The notes under the pieces were generated by a model, which was not told where the DNA came from, did no database searches, and was given only the letters and a program-made list of their open reading frames with translations. From Craspedostauros australis (taxonomy: Eukaryota > Bacillariophyta > Bacillariophyceae > Mastogloiales > Achnanthaceae), in assembly GCA_026770025.1 (NCBI GenBank), contig JAMXDE010000038.1, positions 186,001-250,000 of the forward strand: a stretch of DNA of 64,000 bases, in the 5' to 3' direction. Both the position numbers and the translations under genes were made by a program. Below are positions 1-64,000 of this stretch, piece by piece (the first letter of the stretch is position 1; each line of letters starts with the position of its first letter).

Positions 1-2144
1 TTCGAGTATGAGGTGAGCAGGACATCACCAACTCTGTGCCGCAGCTCGGAGAGCTTGTCTTGAGGAACGAGCGACAGCGCAGCTTCCTGGACTTGATCAT
101 GGATGAAGGTGTATCGATACCCTTGCTTCCCATTGGCGTTGTTCGTGGGCTGCTGCTGAGTACCGATGCCCGTATCCTTCGTTCCAGACTTTCGGCGTTG
201 AGAGCTGCGATGCAGATGTTGCTCGATGAGGCCTTCTCTCTCACAGACATCCAGACTTCGTTGAATACCTTCGTACGAGATGAGGTGCGCCTGTTGCCGT
301 TGCAGCTCTTGTGACCGCTCCGATTGACGGAGGGATGAAGCACCATGCGACCGTTGTGATCCATCCGATCTCTGAGATGCATCCGATGACTGCGAAGATG
401 GCATCAGCACAGCATTCTCATCTGACGTCAACAGATCCTTGAAGAATACTCTGTGGTCAGAGTGGATGGACAGTGTCCGGATCGCAAGGATCAGCCTGCG
501 GTTCGAGAATGTGGATCCAAGGCATGCCGCGATCGGCAGCACGTGACGAGCAGCGTCCAGACGATCCAGCTTCTGCTTCATCAGATCAACCATATTGGCC
601 GTGGCGGATGACCCAGCCACGATCTTCTGCTCGTCCCAGATCCACTTCATCCCGTCGTCCTCATTCACGGACAGCAGCTTCTCGTACACCAACGACTCGA
701 GGAACTGCTTCATGAAGAAGATGTTGCCTCCAGTCTTGCGGTGCACAATGTCAGCAAGACCGTTCACGTCGCCGTCGTTGTCGGGCAGGAGGATCTCGAT
801 GAGAAGGTGGCGGACGCTCTGCAACGGTAGATCTTGGATCGGGATGTCAAGGACACGGATGGATCTCTCTCGCTTGCATTCTTGAAGAGCCATGATCATG
901 TCTTGAAGGTCTCGGCTTTGCTCAAGCTCGTTGGATCTGAAGCATCCGATGATCATCAGGGATGAGATCTCGCCATCCATTGCCCATGTCTGCATGATGT
1001 CGATCGATGCCTTGTCAGCCCATTGGATGTCGTCCATCATGATCACCAGCGGGCTGTGATTGCAGACGATCCGAAGGAATCGCTTGAGCGTGTGCTTGAT
1101 TCGATCGGACTTCGCTTTGTATCCTTCTGTGATTGTGGCTGTTGATGGTTGAGCGGATAGATCGAGTCCATGAACAGCCGATCCTGAGGTGGATGTGCTC
1201 GTGAACGAAGACTGTTTGGTCAGAGATTGTTCACGAATGCCACGCAATGATGTGCTCGCATCCCCATCGGCACTTGCGCTGACATCATCATCGCTAATTT
1301 CTTGGAGGTCGTGGTCCTTGTTCTGTCGATCTGCAATTGTATTGCTGGTGCTCTCGCCGACCATCATCTCAAGTAGACCTGGAATGATCTTGTACAGAGT
1401 CTTGAGCTCCTTCGACGACAGACGCCGAATCAACGATTGGTGCAATGTCGAGAATCTTCGCGGATCATCCACTGCCGCATCAGCCATACGAGTATCCTCC
1501 TGAGGCAATGCCATGATCTGCTCCACCAGCTGGTCCATCGCGTTCTTGATGCCCGCGTACGGTTCCTCCATCTGCTGGAGATCGAACTTGCCAGAAATGA
1601 AGAAGGCGAAGTTGTCGAGGCAGTGCTGCTTGTAGTGCATTGCGAGTGCGGACTTGCCGCTTCCTGATGGTCCCGAGATGAAGCATACTGTCTTGAGACT
1701 TGTGCGATGGCGCTGCCCGCGACGTTGTTGTTTGTGATGCATCTCATCTTCACTGTTGTGTTTGGAGGTGAAGCTTTGACTGCTGGTGCTGCTACTGGTG
1801 GTGGTGATGCTGGTGCTATCCAGACTTCGCGTGCCTTGGGTGGCTCGCTTTCTGTCAAGCATCTGGTTGATGGCATTGGACAGCACCCGCTTCTCCTTGT
1901 CCCGCCCAACGATTCCAGCGCGGTCGAACTTCAAAGAAGAGCTTTGCTGCTGGGCATCGGAGAGCCCGCTGCTGGTGAGCGAGTCTGTGTCTGACATGTT
2001 GGTCGATGGATCGTTGAGGCTCTTCGTGCTGCTCGTCCTGTTCTTGTGCAGCATGTTGGACCGGGGTGTGTCGGCCAGCCGCACGCGAGATGATGTCGTT
2101 GTTGTCATTGTTGTCGTTGTCGTCATCGTTGGCGTTGATGTCAT
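1..2144 (-). CDS. STAND/AAA_16 ATPase, copy A (3' end beyond the window)
   Basis: The minus strand is open for 714 codons from an ATG at 2144 to the left edge, so only the N-terminal part of the protein is seen. It has a Thr/Ser-rich start, an AAA_16-type P-loop (GPSGSGKSA), a Walker B segment (LVIMMDDIQWAD) followed by GCFRSNE, and a winged-helix-like stretch. This is the layout of large STAND ATPases (COG3899 type), which in known members act as signal-gated switches ahead of helical repeats. It is nearly the same as the gene at 45653-49597, on the opposite strand. The start is the only ATG after an in-frame TGA and corresponds to the MSTPTM start region of the other copy. The N-terminus is about 11 residues longer because of Thr-rich expansion. 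No stop interrupts it here, so it may be functional. Function in diatoms is unknown. Confidence 0.85.
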   Translation of the reverse strand, partial: MTSTPTMTTTTTMTTTTSSRVRLADTPRSNMLHKNRTSSTKSLNDPSTNMSDTDSLTSSGLSDAQQQSSSLKFDRAGIVGRDKEKRVLSNAINQMLDRKRATQGTRSLDSTSITTTSSSTSSQSFTSKHNSEDEMHHKQQRRGQRHRTSLKTVCFISGPSGSGKSALAMHYKQHCLDNFAFFISGKFDLQQMEEPYAGIKNAMDQLVEQIMALPQEDTRMADAAVDDPRRFSTLHQSLIRRLSSKELKTLYKIIPGLLEMMVGESTSNTIADRQNKDHDLQEISDDDVSASADGDASTSLRGIREQSLTKQSSFTSTSTSGSAVHGLDLSAQPSTATITEGYKAKSDRIKHTLKRFLRIVCNHSPLVIMMDDIQWADKASIDIMQTWAMDGEISSLMIIGCFRSNELEQSRDLQDMIMALQECKRERSIRVLDIPIQDLPLQSVRHLLIEILLPDNDGDVNGLADIVHRKTGGNIFFMKQFLESLVYEKLLSVNEDDGMKWIWDEQKIVAGSSATANMVDLMKQKLDRLDAARHVLPIAACLGSTFSNRRLILAIRTLSIHSDHRVFFKDLLTSDENAVLMPSSQSSDASQRSDGSQRSHGASSLRQSERSQELQRQQAHLISYEGIQRSLDVCEREGLIEQHLHRSSQRRKSGTKDTGIGTQQQPTNNANGKQGYRYTFIHDQVQEAALSLVPQDKLSELRHRVGDVLLTSYS

Positions 2145-2247
2145 TGCGATCGTCGATTCGGTCGTTGTGGATGTCCAAATTGTGGTACAGCCCTGTGGAT
2201 GTCAACTTTGAGGTGTAAGTTCCGGTTTCAGTTTGTGATCTTAGTCT
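1..2247 (-). repeat. Inverted duplication, arm A (partner 45585-47769)
   Basis: Read on the minus strand, this stretch matches 45585-47769 on the plus strand almost base for base, from about 100 bases upstream of the start codon to the window edge. In about 430 bases compared by eye around the Walker A region I counted roughly 14 differences. Position 1 pairs with 47769. Similarity fades beyond about 2247. Confidence 0.9.
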
Positions 2248-2713
2248 CTGTATGGGCGCAGGGGGTTGGATGTCGCATCTTCGGTTGCGATGTGCGAGGT
2301 GATGAACCAATTCGCATGCGCTCGTATCTCTTCTTTGCAAGAGGCAGCGGCAGTCGACGCCAGAGCCGCGAATGTGGCAATGTGGACTTGTCTTGTTTCT
2401 TCGGAAAATCGCTCTCTTTGACATTTGCGTCTGCTGCCCTGGCAGAACACCGAAGACCAACGCTCTTTCAGACGAGCACAATCGCACTACCTGCACAGAA
2501 TGCAAAACGGTGTTGCGACAACCATACTGATTCTTGTTTCACGGTGTTCATTGTCCAAGTTGAAGTTAGTTGAAATTCAATCATGGACAGACTATCAACG
2601 GACACGGTGTCCATCTCCGACGGGAGAAATTCTCGTTTTTGGCGCGAAATCATACGACTTGATCGACTACAAAATCTGTTCCCCTTTCTTTCTCTCCTCC
2701 ATTCATGAATCTA

Positions 2714-3100
2714 TCATGACTCAACACATGACCAACCTGACTCACATCTCACCTTTGGAACTATGCTTGTCAAGAATCGGGTGTTGTGAAACACCAAGTT
2801 GCCGCACCTCCCAATGGTGTAGAGTTGAGCATTGTGGAATGATACATTACCGCACCTCCCAATGATCAGGAGTCGAATGTCATGATACGATACATTACCG
2901 CAACCCCAACCTGTGGATCTTTGTGACAGAAAATGTGAGCTGCACGTGTCTTGTGGTGGAGAACGCCACGTGCCGAATGCGAACCGGACTAAGGTGTCCG
3001 TGACCTCAATGCAGGAATGCGAATCACACGTGTATGTCACAGGGGGCAGGGATGTTGGAATTGTGACCAACATCACGATACACGCGACTACGGCCCCCAT
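2714..3100 (-). CDS. Possible small secreted repeat protein (weak candidate)
   Basis: This 128-residue ORF opens with a hydrophobic, signal-peptide-like segment (MGAVVACIVMLVTIP). It contains three 16-residue units in a row: CGNVSYHDIRLLIIGR, CGNVSFHNAQLYTIGR and a third starting CGNLVFHNTR. Changes between units are partly conservative (Y/F, I/V). The units come from a 48-bp DNA repeat, a multiple of three. No family is recognised and no codon-bias check was possible. It could equally be a chance ORF over a minisatellite. Confidence 0.2.
   Translation of the reverse strand: MGAVVACIVMLVTIPTSLPPVTYTCDSHSCIEVTDTLVRFAFGTWRSPPQDTCSSHFLSQRSTGWGCGNVSYHDIRLLIIGRCGNVSFHNAQLYTIGRCGNLVFHNTRFLTSIVPKVRCESGWSCVES
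2785..2907. repeat. 48-bp tandem repeat, about 2.3 units
   Basis: The core CCGCACCTCCCAATG occurs at 2802 and 2850, and a degraded form starts at 2898, giving a 48-base period. Confidence 0.75.
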
Positions 3101-5089
3101 GTCGCAACCAATGAAAAAGAGTACTGGAGGAAGGCCGATGTCACGAAGTGTGAGATGGCCTGTGAACGAACCTGTTGATGAGGAACCTCCAGGAAGCCAG
3201 TGAAGTGATCGGTGAAGTGATCAGAGAAATTACCGGAGAAGCATCGGAGATGATCGGAGATGTGTGATGATGAGGAGCTAAATGAGCTCCCATCCAGGGT
3301 GCTCCTGTGACAAATGGGAGATCGTGATCTGATCGAATGAACCAATCTGTGTGATGCCTACGACTCAGCAATGTTTATGCTAATGAAACTATTGGTAGAG
3401 GGCAGGAGACGGAACATCTGAGATGCATGATGAGATGCATCAACACTGCAAGATGAGATGTCCATGGAGTACATGCTGCATGACATGATGAAGCAGGAGG
3501 ACAGCACTGCATGAGCAAGGGCAAGACTGTGTGCTACTGTGGAATATGTATGCTTTGGCAAATGGAATTGAAAGTGATGAAGATGTTGTACTCACAGTTC
3601 CAACAATGCAATAACATGAATAGGTAACCAGATACGACTACTAGAGACTGGGGTACCCCAGATTTCCAACACGTTTCAACTGTGTGACATCGTTTCTTCA
3701 TCCCACTAAGACTACAAACAAACTCATACTACCATAAGCCGAGACTAGTACAAACAGCACTACTCTACTCATCGTTACAGTTTCATTTCTTCCACAAGTT
3801 CACTCCTCCTGAACTGCATTGCACGGTTAACCTGAAACCGGCAGTTCGCGAAGCTTGTCCACCGAATTGTGTCATCAACGGAGCACGAATTCCAACTGAG
3901 TTTCTTTTCACCCAACTTGGTAAATACCCTTTTCATGACTTTTCACATGTCTGTCTGTCTGAATTATTGATGAGTTGGCGGTGTTGTTTCAAACAGACAG
4001 CTGTCTACTCACTTACAAATACAAACAGACCAGTCAACAACAACAGAAGGACGTGCGATTCATACGACCGAGTCAAATCGTGATCAACATTGTGGATCTC
4101 GTCACGACTCAACCTCCACGCTTTGACTGGTATCGCCGAACAACTGTGAATGAGCAAACAACACCTTTCGTGGTGTCGCGGTGGGCGTGACTGATGCTTC
4201 GATGATACCATTTTCATTAAGCGTCCTGTGACATTTCCTTGCCGCCATCCATCACAACAATTATGATGATTGCGATGACATGCGACACAATCATTCTTGG
4301 TTTCCAAACCACGGCGCGTGCCAATCTCGTCCCGCGTTTTCAGCCAGTCACAACTGATCGTTCGCGACTCGTTGTATTACGCCATCTCGCAACAACTAAC
4401 GGCGGAAAGCCAGCATAGGGCCTTTCAGCAGTCCTTTTGGGAACTGCGGGTGTCGGAGAATTTGTCGTGTTGTGGTATCCAACAGCAGCGCCAATCCACA
4501 CGGACGCACAGATTTAATTCGGTGATACCGACGCAGCCGTACTAGTGGTACGAGATTTAAGCAGTCCTCGACGAACCTCATGTTGCGCAATTCCTTGTGC
4601 TCTTCGCGGGCTTTTCGGTTCGTGACAGTGGGAATCCCACGGATCCATTCGCAGTCTCGTTGGGTCGGGAAACAGCCACAGAGGCGCAAAGGAATTCTCG
4701 GCATCGCCTTGGGCGGTCTTCGCGGGCGATCCAACCACAGCAACGTAATGCAAACAAGAGGCGAGCTCGACATGCACACCGGACTGTGGTGCGCAACACA
4801 TGTCGATACAAGGACATCGAAATGGATTACCCCCCTCTCTCTCTCTTGACCTCTCTGGGCATGCTTCGTAATCATCCACCATACTGTGAATGTTCCTGAC
4901 TTCACCAACGAGCGCCCCACAAGACGCAGGAAGCACAAGAAACACAGGCAAAAGGGAAGGAGTGATCAACTGGCGATGATCTCTCTGGACATCTCATAAA
5001 AACAATTATACCATCTTGTGAACAATCACAAACCCCAAACTCTAACCAAACAACGAACAAACCCAACCAGCCCAACCAGCCTCACCAAC

Positions 5090-8000
5090 ATGCCCTCCTC
5101 TGAGTCTGGTTGGAACCAACCGCCGCCAAACGACCGTGGAACTCCCACCTTCGAACCATCGGTCCACGATGAGAACATTGCACCCGCAAGCCGCCCACCG
5201 CGTTCAGCTTTCGCATCGTCCATGAACGAAGTTGGGCGGGACATCGATCCCAGCGACGCTTCGGGCAACCCCCGCCGCCTGCGCGTGTGGCTGACCTTGC
5301 CGCTGCTGGTCCTCGCGGTGATCGTCTCTGGAACCATCCTGGTGGTCCGAGGCACAGGTGGTCATGCCGGCAGTAGCAATGGCAGCACAGCTCATGATCT
5401 CAGCACTGCCAAGGTTGACAGCATCAGCAGCGATGTTAGTGGCCACACCGACTCCCCGAGTTACCACGACAACGGTGACATCCTCAACGATGGCGCCGAC
5501 TCGCCATCCGTCGAGGTGAACATCCGCGACGTTGTGACAGAGGAAAACGACGACACCAGTGCCAGCCGCCGAGCAACGGTGCAGACCTATTCGTGCCCCA
5601 GCGATGAATCGCAACCCACAGTGGCAGTCAGCCCTGGGAGCATCCGAATCGTGCATTCTACTCCTTTGTGCACCCTCATCCGTGTCTCCTCATCCACGAC
5701 GTCCTTCCAGCCAATTGCACGATCCTACAACAGGAAAGCTTGGAAAGTGATCGGCTCCACGGAAGCAATGGAATCATCTCCCAACTCGGTTCAAATCACT
5801 CGGTGCCGCAGACGCGCTTGCTGGGTCCAACTGCCAGCTCTAGAGGAGGGCCACACTTACGAGCTCAAGACCTTCAATGCGCCGGCGTACTCAGACCGTG
5901 ACATCATCTCTCGCTTCTTGGAGCAAACAACGTTCGGTGTGACGAGCGCAGCCCTCGACCAGATGGAGGCAGAATACGAGGCATCGTCATTCTCGGACTT
6001 GGACGATGTCTTCGCCAAGTGGATCGAAGATCAACAGGATACAACCAAAACACCAATCCAATCCCATCGCGCCTTGTTCCGCCAGTTTTTGAATGCGCAG
6101 TTCGAAATCCCATCCATCATCGGTCGCACCACCCAACCATGCGAGGTTGGCACCAGATACCGCCACGAGGTCTTCACCGATAAGGACATCGAAACCTTCA
6201 TCGAACTCAAGACCGTCACGGGATCAAACGGGCAACGTCTGCGCGCCATTTCCAAGGTCCGCAATGGTGTTGCAAGACTTTACACCATCGTCGACTTCAG
6301 CATGTACGAGTACGACTACAACGCCGACTGCGACAGCGACGCGTACATGCCCACCACACGGTGGGATCAAGATGGTTTGTACCATGTCTGCTGGTTCGAC
6401 GGATCTGTCTACGTTGAAAACGCGGACAGGACGGAGTGCCACGAAATGATCTTCAAGGACCCGGCAGTCCCGGCCTTCCAATGGGAGGAAGCGTTCTTGG
6501 TGAATCCATTCGTCACCAGCGCGGCCAAGGACGCCATCCTCGCATCAAGCGACAGCGTCGTGCTGAACGTTCCCACCTCATCGCAGATTCTGAAGCCCAT
6601 CGACCAGCAATACTATTTGGACTATGACGAATACTATCCGTTGCGACACTACATCCTCGCGAACAGCATGGCAGACTCGCAATGCAACACAGCGACCTTC
6701 GAACCGAATGTGCCTGTCTTTGTCCAACACGGTACGTCAGCAGAGGTGCCCCAAGATCTACAGGCATGTACCCCACCATCACCCTATCTCATCATTCCGA
6801 TGTTCCTGTTGCTTCTGCTTCTTGCGCACCTGCCGCTGATTGATTGCATTGGAACATGAACCTTCATATCCAAATCATCACACTACCACCAACACAAACA
6901 ACAACAACAACATCGCATCAAACAGGCGACGACATGCTGATCCATGATCCACGCTTCAAGTTGTTGGACAACACGCTCGAGAATGTCCTCCCAGATGGCG
7001 GTGGCCAGGTCTTCGCGGATCATGCCGACCTCCTCGATCCGTACGAGACAGCGCACTGTGCCAACACCCCAAGAACCTTCCTGAACGAAGACAACTGCTA
7101 CGTCTCGACATCACCCTCCGCTTGCTCACCGCTGATGAACTGGGTGGACCGCGCACCCGATGTTGAGACCGGCTACTTCACACTGACCGAAGATCTCATC
7201 CGCAAACTGTACAAGGAGACCGGAGGCACCGAGGATGATAGTTCCGCAACCACGCGATACTGGTATGCTGTCCAAGGACTCGACCAATCGCGACAGCAGC
7301 TGACCGACCCAAAGCCATGCGACCAGTACTCTCGTTCCCGTTGGATCCCAGTCACGTGCAACAGCGCTGAATTGGGAGCTGTCAACGCCGGTGTCGCAAC
7401 CGCATTCTCCGCCCTGATATCCGACAACAAAGTGTGGTTGAACGAGCAGAACGACATGAATCCTTACATGATGGATGTTTGGCTGTGGGACGATTGTCAG
7501 CAATGCCCAGACGGACAGCGTGATACTGCCATCGATTTCATGGTCCAAGATGACGACGGTGACTGCTGGAAGAATGTGCACCAAGATCACCTGAACGTGT
7601 ACGACTTCACCGGATGGGTCAACGGCGGGCATAACGGCGGCCCAACACCCATTGCCGCATTTGCCAAACAGGGCAGCGCTCGTCTCAACTTCCCCGGGTG
7701 GCATGAAATGTCTCGCTGGAACAACAAGAAGGGCGGCTTTGGCGGTCCGTGGCGATTGGGCGATGAGGTCAACTTCTACCAGTTGCCACGCGAGATGCGC
7801 AATGAAGAAATGGCGAAGATCTTCGGCGTCACCTTGCTGGAACCAGGCGATCCGGAACTCACACAGGGATACGGTTCGCTGTCAGGTGTCGGAACGGTCG
7901 TGTGCGGAAGCCCATACGAAGTGGCCAACGATCCAACCAACGGAGGCAGTGTCGCAAACGGAGGCCGGATCAACCGAGGTTCATTCGATGCCTACACTCG

Positions 8001-11000
8001 TCGCTTCTCCACATCTTACGAGCTGTTCGAGCACCAGAACAAATATGTATGGCTCAAGGCCACAGTCGAGAATGAAGTGGATCAGCTCCGCCAACGCATG
8101 GCGTGGGCATTGTCGCAAATCCTCGTCATCACTCCCGACGGTGTTGATGCGCGACTCTACACTGAAGCATTCCTGGTTTACTATGATACCTTCGTAAGTA
8201 CAATGCATTACATGGTGGGGTTCCATGTTATCTGCGTGGATCTATTCACGATCACGCAGCACATCTGTCTCGACTTTGATTCCTCTACTGATGCTCTCGT
8301 CGATGCTATCATTGGTCACGGTGATGCTATCATTGGTGTCGATGATGAAACAATCCTTCATTCAACCCACCCATGCATCTAACCCTGTTCTCATTTCAAC
8401 GTTTCTCTCTCTCTCTATCGGTCTACCTCTCTCCACTTTCACACCAACACGTAACACGCAACAGATCCGTCATGCATTTGGGAACTACCGTGACGTGCTC
8501 AAGGAAGTCTCGTACAACCCCTTGATGGCCAACATGCTCACATACTACAACAGTCAATCAACTGCATTCGTGTATCAGCGCGACGGAGTGGTGGAGTACG
8601 CCGATGAAAACTTCGCCCGTGAGGTGATGCAGCTCTTCACGACCGGCTTGTTCCAACTCAACATGGACGGCACAAAGATCCTGGACGAAGCTGGCAACCC
8701 CAAGCGCGTGTACACGAATGAGGATATCGGTGAGTGAGACGAGGCTACGATACCGATGGAGATGATTTCACCTGGAAACGTCATGATGTGGATACTGGCA
8801 CCGGTAGCGATGGTGTGCTCTGCGCTGCTCTGCTCATGGACATCCTGATTTGCTCTTGCCGACCCATCGACTCACTTTGCCTGTACGGTACTCCATTTAC
8901 TCTCAACCAATGACAACTGCGCCACGACGCAACCCCATGATGATGAATTGGTTACTGTACGTACTATGATTGCTTCCCTCTCCCTTCTATCCATTCTCCC
9001 TTCCTTTCTTATCCAACAACACGCAGAGGAATATGCAAGGGCGTGGACTGGATTCGAGCAACAGCAAGTCCGCGGAAATGCAGAAAACGTCTGGAGCAAC
9101 TACATCGACCCCATGTACATCCGAGAGGATTGGCGCGATCGCTTCCCCAAGATGGGACTCAACCGTAAGTACGTCGGTGACGGATATCCTCTGTGCGCCG
9201 ACCTCCCGGATGATCACTTCCTCCAGCCAGGTGCGGTCTACCGATTCCTTGGACCCAACCCACACCCAGAGTTGCACTCGGACATCGACGCATGGAAGAC
9301 AGATCCATCGGCGCAACGGTTCAAGCTCGACGCAAGCAACAGCGGACTCTACACAAAGCTGTGCAATCCTCGAGGAGACGGATCCTGTGACTACAAAACC
9401 AAGATCGTGCTGGATAAACCAATTCAATGCTCTGGCAAGGAATGCCGCATCGACACCGTGCGAACCGTGGAGGTATCAGCCGGCATGTACTACGAGTACA
9501 TCCGCAAGCCTTGCGTGCACCAATCGTTTTACGAGAACGCGAAGACCATCATCCGACACTGGGAATGGGGTGAATACATGTGCGCCGATCCCAGGACCGA
9601 GTCTGCGATCGTCGCGTGCTGCAAGACGAACCCAACCAACAACTTCTACGACGACGTGTACTGGGGCGAGCGCACCAAGTTCTCCACAGCATTGGATGCC
9701 TGCGACGAGCAACTGTGCAGTGAATGGCCACGTCCCGATTGCGAAGCTCAGGATGGTACTTCGGCAGCATACACGAAGTGCTGGGATCCAAATCACTTCT
9801 GGACATCCGAATCGTGCACTCTCAAGGCGAAGATCAGCGGAGATGGCAAGGTCGGCATCGTCCACGCGCCATCCTATGGCGATGATCAGGTTGAGCTCAT
9901 CGTGGCACCCAGCACGAAAACGCTCTTCCGCGTGGACTGGTCGGATGATTTCAAATTGATCGTGGACAACTGCGCATCGATATCTGGCTGCATCGCCAGT
10001 GAGGATAATATGTGCGTGTGCGAGGTGACCGTTTCCAACGAAGCCGTGTTCACTGGCAACGACTCGCCTTCTGATCAGGCCATCCTGCAGGCATTGCACA
10101 TTGGCGGATTCGAGGCATCACCAGCTGGCCAACCACTTTCTGCTGACACGGTCTTCGAGGTCGTGGACGAATACGGCATGACTCAGCTGCGCAAGAACGT
10201 GGTATCGACCGTCTCGTTGGTCGGGGCGGACCTTTCATTCCGCAACCCACCTCATTTCATCAGCCTGTCGGACGAGGAGCCCCGTGACGCACATCACGAA
10301 ACAGACGCGGTCCTTGATCATTACATGTACCACCCCAACACGGCGCCGTTCCTCGCAGTGCGATTCGCGCAACGGTTCGGCAATTCCAACCCATCGCCAT
10401 ACTACATCAAGAGCATCGCCACCGCCTTCAAGAGCGGTCGGTTCACGTACAACGGCGCCGGAGGCACCAAGACCTTCGGAAGTGGAAGCTACGGTGATCT
10501 TGGCGCTGCTGTTGCTGCGGTCCTGTTGTCACCAGAAAGCCGCGATGTGATTCTGGATGCTGACCCAGCATATGGAGCATTGAAGGAGCCACTGCTGAAG
10601 GTGACTGGAATCCTGCGCTCGCTGGACTACGAGCAAAGGGTGGACAAGGGCCTGCTGAAGCTGAATGAATTCTTCGGCAGCCGTCTTGGTCAGATGGCGC
10701 ACGAGATCCGCAGCGTCTTCTCGTTCTTCCTGCCAGAGTTCCAACCATCTGGGCGGATCACGCAGGGCAACCTCGTCGCTCCTGAAGCCCAGCTCGTGAC
10801 GCCCCCTCGCCAGGTGACCGGCATGAACGGAATGTACTCCCTCATCCGATACGGCCTGACCCAATGCTACGGCGGGTACGGTCCCCGCGTTGACTGGTGT
10901 CCGGAGAATGTGAATTGGGGTGACGTTTCTGACAGCAGCTTCGGCTTCCTCACCTACGAGTCGGGCAGCACGTCCAACCTCGACGCGACCATCGACGAGC

Positions 11001-12532
11001 TTGCCACGCTGCTGACATCTGGCCGACTTACGATGAGCAAGAGAAACTACGTGAAGCAGATCATGGCAGCCGAGTCCAATCCAACCAAGGCCATGGAGAA
11101 GGGTTTGCAGCTCATCGTGACAGCACCGGAGTTCCATGCCACCAACTTGGTGCGCACCACCGGCACGGACCGACCGCCACAGCCACCGGTTTCCCCATCG
11201 CCAAGGGGCTACAAGGCAGTCGTGCACGTGCTGCTGGATGGTGGCATGGACTCGTACAACATGCTCGCTCCGCACACGTGCACCCAGCGCAACAGGAACG
11301 GGTTGACGGTGCTGGATCAGTACAACTCGGAGCGAACAACGATCGCATTGACAGAAGGAGAGCGCACTCGCATCATCCAAGCCAGCGGGCAGCCATGCTC
11401 CGAATTCGCCATCCATCCAGAGCTCCCGGTCGTAGAATCCTTGTACAAGAGCGGCGACTTGGCCTTCTTCGCCAACATGGGGGTGTTGGACACGCCCGTC
11501 ACGACCGAGAACTACGACCGACTCTCCAACACCGACCTATTTGCGCACAACACGATGCAGCTGGAGACTCAGCGCGTCGATCCCTGGGACACGACCCCGA
11601 CCACTGGCATTCTGGGACGAGTGAGCGACATGCTTGCCACCAAGGGCTACAAACCGCAACCAATCACCATCCAGGATGCGAGCGTGGCGACCGTCGGCGT
11701 TCCTGGACAGGCCGTCGAAGCGCTGGTCGTATCCGCGGAGGGGATGCAAGAGTTCAATCCGCGCCCGAATGGCGAAGTGTTCGATGCGAAAGATCATGTG
11801 GCTCGAATGAACCAGCAGACCGGTGTCCACAGCAGCGTGTTCGGGGAGCTGTGGTCAGGTGGCTTGCACAAGGCCATCAGTGATATCGAAACCCTGAAGA
11901 ACACCGTCAGCAACGTCCCGCTGACTCAGGACTTCAGCACGATCCAAAACTTCGACTACCGCACCAAGTTCGAGACGGTGTCGAACTTCATCTTGACTCA
12001 TGAAGGTCGCGGGGCGGACCGCGATCTCTTCTTCATGAAGCTGGGATCGTGGGATCATCATTCTCAGCTGAAAGCACAGCAGGCGAACGAGTTTCGAAGC
12101 CTGAACGCCGCCCTGGATACGTTCCAGAAGGAGATGAAGGCGCAGGGGATGTGGGATCAGGTTACCGTGGTGCTCACATCTGAGTTCGCTCGCACCCTCA
12201 CCGCCAACTCTGGAGAAGGATCCGACCATGCGTGGGGCGGTAACTACTTCACCATGGGCGGAGATGTGAAGGGAGGGCAGATTCTTGGCAAGTACCCCGA
12301 GGACATGACCCTCGGTGGCCCGTACAACATCGGCCGAGGTCGGTTGATTCCTCACCTGAGCTACGAGTCCATGCTGAACGGTGTCGCTGAATGGATGGGC
12401 GTGGAGGGCAAGGAAGAGCTCGACTACTGCATGCCGAACCGGGAACGTGCCGGTGCTCCGTTGTACGACATGGGGCAAACGTTCAAGACGTCCCGTCGTA
12501 AGCTGCGAGGTGATGGCAGCCCATCCAAATGA
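5090..12532 (+). CDS. Membrane-anchored DUF1800-DUF1501 fusion protein, four exons
   Basis: Proposed exons are 5090-6731, 6926-8193, 8465-8729 and 9027-12532, totalling 6681 bases or 2226 residues. All junctions are GT-AG and keep frame; the last restores the DUF1800 motif NEDIEEYARAWTGF across exons 3 and 4. Residues 66-87 form a single TM segment after a Pro-rich cytoplasmic tail, suggesting a type II anchor. The DUF1800 domain starts near 270 (FLEQTTFGV) and includes HAFGNYRDVLKEV and DENFAREVMQLFTTG. Large Cys-rich insertions lie inside it, notably about residues 1070-1450. DUF1501 (alkaline-phosphatase-like fold) starts near 1785 (LLDGGMDSYNM) and keeps GSWDHHSQ, TSEFART and GSDHAWGG. 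In bacteria these two families are typically neighbouring separate genes; biochemical function is unknown. The start at 5090 follows an A/C-rich leader; an in-frame ATG at 5018 is the alternative. Confidence 0.85.
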
Positions 12533-13340
12533 AGTGTTCTTCTGCCATGCCACTGGCGGATGGACATGCAGGAGTGGATGAGTGAGTGAGTGGATGAGTG
12601 AGGTGCCAACCACCTCCAATCCACCCCATGGAAGCTTGCACTCTGCAAACATTCTATAATACATATTCTATAATACAATAATATATTAGTAACAAGACTG
12701 CAAATGTTGAACATACCATTAATAATTGTATAGCAGTGGATGAGTATGAGAGTACATGCAGTGGGCATGCTGTTTGCGTCCATCACATCCTCGATCATTA
12801 CAATCGGTCCCATCACCACCACCGATTCGGCACACGGCACGGACTCCAACATCAATCGCATCCAAGCTGATGAGGTGCAAACGTATTCACCAACGTGTGT
12901 TGTATTGGAATGGGATAGAAGGGTTGTGGAAGTGTGGTAATACTATGGGTACATGGTCGTACTATCATACGACCTACCATACCTTGCCACAAGGATGTGG
13001 TGGATGATTGGGGGGTGTTGTGTTGGTGTGTGTGTGGGGAGGGCGGCATTCTGCGACAAGCGCAAAAACACCTAGTCAAAAATTATAGACAGACTTGGTA
13101 CTAGTGCACCAAGTGGAACGGGATCACGTACAGTCTGGAGTGTTTCATCCGTGTATTGACCAGCAAGGCACGGGAAAAACGTTGAAACACGACTCCAAGT
13201 GCACATGACCAGTACGACCCCCTGTCAATGACGAACGACAGTGATAGACTACACGACTCGATTGATTGAACCACATGTTTGTCTTTAACGTCTATAACGC
13301 TTATTGGTTTGAAAAACGAACACCGAGCCCTGAATAGAAA

Positions 13341-13560
13341 TTCAATGAAAGTAATGATGATTCAATGAAAGTAATCACGATTCAATGAAAGTAATAACGT
13401 TTCAATGAAAGTAATAACGTTTCAATGAAAGTAATAGCGTTTCAATGAAAGTAATAGCGTTTCAATGAAAGTAATCACGATTCAATGAAAGTAATAGCGT
13501 TTCAATGAAAGTAATGACGTTCCAATGACAGTGATGACGTTCCAATGAAAGTAATGTCGC
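13341..13560. repeat. 20-bp minisatellite array, 11 units
   Basis: Eleven head-to-tail units of exactly 20 bases follow the pattern TTCAATGAAAGTAATnnCGn. The first 15 bases are nearly invariant and the last five vary. TTCAATGAA is a palindrome around its central base. The last two units are the most degraded. Confidence 0.95.
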
Positions 13561-14145
13561 ACCAAGATCCAACGACAAAAATCATGGCTCACAGGTTCCC
13601 AACAAGACTAAATCTAGTCGTATCAAGTTCAGGCTGGATTCGCGCTGATTCCAAACAACGCGAATTTGGCGCTCGTCAACAAACAACTCACCGAGATGCC
13701 AACATCCCGAAGAGAAAAGAACCAAGAAGAGCAATCAAGGAATCGACCACCCTTTCGACCTCCCAACGATTCAACAGAGGAACAGTCAAACAAGGAAAGC
13801 AGGGAACCAGGCAGCTAACAACACCAGCAAGCAACAATTGGCAACAACGGAGGAAGGACAAAAAGAAGGCAAAATGATGACAACGATACCAACAGATGTC
13901 CTGTTAATAATATAATAGGTATCTGTAAGCCTACCTTGGCTGTTTCTGACAAATCCTTGACTGAGTTGGTGAGTATTTGTTGAATTGCCTTGGACAATAC
14001 TCGTGCATTGCACGCTTACATTGTGATTTGTGTTCGTGTGATCAACACGTGCGTGAAGCCTGGAACGAGACACGAATGGCTCTGTGTGACGGAAATCGAA
14101 TACATGGACTGCAACGATCGCTCAATGGAAGTGTCACAATGACGT

Positions 14146-14300
14146 TTCAATGAAAGTAATCACGATTCAATGAAAGTAATCACGATTCAATGAAAGTAAT
14201 CATGATTCAATGAAAGTAATAACGTTTCAATGAAAGTAATAGTGTTTCAATGAAAGTAATAACGTTTCAATGAAAGTAATAGCGTTTCAATGAAAGCAAT
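14146..14300. repeat. 20-bp minisatellite array, 8 units, same unit and orientation
   Basis: Eight units of the same 20-base repeat, in the same orientation as 13341-13560, preceded by a degenerate copy from 14121. The two arrays are 585 bases apart. Confidence 0.95.
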
Positions 14301-14896
14301 ACAATCGATGTTAACGCTTATAACGTCTACTTAACGCTTTATTCACCGTCTTCCATTGCTCAGCGGTTGACTCGATGGAGCCCACAGATGCGACAAATCG
14401 AACATGTCTGTTCGGAGCAGTCTGTACGTCGTCCAGACCCACTTTCATCGTTTTTCCCGTGTCTTGCAGCTCCTCCGTTCTGCTATTCTCCTTGCTGATC
14501 AAGAACAAGCATGTCTAAGGTAAGTATGGGTGTTGTTGTCGCGTCGCTCGCACACGACGGAGGTGATCGGATCGGTGGCTGCGATTTACCTCACAACCGT
14601 AATTTCGACAATGCTCAACAACATCCAGAAGACTCGCCAAAGCTTGCGTCCTCGGGAGAAGGACAGACGTGCACAAACATCGCATTCTTGGATACCAACC
14701 ACACAAAAGCAGCGAACGCAAAGATACCAACGCTCTGCCCGTGTTCTGCCCACACAACAACGCACCTGCAAATACGATGTCCATCGACCCCATCACAACA
14801 GGAACGGACACCGAGAATCAAGCTGGATGCTCTAGATCGTGCCTCAACCCACGAGTGCTCATCCACCATCCTAGTAGGACTACACCAAGGAAGACA

Positions 14897-16928
14897 ATGG
14901 TGATGAATATCGAAGGACCGCACAAAAAACGCCGTTGCCGATGCCGCCGAAGGCTTCGGCCGATAGCAGCCATCGCAGCCGTTTTGGGGTGTTCCGTGGC
15001 AGCGTTTTCATCAACGCAGCATGTGCAGGCGTTCAGTGGTGACAGTGGCAGAGTATCGTTCCTCCAGCGTCATCAGGTTGGATCGACAGCGCCTCTTGTT
15101 CGGCTGTTTGAAGCGGGGCGCGACATCGACGCTGGTGCGGAGCAAACGATGACAGATGATCCACCCAAAGCAGAAAAACGAACGAAGAAGAAGTTGTCAC
15201 GTCCCGAACGCAAGGCGTTGGAACGTCTCAAGAAGCAGGAACAGAAGGAGCAGCAGAATCGACGTCCGCGCAAGAACGCACAGGCCAGTGAGCCAGCAGA
15301 GGTCGTACAGCTCACGCAAGAATCCACGCCGGATGACATTTATCGGGCAATCAAGCGCGCGGAGGATCGCAGGGATATCAAGGTGCTTGGGGATTTCTTG
15401 CTGCGACAGACCGACGAAGGCTTTGCGAAGGGTGAACGAGGGTCCTTGCTGTCGCGTTTGGCTGTTGCGGCATTGCATATGAAGGAGCATGCAGTGGCAA
15501 GGCAAGCGATTGAAGCGCGCCGGATGCATCATCGATCGGAGATGCTACCCATGGCCAGCGCGGCAATCTTGCGCGGTTTGATGCGGGTGGGCAACGTGAC
15601 GCAGGCGCTGGAGGTGTTGGATGAGGAACTACCGCTTCCACTGGATGTACGTATAGTATTGGCGCCTACGAATACATGTTATGTGAAGCCACGAAGGAAG
15701 TGTTGCTCTGAATAGTAGGAGCCTGTGCGAGGCCTTGGTTGTGCGTTTGTTGGCAGCTGAGGTCGTGGTTCGTTCGTTCGATGGATGCATGCATACATGC
15801 TTGAAGAAATCTTGCTCACACTTGTTCATCACATGCTTATTCTGATTGAACACAAAGGGACATGATGTATCAGAACCTGCGCACAGAGACATGATAAAAC
15901 ACAGGGCAGCATCGTTGGCATCCATCGCATCGTACCATTTCTTTGAACAGGAGATGACAAAGGCCGTCGGGGCATGTCAATTGATGGCGAAGATGGGACC
16001 CATCGTTCGAGAGGCGGGATTCGCATCGGAAGATCTCGACGTATCATGGAAACGGATCATAACAGGTGCGGCAAAGTGCGAATCTGCACGCAGAGCGGGA
16101 GATATTGCAGTTCCCGCCGACGACGACACGGAAGAAGACGAAGCCGCATTACCATGCAACCTCGTGTATGCTGTGATGGGAGCGATGGCAACATTCCCAT
16201 CCAGCAACGACGATGAGATCTACGAGGTCCTGTCCAACGCCCTGGTGCGACGCGTGCTGTTCGTCACGGGCGCTGTCGAGATGAGCGGGTGCCCCAAGGC
16301 GGATCGCGGGGAAGCCGTGTTCATCGGTCGATCCAACGTCGGCAAGTCCAGCTTGGTGAACATGGTGACGAATCGTAAATCGTTGGCGTACACCAGCAAG
16401 CGGCCTGGCAAGACGCAGCAGTTCAATTTCTTCGCGGTCAATGACAAGCCGGGCAGGGAGAAGGAAATCAGATACGGCGATGTCATGATCGGCGAGAAGG
16501 ACCCGGACTCATTCTACATCGTGGATCTGCCCGGTTTCGGCTTTGCCAAGGTGCCCGACTACCAAAGGGAGATGTGGGCCAGCTTCATGAGCGATTATTT
16601 GTCGACGCGTCGGACGCTGAAGGTCGTGTTCCACCTCGTCGATGCGCGGCATGGACTGATCGACGAGGACACGACGATCATGCAGCAGGTGGCGACGAGC
16701 CTGCCAAAGAACGTGGCCTACGTCGTGGTGCTGACGAAGGCGGACAAAAATGTGAAGAAATCATCGAAGCACAAGCCAGGCAAAGTCTCCGCCGACATCC
16801 TCACCAGTGTTCGCGAGACGATGAAACGATGCAAGGTCGGCAACTCGCCCATCATCCTTACGTCGGCCGAAACGAAGTTGGGCCGTGATGACATTTGGAG
16901 GTATCTGAAGTTGGCTGCAGAGGGATGA
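14897..16928 (+). CDS. EngB/YihA-type GTPase, probably plastid-targeted, two exons
   Basis: Exons are 14897-15646 and 15858-16928, joined in phase 0, giving 606 residues. The C-terminal third is an EngB (YihA) GTPase: G1 GRSNVGKSS near residue 406, G2 region GKTQQFNFF, G3 DLPGFGFAK near 473, G4 TKAD near 542 and a G5-like TSAE. EngB proteins assist assembly of the large ribosomal subunit in bacteria and organelles. The N-terminus has a basic stretch, a hydrophobic segment (IAAIAAVLGCSVAAF) and HVQAFSG, matching a diatom signal peptide with cleavage before Phe, so a plastid location is inferred. Between lie a Lys/Glu-rich linker and helical, TPR/PPR-like repeats (about 130-300), an extension not present in bacterial EngB of about 200 residues. 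Upstream in-frame ATGs at 14669 and 14777 exist, but the basic-hydrophobic presequence favours 14897. Confidence 0.88.
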
Positions 16929-17494
16929 CGGAGTAGCTCTTAATTGTTGCCACTTGATTGCTGAATAGCATTGTAGAGTAATGTCACACTCTGTCTCTTG
17001 GGACAATACAAACGGCATCTGGCGCGAGCATCCGAATGCAATCAATGCCCGTTTGTGATTGACCGTTCATGGATCCCTTCTTCCGTTTGCGTGATGGTCG
17101 TTTATCACGATTGAAATGCTAACAACGGTCGCCAACAGTTTCGATCAACTGTTTGCGTCGTTCACTCATGATGACCGGAGACGTGGCGATGCGTGACTGT
17201 GTCTTTGTTCACGTGTGTGAGCGTATTGCTCGTACTCCACGGTTCCACGATTTGCGCGAAACCACACCAACACAGCCAATAGGCGAAAGAGAAAAGACAC
17301 AAGTTGCGACTGTGGGAAGGCCAGAGCAATCCACAAAAACGACATACGGTTCTTCCGAAGGAGCACACTCTGAGCAGGTGTCGCTCACGCCTCCCAATCG
17401 AGAATCAAAGCATCGACTCAACTGTTCCAACAGTCCAACAGTCCAACAGTCAAACTGGTTCATACACCAGCACCATCGGCTCCACGCTCGCACC
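16929..17494. other. Intergenic region, 566 bases
   Basis: Nothing recognisable. The reading frame of the next gene stays open upstream to 17153, but the preferred start is 17495. CCAACAGT occurs as a short tandem repeat near 17426-17448. Confidence 0.5.
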
Positions 17495-20166
17495 ATGCCG
17501 TCGGACGGTGGGAGTCATGGTCATCATCATGGTCATCATCATGATCGAATCCACCATGAGGATGCGAACAATGAAAGCACCGCTGCAGGTCGCGAACAGC
17601 TTGATGCAACGCCGAAAGCAGCAGCGTTGGAAGCCGGCACGTCGTCCGAGATTGTGCTGGGCATCGTGAACGATCACTATCGTCACCATGCGCACGCAGC
17701 TGAGCTGGGCCGAATCATCGAAGCCGCGGACGGCGCTCACCAATTCGAGGCCGATGACCCACACTTCCAAGCTCAGCAACGCGAACGAATACGCAGGCAG
17801 ACGAAGAAGGAGCGCGATGCTCTCATGGAGCATCAACAGCAGCAGCAACAACAACAACAACAACAACAACAGGAAGATGACACTCTGAATGGGGCAGCGC
17901 TTATGACCCAGCTGGAGACCAGCCAGACGCTTCAGAACCAGACGGATCACATCCTGGCGCTGGTCCGGTCACAGACTGGAGGCGATGGAGATTGTCGCAT
18001 GAGCGACGATGACGATGCAAATTCTCTGGCAGCCACGGGCGGCGAAGAGGACTGGCAATTTTATCATGGGAATGACGCGGACGCGCAGCACCACTTGACT
18101 TCCGAGTCCATGCGTGTGTCACGTGTGGCCAAAGCAAAAGAGAGGCAGGCCAAATCGAAAGGAAGCAACGCGGATGGGCGAGAATCGCAAGTAGTCCTGG
18201 AACGCCTTTCACCTGCCCGTCTGACGAGCGGCGACACCCATAGAAAGGAGGAAACGACCAACAATCCCCAGTCCATGGGCAAGCAAAAATTCACAATCAG
18301 CCCTGCAGATGTCGGCATGTTCTCCCCTGGTAGCGTGGGAGGTTCAAGTGATGAATTGGACGACGACAGTGATGATGGTGGCGATGACGACGGAGTCCTC
18401 GAGGTGGTCTTTGGCTCGTCGAAAGACCAGCAAATAAAGATGAAGGAAAAGAAACACCGCATTGGAGCCATGCCCTTGAAGAGTTCGGAATCGACATCAA
18501 AATCGAAGCGTGACGGCAGTTGGACGAATGACGGAGCGGAGAGTTTCAAAGGACACTCAAAGGATGAGGAGGTTGGCTTTGCATCAAAATTGAGATCTTC
18601 ACAGGATGGTGTCGGCCCATTGTCCGAAGCCAGCGCAAAAGATGAGATGCAACAGGATAATGCGGCGATCAGCACGCCCCCTTCGTCCAGCGCCGATCTT
18701 GCCTCCGCGATGGCCGTGGCGGACGACAAAGGTACGCCTGTGATTGAGCAGGAGGATCTTGAGGAGGTGGAAGAAGAAACAGAAGCAGAAGCACATGCGA
18801 AACAACAGGAGAACAAGGAAGCGAAACGGCAGGTCATCGTCCATGCAGTTGTCGCAACACCGGAAGTTGACCAAGAGACGAGCAAATGCCAGCCCACGTA
18901 CATCATGCTAGCTGTTGCTTTGGTTGTCATTGTGGGGCTTGCTGTGGGCTTGGCGCTGCTGTTACAGCCAGATGGATCATCAGAATCGCAGCCAACGCAA
19001 ATGCCGACACCACCCAACAACGGCAATGGCGCACCTCAAACAGCAGCACCAACAACCACGCAACGGCGGCCAACAATCGCACCAACCTCTTTGCCATCGG
19101 CATCGCCCAGCTTCGCACCATCAATGCAATCTGCAGCCCCTACCAATATGGAGGTTTTGCGTGAAGAAAGGATTAATCAAGTCGTCAAGGATCTCGTCGG
19201 TGAGGAGGTGCTCGAGTCAGACGCTCCGCGGCAAGCGGCATTGGCGTCCCTTCAACAGGAAAGTCCCTTCATAACGTCCAAGACTGATGATCGGATTATC
19301 CGAGAGCACTACATCCTTCGCTTGATCATCTTCTTCATGGAAGATCAGAGCTGGCTGTTGGACGAAACGAACTTCGGAAAATCCGGCACGGCCTGCCAAT
19401 GGGGCCATAGAGTGAATCAGATAGTGCCGCCATCTGTAGTTGCATGCAACGACAACGGTCATATCGAGAAAATCAATGCGAGCGAAACCAGATACAACGG
19501 AAAGCTGGTACCAGAAATTGGAGCATTGCAAAATCTGCGGATCCTGGAAATCCAATCCAGCGGCGTCTTTGGTTCCATACCCACCGAGATCGGAACGCTA
19601 CTTGCGTTGGAAACACTTGATTTGAGTAAGTATTCTTCCAGGCTCCCATTTTGTGTTGGCGTGCACTATCGGAGCATGTAAGCATCCATATTCCATTCCA
19701 TGCATGTCGCCACACATTCGTGTGGTGAGCGGCTGCGTGACTGCGTGATTGCTTCGTCTTCTTCATGGCCCTCACTCTTCTTGGAAGTCAATCCACTGCA
19801 CCCTGCCATATAATCCGTACTCCTTCCACCGTCACTCTATCTCCGCATGAACCAGGCTTCAATTCACTGACAGGTGATGTCCCAACCGACATGGGGAGTC
19901 TGACTACTTTGCAAACGCTCCGGTTGAATCGAAATTTGGGACTGTCGGGGGCGTTGCCCATTGATCTTGCCTGGGCAGCTTCCTTGACGGCGGCATTCGT
20001 CCACGGCACAGATATCATCGGCCTGCAAGCCTTCTGTGATGCGCAACCATACACCACAGTATTCGTATCAAGCTGTCAAAGGCCGGATGTCGACTGCGGC
20101 TGCTGCACCTCATGTTGCGACTACGTGGATGGCGAAGAGATTTGCCAAGAGGGAAATGGTTCATGA
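17495..20166 (+). CDS. Single-pass TM leucine-rich-repeat protein, paralogue 1
   Basis: Exons 17495-19625 and 19856-20166 join to restore an LRR unit (LDLS then FNSLTGDVP), giving 813 residues. The N-terminus is His-rich (HGHHHGHHH), followed by a low-complexity cytoplasmic-type domain with a polyQ run (bases 17836-17871) and acidic, Ser-rich stretches. A TM segment lies at about 468-490 (IMLAVALVVIVGLAVGLALL), then a Pro/Thr/Ser-rich linker. After it come a conserved region with an RIIREHYILRL motif and a CQWG cysteine, three to four LRRs of the plant type (LxxIPxxIGxLxxL) and a Cys-rich tail (RPDVDCGCCTSCC). The layout suggests a type II membrane protein with the LRR outside. It is a tandem paralogue of the next gene. 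No kinase domain is present. The ligand is unknown. The start at 17495 sits in a CACCATG context; the frame is open upstream. Confidence 0.87.
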
Positions 20167-20835
20167 GGTGTCGAGAGGGCAGCGACCGCTGGAAGAAGAA
20201 TTCTTGGAGGTGGCAACTACAACACGATGGGATCTGGGGTCAACATGACAGGGGTGTTGCATACAGGAATGGATTCTGGATATTAGAGTAGATTGCAGAA
20301 TCGCAAGTACAGCGCGGTATTGGTGTTGCTTTCAAGGCTCTGTCCAATGATCGTCGATTCTCCGCGATTCGCTGGAGAGATTTCGATGACGACAACAGTC
20401 GCCTTTGGGAGTGACGATCGACAAGCTCGCCTTTGAATGATTCATGGAGTTGCGGATTATATGCCTTTGTTCTCTATTTGTAGACATCGACATCAAGATA
20501 GAGACATTACCGTTAATTATAAGAACAACCGACTGGTCACCACAAGCGAATTCGCTCAGAACGATTGTGAAAGCCAGCATAGCGGGCAGGTTCTCGTTCT
20601 GCATCCGAGATCGGTGTGTCTGCTTCCTGTTACCTCTCTCATGCAAGCTCCAAAGTCCCGAACTCAAGATGCCACAGAGTTGCTGCTGGTACTCGTGCTG
20701 ACCAGTCGGAACCATTGTGCACATCACATGGAGCATCTCCCACGCTGAAATCAGCACACACAAATCTCCCAAGCTGCACAGACGCCAGCAAGTTGCCCAA
20801 TAGCGCAGTCGAGTAAGAGCACAAGGACGACAGCC
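20167..20835. other. Intergenic region, 669 bases
   Basis: No gene or element recognised; several overlapping short ORFs on both strands look like chance. It must hold the promoter of the gene at 20836. Confidence 0.5.
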
Positions 20836-23407
20836 ATGCCTTCAGAGAGGGGCGATCATGACGATGATGCTAGCGGCGCTGGCGAAGTCCCATCGCCGCC
20901 AACGGTCATGGGACCAGGCGCAGTCTCGGATGTGATAGTCTCCATTGTTCGGGACAGATACAGCGAGGTTGCGGATGACAATGGAATCGACGCTCCTTTA
21001 GATGCTGCAGACTGTTCGCAGACGGGATCTCAGCAAAGAGCGCCCGTGGAACTCGACGCCTCTCAGGTCTTGGCGTTGGTGGAGGATGACAATCAGGACG
21101 GTGACGACAGCGACGATGACGACAGCGACGATGATGATCACGATGATGATCACGATGATGGGAACAAGGAAACGATTTGCTTTGTGAACGACGACGACGA
21201 CGATGATGCTGATGACATGCACGACAACACTCAAGGTGCTGATCAAGGGGACGCAGACCCAATCCCCCATCCATCGTGGGAAGAGGACGAACAAGACACG
21301 AAGGATCAAGATCCAGAGTTGATGAATCTCAGCACCTTGGCGAACAGCAACAGGCCATCGACGATGGGAAGCAATGAAAAAACAGCGCCATCGAAAATGG
21401 AGCTACCAGCGATGGTTGCTCAGATGACCGGTGACAGCGCCATCTCTCACAAGGCGCACATGGCAGGATCCCGGACGCACCGTCAAGCTGCTGCGCGGCA
21501 TCGATCAGTAGTGGACATAACAGCGAGTGTCAGGGAATTAAACAGACGCCGTGGCGCTGCCGCGAAATCTGGAAAGCAGTCTCGGGTGACAAGGCGCAGC
21601 ATGCAGAATGAACACCGAAAATCATTCATTCCAAGAGGTGCACCAGATGCAAGTGGGGAATTGGAGACGGAAAAGGAACTGCCGCCAATTGGCACCGTGC
21701 CACGGCAGGTGAACCCCGATGAGCCCGGACATCCCCCATCTACGCAGTTGACTGCACATCATCGGTACTCCTCTGGACGTATCATCCTGCGTGATCAGGC
21801 TGACAATGAACGCAATGGTCTGGCAGAGGACGCAGTCGCTCCTCAGTTTGACGCGTACAGTGCTGACACCGACGACGATGGTTTCGATGATGATGGCTTC
21901 ATCCGTGAAGGTAGGTTGGGAGAAGCTACAGTTGCAGTGCCCGTTCCACCACCGACACAACCTCCAATGCATGCGGTGTCAGCGATGCTGGTTGCAGACC
22001 CTGAAGGTCTCGAAGAGATCAGGAACAAGGCACAACTTGAAGGAGAGGAAAATGCCCGGCGCGAGTTGGTGTCAGAAGTGCAAATTACAAAAGTGGAAGT
22101 GATCAAGGAGAGGGGAGCATGCAGCCCGAACATTATGGTTCCGCTGATGCTCTTGGTCCTCGTTACCATCGGCGGCGTTGTGGGAGTGGTGCTGGCTTTG
22201 CGATCATCCTCTCCTGCCTCACAAGGCAGTCCTCCACCGAGTGGATCGCCCACACTGACGCCCACACTGACGCCCACACTGACGCCGTCGGTGCCGCCGT
22301 CGCCGTCCCCAACGTCGCAACCAACCGACACCGAGACAGGCCTCCGACGCGGCAAGGTAGCATCTGTCGTTGAAGCACTATCCGGACGAAAGATAACCGA
22401 GGACGATCCAGAGAGACTGGCTGCGATGAAATGGCTGCAGTTCACAGACCAAACGATCACATCGGAAACACCCGATGGCATCGTTGCCGAGCGGTACATC
22501 ATGATTCTGATGTACGAGTTGATGGGCGGCACCAATTGGACTTTCAACAACAGCTTCATAACGCCCGGACAGACCACATGCGAGTGGGGGTCCGAAATGC
22601 GGGATGGGACGTCCCAGCAGAGTCTGCTCACGTGCGATCAGGACAACCGAATCACTCAGATCTATGCGCCAGAAAGCGGATTGACATCCGGCTTCCCTAC
22701 CGAAATCGGAGCATTGGATCGTCTGGAAGTCCTAAATGTGCGATTCAATGAAATTAGCATGCAGATCCCGACGCAGTTCGGCAATCTCACTTCGCTCCAA
22801 CATCTCAACTTGGGTAAGTGCTTGCTTTGTATCCGCGCAGTATTGTTCTGCCCTTCTTCGCTTCGTCGACCCCATCATCTCAGCGAGCAATATCCCAATG
22901 TATCTGTTCGGCAGGCTCTCACATCCTCGTTCTCTTCTTTCATATACGGACAACATCTCCTTCCTCCCCTGTCTGTTCGGACTCAACTCCTGCACTCGGT
23001 TGAGCTGTTGGAATCTGGGGTATCGGACTGCATTTGCGCCAATCTGTGTACACCATCTGCATTGTGCCGGACCTCATTGCATACTCTGCTCTACTGCAAC
23101 AGAAAACAACGTGCTGACTGGTGAAGTTCCGTCGGAGCTGGGTCAGCTGGACAATCTGGAATCCTTACACCTCAGCATCAACGTCGACCTGGGCGGGACG
23201 CTACCGCCAAGTCTGGCCTCGATTTCGACCTTGGAGTTTCTCAATATATTTGTAACCAAGATTGAAAACGTGCAGGCCGTCTGTGATGCGGGATCGAGAA
23301 TACGTTTCTTCGTTGCCAGTTGCCGGCGACCCGATGTCACATGTACTTGCTGCACAAGTTGCTGCGACGGTGACCGGGAAAGCATTTCTTGCGTCTTGGC
23401 CACGTAG
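20836..23407 (+). CDS. Single-pass TM leucine-rich-repeat protein, paralogue 2
   Basis: Exons 20836-22813 and 23103-23407 join in frame (HLNL then ENNVLTGEVP), giving 760 residues. The order matches the preceding gene: low-complexity N-terminal domain, here strongly acidic (Asp runs at about 85-130), TM at about 433-455 (VPLMLLVLVTIGGVVGVVLA), Pro/Thr linker with a repeated TLTP unit (12-bp DNA repeat near 22248-22284), a conserved pre-LRR region with VAERYIMILM and CEWG, LRRs, and a Cys-rich tail (RPDVTCTCCTSCC). The single intron lies at the same place within the LRR block in both genes, supporting tandem duplication. The intracellular domains have diverged far more than the LRR side. No enzymatic domain is visible. 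Confidence 0.87.
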
Positions 23408-24447
23408 TGGGCGCTGGGAGACAACTCGGAAGGGAGCAATAAATACTCAAGAAAGAGAGTGAGAGAGTGAGAGAGTGAGTATCATGCGTAACATGATGAT
23501 AGCAATCGTATCATACTGATACATGCGGGAGAGCGTTCTGCACAACTTCCTTGTGGAGTAGAGTAAAGCAGATTCGCTGCAAACGACACCAGCCTTGCCA
23601 GACGCACGAGGATGTATCTGCGTACTGCGGTATCTGGCACCAATGCGTACTTGTGGAAGGTGACCGTCAGCGCAAACATTGCTGGAATTCACATAGGAAC
23701 GGTGGGGATTCCAATAGTAGTACATGAACGAAGAAACGAGCTTGTATTGGTCATCCCGGAGTGCATAGCTTGCATGCATTCCAATGTACCTACATTCTCG
23801 TAGTCTACACACTAGTACCATACGAGTGCAGTGGATACACATGGACCTGACGCGAAGGGTTTGGCGAAAAGCATTTCGGGAAGCGATTGTCTTTGTGCAG
23901 CGCAAGCATACTCGCACTATTGAAGTAGAGCACGACTATGTGTGGGTGGGAAGTGTAGAGGGTTGCCCGATTGGATCCGATCGAGTCAAGTTGAGCCGTC
24001 AGGTTTGCGCGTTTCTGTGGCGCGAATTACCCGTGATTGAGAGAAGCGTGTTTGGATATGAAATCCACGACTGCATGTCACGATATCCTCATTTTGACTA
24101 CATCGACCAATTGAATATCCATCTCTTTCAACGTCATCAAAAGATACGAAAGTGCATGCGTCATCACAAACAGACCGACAATCCTCATTGGTTCCTCGTG
24201 TGACGTATCTGATGCGCTGCACCAAAAGACATCGCCTCGTTTTGGTGGTGACGAACAATCGCCAAGGCCGTTGAGAAGAGGCAGAGATCCTTCCGTATCT
24301 GAGCACTTTGCTCTGCAACTTTCCTGCCCGTCATCATCTCCTGTTGTCGAGTCTGGTGCCACAGGCGTCACAATCGTCCATAACCACCATTCCGCAATGT
24401 TTCTTGGAATCACAATACTTGCACAGAGCAGAAGCAGAAGAAGCACC
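23408..24447. other. Intergenic region, 1040 bases
   Basis: A GAGAGAGT simple repeat lies at 23452-23478. Nothing else is recognised; the ORF at 23784-24203 has no family features. The promoter of the gene at 24448 should lie at the right end. Confidence 0.5.
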
Positions 24448-26911
24448 ATGAAGTTCATCGCCGTCTGCATCTCCGCGCTCGTCGTGACGACCAACGCCTT
24501 TGGCGTGCAAACCTCCACCAAGAGCGGAATCCGTACCGCACTGTCCATGAATGTGGAGCAGCGCGAGGTTGAGAGCGTCAAGGTCGGAGTGATCGGCTGC
24601 GGACGCATCGGTCTCGTGCATTTGGAGGCCATCACCAAGGCACCAGGCGTCGTCCCAGTCATCGTTTCCAACCCAACCGTCTCCAAGGCCGAAGCTGGTA
24701 CGTTATCCGTCATCTGCGGTTGGTTCTGCGAGGAAAGGAACGATGCCGTGAAGACGCCCCATGCCAATTAATTTATTCGCTCTCCCTTGTTGGTGGGCGA
24801 CGAATCTCTGAAAACTACGACGCACTTGCGATGACATCACCAGAGCAAGAGCGAGATTCGTCCATTGCCATTCATGGGGCGCAAAAAACACATGACATGC
24901 TTTGACACAACAGGACATGACATCGCATGACAGAACATCACATCACACGAGATCGTCCTCAGTCTTAGCATCAAATTCGCTGCCGTCGTCATGGGAATCT
25001 CGAGATCATTTGAAATCAGTCCAAGTCATTCGAGGCCAGTTGGGATTCAATCGAATGCACCATAACTTGACGGATTGTTCATTTCGATCGATGCTGACAT
25101 TGATGCGTCCATACCCGCAATTTCTAACCACACACCATCTCGCTTTCTCTGATTGCTCAAAATCTGCTTCCCCATCCGCACATGCACAAACAGCCGCCGC
25201 CCAATACAATGTGCCGCGCTTCACCGAGGATGCCATGGATGTCATCACCGATCCAGAGGTCGATGCCGTGTGGATTTGCTCCCCATCATCCTACCATGCC
25301 GAGCAGATCAAGGCCGCCGCCGCCAACGGCAAGCACGTCTTCTGCGAAAAGCCAATCGCCACCGATCTGCCAGAGACCGTCGAGGCCATCAACGCCTGCA
25401 ACGAGGCCGGTGTCAAATTGATGATCGGTCTGCAGCGTCGTTTCGATCAGAACTTCAAGCGCGTGCAGGAGGCTGTCGCCAACAAAGAAGTCGGTGAACC
25501 AATTCAGGTGCGTCGGCAGTCAGGACCTCGGTTTCTTGTCAACAAGTTTGTGGATTTTGCTTCGATTACCACGAAATACGACGGTGAATGAAGAGAAATC
25601 GAGAATCATGTGGATTGCGGAGACAGGATCTTCCGTTCACCCGTCCATTCAGTTGTTGGCAGAGCGAATTTATGCCTGGCTATCTTTTTTTGGTTGAACG
25701 CATGAATCACACGGTTGGCTGCACACTCGCCTTTGCGAACAACCGCGCACTCACATTTGCAAATTTCTTGAACAATTCAAAATGACTCATTCACGCCCCA
25801 CAACAATATCGGCACGACAACAAATATGGTGATCGACTGCTGCTCTGCCGCACGTATTCTTCTATTGTCGCCCTACCGTCTCCAGATCAAATTGTGCTCC
25901 CGCGATCCATCCCCACCACCATTCAGCTACGTCAAGGGCGGCGGCGGTATCTTCGCTGATATGGCCGTCCACGATCTGGACATGACCCGTTTCTTGGCGG
26001 GCGAAGACCCACTCGAAATCCTTGCCGTCGGATCTTGCCACATTGATAAGAGCATCGAGGAGCTGCCAGGTTCGGAAGCCTTCGATACCGCATCCTGCAT
26101 TGTGCGCTACCCAGGTGGCGTCACCGCAATGGTCGATGTCTGCCGTCAATCCAGGTACGTCGTCGTGCGGTTGTGAGGAACAGAAGCAACGACATGCAAG
26201 CCCTGAAAGAAATGATTGCCATCTGTTCCATCGCATGCAGCATTGTGTTTGTTGACTGACTGACTGACTGACTGACTGACTGACTGATTGATTGATTGGT
26301 GGCTGAATGGTTGAACGCACAATTGAATTTATGTTCTCACACTTCCCATGATACCTCATGCCCCACTGCTTCTCCGGACAAAACATGAAACGGTACGCAC
26401 ATATTTTCGCACTCATTATTCCTGCAGCTTCGGATACGATCAGCGCGCTGAAGTTTTGGGCACCAAGGGAATGATCCAGACCGACAACGTGTACCCCAAC
26501 ACTGCCCGCATCTTCAAGACCGACTTCACCGGAAACGCCGATATGCCATACGACTTCTTCCTCAGCCGTTACAACGAAGCCTACGTGACCGAGACCATCG
26601 CATTCTGCAAGTCGCTTGTCAACGACACGCCTGTGCCATGCACCGGACAGGATGGCTTGGTGGCTCTGATCATGGCCATCGCCGCCGACAAGTCCGCTGC
26701 CGAGAACAGATGGGTCCGCTTCGACGAGGTCGTCACCTCCATCTACTGCAAGAGCCCAGACAACTGCGAGGTGCTGCCAATGGATGTCTTCCCAGAGGGA
26801 TTCCGCCCAGCCAGCGATCCAAAGGAACTGCTTCTCCCAGACTTTGACCAGCAGAAATCCGATACGGGTGGTATTGGACTTCGCGAGCAGGTCGCTAACT
26901 GGTTCAAGTAA
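24448..26911 (+). CDS. Gfo/Idh/MocA-family NAD(P)-dependent oxidoreductase, four exons
   Basis: Exons are 24448-24697, 25194-25507, 25886-26154 and 26428-26911, summing to 1317 bases or 438 residues. Every junction is GT-AG and frame-consistent. The Rossmann fold starts near residue 46 with GVIGCGRIGLVH. CEKPIA near residue 134 holds the family's catalytic-type Lys. GGGGIFADMAVHDLDM matches the C-terminal domain pattern of inositol 2-dehydrogenases, which oxidise myo-inositol to scyllo-inosose. Substrate is inferred from overall similarity only. The N-terminus (MKFIAVCISALVVTTNAFGV) is a signal peptide with an Ala-Phe junction, as in diatom plastid-targeted proteins, so a plastid or secretory location is likely. 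The first intron is long (496 bases), and the third holds a GACT microsatellite. Confidence 0.88.
26253..26300. repeat. (GACT)n/(GATT)n microsatellite in an intron
   Basis: About eight GACT units followed by GATT units lie inside the third intron of the Gfo/Idh/MocA gene. Confidence 0.9.
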
Positions 26912-27008
26912 GCAAGACTAACTGCTCTTTCAAGAGAGTAGTGAATAACATCAAAGAATTAATGAATGAATGGATGAACAAGATTTAGTATTAATATAAA
27001 ATAATACT

Positions 27009-27476
27009 TCACACACCCAGCCAATCCTCCCAGTTCGTCCACTCGTTGCCATACTTCAAATCTGGCTGATACGGCAGCCGCATGATGGGATCATCGTCAT
27101 TGTCATTGTTATCGCCATCACCACCACCTGCATCTTCCTCTCCGCCCTTCCTGACATGATTGTTGCGATTCCCGACCCGTCGCATGTACTGCTCTCGCGT
27201 CTTGAGCCGAAGCCGACGTGCGTGTTGACGCCCCTGCGTGAAGTCCCAGCAGATCCCCAACCAATCATCCCATCCTTTCCATTGCTGCGCGTACAGTTCC
27301 TGCGGATTCTTGGGCAGCTGGTAGGCGCCAGGACACGAGTACTCCAAGAACTCCTCCTTCGAATCGAATCCATGGCCGCGTGCGATGCGCCTTGCGTCCT
27401 TCCAGGAATGCACGATCCGCTTGCTCCGGGGTGCGGTCGCGCTGCATGCGCCCAGTGTTGTCTCAATAGTCGTCAT
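27009..27476 (-). CDS. Small INT_rpt-like protein (phage-integrase repeat unit type)
   Basis: This 155-residue ORF holds one clear unit of the kind called phage-integrase repeat (INT_rpt). It starts at WKDARRIARGHGFDSKEEF, runs through a Pro/Asn-containing loop (LPKNPQELY) and ends WKGWDDWLG. A second, degenerate unit at the C-terminus ends WTNWEDWLG after an acidic Asn/Asp/Gly-rich linker. In other organisms such units occur in arrays or beside integrases; their function is not established. There is no catalytic domain here. The frame is open upstream to an ATG at 27605, adding 43 residues; MTTIE at 27476 is preferred because the upstream part looks like leader sequence. It is divergent from the gene at 27872. 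Confidence 0.65.
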   Translation of the reverse strand: MTTIETTLGACSATAPRSKRIVHSWKDARRIARGHGFDSKEEFLEYSCPGAYQLPKNPQELYAQQWKGWDDWLGICWDFTQGRQHARRLRLKTREQYMRRVGNRNNHVRKGGEEDAGGGDGDNNDNDDDPIMRLPYQPDLKYGNEWTNWEDWLGV

Positions 27477-27871
27477 GGTGGGGTGGGTTGTGCCTTGGTC
27501 TCCTTGCTCTGTTACAGATTTGTGTGCAGAAATGCAAAGCCGAATCTTTTGGCGCCAGAAGTTGGGTGGCGGCGGTTTGGCAAAATAGTGGTCAAACGAG
27601 TCCAATCGTGGACACTTTTCTGCGTGTGACGCGAATGAACATCAACGAACAAAACACATCACGCAAACAACACGATCACTTCGCCTTGTGGCACCGCTCC
27701 AGCCTCTCTCTTGGCGGCTGTTCAGACGCTTCACACCTCCTCTCACAACTTTGTTCAGATGTGGTTGTGCCTGAGGGTAGCGCATATGGTATCCACCGTA
27801 TCCACCGTATCCACCGACAGCAAAGACGATACCGACAGCAGAAAGATTGCTACCGCAACGGGCGCGGCACC
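27477..27871. promoter_or_regulatory. Shared upstream region of two divergent genes
   Basis: This 395-base stretch separates the divergent starts at 27476 (minus) and 27872 (plus) and must contain both promoters. A short TATCCACCG tandem repeat lies at 27789-27817. No motif was assigned. Confidence 0.45.
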
Positions 27872-29929
27872 ATGATGTCACAAAGGCCAGAGGGTCCGCG
27901 TGGCCGCTTTCGGGCGCAGATGGGAACAGATACAGTGGGAAGAAGAGACGAGTTGATGGTGGTGCGGGATGAGCAGGAGAAGGAAAGGCGGAGATCCGCA
28001 TCGTCCATCATGTGCACGCTCATCTCCATCTGCTGGCACATCCTTCAGTTCTCCAACATGGTGGTGACCGTGCTTCTCATCCTCGTGGTGGTGTACCTCA
28101 TGGACCAGCTGCGCGGCATGCAAACGGAACTGGATCAGCAGCACGCGCAGGTGGAGTCGTTGCGGACGCAGGTGCAAACGAAGCAGCAAGGTCAGATACA
28201 GGAGCTGAACGAGGCCGTCGAGCAGGAGCACACGCTCACGATCACCACCTTGGCGGGCACCTTCACCATGGTCACGTGCCTGATCACCATGTTCCACATG
28301 TCGTCGCATATTCAGAATTACAACGAACCCAGGGTGCAGCGCAAGATCATGGCCATTCTGTGGATGTCGCCGATCTACTCCGTCACCTCCCTGCTCAGCC
28401 TCGTCATCCCGCCCATCGAGGTCTATCTGGCCATCGCCAAGGACTTCTACGAATCATACTGCATCTACACCTTCCTCGCATTCCTCATTGCTGTGCTGGG
28501 CCGGCAGACGACACCGGCATCGTCCGACGACTTGCCAGACGGCGATGATGATGTCACGCTCACCACGATTCACACCCAAACAATTAGCATCAGCCCGGCC
28601 GATGAACGCGAAGCGGTTGTGCAGGTGCTTGCCAAGCACGCGGATCATTTGAAACGACCCGCCCGATGCTTGCGGCATTGGTACCACCCGGCACCCGAAA
28701 CATCTGCATTTGCCAAGGCCAACGCCGTGCTGACAGAATGCCAGATCATGGCCATGCAATTCGTCTTCATTCGCCCTCTCACGTCGATCGCCAACTGCGT
28801 GCAGCGGGTCATGTACAATATGGAAGAGAACAGCGATGCAACGACGTATCAGAACTTTGCGACGGCGGCTCCGACGTTTCCACCGACGGTTGATATGGCG
28901 GCTGGTGGCAACAGCGCTCCGACAGCGACCGATCATGTCAATGGCGATGGCGGGACCACGAGGTGGCTTGCGGATGTGCTCAATGATACGATGGCGTCCA
29001 ACATGGACGGTGGTCAAGGGGATGGGACAGAATTCGGTGCACCGGCAGACGATCTTGCAGGCAATTCCACGGGCCCATTATCCATCCTGGATAATCCGGA
29101 TGAGCTGCAGCAGGCGACGATCAACTACTTCACCAGCCCGGGGTTCATCATCGCCATGATTACCAACGTCTCCGTCTTCTTCGCCTTCACCGGCTTGCTC
29201 AAGTTCTACCACGCCGTCCGCGACGACTTGGCATGGTGCCAGCCATTCCCCAAGTTCCTCACCATCAAGGGCGTCGTCTTTTTGACGTTCTGGCAGGGTC
29301 TAGCCATCCGCATCGGGCTTTCCATAGAGAACGCTAGGTCTGCGTCGCAAGGCGCGGCACAATTGAGCCCGGCCGAGACCAACGAGAAGGCGATACAGAT
29401 ACAGAACGTCTTGATCTGTCTGGAGATGCTCTTCTTCAGCATCACCCACTGGTGCGTCTTTCCTGCCGAGGAATGGAAACCAGAACATCAGCGCAAGATC
29501 CAGCGGCAGCAACAGCGACGGCAGAGCATGGATGCCAATGATGACTCCATCGATCCCGACGCGGAGCAGAGATTGAAACCAGGCATCGGGTTCCAGGACT
29601 TCGTCCAAGACATCCACCAGCTGTATCAAGGCAGGCGTCGTGTGCGCCGTCGCGGCAAGGCATCCTACACTATCCAGCCTCGCATCGATACCATGGGAGG
29701 CAACGAGAATGCCAGCTACCGCGATGACAACCACGACGATGACGAGGAGAACGATGCGACCGACTGGAACGCACCGCCAACGACAGGCACGGGCTCGCCG
29801 AGAGGAGTTCGCAGAGCGTATTCGGACAATGATGTGGACGGGCATGTAGAAATGAACGAGCTGCCGCGATCGCGATACACCGACGACCCGCCGGACGGCG
29901 GACAGCAGAGCCTGCCAACAATTGATTGA
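27872..29929 (+). CDS. TMEM184/OSTalpha-like multi-pass membrane protein
   Basis: A single exon encodes 685 residues. It has the layout of the Solute_trans_a family (TMEM184, organic solute transporter alpha). TM1 starts near residue 50. A Gln/Glu-rich coiled-coil-like stretch (about 85-118) is followed by TM2 with HMSSHIQNYNEPRVQRKI, then a family-typical MSPIYSVTSLLSLVIP helix and YESYCIYTFLAFL. The second half has FVFIRPLTS, then VSVFFAFTGLLKFYHA and a FPKFLTIKGVVFLTFWQG helix. The stretch between FVFIRPLTS and the later helices, and the C-terminal tail, are longer than usual and low in complexity. Family members move or regulate organic solutes, or are poorly defined vacuolar or Golgi proteins; the substrate here is unknown. 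The start is the first of two adjacent ATGs (27872, 27875). Confidence 0.85.
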   Translation: MMSQRPEGPRGRFRAQMGTDTVGRRDELMVVRDEQEKERRRSASSIMCTLISICWHILQFSNMVVTVLLILVVVYLMDQLRGMQTELDQQHAQVESLRTQVQTKQQGQIQELNEAVEQEHTLTITTLAGTFTMVTCLITMFHMSSHIQNYNEPRVQRKIMAILWMSPIYSVTSLLSLVIPPIEVYLAIAKDFYESYCIYTFLAFLIAVLGRQTTPASSDDLPDGDDDVTLTTIHTQTISISPADEREAVVQVLAKHADHLKRPARCLRHWYHPAPETSAFAKANAVLTECQIMAMQFVFIRPLTSIANCVQRVMYNMEENSDATTYQNFATAAPTFPPTVDMAAGGNSAPTATDHVNGDGGTTRWLADVLNDTMASNMDGGQGDGTEFGAPADDLAGNSTGPLSILDNPDELQQATINYFTSPGFIIAMITNVSVFFAFTGLLKFYHAVRDDLAWCQPFPKFLTIKGVVFLTFWQGLAIRIGLSIENARSASQGAAQLSPAETNEKAIQIQNVLICLEMLFFSITHWCVFPAEEWKPEHQRKIQRQQQRRQSMDANDDSIDPDAEQRLKPGIGFQDFVQDIHQLYQGRRRVRRRGKASYTIQPRIDTMGGNENASYRDDNHDDDEENDATDWNAPPTTGTGSPRGVRRAYSDNDVDGHVEMNELPRSRYTDDPPDGGQQSLPTID

Positions 29930-30775
29930 GAGTCAGATACGAGCGAGGACAGTACATGGTGTCATGCCGAAGAATGGCATTGGAGAATAGATCAATCAAA
30001 TGGAGCAGAGAAGACGACACACATCATCTCACATTGACATGCTCGTCTGGGCAACCGATGGCACTGCGCTTCTTTGCAGGATCACCGTCGATCACTTTCA
30101 CGCGTTCGTGTTGCCGTGGGGGAGGTGTGGTGTGGCATTACATCATGCGCGCAGAGAGATAGATATTGTAGAGAGTCGTGTCGTGCATTGCATCGAACGA
30201 ATGAGCGCCACGGTTCCGCCGACTTCGATCGCCTTGCTAAAAGATACCTTTGTGTTCGTTGACTTTGGCACGATTGGTTCCATGAATTTTCCTGTACGAT
30301 ATCTCCTGAATGTCATTCTGAGTACTATATATACTGTATGGATAGTCTGTTGGAGCGTTTTCATTGGTCAAGTTTGAGATTCCACCGAGATACATATCAC
30401 GTAGTACTATTTCACAGCTTGGTCAGACAAGTCGAACCCCGGATTCGTTCGGAGTTCGATCGTGCGTTCTGATTTTGGCGGTTTGCAGATGTTCGTTGCG
30501 CGAAGTAGACATCAACAACAACATCGCCAAAGCAAAGCAAAACACCAAGGGAGGAACTCGTTGTGGCACCCCAAACTGTGGATGGACAAACATACTCATC
30601 ACACAAAGCACTTACGGTAGCCGTCAATCTAGCAGAACTCACCCGCCGTACATCACAAGAGCCTACATTGCTGAACAACAGATGGATAGAGCGAGATAGA
30701 GCGAGAGCGAAAGAGAGACAGAAACAAAAGACGAGCAACGCTGCAGTCGCACACATCGCAGAAACGAACCCCACC
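29930..30775. other. Intergenic region, 846 bases
   Basis: Nothing recognisable. The next gene's frame is open from 30563, but the preferred start is 30776; the 60 bases before it are A/C/G-rich leader. Confidence 0.5.
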
Positions 30776-31915
30776 ATGACGACCGCAGCGGCTGGATCCG
30801 AACCATCGATGGCGTTTGCCAGCCACCTGGATGCGCCGCGGCAACAACAGCAGCAACAACAACAACAACAACAGCAGCAGCAGCAACGACAAAATCAGAA
30901 GCCCGTATCTCCCCGCAGAAAGCAGGTGCCCCTGAACACAACGATCCAACTGCAGGATCTGCTGTTTCCCAAGCAGATTCGAAAGAAGATCGACGAGATC
31001 GCATCCATCACAGCGGATCCAAATGCACCGCGGGCGAACGATTCGGCTGTCAGTGAAGGCGCAGCAGCATCGCCCACGAGAGCGAAGACTGCCGCAGCGG
31101 CGCGTCAGATGCTCACGAGAGGCACCCAAACGGCGCAGCGCGGCATGCAGTCCTTGGGAGAGCGGCTGTCGAAGCTCAACCTGGGAGCGATCATTGACAA
31201 GATGGAGCAAGATCAGAATCTGGCGGATCAACTGGAAGAGATGAATGCGCATTGGCGGCAGGACAAGGAATTCCGAGACATCAAACGAGAGGCGGAGCTG
31301 GCGTGCATGAAGCAGATCGAAGATCACTTGACCGAGTTCCTGAACACGCGCGGTTTTCCTATTGGAAGTGGTGGCGTTCAAGCGTTCGACAACGATACTG
31401 ACACGCCGAGCGGCGCTGCGGACACTGGCGATCTGATGAACATGCACGCCATGCCAACGTCATCGTCATCATCAACGGCGACATCCACGACAACCAAACG
31501 CCATCCAACTTATGAGGAATGGATCGAAGATCTGCATCCTGAGAATGCACACGAAGGCAAACTGCTGGGTGGAATGGACAAGGAGATCGATCTGCGATTT
31601 TACGTCGCAGAATCGGATCATCTCAAGCTGTGGAACAGCACGGTGCCATCTCATCGACACGTCGTGCCGCGCAATCGCCTGCATCAGGAAAAGCTCGGCG
31701 CATCGGCCGGGTCAATGGATTTGCTTGGGTCGGATGAAAACCTAAACGAAGCTCCATCAATGACAACAGCAGCTATTGCTACTCCTCCCATTGGCCCATC
31801 CGCAACCGCGCCCGCGACTAACGACTGGGTGAATGCGACTGTCGCGCCACAGCAGAACCCACCCGCAAACAATGGCGGAGCTTCCGCACCGCCCGACTTG
31901 ATCTCGTTTGATTGA
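30776..31915 (+). CDS. PolyQ-containing protein of unknown function
   Basis: This 379-residue protein has a polyQ run near residues 22-40, a predicted helical centre, and a C-terminal motif. The helical centre includes QLQDLLFPKQIRKKIDEI and later GERLSKLNLGAIIDKMEQD. The motif PTYEEWIEDLHPENA is followed by DLRFYVAESDHLKLWN. From memory this motif recurs in other diatom proteins, but I cannot name a Pfam family. There is no signal peptide or TM, and it ends in PPDLISFD. It is probably cytosolic. The start at 30776 has a CCACCATG context; an in-frame ATG at 30563 would add 71 residues encoded by leader-like sequence. Confidence 0.75.
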   Translation: MTTAAAGSEPSMAFASHLDAPRQQQQQQQQQQQQQQQRQNQKPVSPRRKQVPLNTTIQLQDLLFPKQIRKKIDEIASITADPNAPRANDSAVSEGAAASPTRAKTAAAARQMLTRGTQTAQRGMQSLGERLSKLNLGAIIDKMEQDQNLADQLEEMNAHWRQDKEFRDIKREAELACMKQIEDHLTEFLNTRGFPIGSGGVQAFDNDTDTPSGAADTGDLMNMHAMPTSSSSSTATSTTTKRHPTYEEWIEDLHPENAHEGKLLGGMDKEIDLRFYVAESDHLKLWNSTVPSHRHVVPRNRLHQEKLGASAGSMDLLGSDENLNEAPSMTTAAIATPPIGPSATAPATNDWVNATVAPQQNPPANNGGASAPPDLISFD

Positions 31916-33652
31916 CGGGTGCTTCAGAACGTGATCGAACGCCACCGTGTTGATCACAACATGGTGTGCAAGGAGGCATGAGTCGTGCGGGACATACTAA
32001 TACATACTACATTTCATTTGATTAAACAGAGCACTCCAGATCTATTGCATGTTGAACAAAGACTCTCTTGAGTAGAGCACAAGCTACTCAACCGGTGCCA
32101 TAGCCGTACGTACATGTGCGGTGACAAGATGAGATGAACACGCACGTGACTTGCACGATCTGCGATGAATGGACGGCATTGCAAGTGGAACGATTGAAAG
32201 GAGATCACGTGAGCAGCCTGCAACCATCAAGCACCAACCGCGAACATCTCTCTCTCTCTCTCTCTCTCTCTCATGAACGGTTTGGAACATGTGAGCGTCG
32301 CCTGTTGTTGGCAAGTTCACGCAACAAGAGGTTGCCTTTGATTCGTGTCTGTGGAGCGATCACCGATCGAAGATCACAGATTGAATGCGGTTTCATTCTT
32401 GCCGAAACAGAGAGGTCGTTCTGTGAACCCTTGTTTCGTGTGACACGCCACGAATTGAAGACCTCTCACACCCTTGCCAGAAACTGTGTCTTGTCGACGA
32501 ATTTGTCAACACAACAACCACGATTTGGGAGTTGCGCTCAGACAGTCGTGATCAACGAAACAAGAATCGCCCTGTCTTGGGAAGCGCGGTAAAGACACCA
32601 CATGTGTCGATTTGTACTTTATTCACGCTTGAAGCGTGTTCTGCCGTGCTTTGTTCGTTGGGATCATCGACTCATGCGACTACTAAAGCACGCCTTTCCC
32701 GTGTCGGCATGACGTTGCGCTTATTAACGTACGTGCTCGACATGTCCTGCACTGTGTGCCAATGCCAACGACGTCCGCTTTGCTCTCCTTCCACCCTTTC
32801 GTGTCTGCTCCAAGACAGCGCCATTCCCAAACCCACTACGTCACGTTGCCACCTTTCGACCATGACAGCCCTTCAGCTCAATCGCCCCCTTGCTTTTCAA
32901 GAGGGTCCTTGCTTCGCATTCGTTGTTCGTGCTGGTGCGTGTCTTCGTGCCGGAACAACTCTCGAACGCGTGGGGGTGTTTTTTTTTTTTGCGCCACAAT
33001 TCGTTGCTGCGCAGCACTCCAACAAACATGCATTGTCTCATCATACTCTTGCCCAGTGTACTTCGATTCTTCACTCGTCACTCTCCACACCTGTGACGAA
33101 AGTGAGCATGTTCGTTCGCAGGGGGGCAGGCAGCATCATGTCCTCCCTTTCCTGTCCTGATAGACACGCGTCATTGCATGATGAACCCTGCTTGTGTCGC
33201 TCCCCTGCTCGTGTCGCTCTCATCGTCGGCTGTTGCTGTGAACATCCTCCCACCCCTCCGCTGAACGTGCGTGTGATTGCACAGTCCAGATGTTTCTCTG
33301 GTGTTTTCGTTCGTTTCATTAGGACACACTCGGATTGTTTTGCGCAAGCAACAGTGTCTGGTTGCCTAGTCCATCCTCTTGTGATCCAGGAAGGATGTCA
33401 CGTGGACGAAGCTCCTTGCCCATTCTCCACCACGGCTTTCCAGTGGGTCCGAGATGCATCGTTGGCAAATAGTGTTCCCCACAGTAAAGCATAGCACTTA
33501 CACGATGAACCAGTTAGCGCGATGCTGTGCTTGCCTTTTTTCAAACCAGGACACCAAACACGAACTCACTACAACAGACAAGGAAGGACATCAACGATTA
33601 ACATTTTATGCTTGTTAAATTCTGGCTATTTGTTACTGCTACGTGGGACGGC
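31916..33652. other. Intergenic region with microsatellite and pyrimidine-rich stretch
   Basis: A (CT)n microsatellite lies at 32247-32272. From about 32600 to 33300 the plus strand is rich in T and C, including a T10 run near 32980. A 320-codon ORF at 32532-33494 falls in this stretch but has no family features. The left end of the Harbinger element presumably lies in this region but no terminal inverted repeat was found. Confidence 0.5.
32247..32272. repeat. (CT)n microsatellite
   Basis: About 12 to 13 CT dinucleotides in a row. Confidence 0.9.
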
Positions 33653-34675
33653 CTAATTAGTAGTGTTTGTGTGTTGTGCATCTGCTCGGGCGATGGCACG
33701 TTCGCGTGCTTCTTGCATGGCGACAACAACGTCAAACGAGGGGAAGCCGTTGCTCAGTTCAATTTGGGTGAGGATGGCAACCGCGTTGAATGCAAGGCGA
33801 TGCTTGTCCACGTGGTGCCGCCACTTCAGGTGCATGCATTGCCAGTGCTTGATTCGCCTGTTGACCGTTTCGTGGCGGCACCGCATGATCCCATCCGCGC
33901 GAAAAGTCGGGGGGAAAACACAAGGATCCCCACGGTACCCGGCATCTGCGACGACGACTTCGTGTTGCACTAATTTCGGCTTCAGGCCCAGGCGGAAGAT
34001 CGAAAGATCGTTCAACAGGCCACACGGGAAAGGACCATTCGCCCAAACGATCTCGCCAGTGGAAATCGCAACAGCCAACTCGTAACGCAAACCAGCAGCG
34101 CGAAATTTGAACGAGTACCACTTCTGGCTAAACGGTTTGGGTTCGGTGATTCGCATGTCAGTCCCGTCCACAGTGACAAGAGCTTTTGCATCGTGACTTG
34201 CGCCAACGAAACGACGGTTCCAGACAATCTGTCAATGGGAGCGGTACCAGGAAAAATCAGAACCATGTGTGAGTGAATGGAGTGAACAGAATTTTGTGTC
34301 GTAGTTCGGGTGTGCGAATTTATTAGTACTTACAATGCGATCTTTAATGGTTTCAACGGCTTCCATCATTAGCCACATCCATTTCCGAAGTGTTTTGGCA
34401 GAACACTTGCACATGGTGGCAAGGGCAGTCTCAGACACGTACAGACGAAGAAACGCGCACGTCCACAGGAGATGTTTCGGTTTCGCCGTGAGTGGCAGAG
34501 CTCGCGCATGACAGAGCTCGTTCCACAAGATGTGCACGATGTCAGGATGCGTTCCGAACACGGATGCGAACTGTCGCAGTGACTCCCTGGAAAGGTTGTT
34601 TGTGTCCAAGCCTCTTGGGCGTGACCCAATCAGCCCGAACCCCACGGTGGCAAATGTTCCACTTGGTAGAAGCAT
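33653..34675 (-). CDS. PIF/Harbinger-type DDE transposase, one intron
   Basis: Exons on the minus strand are 34675-34334 and 34228-33653, separated by a 105-base GT-AG intron (34229-34333), giving 305 residues. The DDE_Tnp_4 catalytic domain shows VDGTDMRI (first Asp), the GLLNDLSIFR region, VVADAGYRG (second Asp) and HETVNRRIKHW (probable Glu). The N-terminal part is helical with an HTH-like stretch (ALATMCKCSAKTLRKW). Family members cut and paste DNA with 3-bp target duplications and usually need a second Myb-like protein, which I did not identify nearby. It is somewhat short, and an upstream exon around 34721-34990 (minus; KKARFIIAKLQL region) is possible. It may be an active element or a domesticated gene. 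Terminal inverted repeats were not located. Confidence 0.8.
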
Positions 34676-35354
34676 TCTCGTGTTCCTTGCGAATTATGAG
34701 CTCTTGTGCAACTAGAAATGTCAAAATGAGGCGAAAACAAGAATGCCAACAAGTAACCGTTGAGCTAGTACAAATTGTGCGCAAATCAACTGCAACTTGG
34801 CAATGATGAAACGAGCTTTCTTGTGGGGCTTCGCATGCTCTCCAGCTACAGTAGTTGTTCCGCGCTTTGCTGTGGGGAAGCCAATCAAGCGAGGGCGTTC
34901 TTCCAGATTAATCGCAGAGAAGTCGAACAAAGTGTACGGTTGTCCTCCAATGCTGCGCCCACTTGTGCTTCGTTGTGACCAAGGTACCAAGGAAGGCAGG
35001 ATTCAACGGACGAAACATCCAATGAATTCCTTCGTTGCCGTATGTAGCGTAATGATCAGGGGCACATCCACGACTTCGTGGGAGGCTCTCTTGGACGAAC
35101 GTGCGCGCTGCTCCGTTCGCCCGGCACTGCAAGCAAGCACGCTCTGGAGGGGAAGCAAACGAGTATCGAGCTGAATGCCCTCCAGCGTGCTGTATCATTC
35201 TTGCACGCGTGCTGTTGTGCTCTATCTGGGGAGCCCGTAGTTCACCTTGCGCTCAACACGAACAATCATGGACATACAGCCATGAATAGACAACATCGGA
35301 CCGCGCACTGTGGTGGAGTCTTACCCTTGTCGTGAATCGGTCTTGTCCTAGTCG

Positions 35355-35465
35355 TGCTCACGTCGTGCTCACGTCGTGCTGAAGTCGCGTCCCTTGCTCG
35401 TCTCCTTGCTCGTCCCTTGCTTGTCTCCTTGCTTGTCACTTGCACGTCCCCTTGCTCGTCGATTT
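35355..35465. repeat. 11-12-bp minisatellite (CTTGCTCGTC-like)
   Basis: Units such as CTTGCTCGTCTC, CTTGCTTGTC and CTTGCACGTC follow one another, preceded by two copies of CTCACGTCGTG. The last units match those at 35776-35822. Confidence 0.75.
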
Positions 35466-35775
35466 CTGAAAAATCGACACCTCCCTTACCGCACTTTACT
35501 TATAGAGAGATGTCGCAGTATCGTAGGTGATCAGTCTGGAGTCGCCGCGATGCAAATCTCTGTTATCAACTGTGTTTCAGAATGATGTTGCAATCAAGAT
35601 CGAATACGTGTGCTACCATGGTATAGATCGTACGCTTGCATTCATGCATTCTAATTTTTGAAAAGTGCACTCTATCGCCCTTGAACATACAACTAGACTA
35701 GACATGGTAGTATGGCCCATTTCGCAACATGTCGCACCGACAAAACCGCGGTAATTGCGAGAAATTTGGTTGTAA

Positions 35776-35822
35776 CTTGCGCGTCCCCTTGCTTGTCACT
35801 TGCGCGTCCCCTTGCTCGTCGA
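35776..35822. repeat. Second patch of the CTTGCTCGTC-like minisatellite
   Basis: CTTGCGCGTCCCC occurs twice, alternating with TTGCTTGTCA and TTGCTCGTCG. It shares about 30 bases with the end of the patch at 35355-35465. Confidence 0.75.
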
Positions 35823-36536
35823 TCCGGTCCTCTGTCGTGTCTGTCGCATGTCCATGTCGTGCTTGTCGCAGGTCGATGTCATGTCGGTGTCTGTCCCGAC
35901 GTGTTGCACATGGTGAAACACACGCCAGCCTCACGTCAATGTCCCATTGGCTCCCCACCAACGAACTCCCCATGTCGTTCCTCACGAAACACATGGCAAC
36001 GTGCCGACACGCCAGTGTACTTACATGTGTATACTCCGAGAGAGTGTCGCACACGACAGAAGACCCATGTTTCTCCACCATGGTCGACTAACAGGACCAA
36101 ATCAAATAGATACGTTGAGCGTTGAATCTAGACCAACGCTAGATATACACTTATACTTGTAGGGGTATAGTGCTTTATGCTCTAGGAAACATCTATGTTC
36201 ATTCAATGCATACATTTATTAGACAATAAATATAGCAAAACCGATGTACTATTGGATATTCCAGGAAAAACGGATGCGTTGAACTATAGTAGGGCAGCGT
36301 AGACGTCTACGTATCCCGTGTTTTTGTGTTTCGCATTATCACGCTGCAACGCGGTGATCGATTGCTCCACGGATCCTCCCAGCGTGCGTGCTCCACAGCG
36401 CAACGCACCAGTTCATCACACGTCGCACACGAACTCCTCAGGTTGCCTTGGAATGGAGCGAAGTCTTCCTCTCACAAATGACGTTCATACTCCATCGATC
36501 ACTCGTTCACGATTAAAAAGTAAGTGCCGATACAAC

Positions 36537-38472
36537 ATGCCACGAAAAGCTGCTCCCACGAAGCACGACAGTTGTGATGGAGCGGAGTGGAACGAGCAGC
36601 TGTACTCCCAGATCCGCGAATTGAGGGCGAAGATCGAGAGCGGCGAAATTCCGATGGAAAAGACCGCGAGGACTGTGTGGAAAGAGAATCCCGATTTGGC
36701 ATTCCTGTCCAGGCGCAACTTCGCTCGGAACCTTCGGAAAATGCGAAATTCAGTGAAGAGAAGCCGCGAGAAGGAGGCAACTGAGGCCGGTACGTGACTT
36801 GAAGTGCATGCCTGAAATTGTCATTTGTTACTCGTTTATTCACGACATCATTTCTCACCCTTCTCAGTGCGCATGGATACGAAATTCTCTCCCAACGTTT
36901 CCGATCTTGTCGCGAACGCAACTGCGTACAAAGATCAATTTGACGAAGCCATCAAAAAAGTATCAACGCAGCAACCCAAAGACGCGAAGGAAACCATGGA
37001 CGCTTTTTCGCGCATGGCCTACAGCCCGGCACCCACCGCTCCAACCGCGATGCCAACAACAGCCCGTCCCTCCGCCGAACCAAACACGGCGCAAATGGCA
37101 TCGCCCATCCCCACCCATCCATCACCAACACCAAGACCTGTCTACCACGCCATGGACACGATGACTGCTGCTCGTACTGAGCCCTCGTCTGTTCATGCCC
37201 CTCCACCGCATGTGGCTTCTCCTCCTGTTGCTCCTCCTGGCTTTGCTGCAAGTCGTGGCATGCTGGTGACGAACACTGTAACTGGGACACCCTTGCAAGA
37301 GGGCCCCAGTCGTGCGCGTGCGATTGAAACGTGGATGAACAAGAACACCGAAATTTTCTTGCCCGCTGTGCGCCACGCGTACTCCCCAGCAGGTCGTGGG
37401 GAGGTGTTCGAAATCACGTTTGAGCTGCCTGGCGGGACTTGCTACGGCGATGTCAACGTGCTGATCAAGGAGCATGGGCGCGTGTTGGAGGTCAAGCTCG
37501 ATCAGAACCAAGAGCTTGCGTCATCCGCCGCAACCGACAAGGAGCTGCTTGAGCGCCTCAACGAAACGGTTCCTCCGCACCTCAAGATTCGTTCTTTCCG
37601 CGGGCAACGCGAACGCAGCGAATCCTACGCGCTTGCTGTTCGCAACATGTGTCGCGGGCACCCACGACCTGTCCGCGTGCACAAGGAGTTCTTGCCGATC
37701 CAAGTCAGTGACCGGTTTGAAATGACTGTTGATCAAGCCATGCATGGGATTGATTTTATCAATCCTTCTGTTGGCATCAATGATCGGGAGAGCGATGTGC
37801 ACACTGATGCGCCCCTGCTGATCGTGCGCATGGTGCCGGTCTACAGCGCGAGCCCAGTCACCCATTGCGCCACCAACTTGGCGCGTTACAGGCGAACAGA
37901 GAGGCGTAGCAAACTTAAGCTGAACCCCCGTGCTCACCAGAGGGAGGATGACTACAGTTCGTCCGATGACGAATTAACATTTTCCCGTCCTGCTCCTGTT
38001 CGCATGACAGTTGCTCGTGGTCGCCGAGCTACCGGATCAGGACATTCTGCAAGGGTAAGTGTTTTCGATACCGGTTTCGCCTTCTGTTCTTCACAACTCC
38101 CACTTGTTCACTCACACATCCCTTGGGTTCTTTCTTTTCACTGTGCAGTCCGCTCGTCAACCATCTCGCGTGACTGTGGGTTCGATGGACACGTCTAGTC
38201 GTGCTTCCCGCCGCGCTGCTGCTCGCAGACGTGCTCGTCGCGCTGATATTCCTGACCCCGTCGTGGTGCCTTCCGCTGTTGTCTCCAGCGCCAGCACTCA
38301 GCGTTGCGCCACGGTCATTCGCAAGATTCGTGTGGCTGAGTTGATTAAGATTGACTGCGACTCAGACGCCGAGGAGGAGGAGGAGTACTACTGGCCGCCG
38401 GTAAGCCCCAAGACCGAGGAGGTCGACCCGCCATCCGAGACCAAGGAGGGCGAATCCACAGACACTGAGTAA
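36537..38472 (+). CDS. Unrecognised three-exon gene with basic N-terminal domain
   Basis: Exons are 36537-36789, 36868-38054 and 38149-38472, totalling 587 residues; all junctions are GT-AG and in frame. Visible parts are a short basic, helical N-terminal domain (about 18-80, with YSQIRELRAKIESGEIPME and RRNFARNLRKMRNSVKRSR), a Pro/Ala/Thr-rich linker (about 125-220) and a compact central domain (about 240-420). The central domain includes GRGEVFEITFELPGG and RVLEVKLDQNQEL. Then come a Ser/Arg-rich region and an acidic tail with EEEEEYYWPP. I recognise no family. The basic N-terminus suggests nucleic-acid or nuclear association, as inference only. It lies about 1.9 kb from the Harbinger transposase on the opposite strand, so it could be an accessory gene of a mobile element or a repeated family. 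An in-frame ATG at 36318 is the alternative start. Confidence 0.7.
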
Positions 38473-39432
38473 GACTGGAGCGAGTCCCATGCAGCACGAA
38501 CAACCAACGTAACATAACTAGTGACCAACCGTAATACCATGTTCACACTACGTCGATGAACTGTCTATGGGAGTACCTTCTAGATTGTGAATATGTTACA
38601 CGATGACTACTTGGACTACCAATGGAGTCCCATCGGAAAACGACGCCGAAAACGTATTTACCGCGCTTCCCTTGGTGTTCTCCTCCGTGCTTCGCTTCTA
38701 CAGTCAGTGCGGCATCTGGACGTTCGGAAGACCTCTCGCTGACGATGGAATCTTGGCCCTTTCCGTGTGACAAGGATTGCTGTGACGTTGGCTGATGCTC
38801 TTGCTGTGTCTTGTGCATCCGACACGTCTGGGGTTTCTGTGTCTGCTCTGGTGCTCCCATTTCCGGACCTCTCGTGAGCGGTCGTATCCACAGATACGGA
38901 ACTTGCACAGATCAGAACAGGGTCACGAGCTTTTTTTGGCGCGGATTCAGTTCGCACGTCTGGTGACAACCACGTCGCGTGATCACTTCTGGTTCATCTT
39001 CCTCTATCTGTTCCCGACACACACTCGCACCAACAACAACGATGACACGGACCGAACAGACAAGGCAGATGGCCCTCTCTCCATGAAGAATCTTGCTCCC
39101 CAACTGCCTGCCGAATCAATACGCGCCTCTGGACCACCACCAGGTTGTCAACATCTCACCATTCAGCGCATCATGCCTCGTGACGGTCAGTGTTGAGTTT
39201 AGCACAGCTGTTCCCACGATCTCCACCTCTCTTCGACTAGTTGTACTTCCAGGACAGATCTCGTGATGATGGTTCCTTCTCATAAATTCCAAATCGTATC
39301 TTGCCACAAATCATCAACCCCAAGCCAAACAACCACACGACCACCATCACCATCACCATCACCACCACCGCCAACAACAAAATCAACATTTACCATCCAG
39401 CACCAGCGCATCGACCGTAACTCTATCTCACC
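38473..39432. other. Intergenic region, 960 bases
   Basis: No gene recognised. A (CACCAT)-type simple repeat at 39338-39378 lies in the likely 5' leader of the gene at 39433. Confidence 0.5.
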
Positions 39433-42242
39433 ATGAACTCCAAGACCCGAACCAACAGCGACGCCATCTTTGATTTCGACAAGCTCAAGCTCGTTGAAAA
39501 AACGGATGCGCCCCGCAACACCGGCCGAAACCTTCCCATGACTTTGGAGGGATGCGAAGGTTACATCCCATCTCTTCCCCTGAAGGTGCGTTAACATGGA
39601 GTGCGTTTGCACATGCCATTTGCTTTGATGCAACTACCATCAATGATTACATCATGGCATGATGGCGTGGGGCTGTACCAATTCATTGAATCCCCAACTG
39701 GATGCGTATACCAATCCCTTCCCTTCCGTGCACATGTATCTCATCTCGGGATATCGATTATACTTTTGCTTCGATCTTGTTACGACCTGTGCATACTATT
39801 CTACTATACTATGGTGCGCACATCTCTCCCTACTCTACTCCCACTATTCTCACAAACGGTGCCATCGCTGTTGCAACGGCCATTTCGTCAATCCCCCACT
39901 CGCCAATCGCTCTCCCACAGGCTCCCAATGTGGACCAGCGGATCAGCAAGTCCATCACCGACATGGTGAACATCTGCACCAGCTCCGACGCGTTGGCTGC
40001 CTTCAGAGAGGCGGAGCAAGACCCTGCAGCTCAAAACGAGGCACGGCGTCCAGGGCGTCCATCCGCACTCTACGATTCCTCGTCTAATCTGGTCAAGTCA
40101 CTTCGGAAGAAGGCCTCGACCTGCCATAGCAAGGCCCCGGGCATGCTTGGTCATATCGTCCGACCAGGATGCGTCAGCTTTTACGAGAAGGATGGAAAAA
40201 CGTACGCTGCACCCGAAGGCCGATGGATTCTTTCCTCCATCAAGGCCAAGTGGACCTCTAGGAACGTGAACGTCGACCAAGACCAGATCGTGTGCGGGCA
40301 GGTCCTCATCATCCGAGTCCCTCCCGGCGCCGTCGGCCGCATCTCCGACCAGTCCGTGCCAGTGCTGCTGGATGTCGGAACGCACGTGTTCAACTCTGGA
40401 AACGTTCGCAACGCCGGGACCGTGTTCTACGCATCGAGCCAGCACTTTAGTCACGAGAAGTTCCACTACATCCGTGTGCCTCGTGGAAAGTACGCCAAGG
40501 TATGGGCCATGGCAGGCACCGGGCACGCCAAGGCGATGACCCCCAGGTTGCTGAAGGAAGGAGAGCACTTCCTCGATTCGTACCTGTTCGAGTTCAACGG
40601 TATGGTTAGCGTCAGCACCAGTTACATCCACCATGGCAGCATCCACATCGTTTCGGTCAACGAGGGAGAGGTTGCAAAGGTCACGCAAGACAACTACCCC
40701 CGCATTCTCGGCGAAGGCTGCCACTCCATCGAAAGCGTGGACTTCAACTACCACGGAGAAGAGAACGTGATCGAGACTCTCGTGATCCAGCATGCCACCA
40801 TCACCATCGTCCGCGTGACGTTGGGAAAGATCGGTCTCGCGTGGAAGGACAACAAGCCGTTCTTCATCGACGAGCCTGGATTGTACGAGTACAATTCGCC
40901 CGACTTCAAATTCGTCGAATTCAAGGATGCCGACGAGGGTCTCATCCAGCTGGGATCTCGCAAGATCGTGCTTGTGCACACCGGAACCGTCGGTGTGACG
41001 TATGAGGACGGCAACTTGAAGATCTTGAACCATGGGCGCCACACCCTCGATTCGGCAACCCACGTCTTCCACCGTTTCCTGTCGACGCAACAAAAATCCA
41101 TCCGTCTTTCCTCCCAAACCGCGGCCGAAAAGGCGACGCGCGCAAAGGCTACCAAGAACAGCCGCAAGGGGTACCGTGCCAATCGCGACGACGCGGCGCA
41201 GGACCAAACCAACTTCGCCTCGTTCCCATCCCATCCAGAATCCGATCTGACCATCTGCGAAACGAAGGATCTGGTCAAGGTTGGACTGCGTGCCGACGTC
41301 TTCTACTCGATCGAGGACCCCGAAAAGTGCATCAACAAGATCGACACCGACGAGCTTGAGGATCTGGTCCGCGAAACCGCTGTCGCCACGTTGACGAACA
41401 TCATCAGATCCACCACGCTGAACCAGATCGCTCAATCGAAGCAGGTCAGTGCCGGTGGCGAAGCGGGAGGCCTGAAACCGATGGCTGCCCCCGGTCAATC
41501 GGATGGCAAGGACGGACCCGCGCTGTCCGCCTTCTTCGAAAAGGCGCACGACGAATTCCTCGACAAGCTCCATGACGACTTCATGTTCCGCTACGGCGTG
41601 GACATCGCGAACATTCGCATCGAATCGTTCAAGATCATGGACACCGAACTGGCTGACCAGATCTCCAAGCACGCCCTGACGACGGCCCAAATCGAAAACG
41701 AGATGGCCAACCTCGAAGGCAACTCGCTCATCTCCACCACGAAGGAGCGAACAGCCGCTGACGTCCTCAACATCAACGCCATGGCGAAGGCCGAAGCGCT
41801 CCGAACCAAGGCCAATGCGGACAACCAGCGTCTCATCGATGCGGCGGAGGCTGCGGCCAAGGCAATGCGCATCGAGTCCAAGGCCAAGGCAGAGGCCGAG
41901 GCAGAGGCCATCATGGAGAAGGCGCGCGCGGAAGCCGAGGCCATTAGGCTGAAGGCAGATGCGGAGGCAGAAAGAGCGGAGCTGCTGAGCAAGACCCAGC
42001 TCGGTATGCAAGAGGCTCTGCTCGCAATCTACGCGAACATCGTGATCGAGAGCAACAAGGGCGTCGAGAAGGTGATCTACATGGACCCGAGCGTCAACCG
42101 TGATTCCCCGTTCGCCATCGGCAGCTTGCAGAACCTGAACATGGACCTTCATTCCCTCAGCCAGATGGGTATCGCGGCAGAGCAAACGGCTCCGCCATCG
42201 CGCAACCCGGCAAGTGCGGGGAAGAAGGTGATCAACAACTGA
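39433..42242 (+). CDS. SPFH/band 7 protein with five N-terminal beta repeats
   Basis: Exons 39433-39585 and 39921-42242 join in phase 0 (PSLPLK then APNVDQR), giving 824 residues. From about 170 to 440 there are five units with an I/V-x-V-x-x-G start, such as VLIIRVPPGAVG, IHIVSVNEGEVAKV, ITIVRVTLGKIG and KIVLVHTGTVGV. Each is followed by a Gly-x-His-like turn (DVGTHVF, KEGEHFL, GEGCHSI, NHGRHTL). An SPFH/band 7 domain follows (about 475-640: KVGLRADVFYSIEDPE, DIANIRIESFKI). Then comes an Ala/Glu/Lys-rich coiled coil (about 650-760, with repeated KAEAEAEA-like units). SPFH proteins form membrane-bound oligomeric scaffolds; vacuolin of Dictyostelium is a related design. No TM segment is visible, so membrane contact would be peripheral. 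The first exon is short and found by splice consensus. Confidence 0.85.
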
Positions 42243-43029
42243 CCGGAACAGCGTGGTTCCCCTGCAAGCACTCAGCCGATGGAAGCAGCGATGGCGGCGA
42301 CAACGGTGAAAGGCAAGAAACCAAAGCCCACTTCTAAGATGACGTCGAAGACGTCAACAGGAAGAAAACAAGGAACAGGCCCGTCTGCGACTTCTGGTAA
42401 AAGACAGACAATCAGATCTCCAGCAACAACGCACCAACCTTCCTCGAAAGTTCGTTCGTCAAAGTCTCGCAGAATCCCGCCTCTTCCATCACCGTGACCT
42501 CGAACTCCAGCAGCAATGTTTCGACCAGGGAGCCACGCAACGCGACGTTTGCATTCGCGTTCTTACCATGCGACTACATCCTCCACGTTTCCGAATACAT
42601 TAAATACGTGATCTCTCTGTAGCGTGATACATATCCAAAAACATAATACTATCTGTGAACTGGTGATGCGAAAGAACACAAAACAAAAGTGCAATGCTGG
42701 CGGAGCTGGCATGTTTGCAGAGTATGGAAGAGTACAATCTTTGCCAATTGGAAGTAGAGTTGTCTCTTAGGAAAGGCTACGCCAACGAGCATGCACGTCT
42801 GTCCATCAGTACGTCTATCTTGAGATCTGGATTGTTTTTGCGTGACAACGGTGACAACCACGACAGAAACACGACCATGGCCATCACAACAAACGCAACA
42901 CCGCATAGACACACGATTGAACAATACAGTTCATCTTTGTGCGACTAGAACCACAAAGCACAAGCAGACCCAAACGGAGGACAGATAGCCAACTGATAGC
43001 CGACTGATTGCCATTGAACAACCACGAAC
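42243..43029. other. Intergenic region, 787 bases
   Basis: A Lys/Ser/Thr-rich ORF at 42279-42497 begins just after the SPFH stop and is more likely 3'-UTR. Nothing else is recognised. The region must contain the SRP54 promoter. Confidence 0.5.
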
Positions 43030-44799
43030 ATGGTGCTCGGAGAGCTGGGCGGCAAGATCCGCAGCTCGTTGCGGCAGCTGCACAATGTCGCGTCAGGTCG
43101 CGTGACCGGAAAGCACCTCAACACTTTGCTGAGCGACATCGCCAGAGCGCTCATCGAAGCCGATGTCAACGTCAAGCTCGTCATGACGCTGCGCGAGAAC
43201 GTGAAGAGCAGGGTGCAGGACATCGTGCGGGACGACGAGGACGAGGCCGACGAGAACCAGCGCGCCGCGTCCAACGTCAGCAAGACGGTGCAGAAGGTGG
43301 TCGTGGAGGAGCTGGTCAAGCTGCTGTCGCCCGAGCGCAAGGCCTACGCCATGCGGCGATCCAGGCCCAACGTGGTGCTCTTCGTGGGATTGCAGGGCGC
43401 GGGAAAGACCACCACCATCGCCAAGTTCGCCAACTACTACCAACGCCGCGGATGGAAGGCCGCGATGGTGTGCGCCGATACCTTCCGTGCCGGCGCCTTC
43501 GATCAGCTCAAGCAGAACGCCACCAAGCTGCGCATTCCCTTCTACGGATCCTACACCCAGGCGGATCCGGTGGCGATCGCGGCCGAGGGAGTCAAGCAGT
43601 TCGCCAAGGACAAGTACGAGCTCATCATCGTCGACACGTCCGGTCGCCACAAGCAGGAGGCCGGTCTGCTGGAGGAGATGCAGGAGATCGCCGCTGCGAT
43701 CCGCCCCGACAACGTCGTCCTGGTCATGGATGCGACGCAAGGTCAGGCGGTCTACGACCAGGCAGCGGCGTTCTCCAGCGCGATCGATGTTGGAAGCGTC
43801 GTCATCACCAAGCTGGATGGACATGCCAAGGGCGGCGGCGCCTTGTCCGCCGTGGCCGCGACGGGATCGCCCATTCTGTTCCTGGGTTCCGGGGAGCACT
43901 TCGACGATCTCGAACCCTTCAACGCGCAGTCCTTCGTCTCGAAGCTGCTGGGATTCGGCGACGTCCGCGGCCTCATGGAGGCCATGAAGTCGGCGGACGA
44001 CGGCAAGTCTCGCGAGGAGCTCATGGAGAAGATGTCGAAGGGACAGTTCACGCTGCGTGACATGTACAACCAATTCCAGCGCGTGCTCAACATGGGACCG
44101 CTCAACAAGATGATGGGCATGATGCCTGGCATGCCGGATTACCTCATGCCAAAGGCCGGCGACGACCAATCCACGTTGCGTCTCAAGAAGTTCATGTACA
44201 TGATGGATTCGATGACAGACAAGGAGCTTGACGGAAAGGTAGACTTTTCGGACAGAGCCGATCCCAGGACCGTATCTCGGATCCGCCGCATCGCAGCTGG
44301 GTCCGGCACCCATCCCAAGGAGGTCGAGATGCTGCTGCAGACGCACAAGCAGCTGGGCACCATGGTCTCCAGAATGGGAAAATCGGGAATGCTCGGCAAG
44401 GGTGCGCAGGCCAAGCAGCAGCAGATGGCGGCGCAGTTCCGCAAGAACCCAGCGCTCATCCAGCAGCGTCTCAACCAGATGGACCCGCGCGTGTTGCAAC
44501 AGATGGGCGGACGCGAAGCCGTGGCCAAGATGATGCAGCAGATGGCGCGGGGTGGGAATCCAGGCGCCGGCGAAGCTGGTGGCATGGACGGCATGCCAGA
44601 CATGAGCGCCTTGATGGGAGGAGCAGGCGGTGGCATGATGCCACCTGGCATGCCCAACATGGGCGGAATGCAAATGCCGCAGGGCATGGACATGTCCACC
44701 CTCATGAAGATGGCGCAGTCCATGGGCGGCATGGGCGGTGCCGGTGGTATGCCCAATATGGGCGGCATGGGAATGCCACCAGCTGGTGGACGCAGATAG
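43030..44799 (+). CDS. SRP54: Signal recognition particle 54 kDa protein (cytosolic type)
   Basis: A single exon encodes 589 residues. The N domain begins MVLGELGGKIRSSLRQL. The G domain has G1 GLQGAGKTTT (about 120), ADTFRAGAFDQL, G3 DTSGRH (about 202) and G4 TKLDGHAKGGG (about 260). A Met-rich M domain follows (GPLNKMMGMMPGMP, then DSMTDKELDG). SRP54 binds signal sequences and SRP RNA and targets ribosomes to the ER through GTP-dependent contact with its receptor. The start and domain spacing match eukaryotic SRP54 rather than chloroplast cpSRP54, and no plastid presequence is present. The C-terminal tail is extended by Gly/Met/Pro repeats (MPNMGGM-like), making it longer than the usual 500 or so residues. 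Strong codon bias (G/C at third positions) fits a highly expressed housekeeping gene. Confidence 0.97.
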   Translation: MVLGELGGKIRSSLRQLHNVASGRVTGKHLNTLLSDIARALIEADVNVKLVMTLRENVKSRVQDIVRDDEDEADENQRAASNVSKTVQKVVVEELVKLLSPERKAYAMRRSRPNVVLFVGLQGAGKTTTIAKFANYYQRRGWKAAMVCADTFRAGAFDQLKQNATKLRIPFYGSYTQADPVAIAAEGVKQFAKDKYELIIVDTSGRHKQEAGLLEEMQEIAAAIRPDNVVLVMDATQGQAVYDQAAAFSSAIDVGSVVITKLDGHAKGGGALSAVAATGSPILFLGSGEHFDDLEPFNAQSFVSKLLGFGDVRGLMEAMKSADDGKSREELMEKMSKGQFTLRDMYNQFQRVLNMGPLNKMMGMMPGMPDYLMPKAGDDQSTLRLKKFMYMMDSMTDKELDGKVDFSDRADPRTVSRIRRIAAGSGTHPKEVEMLLQTHKQLGTMVSRMGKSGMLGKGAQAKQQQMAAQFRKNPALIQQRLNQMDPRVLQQMGGREAVAKMMQQMARGGNPGAGEAGGMDGMPDMSALMGGAGGGMMPPGMPNMGGMQMPQGMDMSTLMKMAQSMGGMGGAGGMPNMGGMGMPPAGGRR

Positions 44800-45652
44800 A
44801 AATGGTTGGAGCAAGACAGCGTCACCTTCGCTTGACTTTACTCGACTTTACTCAACTTCACTCCATGAGGACCCTTCTCAGCGATGGGATCCACGAGTTC
44901 CACGAGAGTCACCCACTTGCGAAAAACGCCAGTCCCAGGCCAACACAAGCAACTGCATAATTATCATCACAGTTACTATACCAAGCATACTTGCCTGCGA
45001 GTACATAACGGGAGTACAGCCGTGGGCTATGCCTGTCAACTCTTTGCCTCTCCGATCATTGCTTGGTGTGGCCGCCATGCTCGTTGCACGCAGGAACAAT
45101 CCCAAAAGTAGGAGAAAGATAATTTTGCCGCTGACTACAGGGCGCATTTTCGTTCACTCCCAGGACATTCGCGTTGAACCAGGGTCAACCATAGAGGTGT
45201 CCAAATCAATCCACTCTGATCGTATTTAGTGTCCACAATGACTGGAACAGAAGCCCTCGTGATGGATGGAATATTCTCGCGGTTCCGCGGACAAACTAAT
45301 GGACCACAACACTTCTAACACGCGAAGAGGCAGTTTGCGTTGTTGTGCCTTGGATCTTGTTGGTGTTGTTGTCCGTTTTACTGGGGGGATTGTGCGTGTC
45401 TGGTTGCGGATGTTCCAAGACGCGCGCAACCACATGAGAGTGGAGAAAGAAATAAGTCCCAACGAGATTCGAAACTGCAATTGCCCGTCATTGTCTTGTG
45501 CAACGACTTCAGACAATGCTGCGCAGACTCGTGGCGAGATCGAGGATAGTCGTACGCCCACAATATCGCGAAGAGGCAGACACAAAGATCACCAACTGAA
45601 ACCGGAACTGGCACCTCCAAGTCGACCTCAGCAAGCCTAATCTGCAATTTCA
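44800..45652. other. Intergenic region, 853 bases
   Basis: No gene recognised; an ORF at 45266-45640 has no features. From about 45585 the sequence is shared with arm A of the inverted duplication, so the duplication includes the proximal upstream region of the ATPase gene. Confidence 0.55.
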
Positions 45653-47769
45653 ATGCTCATGATGTCAACCCCAACGATGACAACAGCGCCCCCGATGGAC
45701 ACACCCCGGTCCAACATGCTGCACAAGAACAGGACGAGCAGCACGAAGAGCCTCAACGATCCATCGACCAACATGTCAGACACAGACTCCCTCACCGACA
45801 GTGGACTCTCCGATGCCCAGCTGCAAAGCTCTTCTTTGAAGTTCGACCGTGCTGGAATCGTTGGGCGGGACAAGGAGAAACGGGTGCTGTCCAATGCCAT
45901 CAATCAGATGCTCAACAGCAAGCAAGCCACTCAAGGTACGCGAAGTCTGGATAGCACCAGCATCACCACCAGCAGTAGCAGCACCAGCAGTCAAAGCTTC
46001 ACCTCCAACCACAACAGTGAAGATGAGATGCATCACAAACAACAACGTCGCGGGCAGCGCCATCGCACAAGTCTCAAGACAGTATGCTTCATCTCGGGAC
46101 CATCAGGAAGCGGCAAGTCCGCACTCGCCATGCACTACAAGCAGCACTGCCTCGACAACTTCGCCTTCTTCATTTCTGGCAAGTTCGATCTTCAGCAGAT
46201 GGAGGAACCGTACGCGGGCATCAAGAACGCGATGGGCCAGCTGGTGGAGCAGATCATGGCATTGCCTCAGGAGGATACTCGTATGGCTGATGCGGCAGTG
46301 GATGATCCGCGAAGATTCTCGACATTGCACCAATCGTTGATTCGGTGCCTGTCGTCGAGGGAGCTCAAGACTCTGTACAAGATCATTCCAGGTCTACTTG
46401 AGATGATGGTCGGCGAAGGCGCCAGCAATACAATTGAAGATCGACAGAACAAGGACCACGACCTCCAAGAAATTAGCGATGATGATGTCAGCGCACATGC
46501 CGATGAAGATGCGAGCACATCATTGCGTGGCATTCGTGAGCAATCTCTGACCAAACAGTCTTCGTTCACGAGCGCTTCCACCTCAGGATCGGCTGCTCAT
46601 GGACTCGATCCATCCACTCAATCAGCATCAGTCGCAGTCACGGAAGGATACAGAGCGAAGTCCGATCGAATCAAGCACACACTCAAGCGATTCCTTCGGA
46701 TCGTCTGCAATCACAGCCCGCTGGTGATCATGATGGACGACATCCAATGGGCTGACAAGGCATCGATCGACATCATGCAGACATGGGCGATGGATGGCGA
46801 CATCTCATCCCTGATGATCATCGGATGCTTCAGATCCAACGAGCTCGAGCAAAGCCAAGACCTTCAAGACATGATCACGGCTCTTCAAGAATGCAAACGA
46901 GAGAGATCCATCCGTGTCCTTGACATCCCAATCCAAGATCTACCGTTGCAGAGCGTCCGCCACCTTCTCATCGAGATCCTCCTGCCCAACAATGACGATG
47001 ACGTGAACGGTCTTGCTGACATTGTGCACCGCAAGACTGGAGGCAACATCTTCTTCATGAAGCAGTTCCTCGAGTCGTTGGTGTACGAGAAGCTGCTGTC
47101 CGTGGATGAGGACGGCGGGATGAAGTGGATCTGGGACGAGCAGAAGATCGTGGCTGGGTCATCAGCCACGGCCAATATGGTTGATCTGATGAAGCGGAAG
47201 CTGGATCGTCTGGACGCTGCTCGTCACGTGCTACCGATCGCGGCATGCCTTGGATCCACATTCTCGAACCGCAGGCTGATCCTTGCGATCCGGACACTGT
47301 CCATCCACTCTGACCACAGAGTGTTCTTCAAGGATCTGTTGACGTCAGATGAGAATGCTGCGCTGATGCCATCTTCACAGTCATCAGATGCATCTCAGAG
47401 ATCGGATGGATCACAACGGTCGCATGGTGCTTCATCCCTCCGTCAATCGGAGCGGTCACAAGAGCTGCAATGGCAACAGGCGCACCTCATCTCGTACGAA
47501 GGTATTCAACGAAGTCTGGATGTCTGTGAGAGAGAAGGCCTCATCGAGCAACATCTGCATCGCAGCTCTCAATGCCGAAAGTCTGGAAGGAAGGATACGG
47601 CCATAGGTGCTCAGCAGCAGCCCACGAACAACGCCAACGGAAAGCAAGGGTATCGATACACCTTCATCCACGATCAAGTCCAGGAAGCTGCGCTGTCGCT
47701 CGTTCCTCAAGACAAGCTCTCCGAGCTGCGGCACAGAGTTGGTGATGTCCTGCTCACCTCATACTCAAA
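45585..47769 (+). repeat. Inverted duplication, arm B (partner 1-2247)
   Basis: Plus-strand copy of the sequence at 1-2247 read on the minus strand. The match begins near AAGATCACCAACTGAAACCGG, upstream of the start codon, and is still strong where arm A meets the window edge, so the true arm is longer. Indels are mainly in the Thr-rich start. Confidence 0.9.
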
Positions 47770-49597
47770 GGGTGAGATGCGAGAGGACAAGGTCCACATG
47801 ATCGCTGGCCTCATCAATGCCAGGCTCGATCTCGTGCCTGCCACTGCTCAGCACTCCGATCGTCGCATGAGGATCGCCATGCTCAACTCCAAGGCAGGTC
47901 AGCTCGCTGTCGAATGCGCTGCATTCCAAGCTGCGGCAGAGTATTTCCGGACAGCAATGGCACTGTTGCCAGCTGATCATTGGAAGACCCATCTCCATCA
48001 GAGCATCGACATCTTTTCATCAGCCGCCGAATGCGCGTACATCAATGTAAACAGTGATGAGGTGCAACGATACTGCTCGAGCGTGTTGTCATTGGATTGC
48101 TCCATCCTTGACAAGATCCGGGCGTATCGTATCTTCATCGACAACTTGTTCATCGAATCCAACGAAACCAGAACAAAGAAGACGCTCCCAACAATCCTGT
48201 CTGTGTTAGGCCAACTTGGATGCAGGTTCCCCACAAGCAAGCTGGGCAGGAACTTCAAGTTGATACGTGGTCTCCTGAAGGTGAAACTGACAGCATCGAA
48301 ATGGACTGTGGAGTCCTTCCGAAGCAAGCCATTGTGCGCGGATCCAACGCAAGTGGCTGTGATGGAGCTGCTGGACCAATTGGTTACCATTGCGTACTTC
48401 GTTCTCCCGGAATTGCTTCTTTTGGTCATCCTTGAATGTGTGGAGAGGACTTTGAAGCACGGCATCCTCCCACATTCCTCAACTTCGTTCGCTTACCTTG
48501 CTTTCGTCTCCGGTTACGTAATGGGAGATTTCAAAACCGCGGAAACGATTGGCGAGATTGCCATGCAGATGACTGAACAAGAATCCAACCGGATCTGCAA
48601 AGCCAAAGTCATTTACAATCTAAGTATTGGCATGACACACTGGATAAAGCTGACGAAGGCCACGTTGCCACACCTATGGAGAGCCCACGAGCTTAGCATG
48701 GCAAACGGCGATGTCAATACGGCCCTTCGAAGTGTTGCCGATCATTTGCAAAACAGATTCTTCACGGGTGAACCGCTGGCCCAACTTGACAAAGATATGC
48801 GAAGGTGTTTGCATTCCATGAACGATGTGCCACACCTCGAGCACAAGGACTTCCTCAACATGAGTTGGCAGGCCATTCGCAATCTCCGAGGTCTCTCCAA
48901 CAACGAAACGAAGCTGAAGGGAGACATCTTTGATGAAGATGCCTTCTTTGCGCAGCCAACAGAACAGATTGACCACGCCGCAGCGATTGTACTCGCCGCA
49001 TACCGACAAATCCTTGCTGTGTTCTTCGGCGACTTTGAGCTCGGAGCAGTCACTTCGCTTAGATCCTTTGACGAATTCATAAAGAAGTTCCCAGGAATGA
49101 GCTGTCTTTCACTTGGCGCAACTTACGGCAGCATCTGCTGTTATGCCGCTAGCTACGCGACCTCCAGCAAATCGAAAGCAGCCACATACCGCAAGCAAGG
49201 AGACCGCTGCCGCAAGCAGCTCCGCAAGTGGGCCGACATGGGCAACCCAAACTGCCAACATAGCTACGCGTTGGTGCAAGCAGAACACAAGATGCTGCGA
49301 TCCAAGTTTGACTCTGCCGTCGTGAAGTTCAAGGATGCGATCGATCTCGCCACGAGCTGCGGCTTCACGAACGATCAAGCGCTGGCGAATGAGCGCCTTT
49401 CGGAGTGCTTGACAAGGATGGGGATGGACGATGCGGCCGATCAGGCAATGGAAGAAGCCATTCGGCTGTATGGAGAATGGGGTGCAATGAGGAAGGTGGA
49501 GAAACTGAGATTGATGCATGAGGGGGACGAAGAAAGAACAGGCGAGCGAAATGAATTGATGCCTTGGGGATGGGCAAACAGCGCTGAGAACGAATAG
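45653..49597 (+). CDS. STAND/AAA_16 ATPase with helical C-terminal half, copy B
   Basis: A single exon encodes 1314 residues. After a disordered Ser/Thr-rich N-terminus comes IVGRDKEKRVLSNAINQML, the typical entry to an AAA_16 domain. Then follow Walker A GPSGSGKSA (about 149), Walker B LVIMMDDIQWAD (about 356) and GCFRSNE. A winged-helix region and RYTFIHDQVQEAALSLVP (about 665) are the hallmarks of COG3899-type predicted ATPases. From about 740 to 1300 the protein is all helical with TPR-like units. Bacterial relatives usually carry a kinase, cyclase or histidine-kinase module; none is visible here, so any output may be through partner proteins. Gln/Ser-rich insertions (SSQSSDASQRSDGSQRS) separate domains. 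Copy A at the left edge is its near twin. The start at 45653 is followed by further Met codons at 45659 and 45662 that could also serve. Confidence 0.88.
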   Translation: MLMMSTPTMTTAPPMDTPRSNMLHKNRTSSTKSLNDPSTNMSDTDSLTDSGLSDAQLQSSSLKFDRAGIVGRDKEKRVLSNAINQMLNSKQATQGTRSLDSTSITTSSSSTSSQSFTSNHNSEDEMHHKQQRRGQRHRTSLKTVCFISGPSGSGKSALAMHYKQHCLDNFAFFISGKFDLQQMEEPYAGIKNAMGQLVEQIMALPQEDTRMADAAVDDPRRFSTLHQSLIRCLSSRELKTLYKIIPGLLEMMVGEGASNTIEDRQNKDHDLQEISDDDVSAHADEDASTSLRGIREQSLTKQSSFTSASTSGSAAHGLDPSTQSASVAVTEGYRAKSDRIKHTLKRFLRIVCNHSPLVIMMDDIQWADKASIDIMQTWAMDGDISSLMIIGCFRSNELEQSQDLQDMITALQECKRERSIRVLDIPIQDLPLQSVRHLLIEILLPNNDDDVNGLADIVHRKTGGNIFFMKQFLESLVYEKLLSVDEDGGMKWIWDEQKIVAGSSATANMVDLMKRKLDRLDAARHVLPIAACLGSTFSNRRLILAIRTLSIHSDHRVFFKDLLTSDENAALMPSSQSSDASQRSDGSQRSHGASSLRQSERSQELQWQQAHLISYEGIQRSLDVCEREGLIEQHLHRSSQCRKSGRKDTAIGAQQQPTNNANGKQGYRYTFIHDQVQEAALSLVPQDKLSELRHRVGDVLLTSYSKGEMREDKVHMIAGLINARLDLVPATAQHSDRRMRIAMLNSKAGQLAVECAAFQAAAEYFRTAMALLPADHWKTHLHQSIDIFSSAAECAYINVNSDEVQRYCSSVLSLDCSILDKIRAYRIFIDNLFIESNETRTKKTLPTILSVLGQLGCRFPTSKLGRNFKLIRGLLKVKLTASKWTVESFRSKPLCADPTQVAVMELLDQLVTIAYFVLPELLLLVILECVERTLKHGILPHSSTSFAYLAFVSGYVMGDFKTAETIGEIAMQMTEQESNRICKAKVIYNLSIGMTHWIKLTKATLPHLWRAHELSMANGDVNTALRSVADHLQNRFFTGEPLAQLDKDMRRCLHSMNDVPHLEHKDFLNMSWQAIRNLRGLSNNETKLKGDIFDEDAFFAQPTEQIDHAAAIVLAAYRQILAVFFGDFELGAVTSLRSFDEFIKKFPGMSCLSLGATYGSICCYAASYATSSKSKAATYRKQGDRCRKQLRKWADMGNPNCQHSYALVQAEHKMLRSKFDSAVVKFKDAIDLATSCGFTNDQALANERLSECLTRMGMDDAADQAMEEAIRLYGEWGAMRKVEKLRLMHEGDEERTGERNELMPWGWANSAENE

Positions 49598-50817
49598 ATG
49601 AGCCATTACCCGTAGTCTGAAATCTACTCCCATTTTTCGCTCCGCACTTGAAAAGGGGTTTGGTAGTATTATAGAATAGGTTACAGCGCGGCGACTCGAA
49701 TCTTTGTGTGGTCCCACATCTTTTTCGGCTCTCTCCACCTGATCCATGCTGGACCAGAGATGCCCCCGCTGCGTGGTTCGACCGATGACATGGGACACAA
49801 GAGAGGCGCCCAAACATGGCAGCACCGCATCTTCCTTCTCTCGCATCGGCACCATCCACAAGAGGTGAAGAAGAACTCCTCTCATGAGTTGGTGGCGCAA
49901 ACGTTCGCTCTGAGTTGGCTCGGACAAGTTCCACCAACTACTTTAGAATACTGCACGAGCTAGTCGTATCATGAGCGCAGCTCGTACCACACCACCAAGA
50001 GGCCCTGGAGCATCAGCACGGTTGTTCCAACACGCCGCCATGTCATCTTTTATAATACCAACTTCCAGCATCACAGACATACAATCGAGCGATTCATGAG
50101 ACGATGCTACGCCCACCAGAAGGCAGGAAAGGCCCGTCTTCTTGGATGTGGTTGAGATTTATGTGATGGGATGACATGAAGCATTTGTTCCGCGCTTTTT
50201 TCTCATGGATGCTGCAATCAGTGCGGCGATTGTATTTCAGTATTATTGTTGATGGGATTTCGCTCCGCAGAGCGTGTGAGAGAGAGAGAGAGACAGCACG
50301 TCCCACACAAGATTACCGCATGTGTAGTCGTACCATCATCCTACGTGTGTCATCGCAGCTTCATCTTCATCCTTCGCCCCACCAACACAAGTGAGATGGA
50401 GGGAGGTGGCGGAATCAACCTCGATATTCTCGTGCGATGCAACGAGGCAGAATGAGGGGAACGAGACGTGACGAGACGAGACGAGACGAAGGAAGATACA
50501 ACTGCAAGAAACAGAGACGAATGGCGACGTGGTGGCATCAGGGTTTGTGTTGCATCTGTATTCCGCGTGTGCTCCGACGTGCATCTTCATACACACTCAT
50601 GCATGTCCGAGCGCAGGTACGAGTACGAGTCCGAATGTGCAGAGACGAAGCAATGAAACAATGAAGCGGTGAAACGATGAGACGAGAGCCAGAACACCTC
50701 TCATTCGGAAAATACAATTCCTTCTCACAATTTCTCGAAAGATCCAAGCCAACAACCTTCGCCTTGCACAATACAACCACACCATTTCAAAAACACCGCT
50801 CAACTCAAACGAGCATC
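49598..50817. other. Intergenic region, 1220 bases
   Basis: Short simple repeats: GA-rich at 50277-50293 and a GACGA/GACGAGA stretch at 50461-50492. No gene or element recognised. Confidence 0.5.
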
Positions 50818-53143
50818 ATGAAAATCTCCCAAACCAACCTCCTTCAGGTGTTTGCGCTCGTGTTGAGCATAGGCGCAAAGGCCTTGGCCGACCACGGCAA
50901 GTGCGGCGATCCGTGGCGCGAGCCATGTCTCTCCGAGTCCGACAACCGCTACAAGTCGGACGTCAACTACGATATCGTTGAGCAGAACAAGGTCAAGGTG
51001 CGTCCCCACTTGTTCCTTCGCTAGCGTTGTGATTGGTAGCCTCGGCCACAAACATACATGTCGCGACTCTTGCGTGGTATGGCGCAGTCCACGATGACGG
51101 TGTACTCTGGTGCTAGCGGGTACTGCACACCGCACAATAGAGAGCTTTCAATGATAGGTCATACGCGTGCAGTGTGTATCTGCCTTTGAAGGATGGGGGT
51201 TTTGGTGACCAGGGAATCCTCCACTTGTGCATCATATCGATCTCTTTCACTTGGTACGACACCGTCCTCCTGCGGAGAATTCTTATCTATCCCACCTAAT
51301 ATTGCTCACAATGCTATCCTGTCTTCCTTCCTGCCTTCCTATCTATTATGCTACACTACAATTATCGCCTTTAGGCTCTCTTCACTGGATACTACATGTG
51401 CGACATGTTCGTGTACGGACCCGATGGACAACCGATGGAGACCCGCAGCGAGATCCTTCCTGAATTTGGTCTACTGACCGTGAAATCCTTTCCCTACAAG
51501 GTCTTCAATAACTACACCGTCGACGGCACTAGGACCTTCAATCATCGTTACCGAGTCCTCGAGCCAGCATCCGAAAGTACCCACCCAGGTATTGCTCAAG
51601 CGCTGGACATCTACGGCACCTCAAGCTTTGAGCTTGATGGGACAATCGTCACGTTGCCACTCACACAGAGTCTCGTGCTTCTCGGGGAATTGAAGGAGAA
51701 GCGAGAGACCACCACTACCCACTCGATTGGAAACAACACGGTCATTACACAAGGCAGCGCAATGCCCGGCACGCTCGTCGTCAGCGTGATCACTTGTCTG
51801 GATGCCAAATGCAGCAACGCACGCGAGGTGGTCTCATTCTACAACAACTCCAAGCTCATGTTCTACCAAGCCGGTCACCAGAAGCGCGTGGGGGAGCAAG
51901 AGTTCGTCGATCAGATCAAGGCTGCGTACGAAACCTCATCTGTCCCAGTGCAAGCGCGTCCCTCGATGCCCATGACCGGCCCATCTGCATCCGGCACATT
52001 TCCGACTGAGGAGCAGTGGTGCGAGGTAAGTAATCACGGGAAGCGTGCTAGGTGTGGGGCAAAGACGATGTGTGGAGATAATCTCTTCGATGTGCCATTG
52101 CACCATGTTCGTTCTTGCCCTTACCAATACCCTTTTCGACTTGCTTCATGCGAACGCCGCTCTATTTTATCACACAATATTCATCACCTCCTCTCCTCCA
52201 TTTCCTGCTCCTCCGTTTCCTGCTCCTCCAGTACGATCCAAATTGCGCCACCAACCCATACCATGAGCCAACCACTCCGGTCAAGGCAGGCATCATCGCC
52301 GGCTTCACCATCGGCGGTGTCCTTCTCTTTCTCATCGTGGTCGCTGGTTTGGTCAGCGGGTACAATAAGCAGCAGGCCAAGCGATACCGCGCAGTCTTCG
52401 CCACACGTGTTGCACAGACCATGAGCATCAACCTCCCAGCCAAGCGCATGGACGCTGCCGCATTGGCGAAGGAGTTCCAAGCCATCGATACCAAGTCCTC
52501 CAACGCCGACGGCAACATCACGAAGGAAGGCATGTGGGAGTTCTTGAGCTCCGGCAAGGCAGTTGAGACCAACCGCCGCGACTTTGAAGCCTTGTGGGCA
52601 GTCATGGATGCAGATGGCAACGGTTCCGTTGACTTTTTGGAGTTTTGTGCCTTCATGGGTCAGGTGAGTTCGATATGGTGTGGTGTGGCGTTGCGCCGAC
52701 TACTGCATGTCATGTGAGTCATGCAGAGTACTCTACTCTACATCATTTGGTAGCATACCATACGTGCTCGTCGTCTCACAAATGACCTCCCTGCTTTCTT
52801 GCTTCATTGGGTGCGTGTCTGCGTGTGTGTGCACATCCATTCGGCTCCCATCGATGCATCTCCGATGCTCCCTATGACATGCGGCCTGTCACGACTTACT
52901 CTCTTTCCCCGCTCGCAGTGCCACGAGGAATACGATGCAGCCTGCAACGATCGCTCGTTGATGGCTGAACGCGTGTCCCGCCGAATCTCCCATCGTTTCT
53001 CCCAAGCCAATGCCTCAGCCGCTGGTGTGACTGGAGCAACAGTCAAATCTGGTGGGGAGAGCTCGGAGGGCGACGATGGGTCCGACAAGAATGCAGACGA
53101 CTCGCAGGCGAAGGAAGGAGATGAGGACTCCGTCCACGTGTAA
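50818..53143 (+). CDS. Type I membrane protein with cytoplasmic EF-hand domain, four exons
   Basis: Exons are 50818-50997, 51375-52025, 52232-52663 and 52919-53143, all phase 0, totalling 495 residues. The N-terminus (MKISQTNLLQVFALVLSIGAKALA) is a signal peptide. A luminal or extracellular domain of about 270 residues has scattered Cys and possible N-glycosylation sites (NYT, NNS, NNT). A TM segment (IIAGFTIGGVLLFLIVVAGLV, about 295-317) is followed by a basic stretch and an EF-hand pair. The second loop, DADGNGSVDFLE (about 402-413), has all canonical Ca-binding positions. The first (near SNADGNITKEG) is irregular and may not bind. The tail is acidic. Calcium sensing linked to a surface domain is inferred. 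The luminal domain is not recognised. Confidence 0.82.
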
Positions 53144-55779
53144 ACGAAGTGACGCCATGAGGTGAGACGAGATGAGACGCGATGAGCATACTCTATCAGA
53201 CTTCAACCAACTCGAGAGTCGCCAAATCAGGGTGGATCATTCCGACTTGCATCAACTGCGACGTGGAGCATTTCCGATGCCAAACTTTGATGGTTCGGCA
53301 TCCACGATGGTTTGCGAAGGCGGTGGATACGTAGATACGCGGGTTCATGGATGGATGGATGGGTGGGTGGATGGACCAGTATGAAATCAATACCCCGATT
53401 CGCTGACGGGGCGGCCTCACTTCGGTGAATACTTTGCTTCCGTACGACACGACCGTGCACTCCAACTTGCCCATACGACCATGACCTATGAACGGACACA
53501 TACAACTCAGGCGAGTAGGCAGCAACACGGCTATGGCTGTGAAGACTGCAGAGCCCGAACGGACAATAGTACCAACATGAATTCAGAAATCAATGGTATT
53601 ATCCATACATACTCGCACATGTCGTAAGCAATCATGAAAGCTCTGCATTCTCTTCGTGATGTCTCGGCACATGTGCATGTGCATGTACATGTGTATGCGC
53701 ATGTGTGTGCGTGCGTGTGTGTGTCTACGTCCGGATGTCGAGACAGAACCAGCGCTTGCTGCTGCTGTCGTATTGCTTGCCTTCTTCGTCTGTTGTTCCA
53801 ATTCAGTTCGGTGCAGCGCCATTCGAATTTTAGTTGACGACAACATTTTGTTGTGATCATTTTTGCATCTCCGATTTGGGCGCGAATTCGTTGATAGCGT
53901 GACGTCACAATGAATCGATTGTGTCGAAGGTGAAGTGTCATGACAGGGACAAGGAAGACACAAAAGAAATGAGGGGTCATGACTCAATCTGTAAACGTGA
54001 CTGAGTGGTCATTTCGCTGGTAGCCAAAACCGTGAAAGGAAACAACAATTCTGTTGATTCATCGTCCTGTTGCTTCCCTCACGATTTCGACAGAAGCGTC
54101 GTACACGATTTACCGATCAACTCGGTGCGGCGCAGCGTGGTGCTCCCTTAGAAGAGCGTGTGAGAGAAGTCTATGGATGAGCATCGTGCTTGAAGAAATA
54201 ATAGAATAGGATAAGCCGAGCAAGTACGAGTGTACTGGTACGAGTATAATGCCATGGCTACAGTTGGAACCGACCCAAGACGGCTCGCAAGAAGTATTTC
54301 GCTGCATGGAGGGACTCTGGCGCAGCCGTTCCTTGGGGAAACATGACGTGAAGAAGATCTGCTCGGAGGGCACAACTGACCATCAAGTAACGGCCGACAT
54401 TGTTAGCTGTCGCTGGACTTGCGGAAAAGCAGCCACGAAACGCGGACCGGCGGAGAGCCGCAGGCTTCCTGTCAGGCCAGGGAACATGGAGACATCACAC
54501 CCTGCCTCCTCTGTGCAGTTTTGGCGTGTTCCCATGCTACGCACGCTGTGCAGGAACAGTTGGTTCGCTCTTGGATCCTTTGTGGCATCGCAGCTCGGCG
54601 CTGTAGGAGGATTGTGTCCGCACCCTTCCACAAAGACAACTGTCTTGGCCTGTTCTGTTGGAACATGACGAATATTCAGATTCGTGTATGACCCGGTAGG
54701 GGTCACAGTTGCGCAAATGACTGCTCACACATATTTGTTTGTCCAGAACTCCTTCTCACGATCAAATGTTCCAAACCCGAAAACGGAAAATTCGCAGCAG
54801 AATCCTCGAATATGACGAAAGAATCTCGGAATCTTCAGAAACAAATAATCTACCGATCGAGAGGAATCTAACGTCAGTGGGAACACGAGGAGCAGAGCAT
54901 GAACGTCAGCAGAGGAGCAAGACCAGATATATATGGATGAGAGGAACCACTTAGGTAAGACGTCAGGATTAGAGACTGACGCAATCGAGTTCCTGAATCT
55001 CTGTCTGACACAACCAAGACAGTTGCAATATACCATGATGTCACTGAAAAATTGCTGAAAATTGGTATTTTCCCTTCATGCCCCCATTGACCGGTGACCG
55101 AATTGTCTGTACTACCACCAGTACACACGATTGAGCAACAAATGGACAGGCACTCTACCTCCAAAAGAGACTACATATGTGAAGGCATCTGTCTGCAAGA
55201 ATACAAGTGCATGGCTCATCCTGCATGCACAGTTGATGCTTCTCACTTGCCTCTTTGCCATGTGTTCCAAGATTACATATGTATGAAACTGACATCTTCC
55301 ATGCAGGATGTGCCGGTCTTGGATCAAAAGCAAGACTATCCTGCAAAATTGGAACAAGACTAAGACATGGAACACTCGCACCTTCACTCCAACAATTGGA
55401 GAATCAGCTCTCAAACCTGCCAAGAGCGATGAAGCATCGTGGTTTCATCGCCTGGGGATTGTGGAGCAATTTTTCAAATGTACAAGACCATGAACAGCGA
55501 CAACCAACAGCAGAGCAGTGTGATGACCAGCCCATCTCGTTTTCCTCTCCAACCTTCAACCAAAACAATCTCATAAAAACAACAATCTTACAAAACTCAA
55601 GCTTTACAACCACCAAATCAACTCAAAACACATTCTCAATCGTCTCATCTACGTTCGTGGTCACACTACGTTTAACCGCGCTGACGTTGGCAGTTTCACT
55701 TCCCCTTTTGACCTGCCAAAGTCCGACACTGGAAGGCAAAGCCGGACACAACCGGACTTCATTTGCCCTCTATTCTCGC
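53144..55779. other. Intergenic region before the copia element
   Basis: Contains a GGATGGAT/GGGTGG simple repeat at 53348-53373 and a TG/CATG microsatellite at 53669-53721. No gene recognised in 2.6 kb. The 5' LTR of the copia element should lie in the right part of this stretch, but its limits cannot be fixed because the partner LTR is outside the window. Confidence 0.5.
53669..53721. repeat. CATGTG/TG microsatellite
   Basis: Alternating purine-pyrimidine run of CATGTG, CATGTA and GTGTGTGC units. Confidence 0.85.
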
Positions 55780-56025
55780 TGGTTATGAGCCTGGTCTTAC
55801 GCTGAAGTCAAGATTCGACAGAGAGCCTCATCAATAGCGCAAGAACCGATCCCACGAAGTCTCAGACTTCCTCATCCAACTAAGTCGCTGCCACAGCGAC
55901 CCGCATCCGTGGCTTGGACCCTGTGAGCTTCACTGCAGGAAGCAAGAGTCAAGCCGCCCACTGACAGTCCAGCTGTCCGAACGCCAGCAACGCAGTTGCT
56001 CCGACAATAATCAGCCGATCATCTG

Positions 56026-56153
56026 CTGATCTACCCGCAGCAGCGCAGCTGACTGCTTGCAACACAGTTGCTCCTGCCACAGGCACCCACTGATCTACCC
56101 GCAGCAGTGCAGCTGACTGCCCGCAACACAGTTGCCTCACTCCCAGACACCTG
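56026..56153 (+). repeat. 64-bp direct repeat in the copia leader
   Basis: Two units, each starting CTGATCTACCCGCAGCAG and ending near CAACACAGTTGC, begin at 56026 and 56090. Further partial CGCAACNCAGTTGC motifs follow to about 56190. Confidence 0.8.
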
Positions 56154-56288
56154 CTGACTGAAGCTCAGCAATCACAACTCGCAACGCAGTTGCGACCATC
56201 GATCGATACTCCAGCAGAACATCTGCGAACCAGCAGCTCAGCTGCTCATCAGAAAATCCGCAACCTCTTCAAGCGCAGCTTTTGAAGG

Positions 56289-59200
56289 ATGGCGGATGAT
56301 CAACCGGAGGCCACCGTCACCCAAGGTGGAGCCACCACAACTCAAGCCGAGGTAGCTGCCACTCAAGCAGCAACCTTGGAACAACTCAGCCAGATGCAGG
56401 CCCGCCTTCTGGCCCAGCAACAACAACTGAACGAAGCGAGCCAAGTCCTTCAAGAACGACTCGCGAATCTGACTGAGAGGGAGGAAGCCCACGAGCGTCT
56501 CCTTCAAACCGAGGTATCTGGTGTCAACACCTCCCAGGAAATCTTCGAACTGGGCCGCACCGCAGCCGAGACGGAACGTGAACTCGCCAATCGCCCAACC
56601 AAGCCGGTGATGGGCAACATCGTCAAGGTGGGAAAGAACTGGTTCCCCTTCACCGGGGGAAAGCCCAAAGCTGACTGGTCTGGGCTTGTTGACGAGCCCA
56701 ACACCTACCTCTACGTTCTCCAGAAGCGCTCCACTGCAAGCGGAGCCGATGTCAAGAGCCAACCCGACATGGAGAAGGGCCTTGAACCCAAGTTCCACCG
56801 CCAGAGCGATCTCCAAGCCTTCCAGCGCGACTTCATGTCCGAACTCAAAGCCAGAGGGCTCGACACCATCTCCTACCTCAAGGAGCCATCCGACCCCGAA
56901 GACACGACCAGCGTCGTTGCCCATCCATACCGCTTCAACCAAAAGACCATCATGGAAGAAGCAACCGAAATGGCAAGCCATTTTGATGAGTACGACCGCC
57001 GCAACAACATCACTGCCTGCCGCTTTCTCCTCAACTCTCTCCAGCCAAGCCTGAAGGACGACATCTTGGCGCGGGTCCATCCGGATCAACGCGAGGATTT
57101 TGTCATTCTTTGGATGGAGCTGATCGAGGACTTGCGAACCACCACTTTCGACAAGTATGATCGCATCAAGCAGAACATCCGCCGTCGCACTCCCAAGACC
57201 TATGCCGGTGAGAACATCAAGAAGTTTGCTGATGACACCCGCAAGGACGCCCAAGTTCTCGAAGATGCTGGCCAATATGACCACGCCCTCACTGCGGACA
57301 TCCTCACCAAGTTTCTCTCTGCTGGCGGCTCTGGCACATCCGGGGAGCGCTACCGCTTTGGTCTCCACAGCAAACTCGGCAACCTCAAGGAAGTGCTGAT
57401 CCAAATCGGGTGCTGCACCAAGGCCGAGAAGGACCGACGCATCTTGAAGGATCGCCTTCACTGGCGTGATGTCTGCAATCTTGCCACCGACCTGTACAAG
57501 CAAGAGCTCCATGCTGGACAATGGCATGCTGCCTCCTACTTGCGCAATCGCAAGAACAGCAACGCTGGGTATTTCCTCTCTGGAGAAAATGGAGGCATCG
57601 AGATCGACGAAAGCACGGCGCTGGCCCTGATGCAGAATGGTGGAAAGACGCCCATCATCTGCCACAACTGCGGAGAACCTGGTCATGTCAAGGCCAACTG
57701 CCCCAATCTGAAGAAAGGTGCAGGCTCCAACCACAGCAGCAAGGGCAAGAAGGGTTCCAACAACGCGAAGAAGGGTTCTTCCAACACCAGTTGGCGTTCT
57801 GTTCCCCCTTCCAAGGGTGAACCGCACCAGAAGGTTGTCAGGAGCTCCACTTTCAAGTGGTGTGCCAAGTGCAAGCGTTGGCTCACCTCCCATGGCACCA
57901 GCGAGCACAGAAGCGACTTCAAGGACAAGAACAAGAACAAGAGCGAGACCGCTGCCAACACAGTCACATTCGATTCCACCGAATGGCACGTCTACAAGGT
58001 GACGGAAGAAAGTCCATCTGGGTGGTTCCAAATCATCCAGGCCTACCTTGGTCCATTGGCTCTCCTCATTGGTGCCTTTCCTCTTTTCATTCCGCTGCTC
58101 ATCCAGGTCCTCATCTTTGCAATCATGCATGGGTGGGAGACAGCCTCGATTGCAGCATGGATGGTCACTGCAACATACCTGGCACGCAAGCACCATGACA
58201 TGCCTCGCCACCCTGATGGTCCAGTTCCCAAGCCTCGTTGGCAACGCCGCTGCGAAGCCTATTGGGAAAAGAAAGGTCGCCGTCGTGACCGAGCCCAACC
58301 CAAGGATTGGATCAACTTTCATCGTCGTGCTCCGATTCGTCTCCGCCACCACCGCTCTCGCTTCGACCCTCCAGTATCTGCAATGCATGCATCAACCAAC
58401 ATGCATCCCAGAGCAAGAGCAGCTGGGTTGAGGCGACGCAGTCATCGTGTGATCGGTCTTGAGAACAACCCGAACAAGCACAGATTCAGAAGCACGGCTT
58501 TCTCCAACCCACGGCCAAGAGCCAATTCCATCAGCCATGGTGCCAGGTTCGGAACCAGAGCCGTTCCTATTCGTCGACATGAAGTGCAAGGACCATCCAA
58601 GAAGAAACATCGCAATCAGCGTCAGCGAATGATGGTATTTGATGCTCCTGCTCCTGCTCAGCGACAGCGACTCACCGAGAAACAAACCAGCAGACTGGCC
58701 CAGATCCTCAGCACCTACTTCAAGCCTGAGGACGCGCCTCCGTCAAATTCTGTGTGCACACACGATGGACCATCCTCTATCACGAGTTTCTCGGCTGTCC
58801 GTCACAGCTCAGACGAGCTCGCCAACGTCCTTCCAGCCAAGATGATATGTGATGTCATTTGGGACAGCGGATCCACCGTCTGTATCTCACATGACAAGTC
58901 CGACTTCGTCTCCGAACCCAGAAGGCCAATTGGAAACCAAGCCAAGAAACTGACAGGGCTGTTTGGAGGACGATCTGACCACTTGGTGGGAACCGTGGAA
59001 TGGGGCATCCAAGACACGAGAGGAAACATTCGCCGTCTCAAATTCCCGGCATACTATGTGCCAAGAAGCAACGCCAAGATCATCAGCACCTCTGTGTTCG
59101 AAAGAATGTATCCAGGCGAGCTGCAGTATGTGAATGGCAGGTGGAAGGTCCAAGGAAGAGAGGGAGAGATCAACATCAAGATCAATCCCAAGAACAAGCT

Positions 59201-60627
59201 TCCAACTTCCAAGGCATACAACATGAAGTCATTGACCGAGCACATTCCACATGCCCTCAATGCAACCATCACTACTGTTTCCTCCGCCAACCGCAACCTG
59301 TCCGAACCACAGAAGGAGCTGCTGCGTTGGCACCAACGCCTGGGCCACAATGACATGCGGAAGATCCAGCACCTTTTTCGTTCGGGAACCCTGGCGCACA
59401 CCGAAGCCGCACGCAAGCTACAAGCAAGCGCCTCCCGCCTCGCCACACTTCCAAAGTGCGCAGCATGCCAGTTTGGGAAACAAGTCTGTCGCTCAAGCCC
59501 GGGCCATCTGCACCGACCAGTACGTGATCGAGAGGGAGCCATCAAGTTCGGTAATCTTCGGCCTGGCCAACTCGTCTCTGTGGATCATTTTGAAGGGGGT
59601 GGAAAGGGACGACTCTTCTCGGGATATGGAAAAGGGAGCGATGACGAAATGTACGGAGCCGGCATCGTATTCGTCGACCATGCTTCAGGATTCATCTTCG
59701 CTGAGCCAGTCCTGTCTACATCTTCTCAAGACATGATCAGAGCAAAGGAGAAGTTCGAGAGCATGTGTCGAGATCTCGGCATTGTTGTCCAACAATACCA
59801 AAGCGACAATGGAAGGGCATTCACCTCATCAGACTATGCTGACCACCTTCGACACTTCCATCAATCCCATCGATATGCAGGACGCGGAGCGCATCACCAC
59901 AACGGCATCGCCGAACGAAGCATTCGTACCGTGGTGTCAAGCGCTCGAACCATGATGCTCCATGCCACTCTGCACTGGCCCGAACTGGACGTCGTGCCAC
60001 TCTGGCCCATGGCAATTCGTCATTCCGCATTCATCTTCAATCGGCTGCCAAACCTCGCGAACGGCCTCTCTCCCTTCGACATCCTTGCCCGAATTCGCTT
60101 CCCACAGAAGCATTTCCACAACCTACACGTCTGGGGATGCCCCACTTATGTGCTGGATCACAGAGTTGGAGATGGGAAGAAGATTCCAAAATGGAAGGCC
60201 CGGAGCGATCGTTTTGTGCACGTCGGCCTCTCCGAGAAGCACTCCTCTACCGTCCCACTGGTTCTGAATCTCAAGACTGGAAGCATCACACCTCAATTTC
60301 ATGTGGTGTTTGACGACTGGTTTGCCACAGTGCCTTCGGATCCATCCAACCTTCCCAACTATAACTCGGATCAATGGAGGAATCTGTTTGGAGATACCGA
60401 GTACAAGTTCCCTTTTGATGAAGAAGATTTGGAACGCCTCGAGCAGCAGGATCAGGAAACAGAGGAGCAGGACAGCCATGACCAGGATCTGAATCGCCAA
60501 CTCGCAGAGCAAGCAAATGCGGATCATCGACCATCAGAGCCGCTTCCTGTGGAACTTGGACCGGAGCTCCCACCATCACCATCAGATACTGCACCAGTGC
60601 CGGATGAAGTCTCTGCACCACCAACAG
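56289..60627 (+). CDS. Copia gag, protease and integrase region
   Basis: Gag-like helical region first, then a CCHC knuckle (CHNCGEPGHVKANC, about residue 457). A second Cys/His finger (CAKCKRW then HGTSEH) follows. Next is an unusual hydrophobic stretch at about residues 578-635, then an Arg-rich segment. The retropepsin-like site is at DSGSTVCISHD. The GAG-pre-integrase motif is LRWHQRLGHNDM with CAACQFG, and the integrase core includes QSDNGRAFTSS and HHHNGIAERSIRT. A Glu/Gln/Asp-rich spacer leads to the insertion point. This is a fossil or young mobile-element gene, not a host gene. The start at 56289 is the first ATG after the leader repeats. Confidence 0.9.
60623..60627. repeat. Target site duplication, left copy (AACAG)
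   Basis: AACAG directly precedes the left terminal repeat and recurs at 61291-61295 directly after the right one. A 5-bp duplication is typical of integrase-mediated insertion. Confidence 0.85.
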
Positions 60628-60833
60628 TATTAGAGCACTATCGAAAAATCACAAGGGGAGAGCAAAAGCAAAGTACCATGCCGGGATTCGAACCCGGAAC
60701 CTCAGTTAGAATTACTGGTGCTCTACCGTTGAGCTACAGGCGATGCGATTGCTGATCCGAACACAAGTGAAATTTATAGATAGTGGGGGCTACGGGAGTA
60801 ACGTACTTAGCGCTATTCAGTTTTGTGCTGATA
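60628..60833. repeat. Left terminal direct repeat of the nested element
   Basis: 206 bases, identical by eye to 61085-61290. Confidence 0.9.
60674..60743 (-). ncRNA. tRNA-like sequence with A and B boxes, left repeat
   Basis: Read on the minus strand: A box TAGCTCAACGG (60736-60726), a four-pair D stem (GCTC/GAGC), a short anticodon-like stem, B box GGTTCGAATCC (60694-60684) in a perfect five-pair T stem (CCGGG/CCCGG). T runs (TTTT and TTTTT) 10 to 40 bases further could end Pol III transcripts. The acceptor stem pairs poorly (about 4 of 7) and T33 is missing, so it is tRNA-derived or tRNA-like rather than a working tRNA gene. Confidence 0.65.
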
Positions 60834-61084
60834 CTCCCCTACGCTACGACCGTGGACCACCTGCTCAAGAGCACTATGACGGAAAGTTGTCATCTCCCGC
60901 GTCTCCCCATCTCGGGGCACCCTCATTGCTGGGTGGCTAATACTGCCAGACGAAAGTGGGAGTGCTGCCGTAGCAGACAAGTGTGAGACTGGGTCGAAAT
61001 CCGGTGATCGCAACGCGCCCACGAAGGCGTGTTGTGCAAGGTTGTCCTAACTCAGCGATGTAGAACTAGCTGCGACTGTTAATC
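60834..61084. other. Internal segment of the nested element, noncoding
   Basis: 251 bases with no ORF of note. GGGTCGAAATCCGG at 60991-61004 resembles a B box. Several GC-rich short inverted repeats suggest a folded RNA, but no known RNA family is recognised. Confidence 0.5.
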
Positions 61085-61290
61085 TATTAGAGCACTATCG
61101 AAAAATCACAAGGGGAGAGCAAAAGCAAAGTACCATGCCGGGATTCGAACCCGGAACCTCAGTTAGAATTACTGGTGCTCTACCGTTGAGCTACAGGCGA
61201 TGCGATTGCTGATCCGAACACAAGTGAAATTTATAGATAGTGGGGGCTACGGGAGTAACGTACTTAGCGCTATTCAGTTTTGTGCTGATA
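61085..61290. repeat. Right terminal direct repeat of the nested element
   Basis: 206 bases, identical by eye to 60628-60833. Confidence 0.9.
61131..61200 (-). ncRNA. tRNA-like sequence with A and B boxes, right repeat
   Basis: Same sequence as 60674-60743, offset by 457 bases, including the A box, B box and downstream T runs on the minus strand. Confidence 0.65.
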
Positions 61291-61295
61291 AACAG
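61291..61295. repeat. Target site duplication, right copy (AACAG)
   Basis: Matches 60623-60627; copia sequence resumes here. Confidence 0.85.
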
Positions 61296-64000
61296 CTCAA
61301 CCAACAAGTGCTGCAACTGATGCACCAAGAGAAGGCCAGAACAATATGGAGAAGGCCAACTTGCGAGACTCAGTCCCACCATCGCGCAGGGAGGCTGCTC
61401 ATGACGACAAGGGTGACGACAACGACAACATACCACTCCCATCTGACGATCAGGACACCATGGACCATGACAGACCCAGCGTGGAGACACCTGATGCTAG
61501 CTCAGCGAAGGCTCAGCCAGAAACATCTCCAATTGCATCGAACCCAGCACCTCAACAGAGGGAGCGTCGCAGACGAAATCGACAGCAGCAACCAGTCCGT
61601 CGATCGGCACGGATTGAAGCAAGACGATCCAACCCCAGAAAGAGAGCTCCTCCACAACGCCTTGAATACAGCCAGATGGGTGGCATGGCTCAGGCCTTCG
61701 TCTGCCAACCAATTCACCAGACCTCACCATCCATTGATGCTGTGACGGCCGCCCACTTGTCAAGCTCGATTCTCTCAGCGATTGAACTCCTGAAAGGAGC
61801 CAATGGAAGCAACAGCCCAATCACTGAACCACTGCACAGCATTGAGGAAGCAGCAATCCACATGACAACTTCCATGTCCGAGCTTGAAAAACTCAAACAG
61901 GACTCCTGTGGACGTATCAATCCACACATCGCACAAGTGGACAGCAATGCCAGAGCCCGCTTGACTGCCGCTGAAGAAGCTGCCTGCGATATGATCAGGA
62001 CTGCACTCTCCACTTTGGCTCTCTACGACTCGCCGGACAACCACTTTCGCTGGCAGATCGCAGACATGTCTGAAACCATCTACGCAGTACATGGTCGCTT
62101 GCTGCAGCAAGACTGGAGCGACAATGATGATATCGATGAAGGAGGAGATCGAATCATGGTGCACATGGCTGTACAAGACGATGGGAGAGATCCAGACAGG
62201 AGAGACGACCAACAGGAAGAGGAGTTCGCTCTGCCTCAGGACTTGCAAAATGAGATCGATCAACTCGCAAATCTCCTCACCGCGCTTCACATCATTGAGC
62301 ACTACGGACTTGACGCATACTCAACCAACTTCGACTTTGATGAGCTCAGAGACTGGTGGACTCAGGTAGCTGCAGGCCACAATATAGATCCTCCGGAAGG
62401 GCTGCCTCGAGTCTCTCCCAATGGCGAAGAGAACTCCCAATCCAATGCCTCCAGGTCCAGTGACAACCCCGACAGCAACATGCCCGATTCCGCTGAACAA
62501 GACACCAGCGACCATGATCCAGATGACGTTGAGCAATGCCTGTGGATCGACTCCATCCCGCAGCTCGCAGATCCATCCATGACCGCCTGCGACACCAACG
62601 GAGCAGAGGAATATGCGTTTCTGACGATGAATGAGGACGGCGAATCCGACCCATCTGGCAGATCCATCTCAGGATCCGAAGCCGTCTTCCTGATGTCTAA
62701 CGGCCACCTGGAGCTGAGCGAGGGACCGAGCAGCTTCAAAGCATCACCAACAGACCCCGACACCCTTTCCTTTGATGAAGCTATGAAGGACGAAGACAGA
62801 GAGAAATGGATGGAAGCAGCCAAGAAAGAAGTCACAGACTTGGTCTCCAAGGGCACATGGGTCGAGGTCAGCAAGGCCGAAGCAGTTGGCAAGATTGCAC
62901 CGGGTACCTGGGTGTTCCGTCGCAAGCGCCGACCTGACGGATCCATCAAGAAGCACAAGGCCAGGTTCTGCGTTCGAGGCGACCTTGTGGACGAAACGGA
63001 ATCCACTCTTGCTCCTGTGGTCGCTTGGCCGTCGGTCCGCGTCTTCCTAATCACCGCAATTCTCCTTGGATGGGTCACTGTGTCAATCGACTTTGTGAGC
63101 GCCTTCGTCCAAGCCGCCATCCATCGAGACATCTACATCCACCTACCTCGGGGCTTTCGGTCAACCAACGGACCCAATGTATGTCTCAAGCTCCGAAAGA
63201 GCCTATATGGCTTGACAGTGGCCCCTCGGCTCTGGCATGAGCACCTACTGCGAGCACTAACAGCTGAAGGGTTCAAGGCCAGCGAGCAGGACCCCTGTCT
63301 GTTCTTGCGCCCTGGGATGATGCTGGCACTATATGTGGACGACGCAGGCATTGCAGCACCACACGAGAAGGACATCGACGATTTCATCCAGTCAATGACC
63401 AGACGCGGCTTCGAGCTGACCAAGGAAGGAACGTTCAACGAGTTCCTTGGAGTCAAACTGGATAAGAACCGCGACGGATCGATCCACATGTCTCAGCAAG
63501 GACTGATCGATAAGATCATCGCGGCAACTGGAATGGAAGCGTGCAACCCAAACTGGATTCCTGCTACCAAAGCAGCTCTTGGTAGTGATCCGGATGGAGA
63601 AGCGATGAAGGAATCTTGGAACTATCGGTCTATCATCGGTATGCTGCTGTACTTGGCAACCAACACAAGGCCAGACATTGCGTTTGCTGTGTCCCAAGCA
63701 GCACGCTTCAGCCACTCTCCCAAGCAATCCCACGCCAGGGCGCTTAAGACCATCGTGCGGTACCTTGCGCGAACCAAGGCACAAGGCACCATCATCCGGC
63801 CATCTGGCAAGCTGGACCTGCAATGCTACGTCGATGCTGATTTTGCTGGGCTACATCATCGAGAGCCCGACGATAATCCTACATCAGTCAAGTCGCGTAC
63901 TGGATACATCATTATCCTTGGAGGATGTCCTCTAATCTGGCGGTCCAAGCTGCAGACCGAGATAGCTCTCTCTACAACTGAGGCCGAATATGCTGCGCTA
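61296..64000 (+). CDS. Copia reverse transcriptase and RNase H region, runs off the window
   Basis: After an acidic linker of several hundred codons the copia reverse transcriptase is clear. Motifs are EKWMEAAKKEV, GTWVFRRKRRPDG, the DFVSAFVQA and IYIHLPRGF blocks, and the catalytic YVDDAG near 63333. The connection region (SIIGMLLYLATNTRPDIAF) and RNase H start (CYVDADFAG, SRTGYIIILGG, STTEAEYAAL) follow to the edge. The remainder and the 3' LTR lie outside the window. Confidence 0.9.

Follow-up and report, generated by a model that had tools for sequence, protein, structure and literature searches.

Mini-elements whose LTRs hold tRNA-derived sequence have already been described: TRIMs of this kind are named Helenus and are grouped as TRIMp3 (Kojima 2024, PMC10886601). 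According to the available text of that paper, Helenus elements have total lengths of 311-1263 bp, their LTRs are not well conserved in sequence, and boxes A and B are conserved within a tRNA that is itself usually non-functional; a functional Pol III promoter is called unproven there. Fungal Helenus elements show 5-bp duplications and mostly an anticodon-loop primer-binding site (PBS), Copia helpers are argued for them, and tRNA-Asn-GTT appears among the Helenus primers, chosen once (PMC10886601, same portion). The hosts given are fungi, six animal phyla and Selaginella, and the words "diatom", "stramenopile" and "oomycete" have no mention in the available text. Besides this paper, the accessible part of one meeting report mentions Helenus.

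Priming by half a tRNA is documented, in the available portions of the papers concerned, for Drosophila copia and Ty5 (cited in PMC10886601) and among plant elements for Osser, Bryco, part of Gymco-II and Bianca (PMC6317226). SINEs are described as ending in a LINE-type tail (PMC10886601, available text). For the haptophyte alga Tisochrysis lutea, the accessible text of PMC5963040 gives 240 potential TRIM sequences, which were not hand-checked. The terms "tRNA", "TRIM" and "non-autonomous" have no mention in the accessible part of a diatom retrotransposon paper (PMC2806351), and the corresponding part of a Diplonema paper (PMC10161547) merely mentions TRIMs and SINEs with rRNA pieces.

Here we describe a mini-element within a window of 64,000 nucleotides, by which we mean the whole stretch of DNA that was analysed. 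From its sequence, we consider it probable (roughly 0.88) that a TRIM of the Helenus/TRIMp3 type, oriented on the minus strand, has recently entered a Ty1/copia element here. The features on which this reading draws are as follows.

60628 to 61290, sense strand minus: whole mini-element, 663 bp, oriented by its PBS, polypurine tract and tRNA-like body
61085 to 61290, minus: 5′ LTR, 206 bp, TATCAGCAC...GTGCTCTAATA
61230 to 61235, minus: TATAAA of the 5′ LTR (LTR 56-61); second copy at 60773-60778
61128 to 61200, minus: tRNA-like body of the 5′ LTR (LTR 91-163); Rfam RF00005, 35.4 bits at 61136-61195
61183 to 61193, minus: A box TAGCTCAACGG of the 5′ LTR; second copy at 60726-60736
61141 to 61151, minus: B box GGTTCGAATCC of the 5′ LTR; second copy at 60684-60694
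61121 to 61124 and 60664 to 60667, minus: T4 run
61101 to 61105, minus: T5 run of the 5′ LTR, candidate Pol III terminator; second copy at 60644-60648
61071 to 61084, minus: primer-binding site GATTAACAGTCGCA, adjoining the 5′ LTR and complementary to tRNA-Asn(GUU) nt 27-40
60834 to 60840, minus: polypurine tract AGGGGAG, immediately before the 3′ LTR
60628 to 60833, minus: 3′ LTR, 206 bp, identical to the 5′ LTR
60671 to 60743, minus: tRNA-like body of the 3′ LTR; Rfam RF00005, 35.4 bits at 60679-60738
60623 to 60627: target site duplication AACAG, left copy
61291 to 61295: target site duplication AACAG, right copy
55781 to 55794, plus: PBS-like GGTTATGAGCCTGG of the interrupted copia element, complementary to tRNA-Met(CAU) nt 27-40
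56289 to 60627, plus: Ty1/copia gag-pol frame up to the point of interruption, with zinc knuckle, gag_pre-integrs and integrase
61296 to 64000, plus: continuation of this gag-pol frame beyond the mini-element, with RVT_2; free of stops from 61298 up to the end of the window

The original prediction, made from the letters of this DNA, had proposed a TRIM-like element whose LTRs contain tRNA-like Pol III boxes, built from two identical 206-bp direct repeats, a 251-bp noncoding core and a 5-bp target duplication, with ends other than TG/CA, and this anatomy was borne out throughout. The two LTRs are 100% identical over their 206 nt, with a start-to-start spacing of 457, and enclose a core at 60834-61084 in which the longest stop-to-stop stretch in six frames is 71 codons (77 codons in the whole element). 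The element thus falls below 1000 bp, has two LTRs and is without coding capacity for mobility proteins, as is expected of a TRIM, and its duplication of exactly 5 bp (AACAG), the sole match among lengths of 3 to 11 tested, lies within the 4-6 bp of TRIMs. Each LTR runs 5′-TA...TA-3′ rather than TG...CA, and its termini form short imperfect inverted repeats (TATCAG-CAC vs TATTAGAGCAC). A blastn search of the 64-kb window returned no third copy of the element, LTR or core. The 10-mer ATAGTGCTCT, near the LTR 3′ end in the sense direction, is found again once in the core (60868-60877, element sense position 414).

A further claim, that no primer-binding site was visible, proved wrong, the site being on the minus strand at 61071-61084. 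Read on that strand, the core opens with GATTAACAGTCGCA right after one LTR and closes with GTAGGGGAG right before the other. The 14-nt PBS is complementary to TGCGACTGTTAATC, which makes up nucleotides 27-40 of tRNA-Asn(GUU): the anticodon stem on its 5′ side, the loop CUGUUAA, and two bases from the 3′ side of the stem. The core holds two 7-purine runs in the sense direction and none in antisense; one of the two is the AGGGGAG at the 3′ LTR edge and the other lies inside the core at sense position 177. The PBS and polypurine tract expected of a TRIM are therefore both present, the tract being only 7 nt long and the PBS having been matched to tRNA-Asn genes of viral contigs.

We checked the PBS by extending the anticodon arm to 17 nt by the stem-pairing rule and searching the result, TGCGACTGTTAATCGCA, in IMG/VR. 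This arm is present in 18 contigs (14 distinct 67-nt contexts), in 16 of which it lies within a tRNA-Asn(GTT) gene called by ARAGORN, with no tRNA called in the other two. As a window control, 879 tRNAs from the fetched viral contigs were reduced to 529 distinct 14-mers of nt 27-40. Exact matches to these on both strands of the window numbered two, the PBS of the element and the PBS-like site of the copia element, a control that is partly circular and tests location rather than discovery, because it was with these two arms that the source contigs of the tRNAs had been retrieved. Allowing one mismatch gave 11 window sites, 9 of them elsewhere. From these matches we infer that the element uses a half-tRNA primer of tRNA-Asn, the comparison tRNAs being viral-contig genes and not those of the host; a matching host nuclear tRNA-Asn(GUU) would carry UGCGACUGUUAAUC at nt 27-40.

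Two other ideas about priming were tried and rejected. For a longer copy of the tRNA-Asn 5′ half upstream of the PBS, the best score was reached by 21.7% of 1000 shuffles and by 19.2% of 2000 other window pieces, and the mean score by 7.9% and 5.2%, respectively. For self-priming by the tRNA-like RNA of the LTR itself, the best match of the primer segment was 8/14, which 89% of 500 shuffles reached.

The left flank of the element is a 1488-aa Ty1/copia gag-pol frame beginning at 56289, with domain matches to a zinc knuckle, gag-pre-integrase, integrase and an SH3-like domain, of which the integrase and SH3 scores are below the Pfam cut-offs. If the 663 bp and the 5-bp duplication together form a 668-bp insertion, the next full copia codon is predicted at 61298. 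Over 901 codons the frame so predicted contains 0 stops, while the other two frames contain 24 and 44; RVT_2 (E 3.1e-36) lies in the predicted frame. Because the LTRs are identical and the interrupted copia frame is still open, we regard the insertion as recent. The copia element has a PBS-like site of its own at 55781-55794, upstream of its ORF and at the position expected of that element's PBS; the corresponding 17-nt tRNA-Met arm, completed by stem pairing, occurs at least 120 times, and 116 of the 120 sites taken fall within a called tRNA-Met(CAT). The interrupted copia element therefore probably uses a tRNA-Met half, and two unrelated elements in the window would seem to share one half-tRNA register. 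A peptide pattern for the copia reverse transcriptase matched 2 viral_contigs and 23 genome_contigs stretches, from collections that are viral and prokaryotic, and no relative was confirmed among them. The copia element is otherwise open within the window (55781-64000), with its 3′ LTR beyond the window end, and a 64-bp unit stands in two copies (56026-56151) between its PBS-like site and the gag start.

Elsewhere in the window, a match to a YihA/YsxC GTPase (TIGR03598, 171.7 bits) is found downstream of a frame whose hydrophobic leader closes with VAAFSS. We take this ending to resemble a plastid signal of the ASAFAP type; leader and GTPase are in separate frames. A eukaryotic-type SRP54 match scores just under its cut-off. 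The left end of the window (1-2072) is a reversed repeat of about the first half of an AAA_16 ATPase frame at 45653-49597, being an inverted near-copy of 45698-47769 (2,072 bp, 96.3% identical), and a 20-bp unit, TTCAATGAAAGTAATAACGT, forms two separate tandem arrays (13341-13555 and 14138-14301) about 580 bp apart.

The tRNA-like body foreseen in the original prediction scores 35.4 bits against the Rfam tRNA family (RF00005) in both LTRs, above the gathering cutoff of 29 and with an E of 0.0011 in a 64-kb search, over model positions 6-65 of 71. The body does lie on the minus strand; its description as antisense did not hold, since minus is the sense strand of the element and the body is therefore sense to it. 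The consensus A and B boxes and downstream T runs predicted for each repeat were also found, with each B box starting 42 nt downstream of an A box and a T4 and a T5 run following the B box inside each LTR. Exact B boxes (GGTTCGANTCC) occur only twice on either strand of the window, both times in the LTRs. Both box types are intact in this one copy of the element, as judged by comparison with the consensus alone.

As a tRNA, the body is degraded. Its acceptor stem keeps 4 of 7 pairs, ARAGORN called no tRNA gene in the window, and the folded RNA shows no extra stability over shuffled sequences (z -0.05), 95 of the 200 shuffles equalling or exceeding it. No clear parent isotype emerged among 818 distinct tRNAs, which came from the fetched viral contigs and are not nuclear algal genes, so that this result is weak. 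Plant tRNA genes have TATA and CAA upstream; here TATAAA sits 35 nt upstream of tRNA-like nt 1, being two of the four TATAAA on both strands of the window, and CAA is at -8. We found no report on upstream motifs of diatom tRNA genes in the open-licence PubMed Central literature. Beyond the T5 of the 5′ LTR, the next stretch of at least four T is the T4 of the 3′ LTR.

Pol III transcription from the LTR, which we infer from these signals, would begin with recruitment of RNA polymerase III by the A and B boxes of the 5′ LTR, perhaps aided by TATAAA at -35, and would start near LTR 80-90. A full-length RNA of ~560 nt would arise if Pol III continues through the T4/T5 runs in the 5′ LTR and terminates at the T5 in the 3′ LTR, giving a layout of U3 ~85 nt, R ~105 nt (about LTR 85 to 190) and U5 16 nt. 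Much of the Pol III would be expected to terminate at these 5′ LTR runs, short of the core, which is a difficulty for the Pol III model. A 3′-truncated tRNA-Asn would then pair with the 14-nt PBS and prime reverse transcription, a Copia-type reverse transcriptase being supplied in trans; AGGGGAG would prime the second strand, and integration by a Copia-type integrase would create a 5-bp duplication. Since the interrupted element is itself probably primed by half a tRNA-Met, the helper probably belongs to a different copia family. In Phaeodactylum, according to the accessible part of PMC4247016, small RNAs corresponding to D loop and anticodon regions have been observed for 9 tRNAs, along with one putative half tRNA; such fragments therefore exist in a diatom, and "Asn" has no mention in that part. 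Searches for relatives with an LTR pattern gave 0 matches in viral_contigs and 0 in genome_contigs, which are viral and prokaryotic collections, and a second LTR pattern gave 0 in the viral collection; in collections of this kind such misses carry little weight.

The element could instead be a TRIM driven by Pol II, with the TATAAA in U3 as its promoter and the tRNA-like stretch as a captured passenger, such as an old SINE or tRNA fragment. The rarity of TATAAA in the window, the decay of the acceptor stem and the T4/T5 runs after the B box of the 5′ LTR, which would halt Pol III early, all speak for this view. However, the A and B boxes have remained intact and normally spaced despite the decayed stem, which is the pattern expected if only the promoter boxes are kept, and the published Helenus elements show the same conservation of boxes in the available text of PMC10886601; we consider Pol II transcription unlikely, though more probable than the other alternatives. 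Nor do we find support for a new element class, neither TRIM nor SINE and moved by some other mechanism, for which the original prediction had seen room. The TA...TA ends in place of TG...CA and the tRNA-like LTRs might suggest one. However, LTRs, 5-bp duplication, PBS and polypurine tract are all present, and TG/CA is the one common LTR feature that is missing. TATA is among the LTR_retriever end motifs as quoted in PMC8220671, and 3 of 26 LTR families in a diatom study are without TG/CA (PMC2806351), each according to the available text. With TRIMs bearing tRNA-derived LTRs already described as Helenus in 2024 (PMC10886601, in its accessible part), this candidate was rejected on the PBS, the polypurine tract and that description, and we consider it very improbable.

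The locus also offers a single repeat pair with no third copy in the window, as would be expected had a segment with a tRNA pseudogene merely been duplicated in tandem at this site. Such an event, which had been named as the alternative to a mobile element, does not account for the 5-bp target duplication, for a PBS and a purine tract at the exact core edges, or for the interruption of an open copia frame. Because no frame but the one that a 668-bp insertion predicts remains open, we conclude that this is a mobile insertion and regard local duplication, which the frame test contradicts, as extremely improbable. A retrozyme-like element with a self-cleaving ribozyme in its LTRs would likewise be short, non-coding and repeat-flanked; however, the 6 Rfam matches at 60400-61500 with E values up to 5 include neither a hammerhead nor any other ribozyme family, and the chance that the element belongs there is close to nil. 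We therefore retain a Helenus-type TRIM as the preferred reading.

The idea of a TRIM with tRNA-derived LTRs is already known, and it is the host group that may be new. The host is likely to be an alga, and a diatom is plausible: the GTPase match, the leader and the SRP54 match noted above are indirect signs of a plastid-bearing stramenopile. No tRNA-LTR TRIM from a diatom or stramenopile was found by title or abstract among the matches listed in open-licence PubMed Central, and the letters of the tRNA arm, used as a literature query, had no match there. If an algal host is right, this would be the first such element found outside fungi, animals and plants, within the open-licence PubMed Central literature. 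The fuller proposal, a Helenus-type TRIM in a stramenopile alga whose LTR is a putative complete Pol III unit with its own terminator setting the R/U5 boundary, we put forward tentatively, at a little under even odds. If it is true, Pol III promoter capture by LTR elements arose again in an unrelated lineage or is far older. Each LTR, even a solo one, would then yield a short RNA of ~105 nt, and a template for retrotransposition would form only by readthrough of the terminator. The element would extend tRNA-LTR mini-retrotransposons to a probably new branch of eukaryotes. As a clean recent copy, with identical LTRs, an exact insertion site, PBS and polypurine tract, it is a good test of Pol III use by Helenus, and it is a caution for genome annotation, where a tRNA-like hit in such a genome may turn out to be an LTR.

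Among known systems, Cassandra is likewise a TRIM with a promoter derived from a Pol III gene in its LTRs; the Cassandra LTRs carry 5S rRNA, whereas those of the present element carry a tRNA, and no 5S family was detected at the Rfam gathering threshold in the window or up to E 5 in 60400-61500. With Ty1/copia elements primed by half tRNAs it shares a PBS that immediately follows the LTR and complements the anticodon arm; unlike them, as they appear in the available texts, it is without coding capacity and would use a tRNA-Asn half rather than tRNA-Met or tRNA-Ile. The tRNA-derived SINEs (SINE2) also have tRNA-like Pol III promoter boxes, whereas here the boxes stand inside LTRs, accompanied by PBS, polypurine tract and a 5-bp duplication. 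The TRIMs of Tisochrysis lutea resemble it as short non-coding LTR elements in a microalga; tRNA-like LTRs are not described for them in the accessible part of PMC5963040, where "tRNA" has no mention. From Helenus, as covered by the available text, the element differs in its host group, and the likeness is one of anatomy, not of sequence compared with Repbase Helenus. The tRNA-derived sequence inside TRIM LTRs that defines Helenus is present in both LTRs at 35.4 bits against RF00005. Like Helenus, the element is short (663 bp), has two such LTRs with PBS and polypurine tract at the core edges, and combines intact A and B boxes with a non-functional tRNA; with most fungal Helenus elements it further shares the 5-bp duplication and a PBS for the anticodon loop of a 3′-truncated tRNA.
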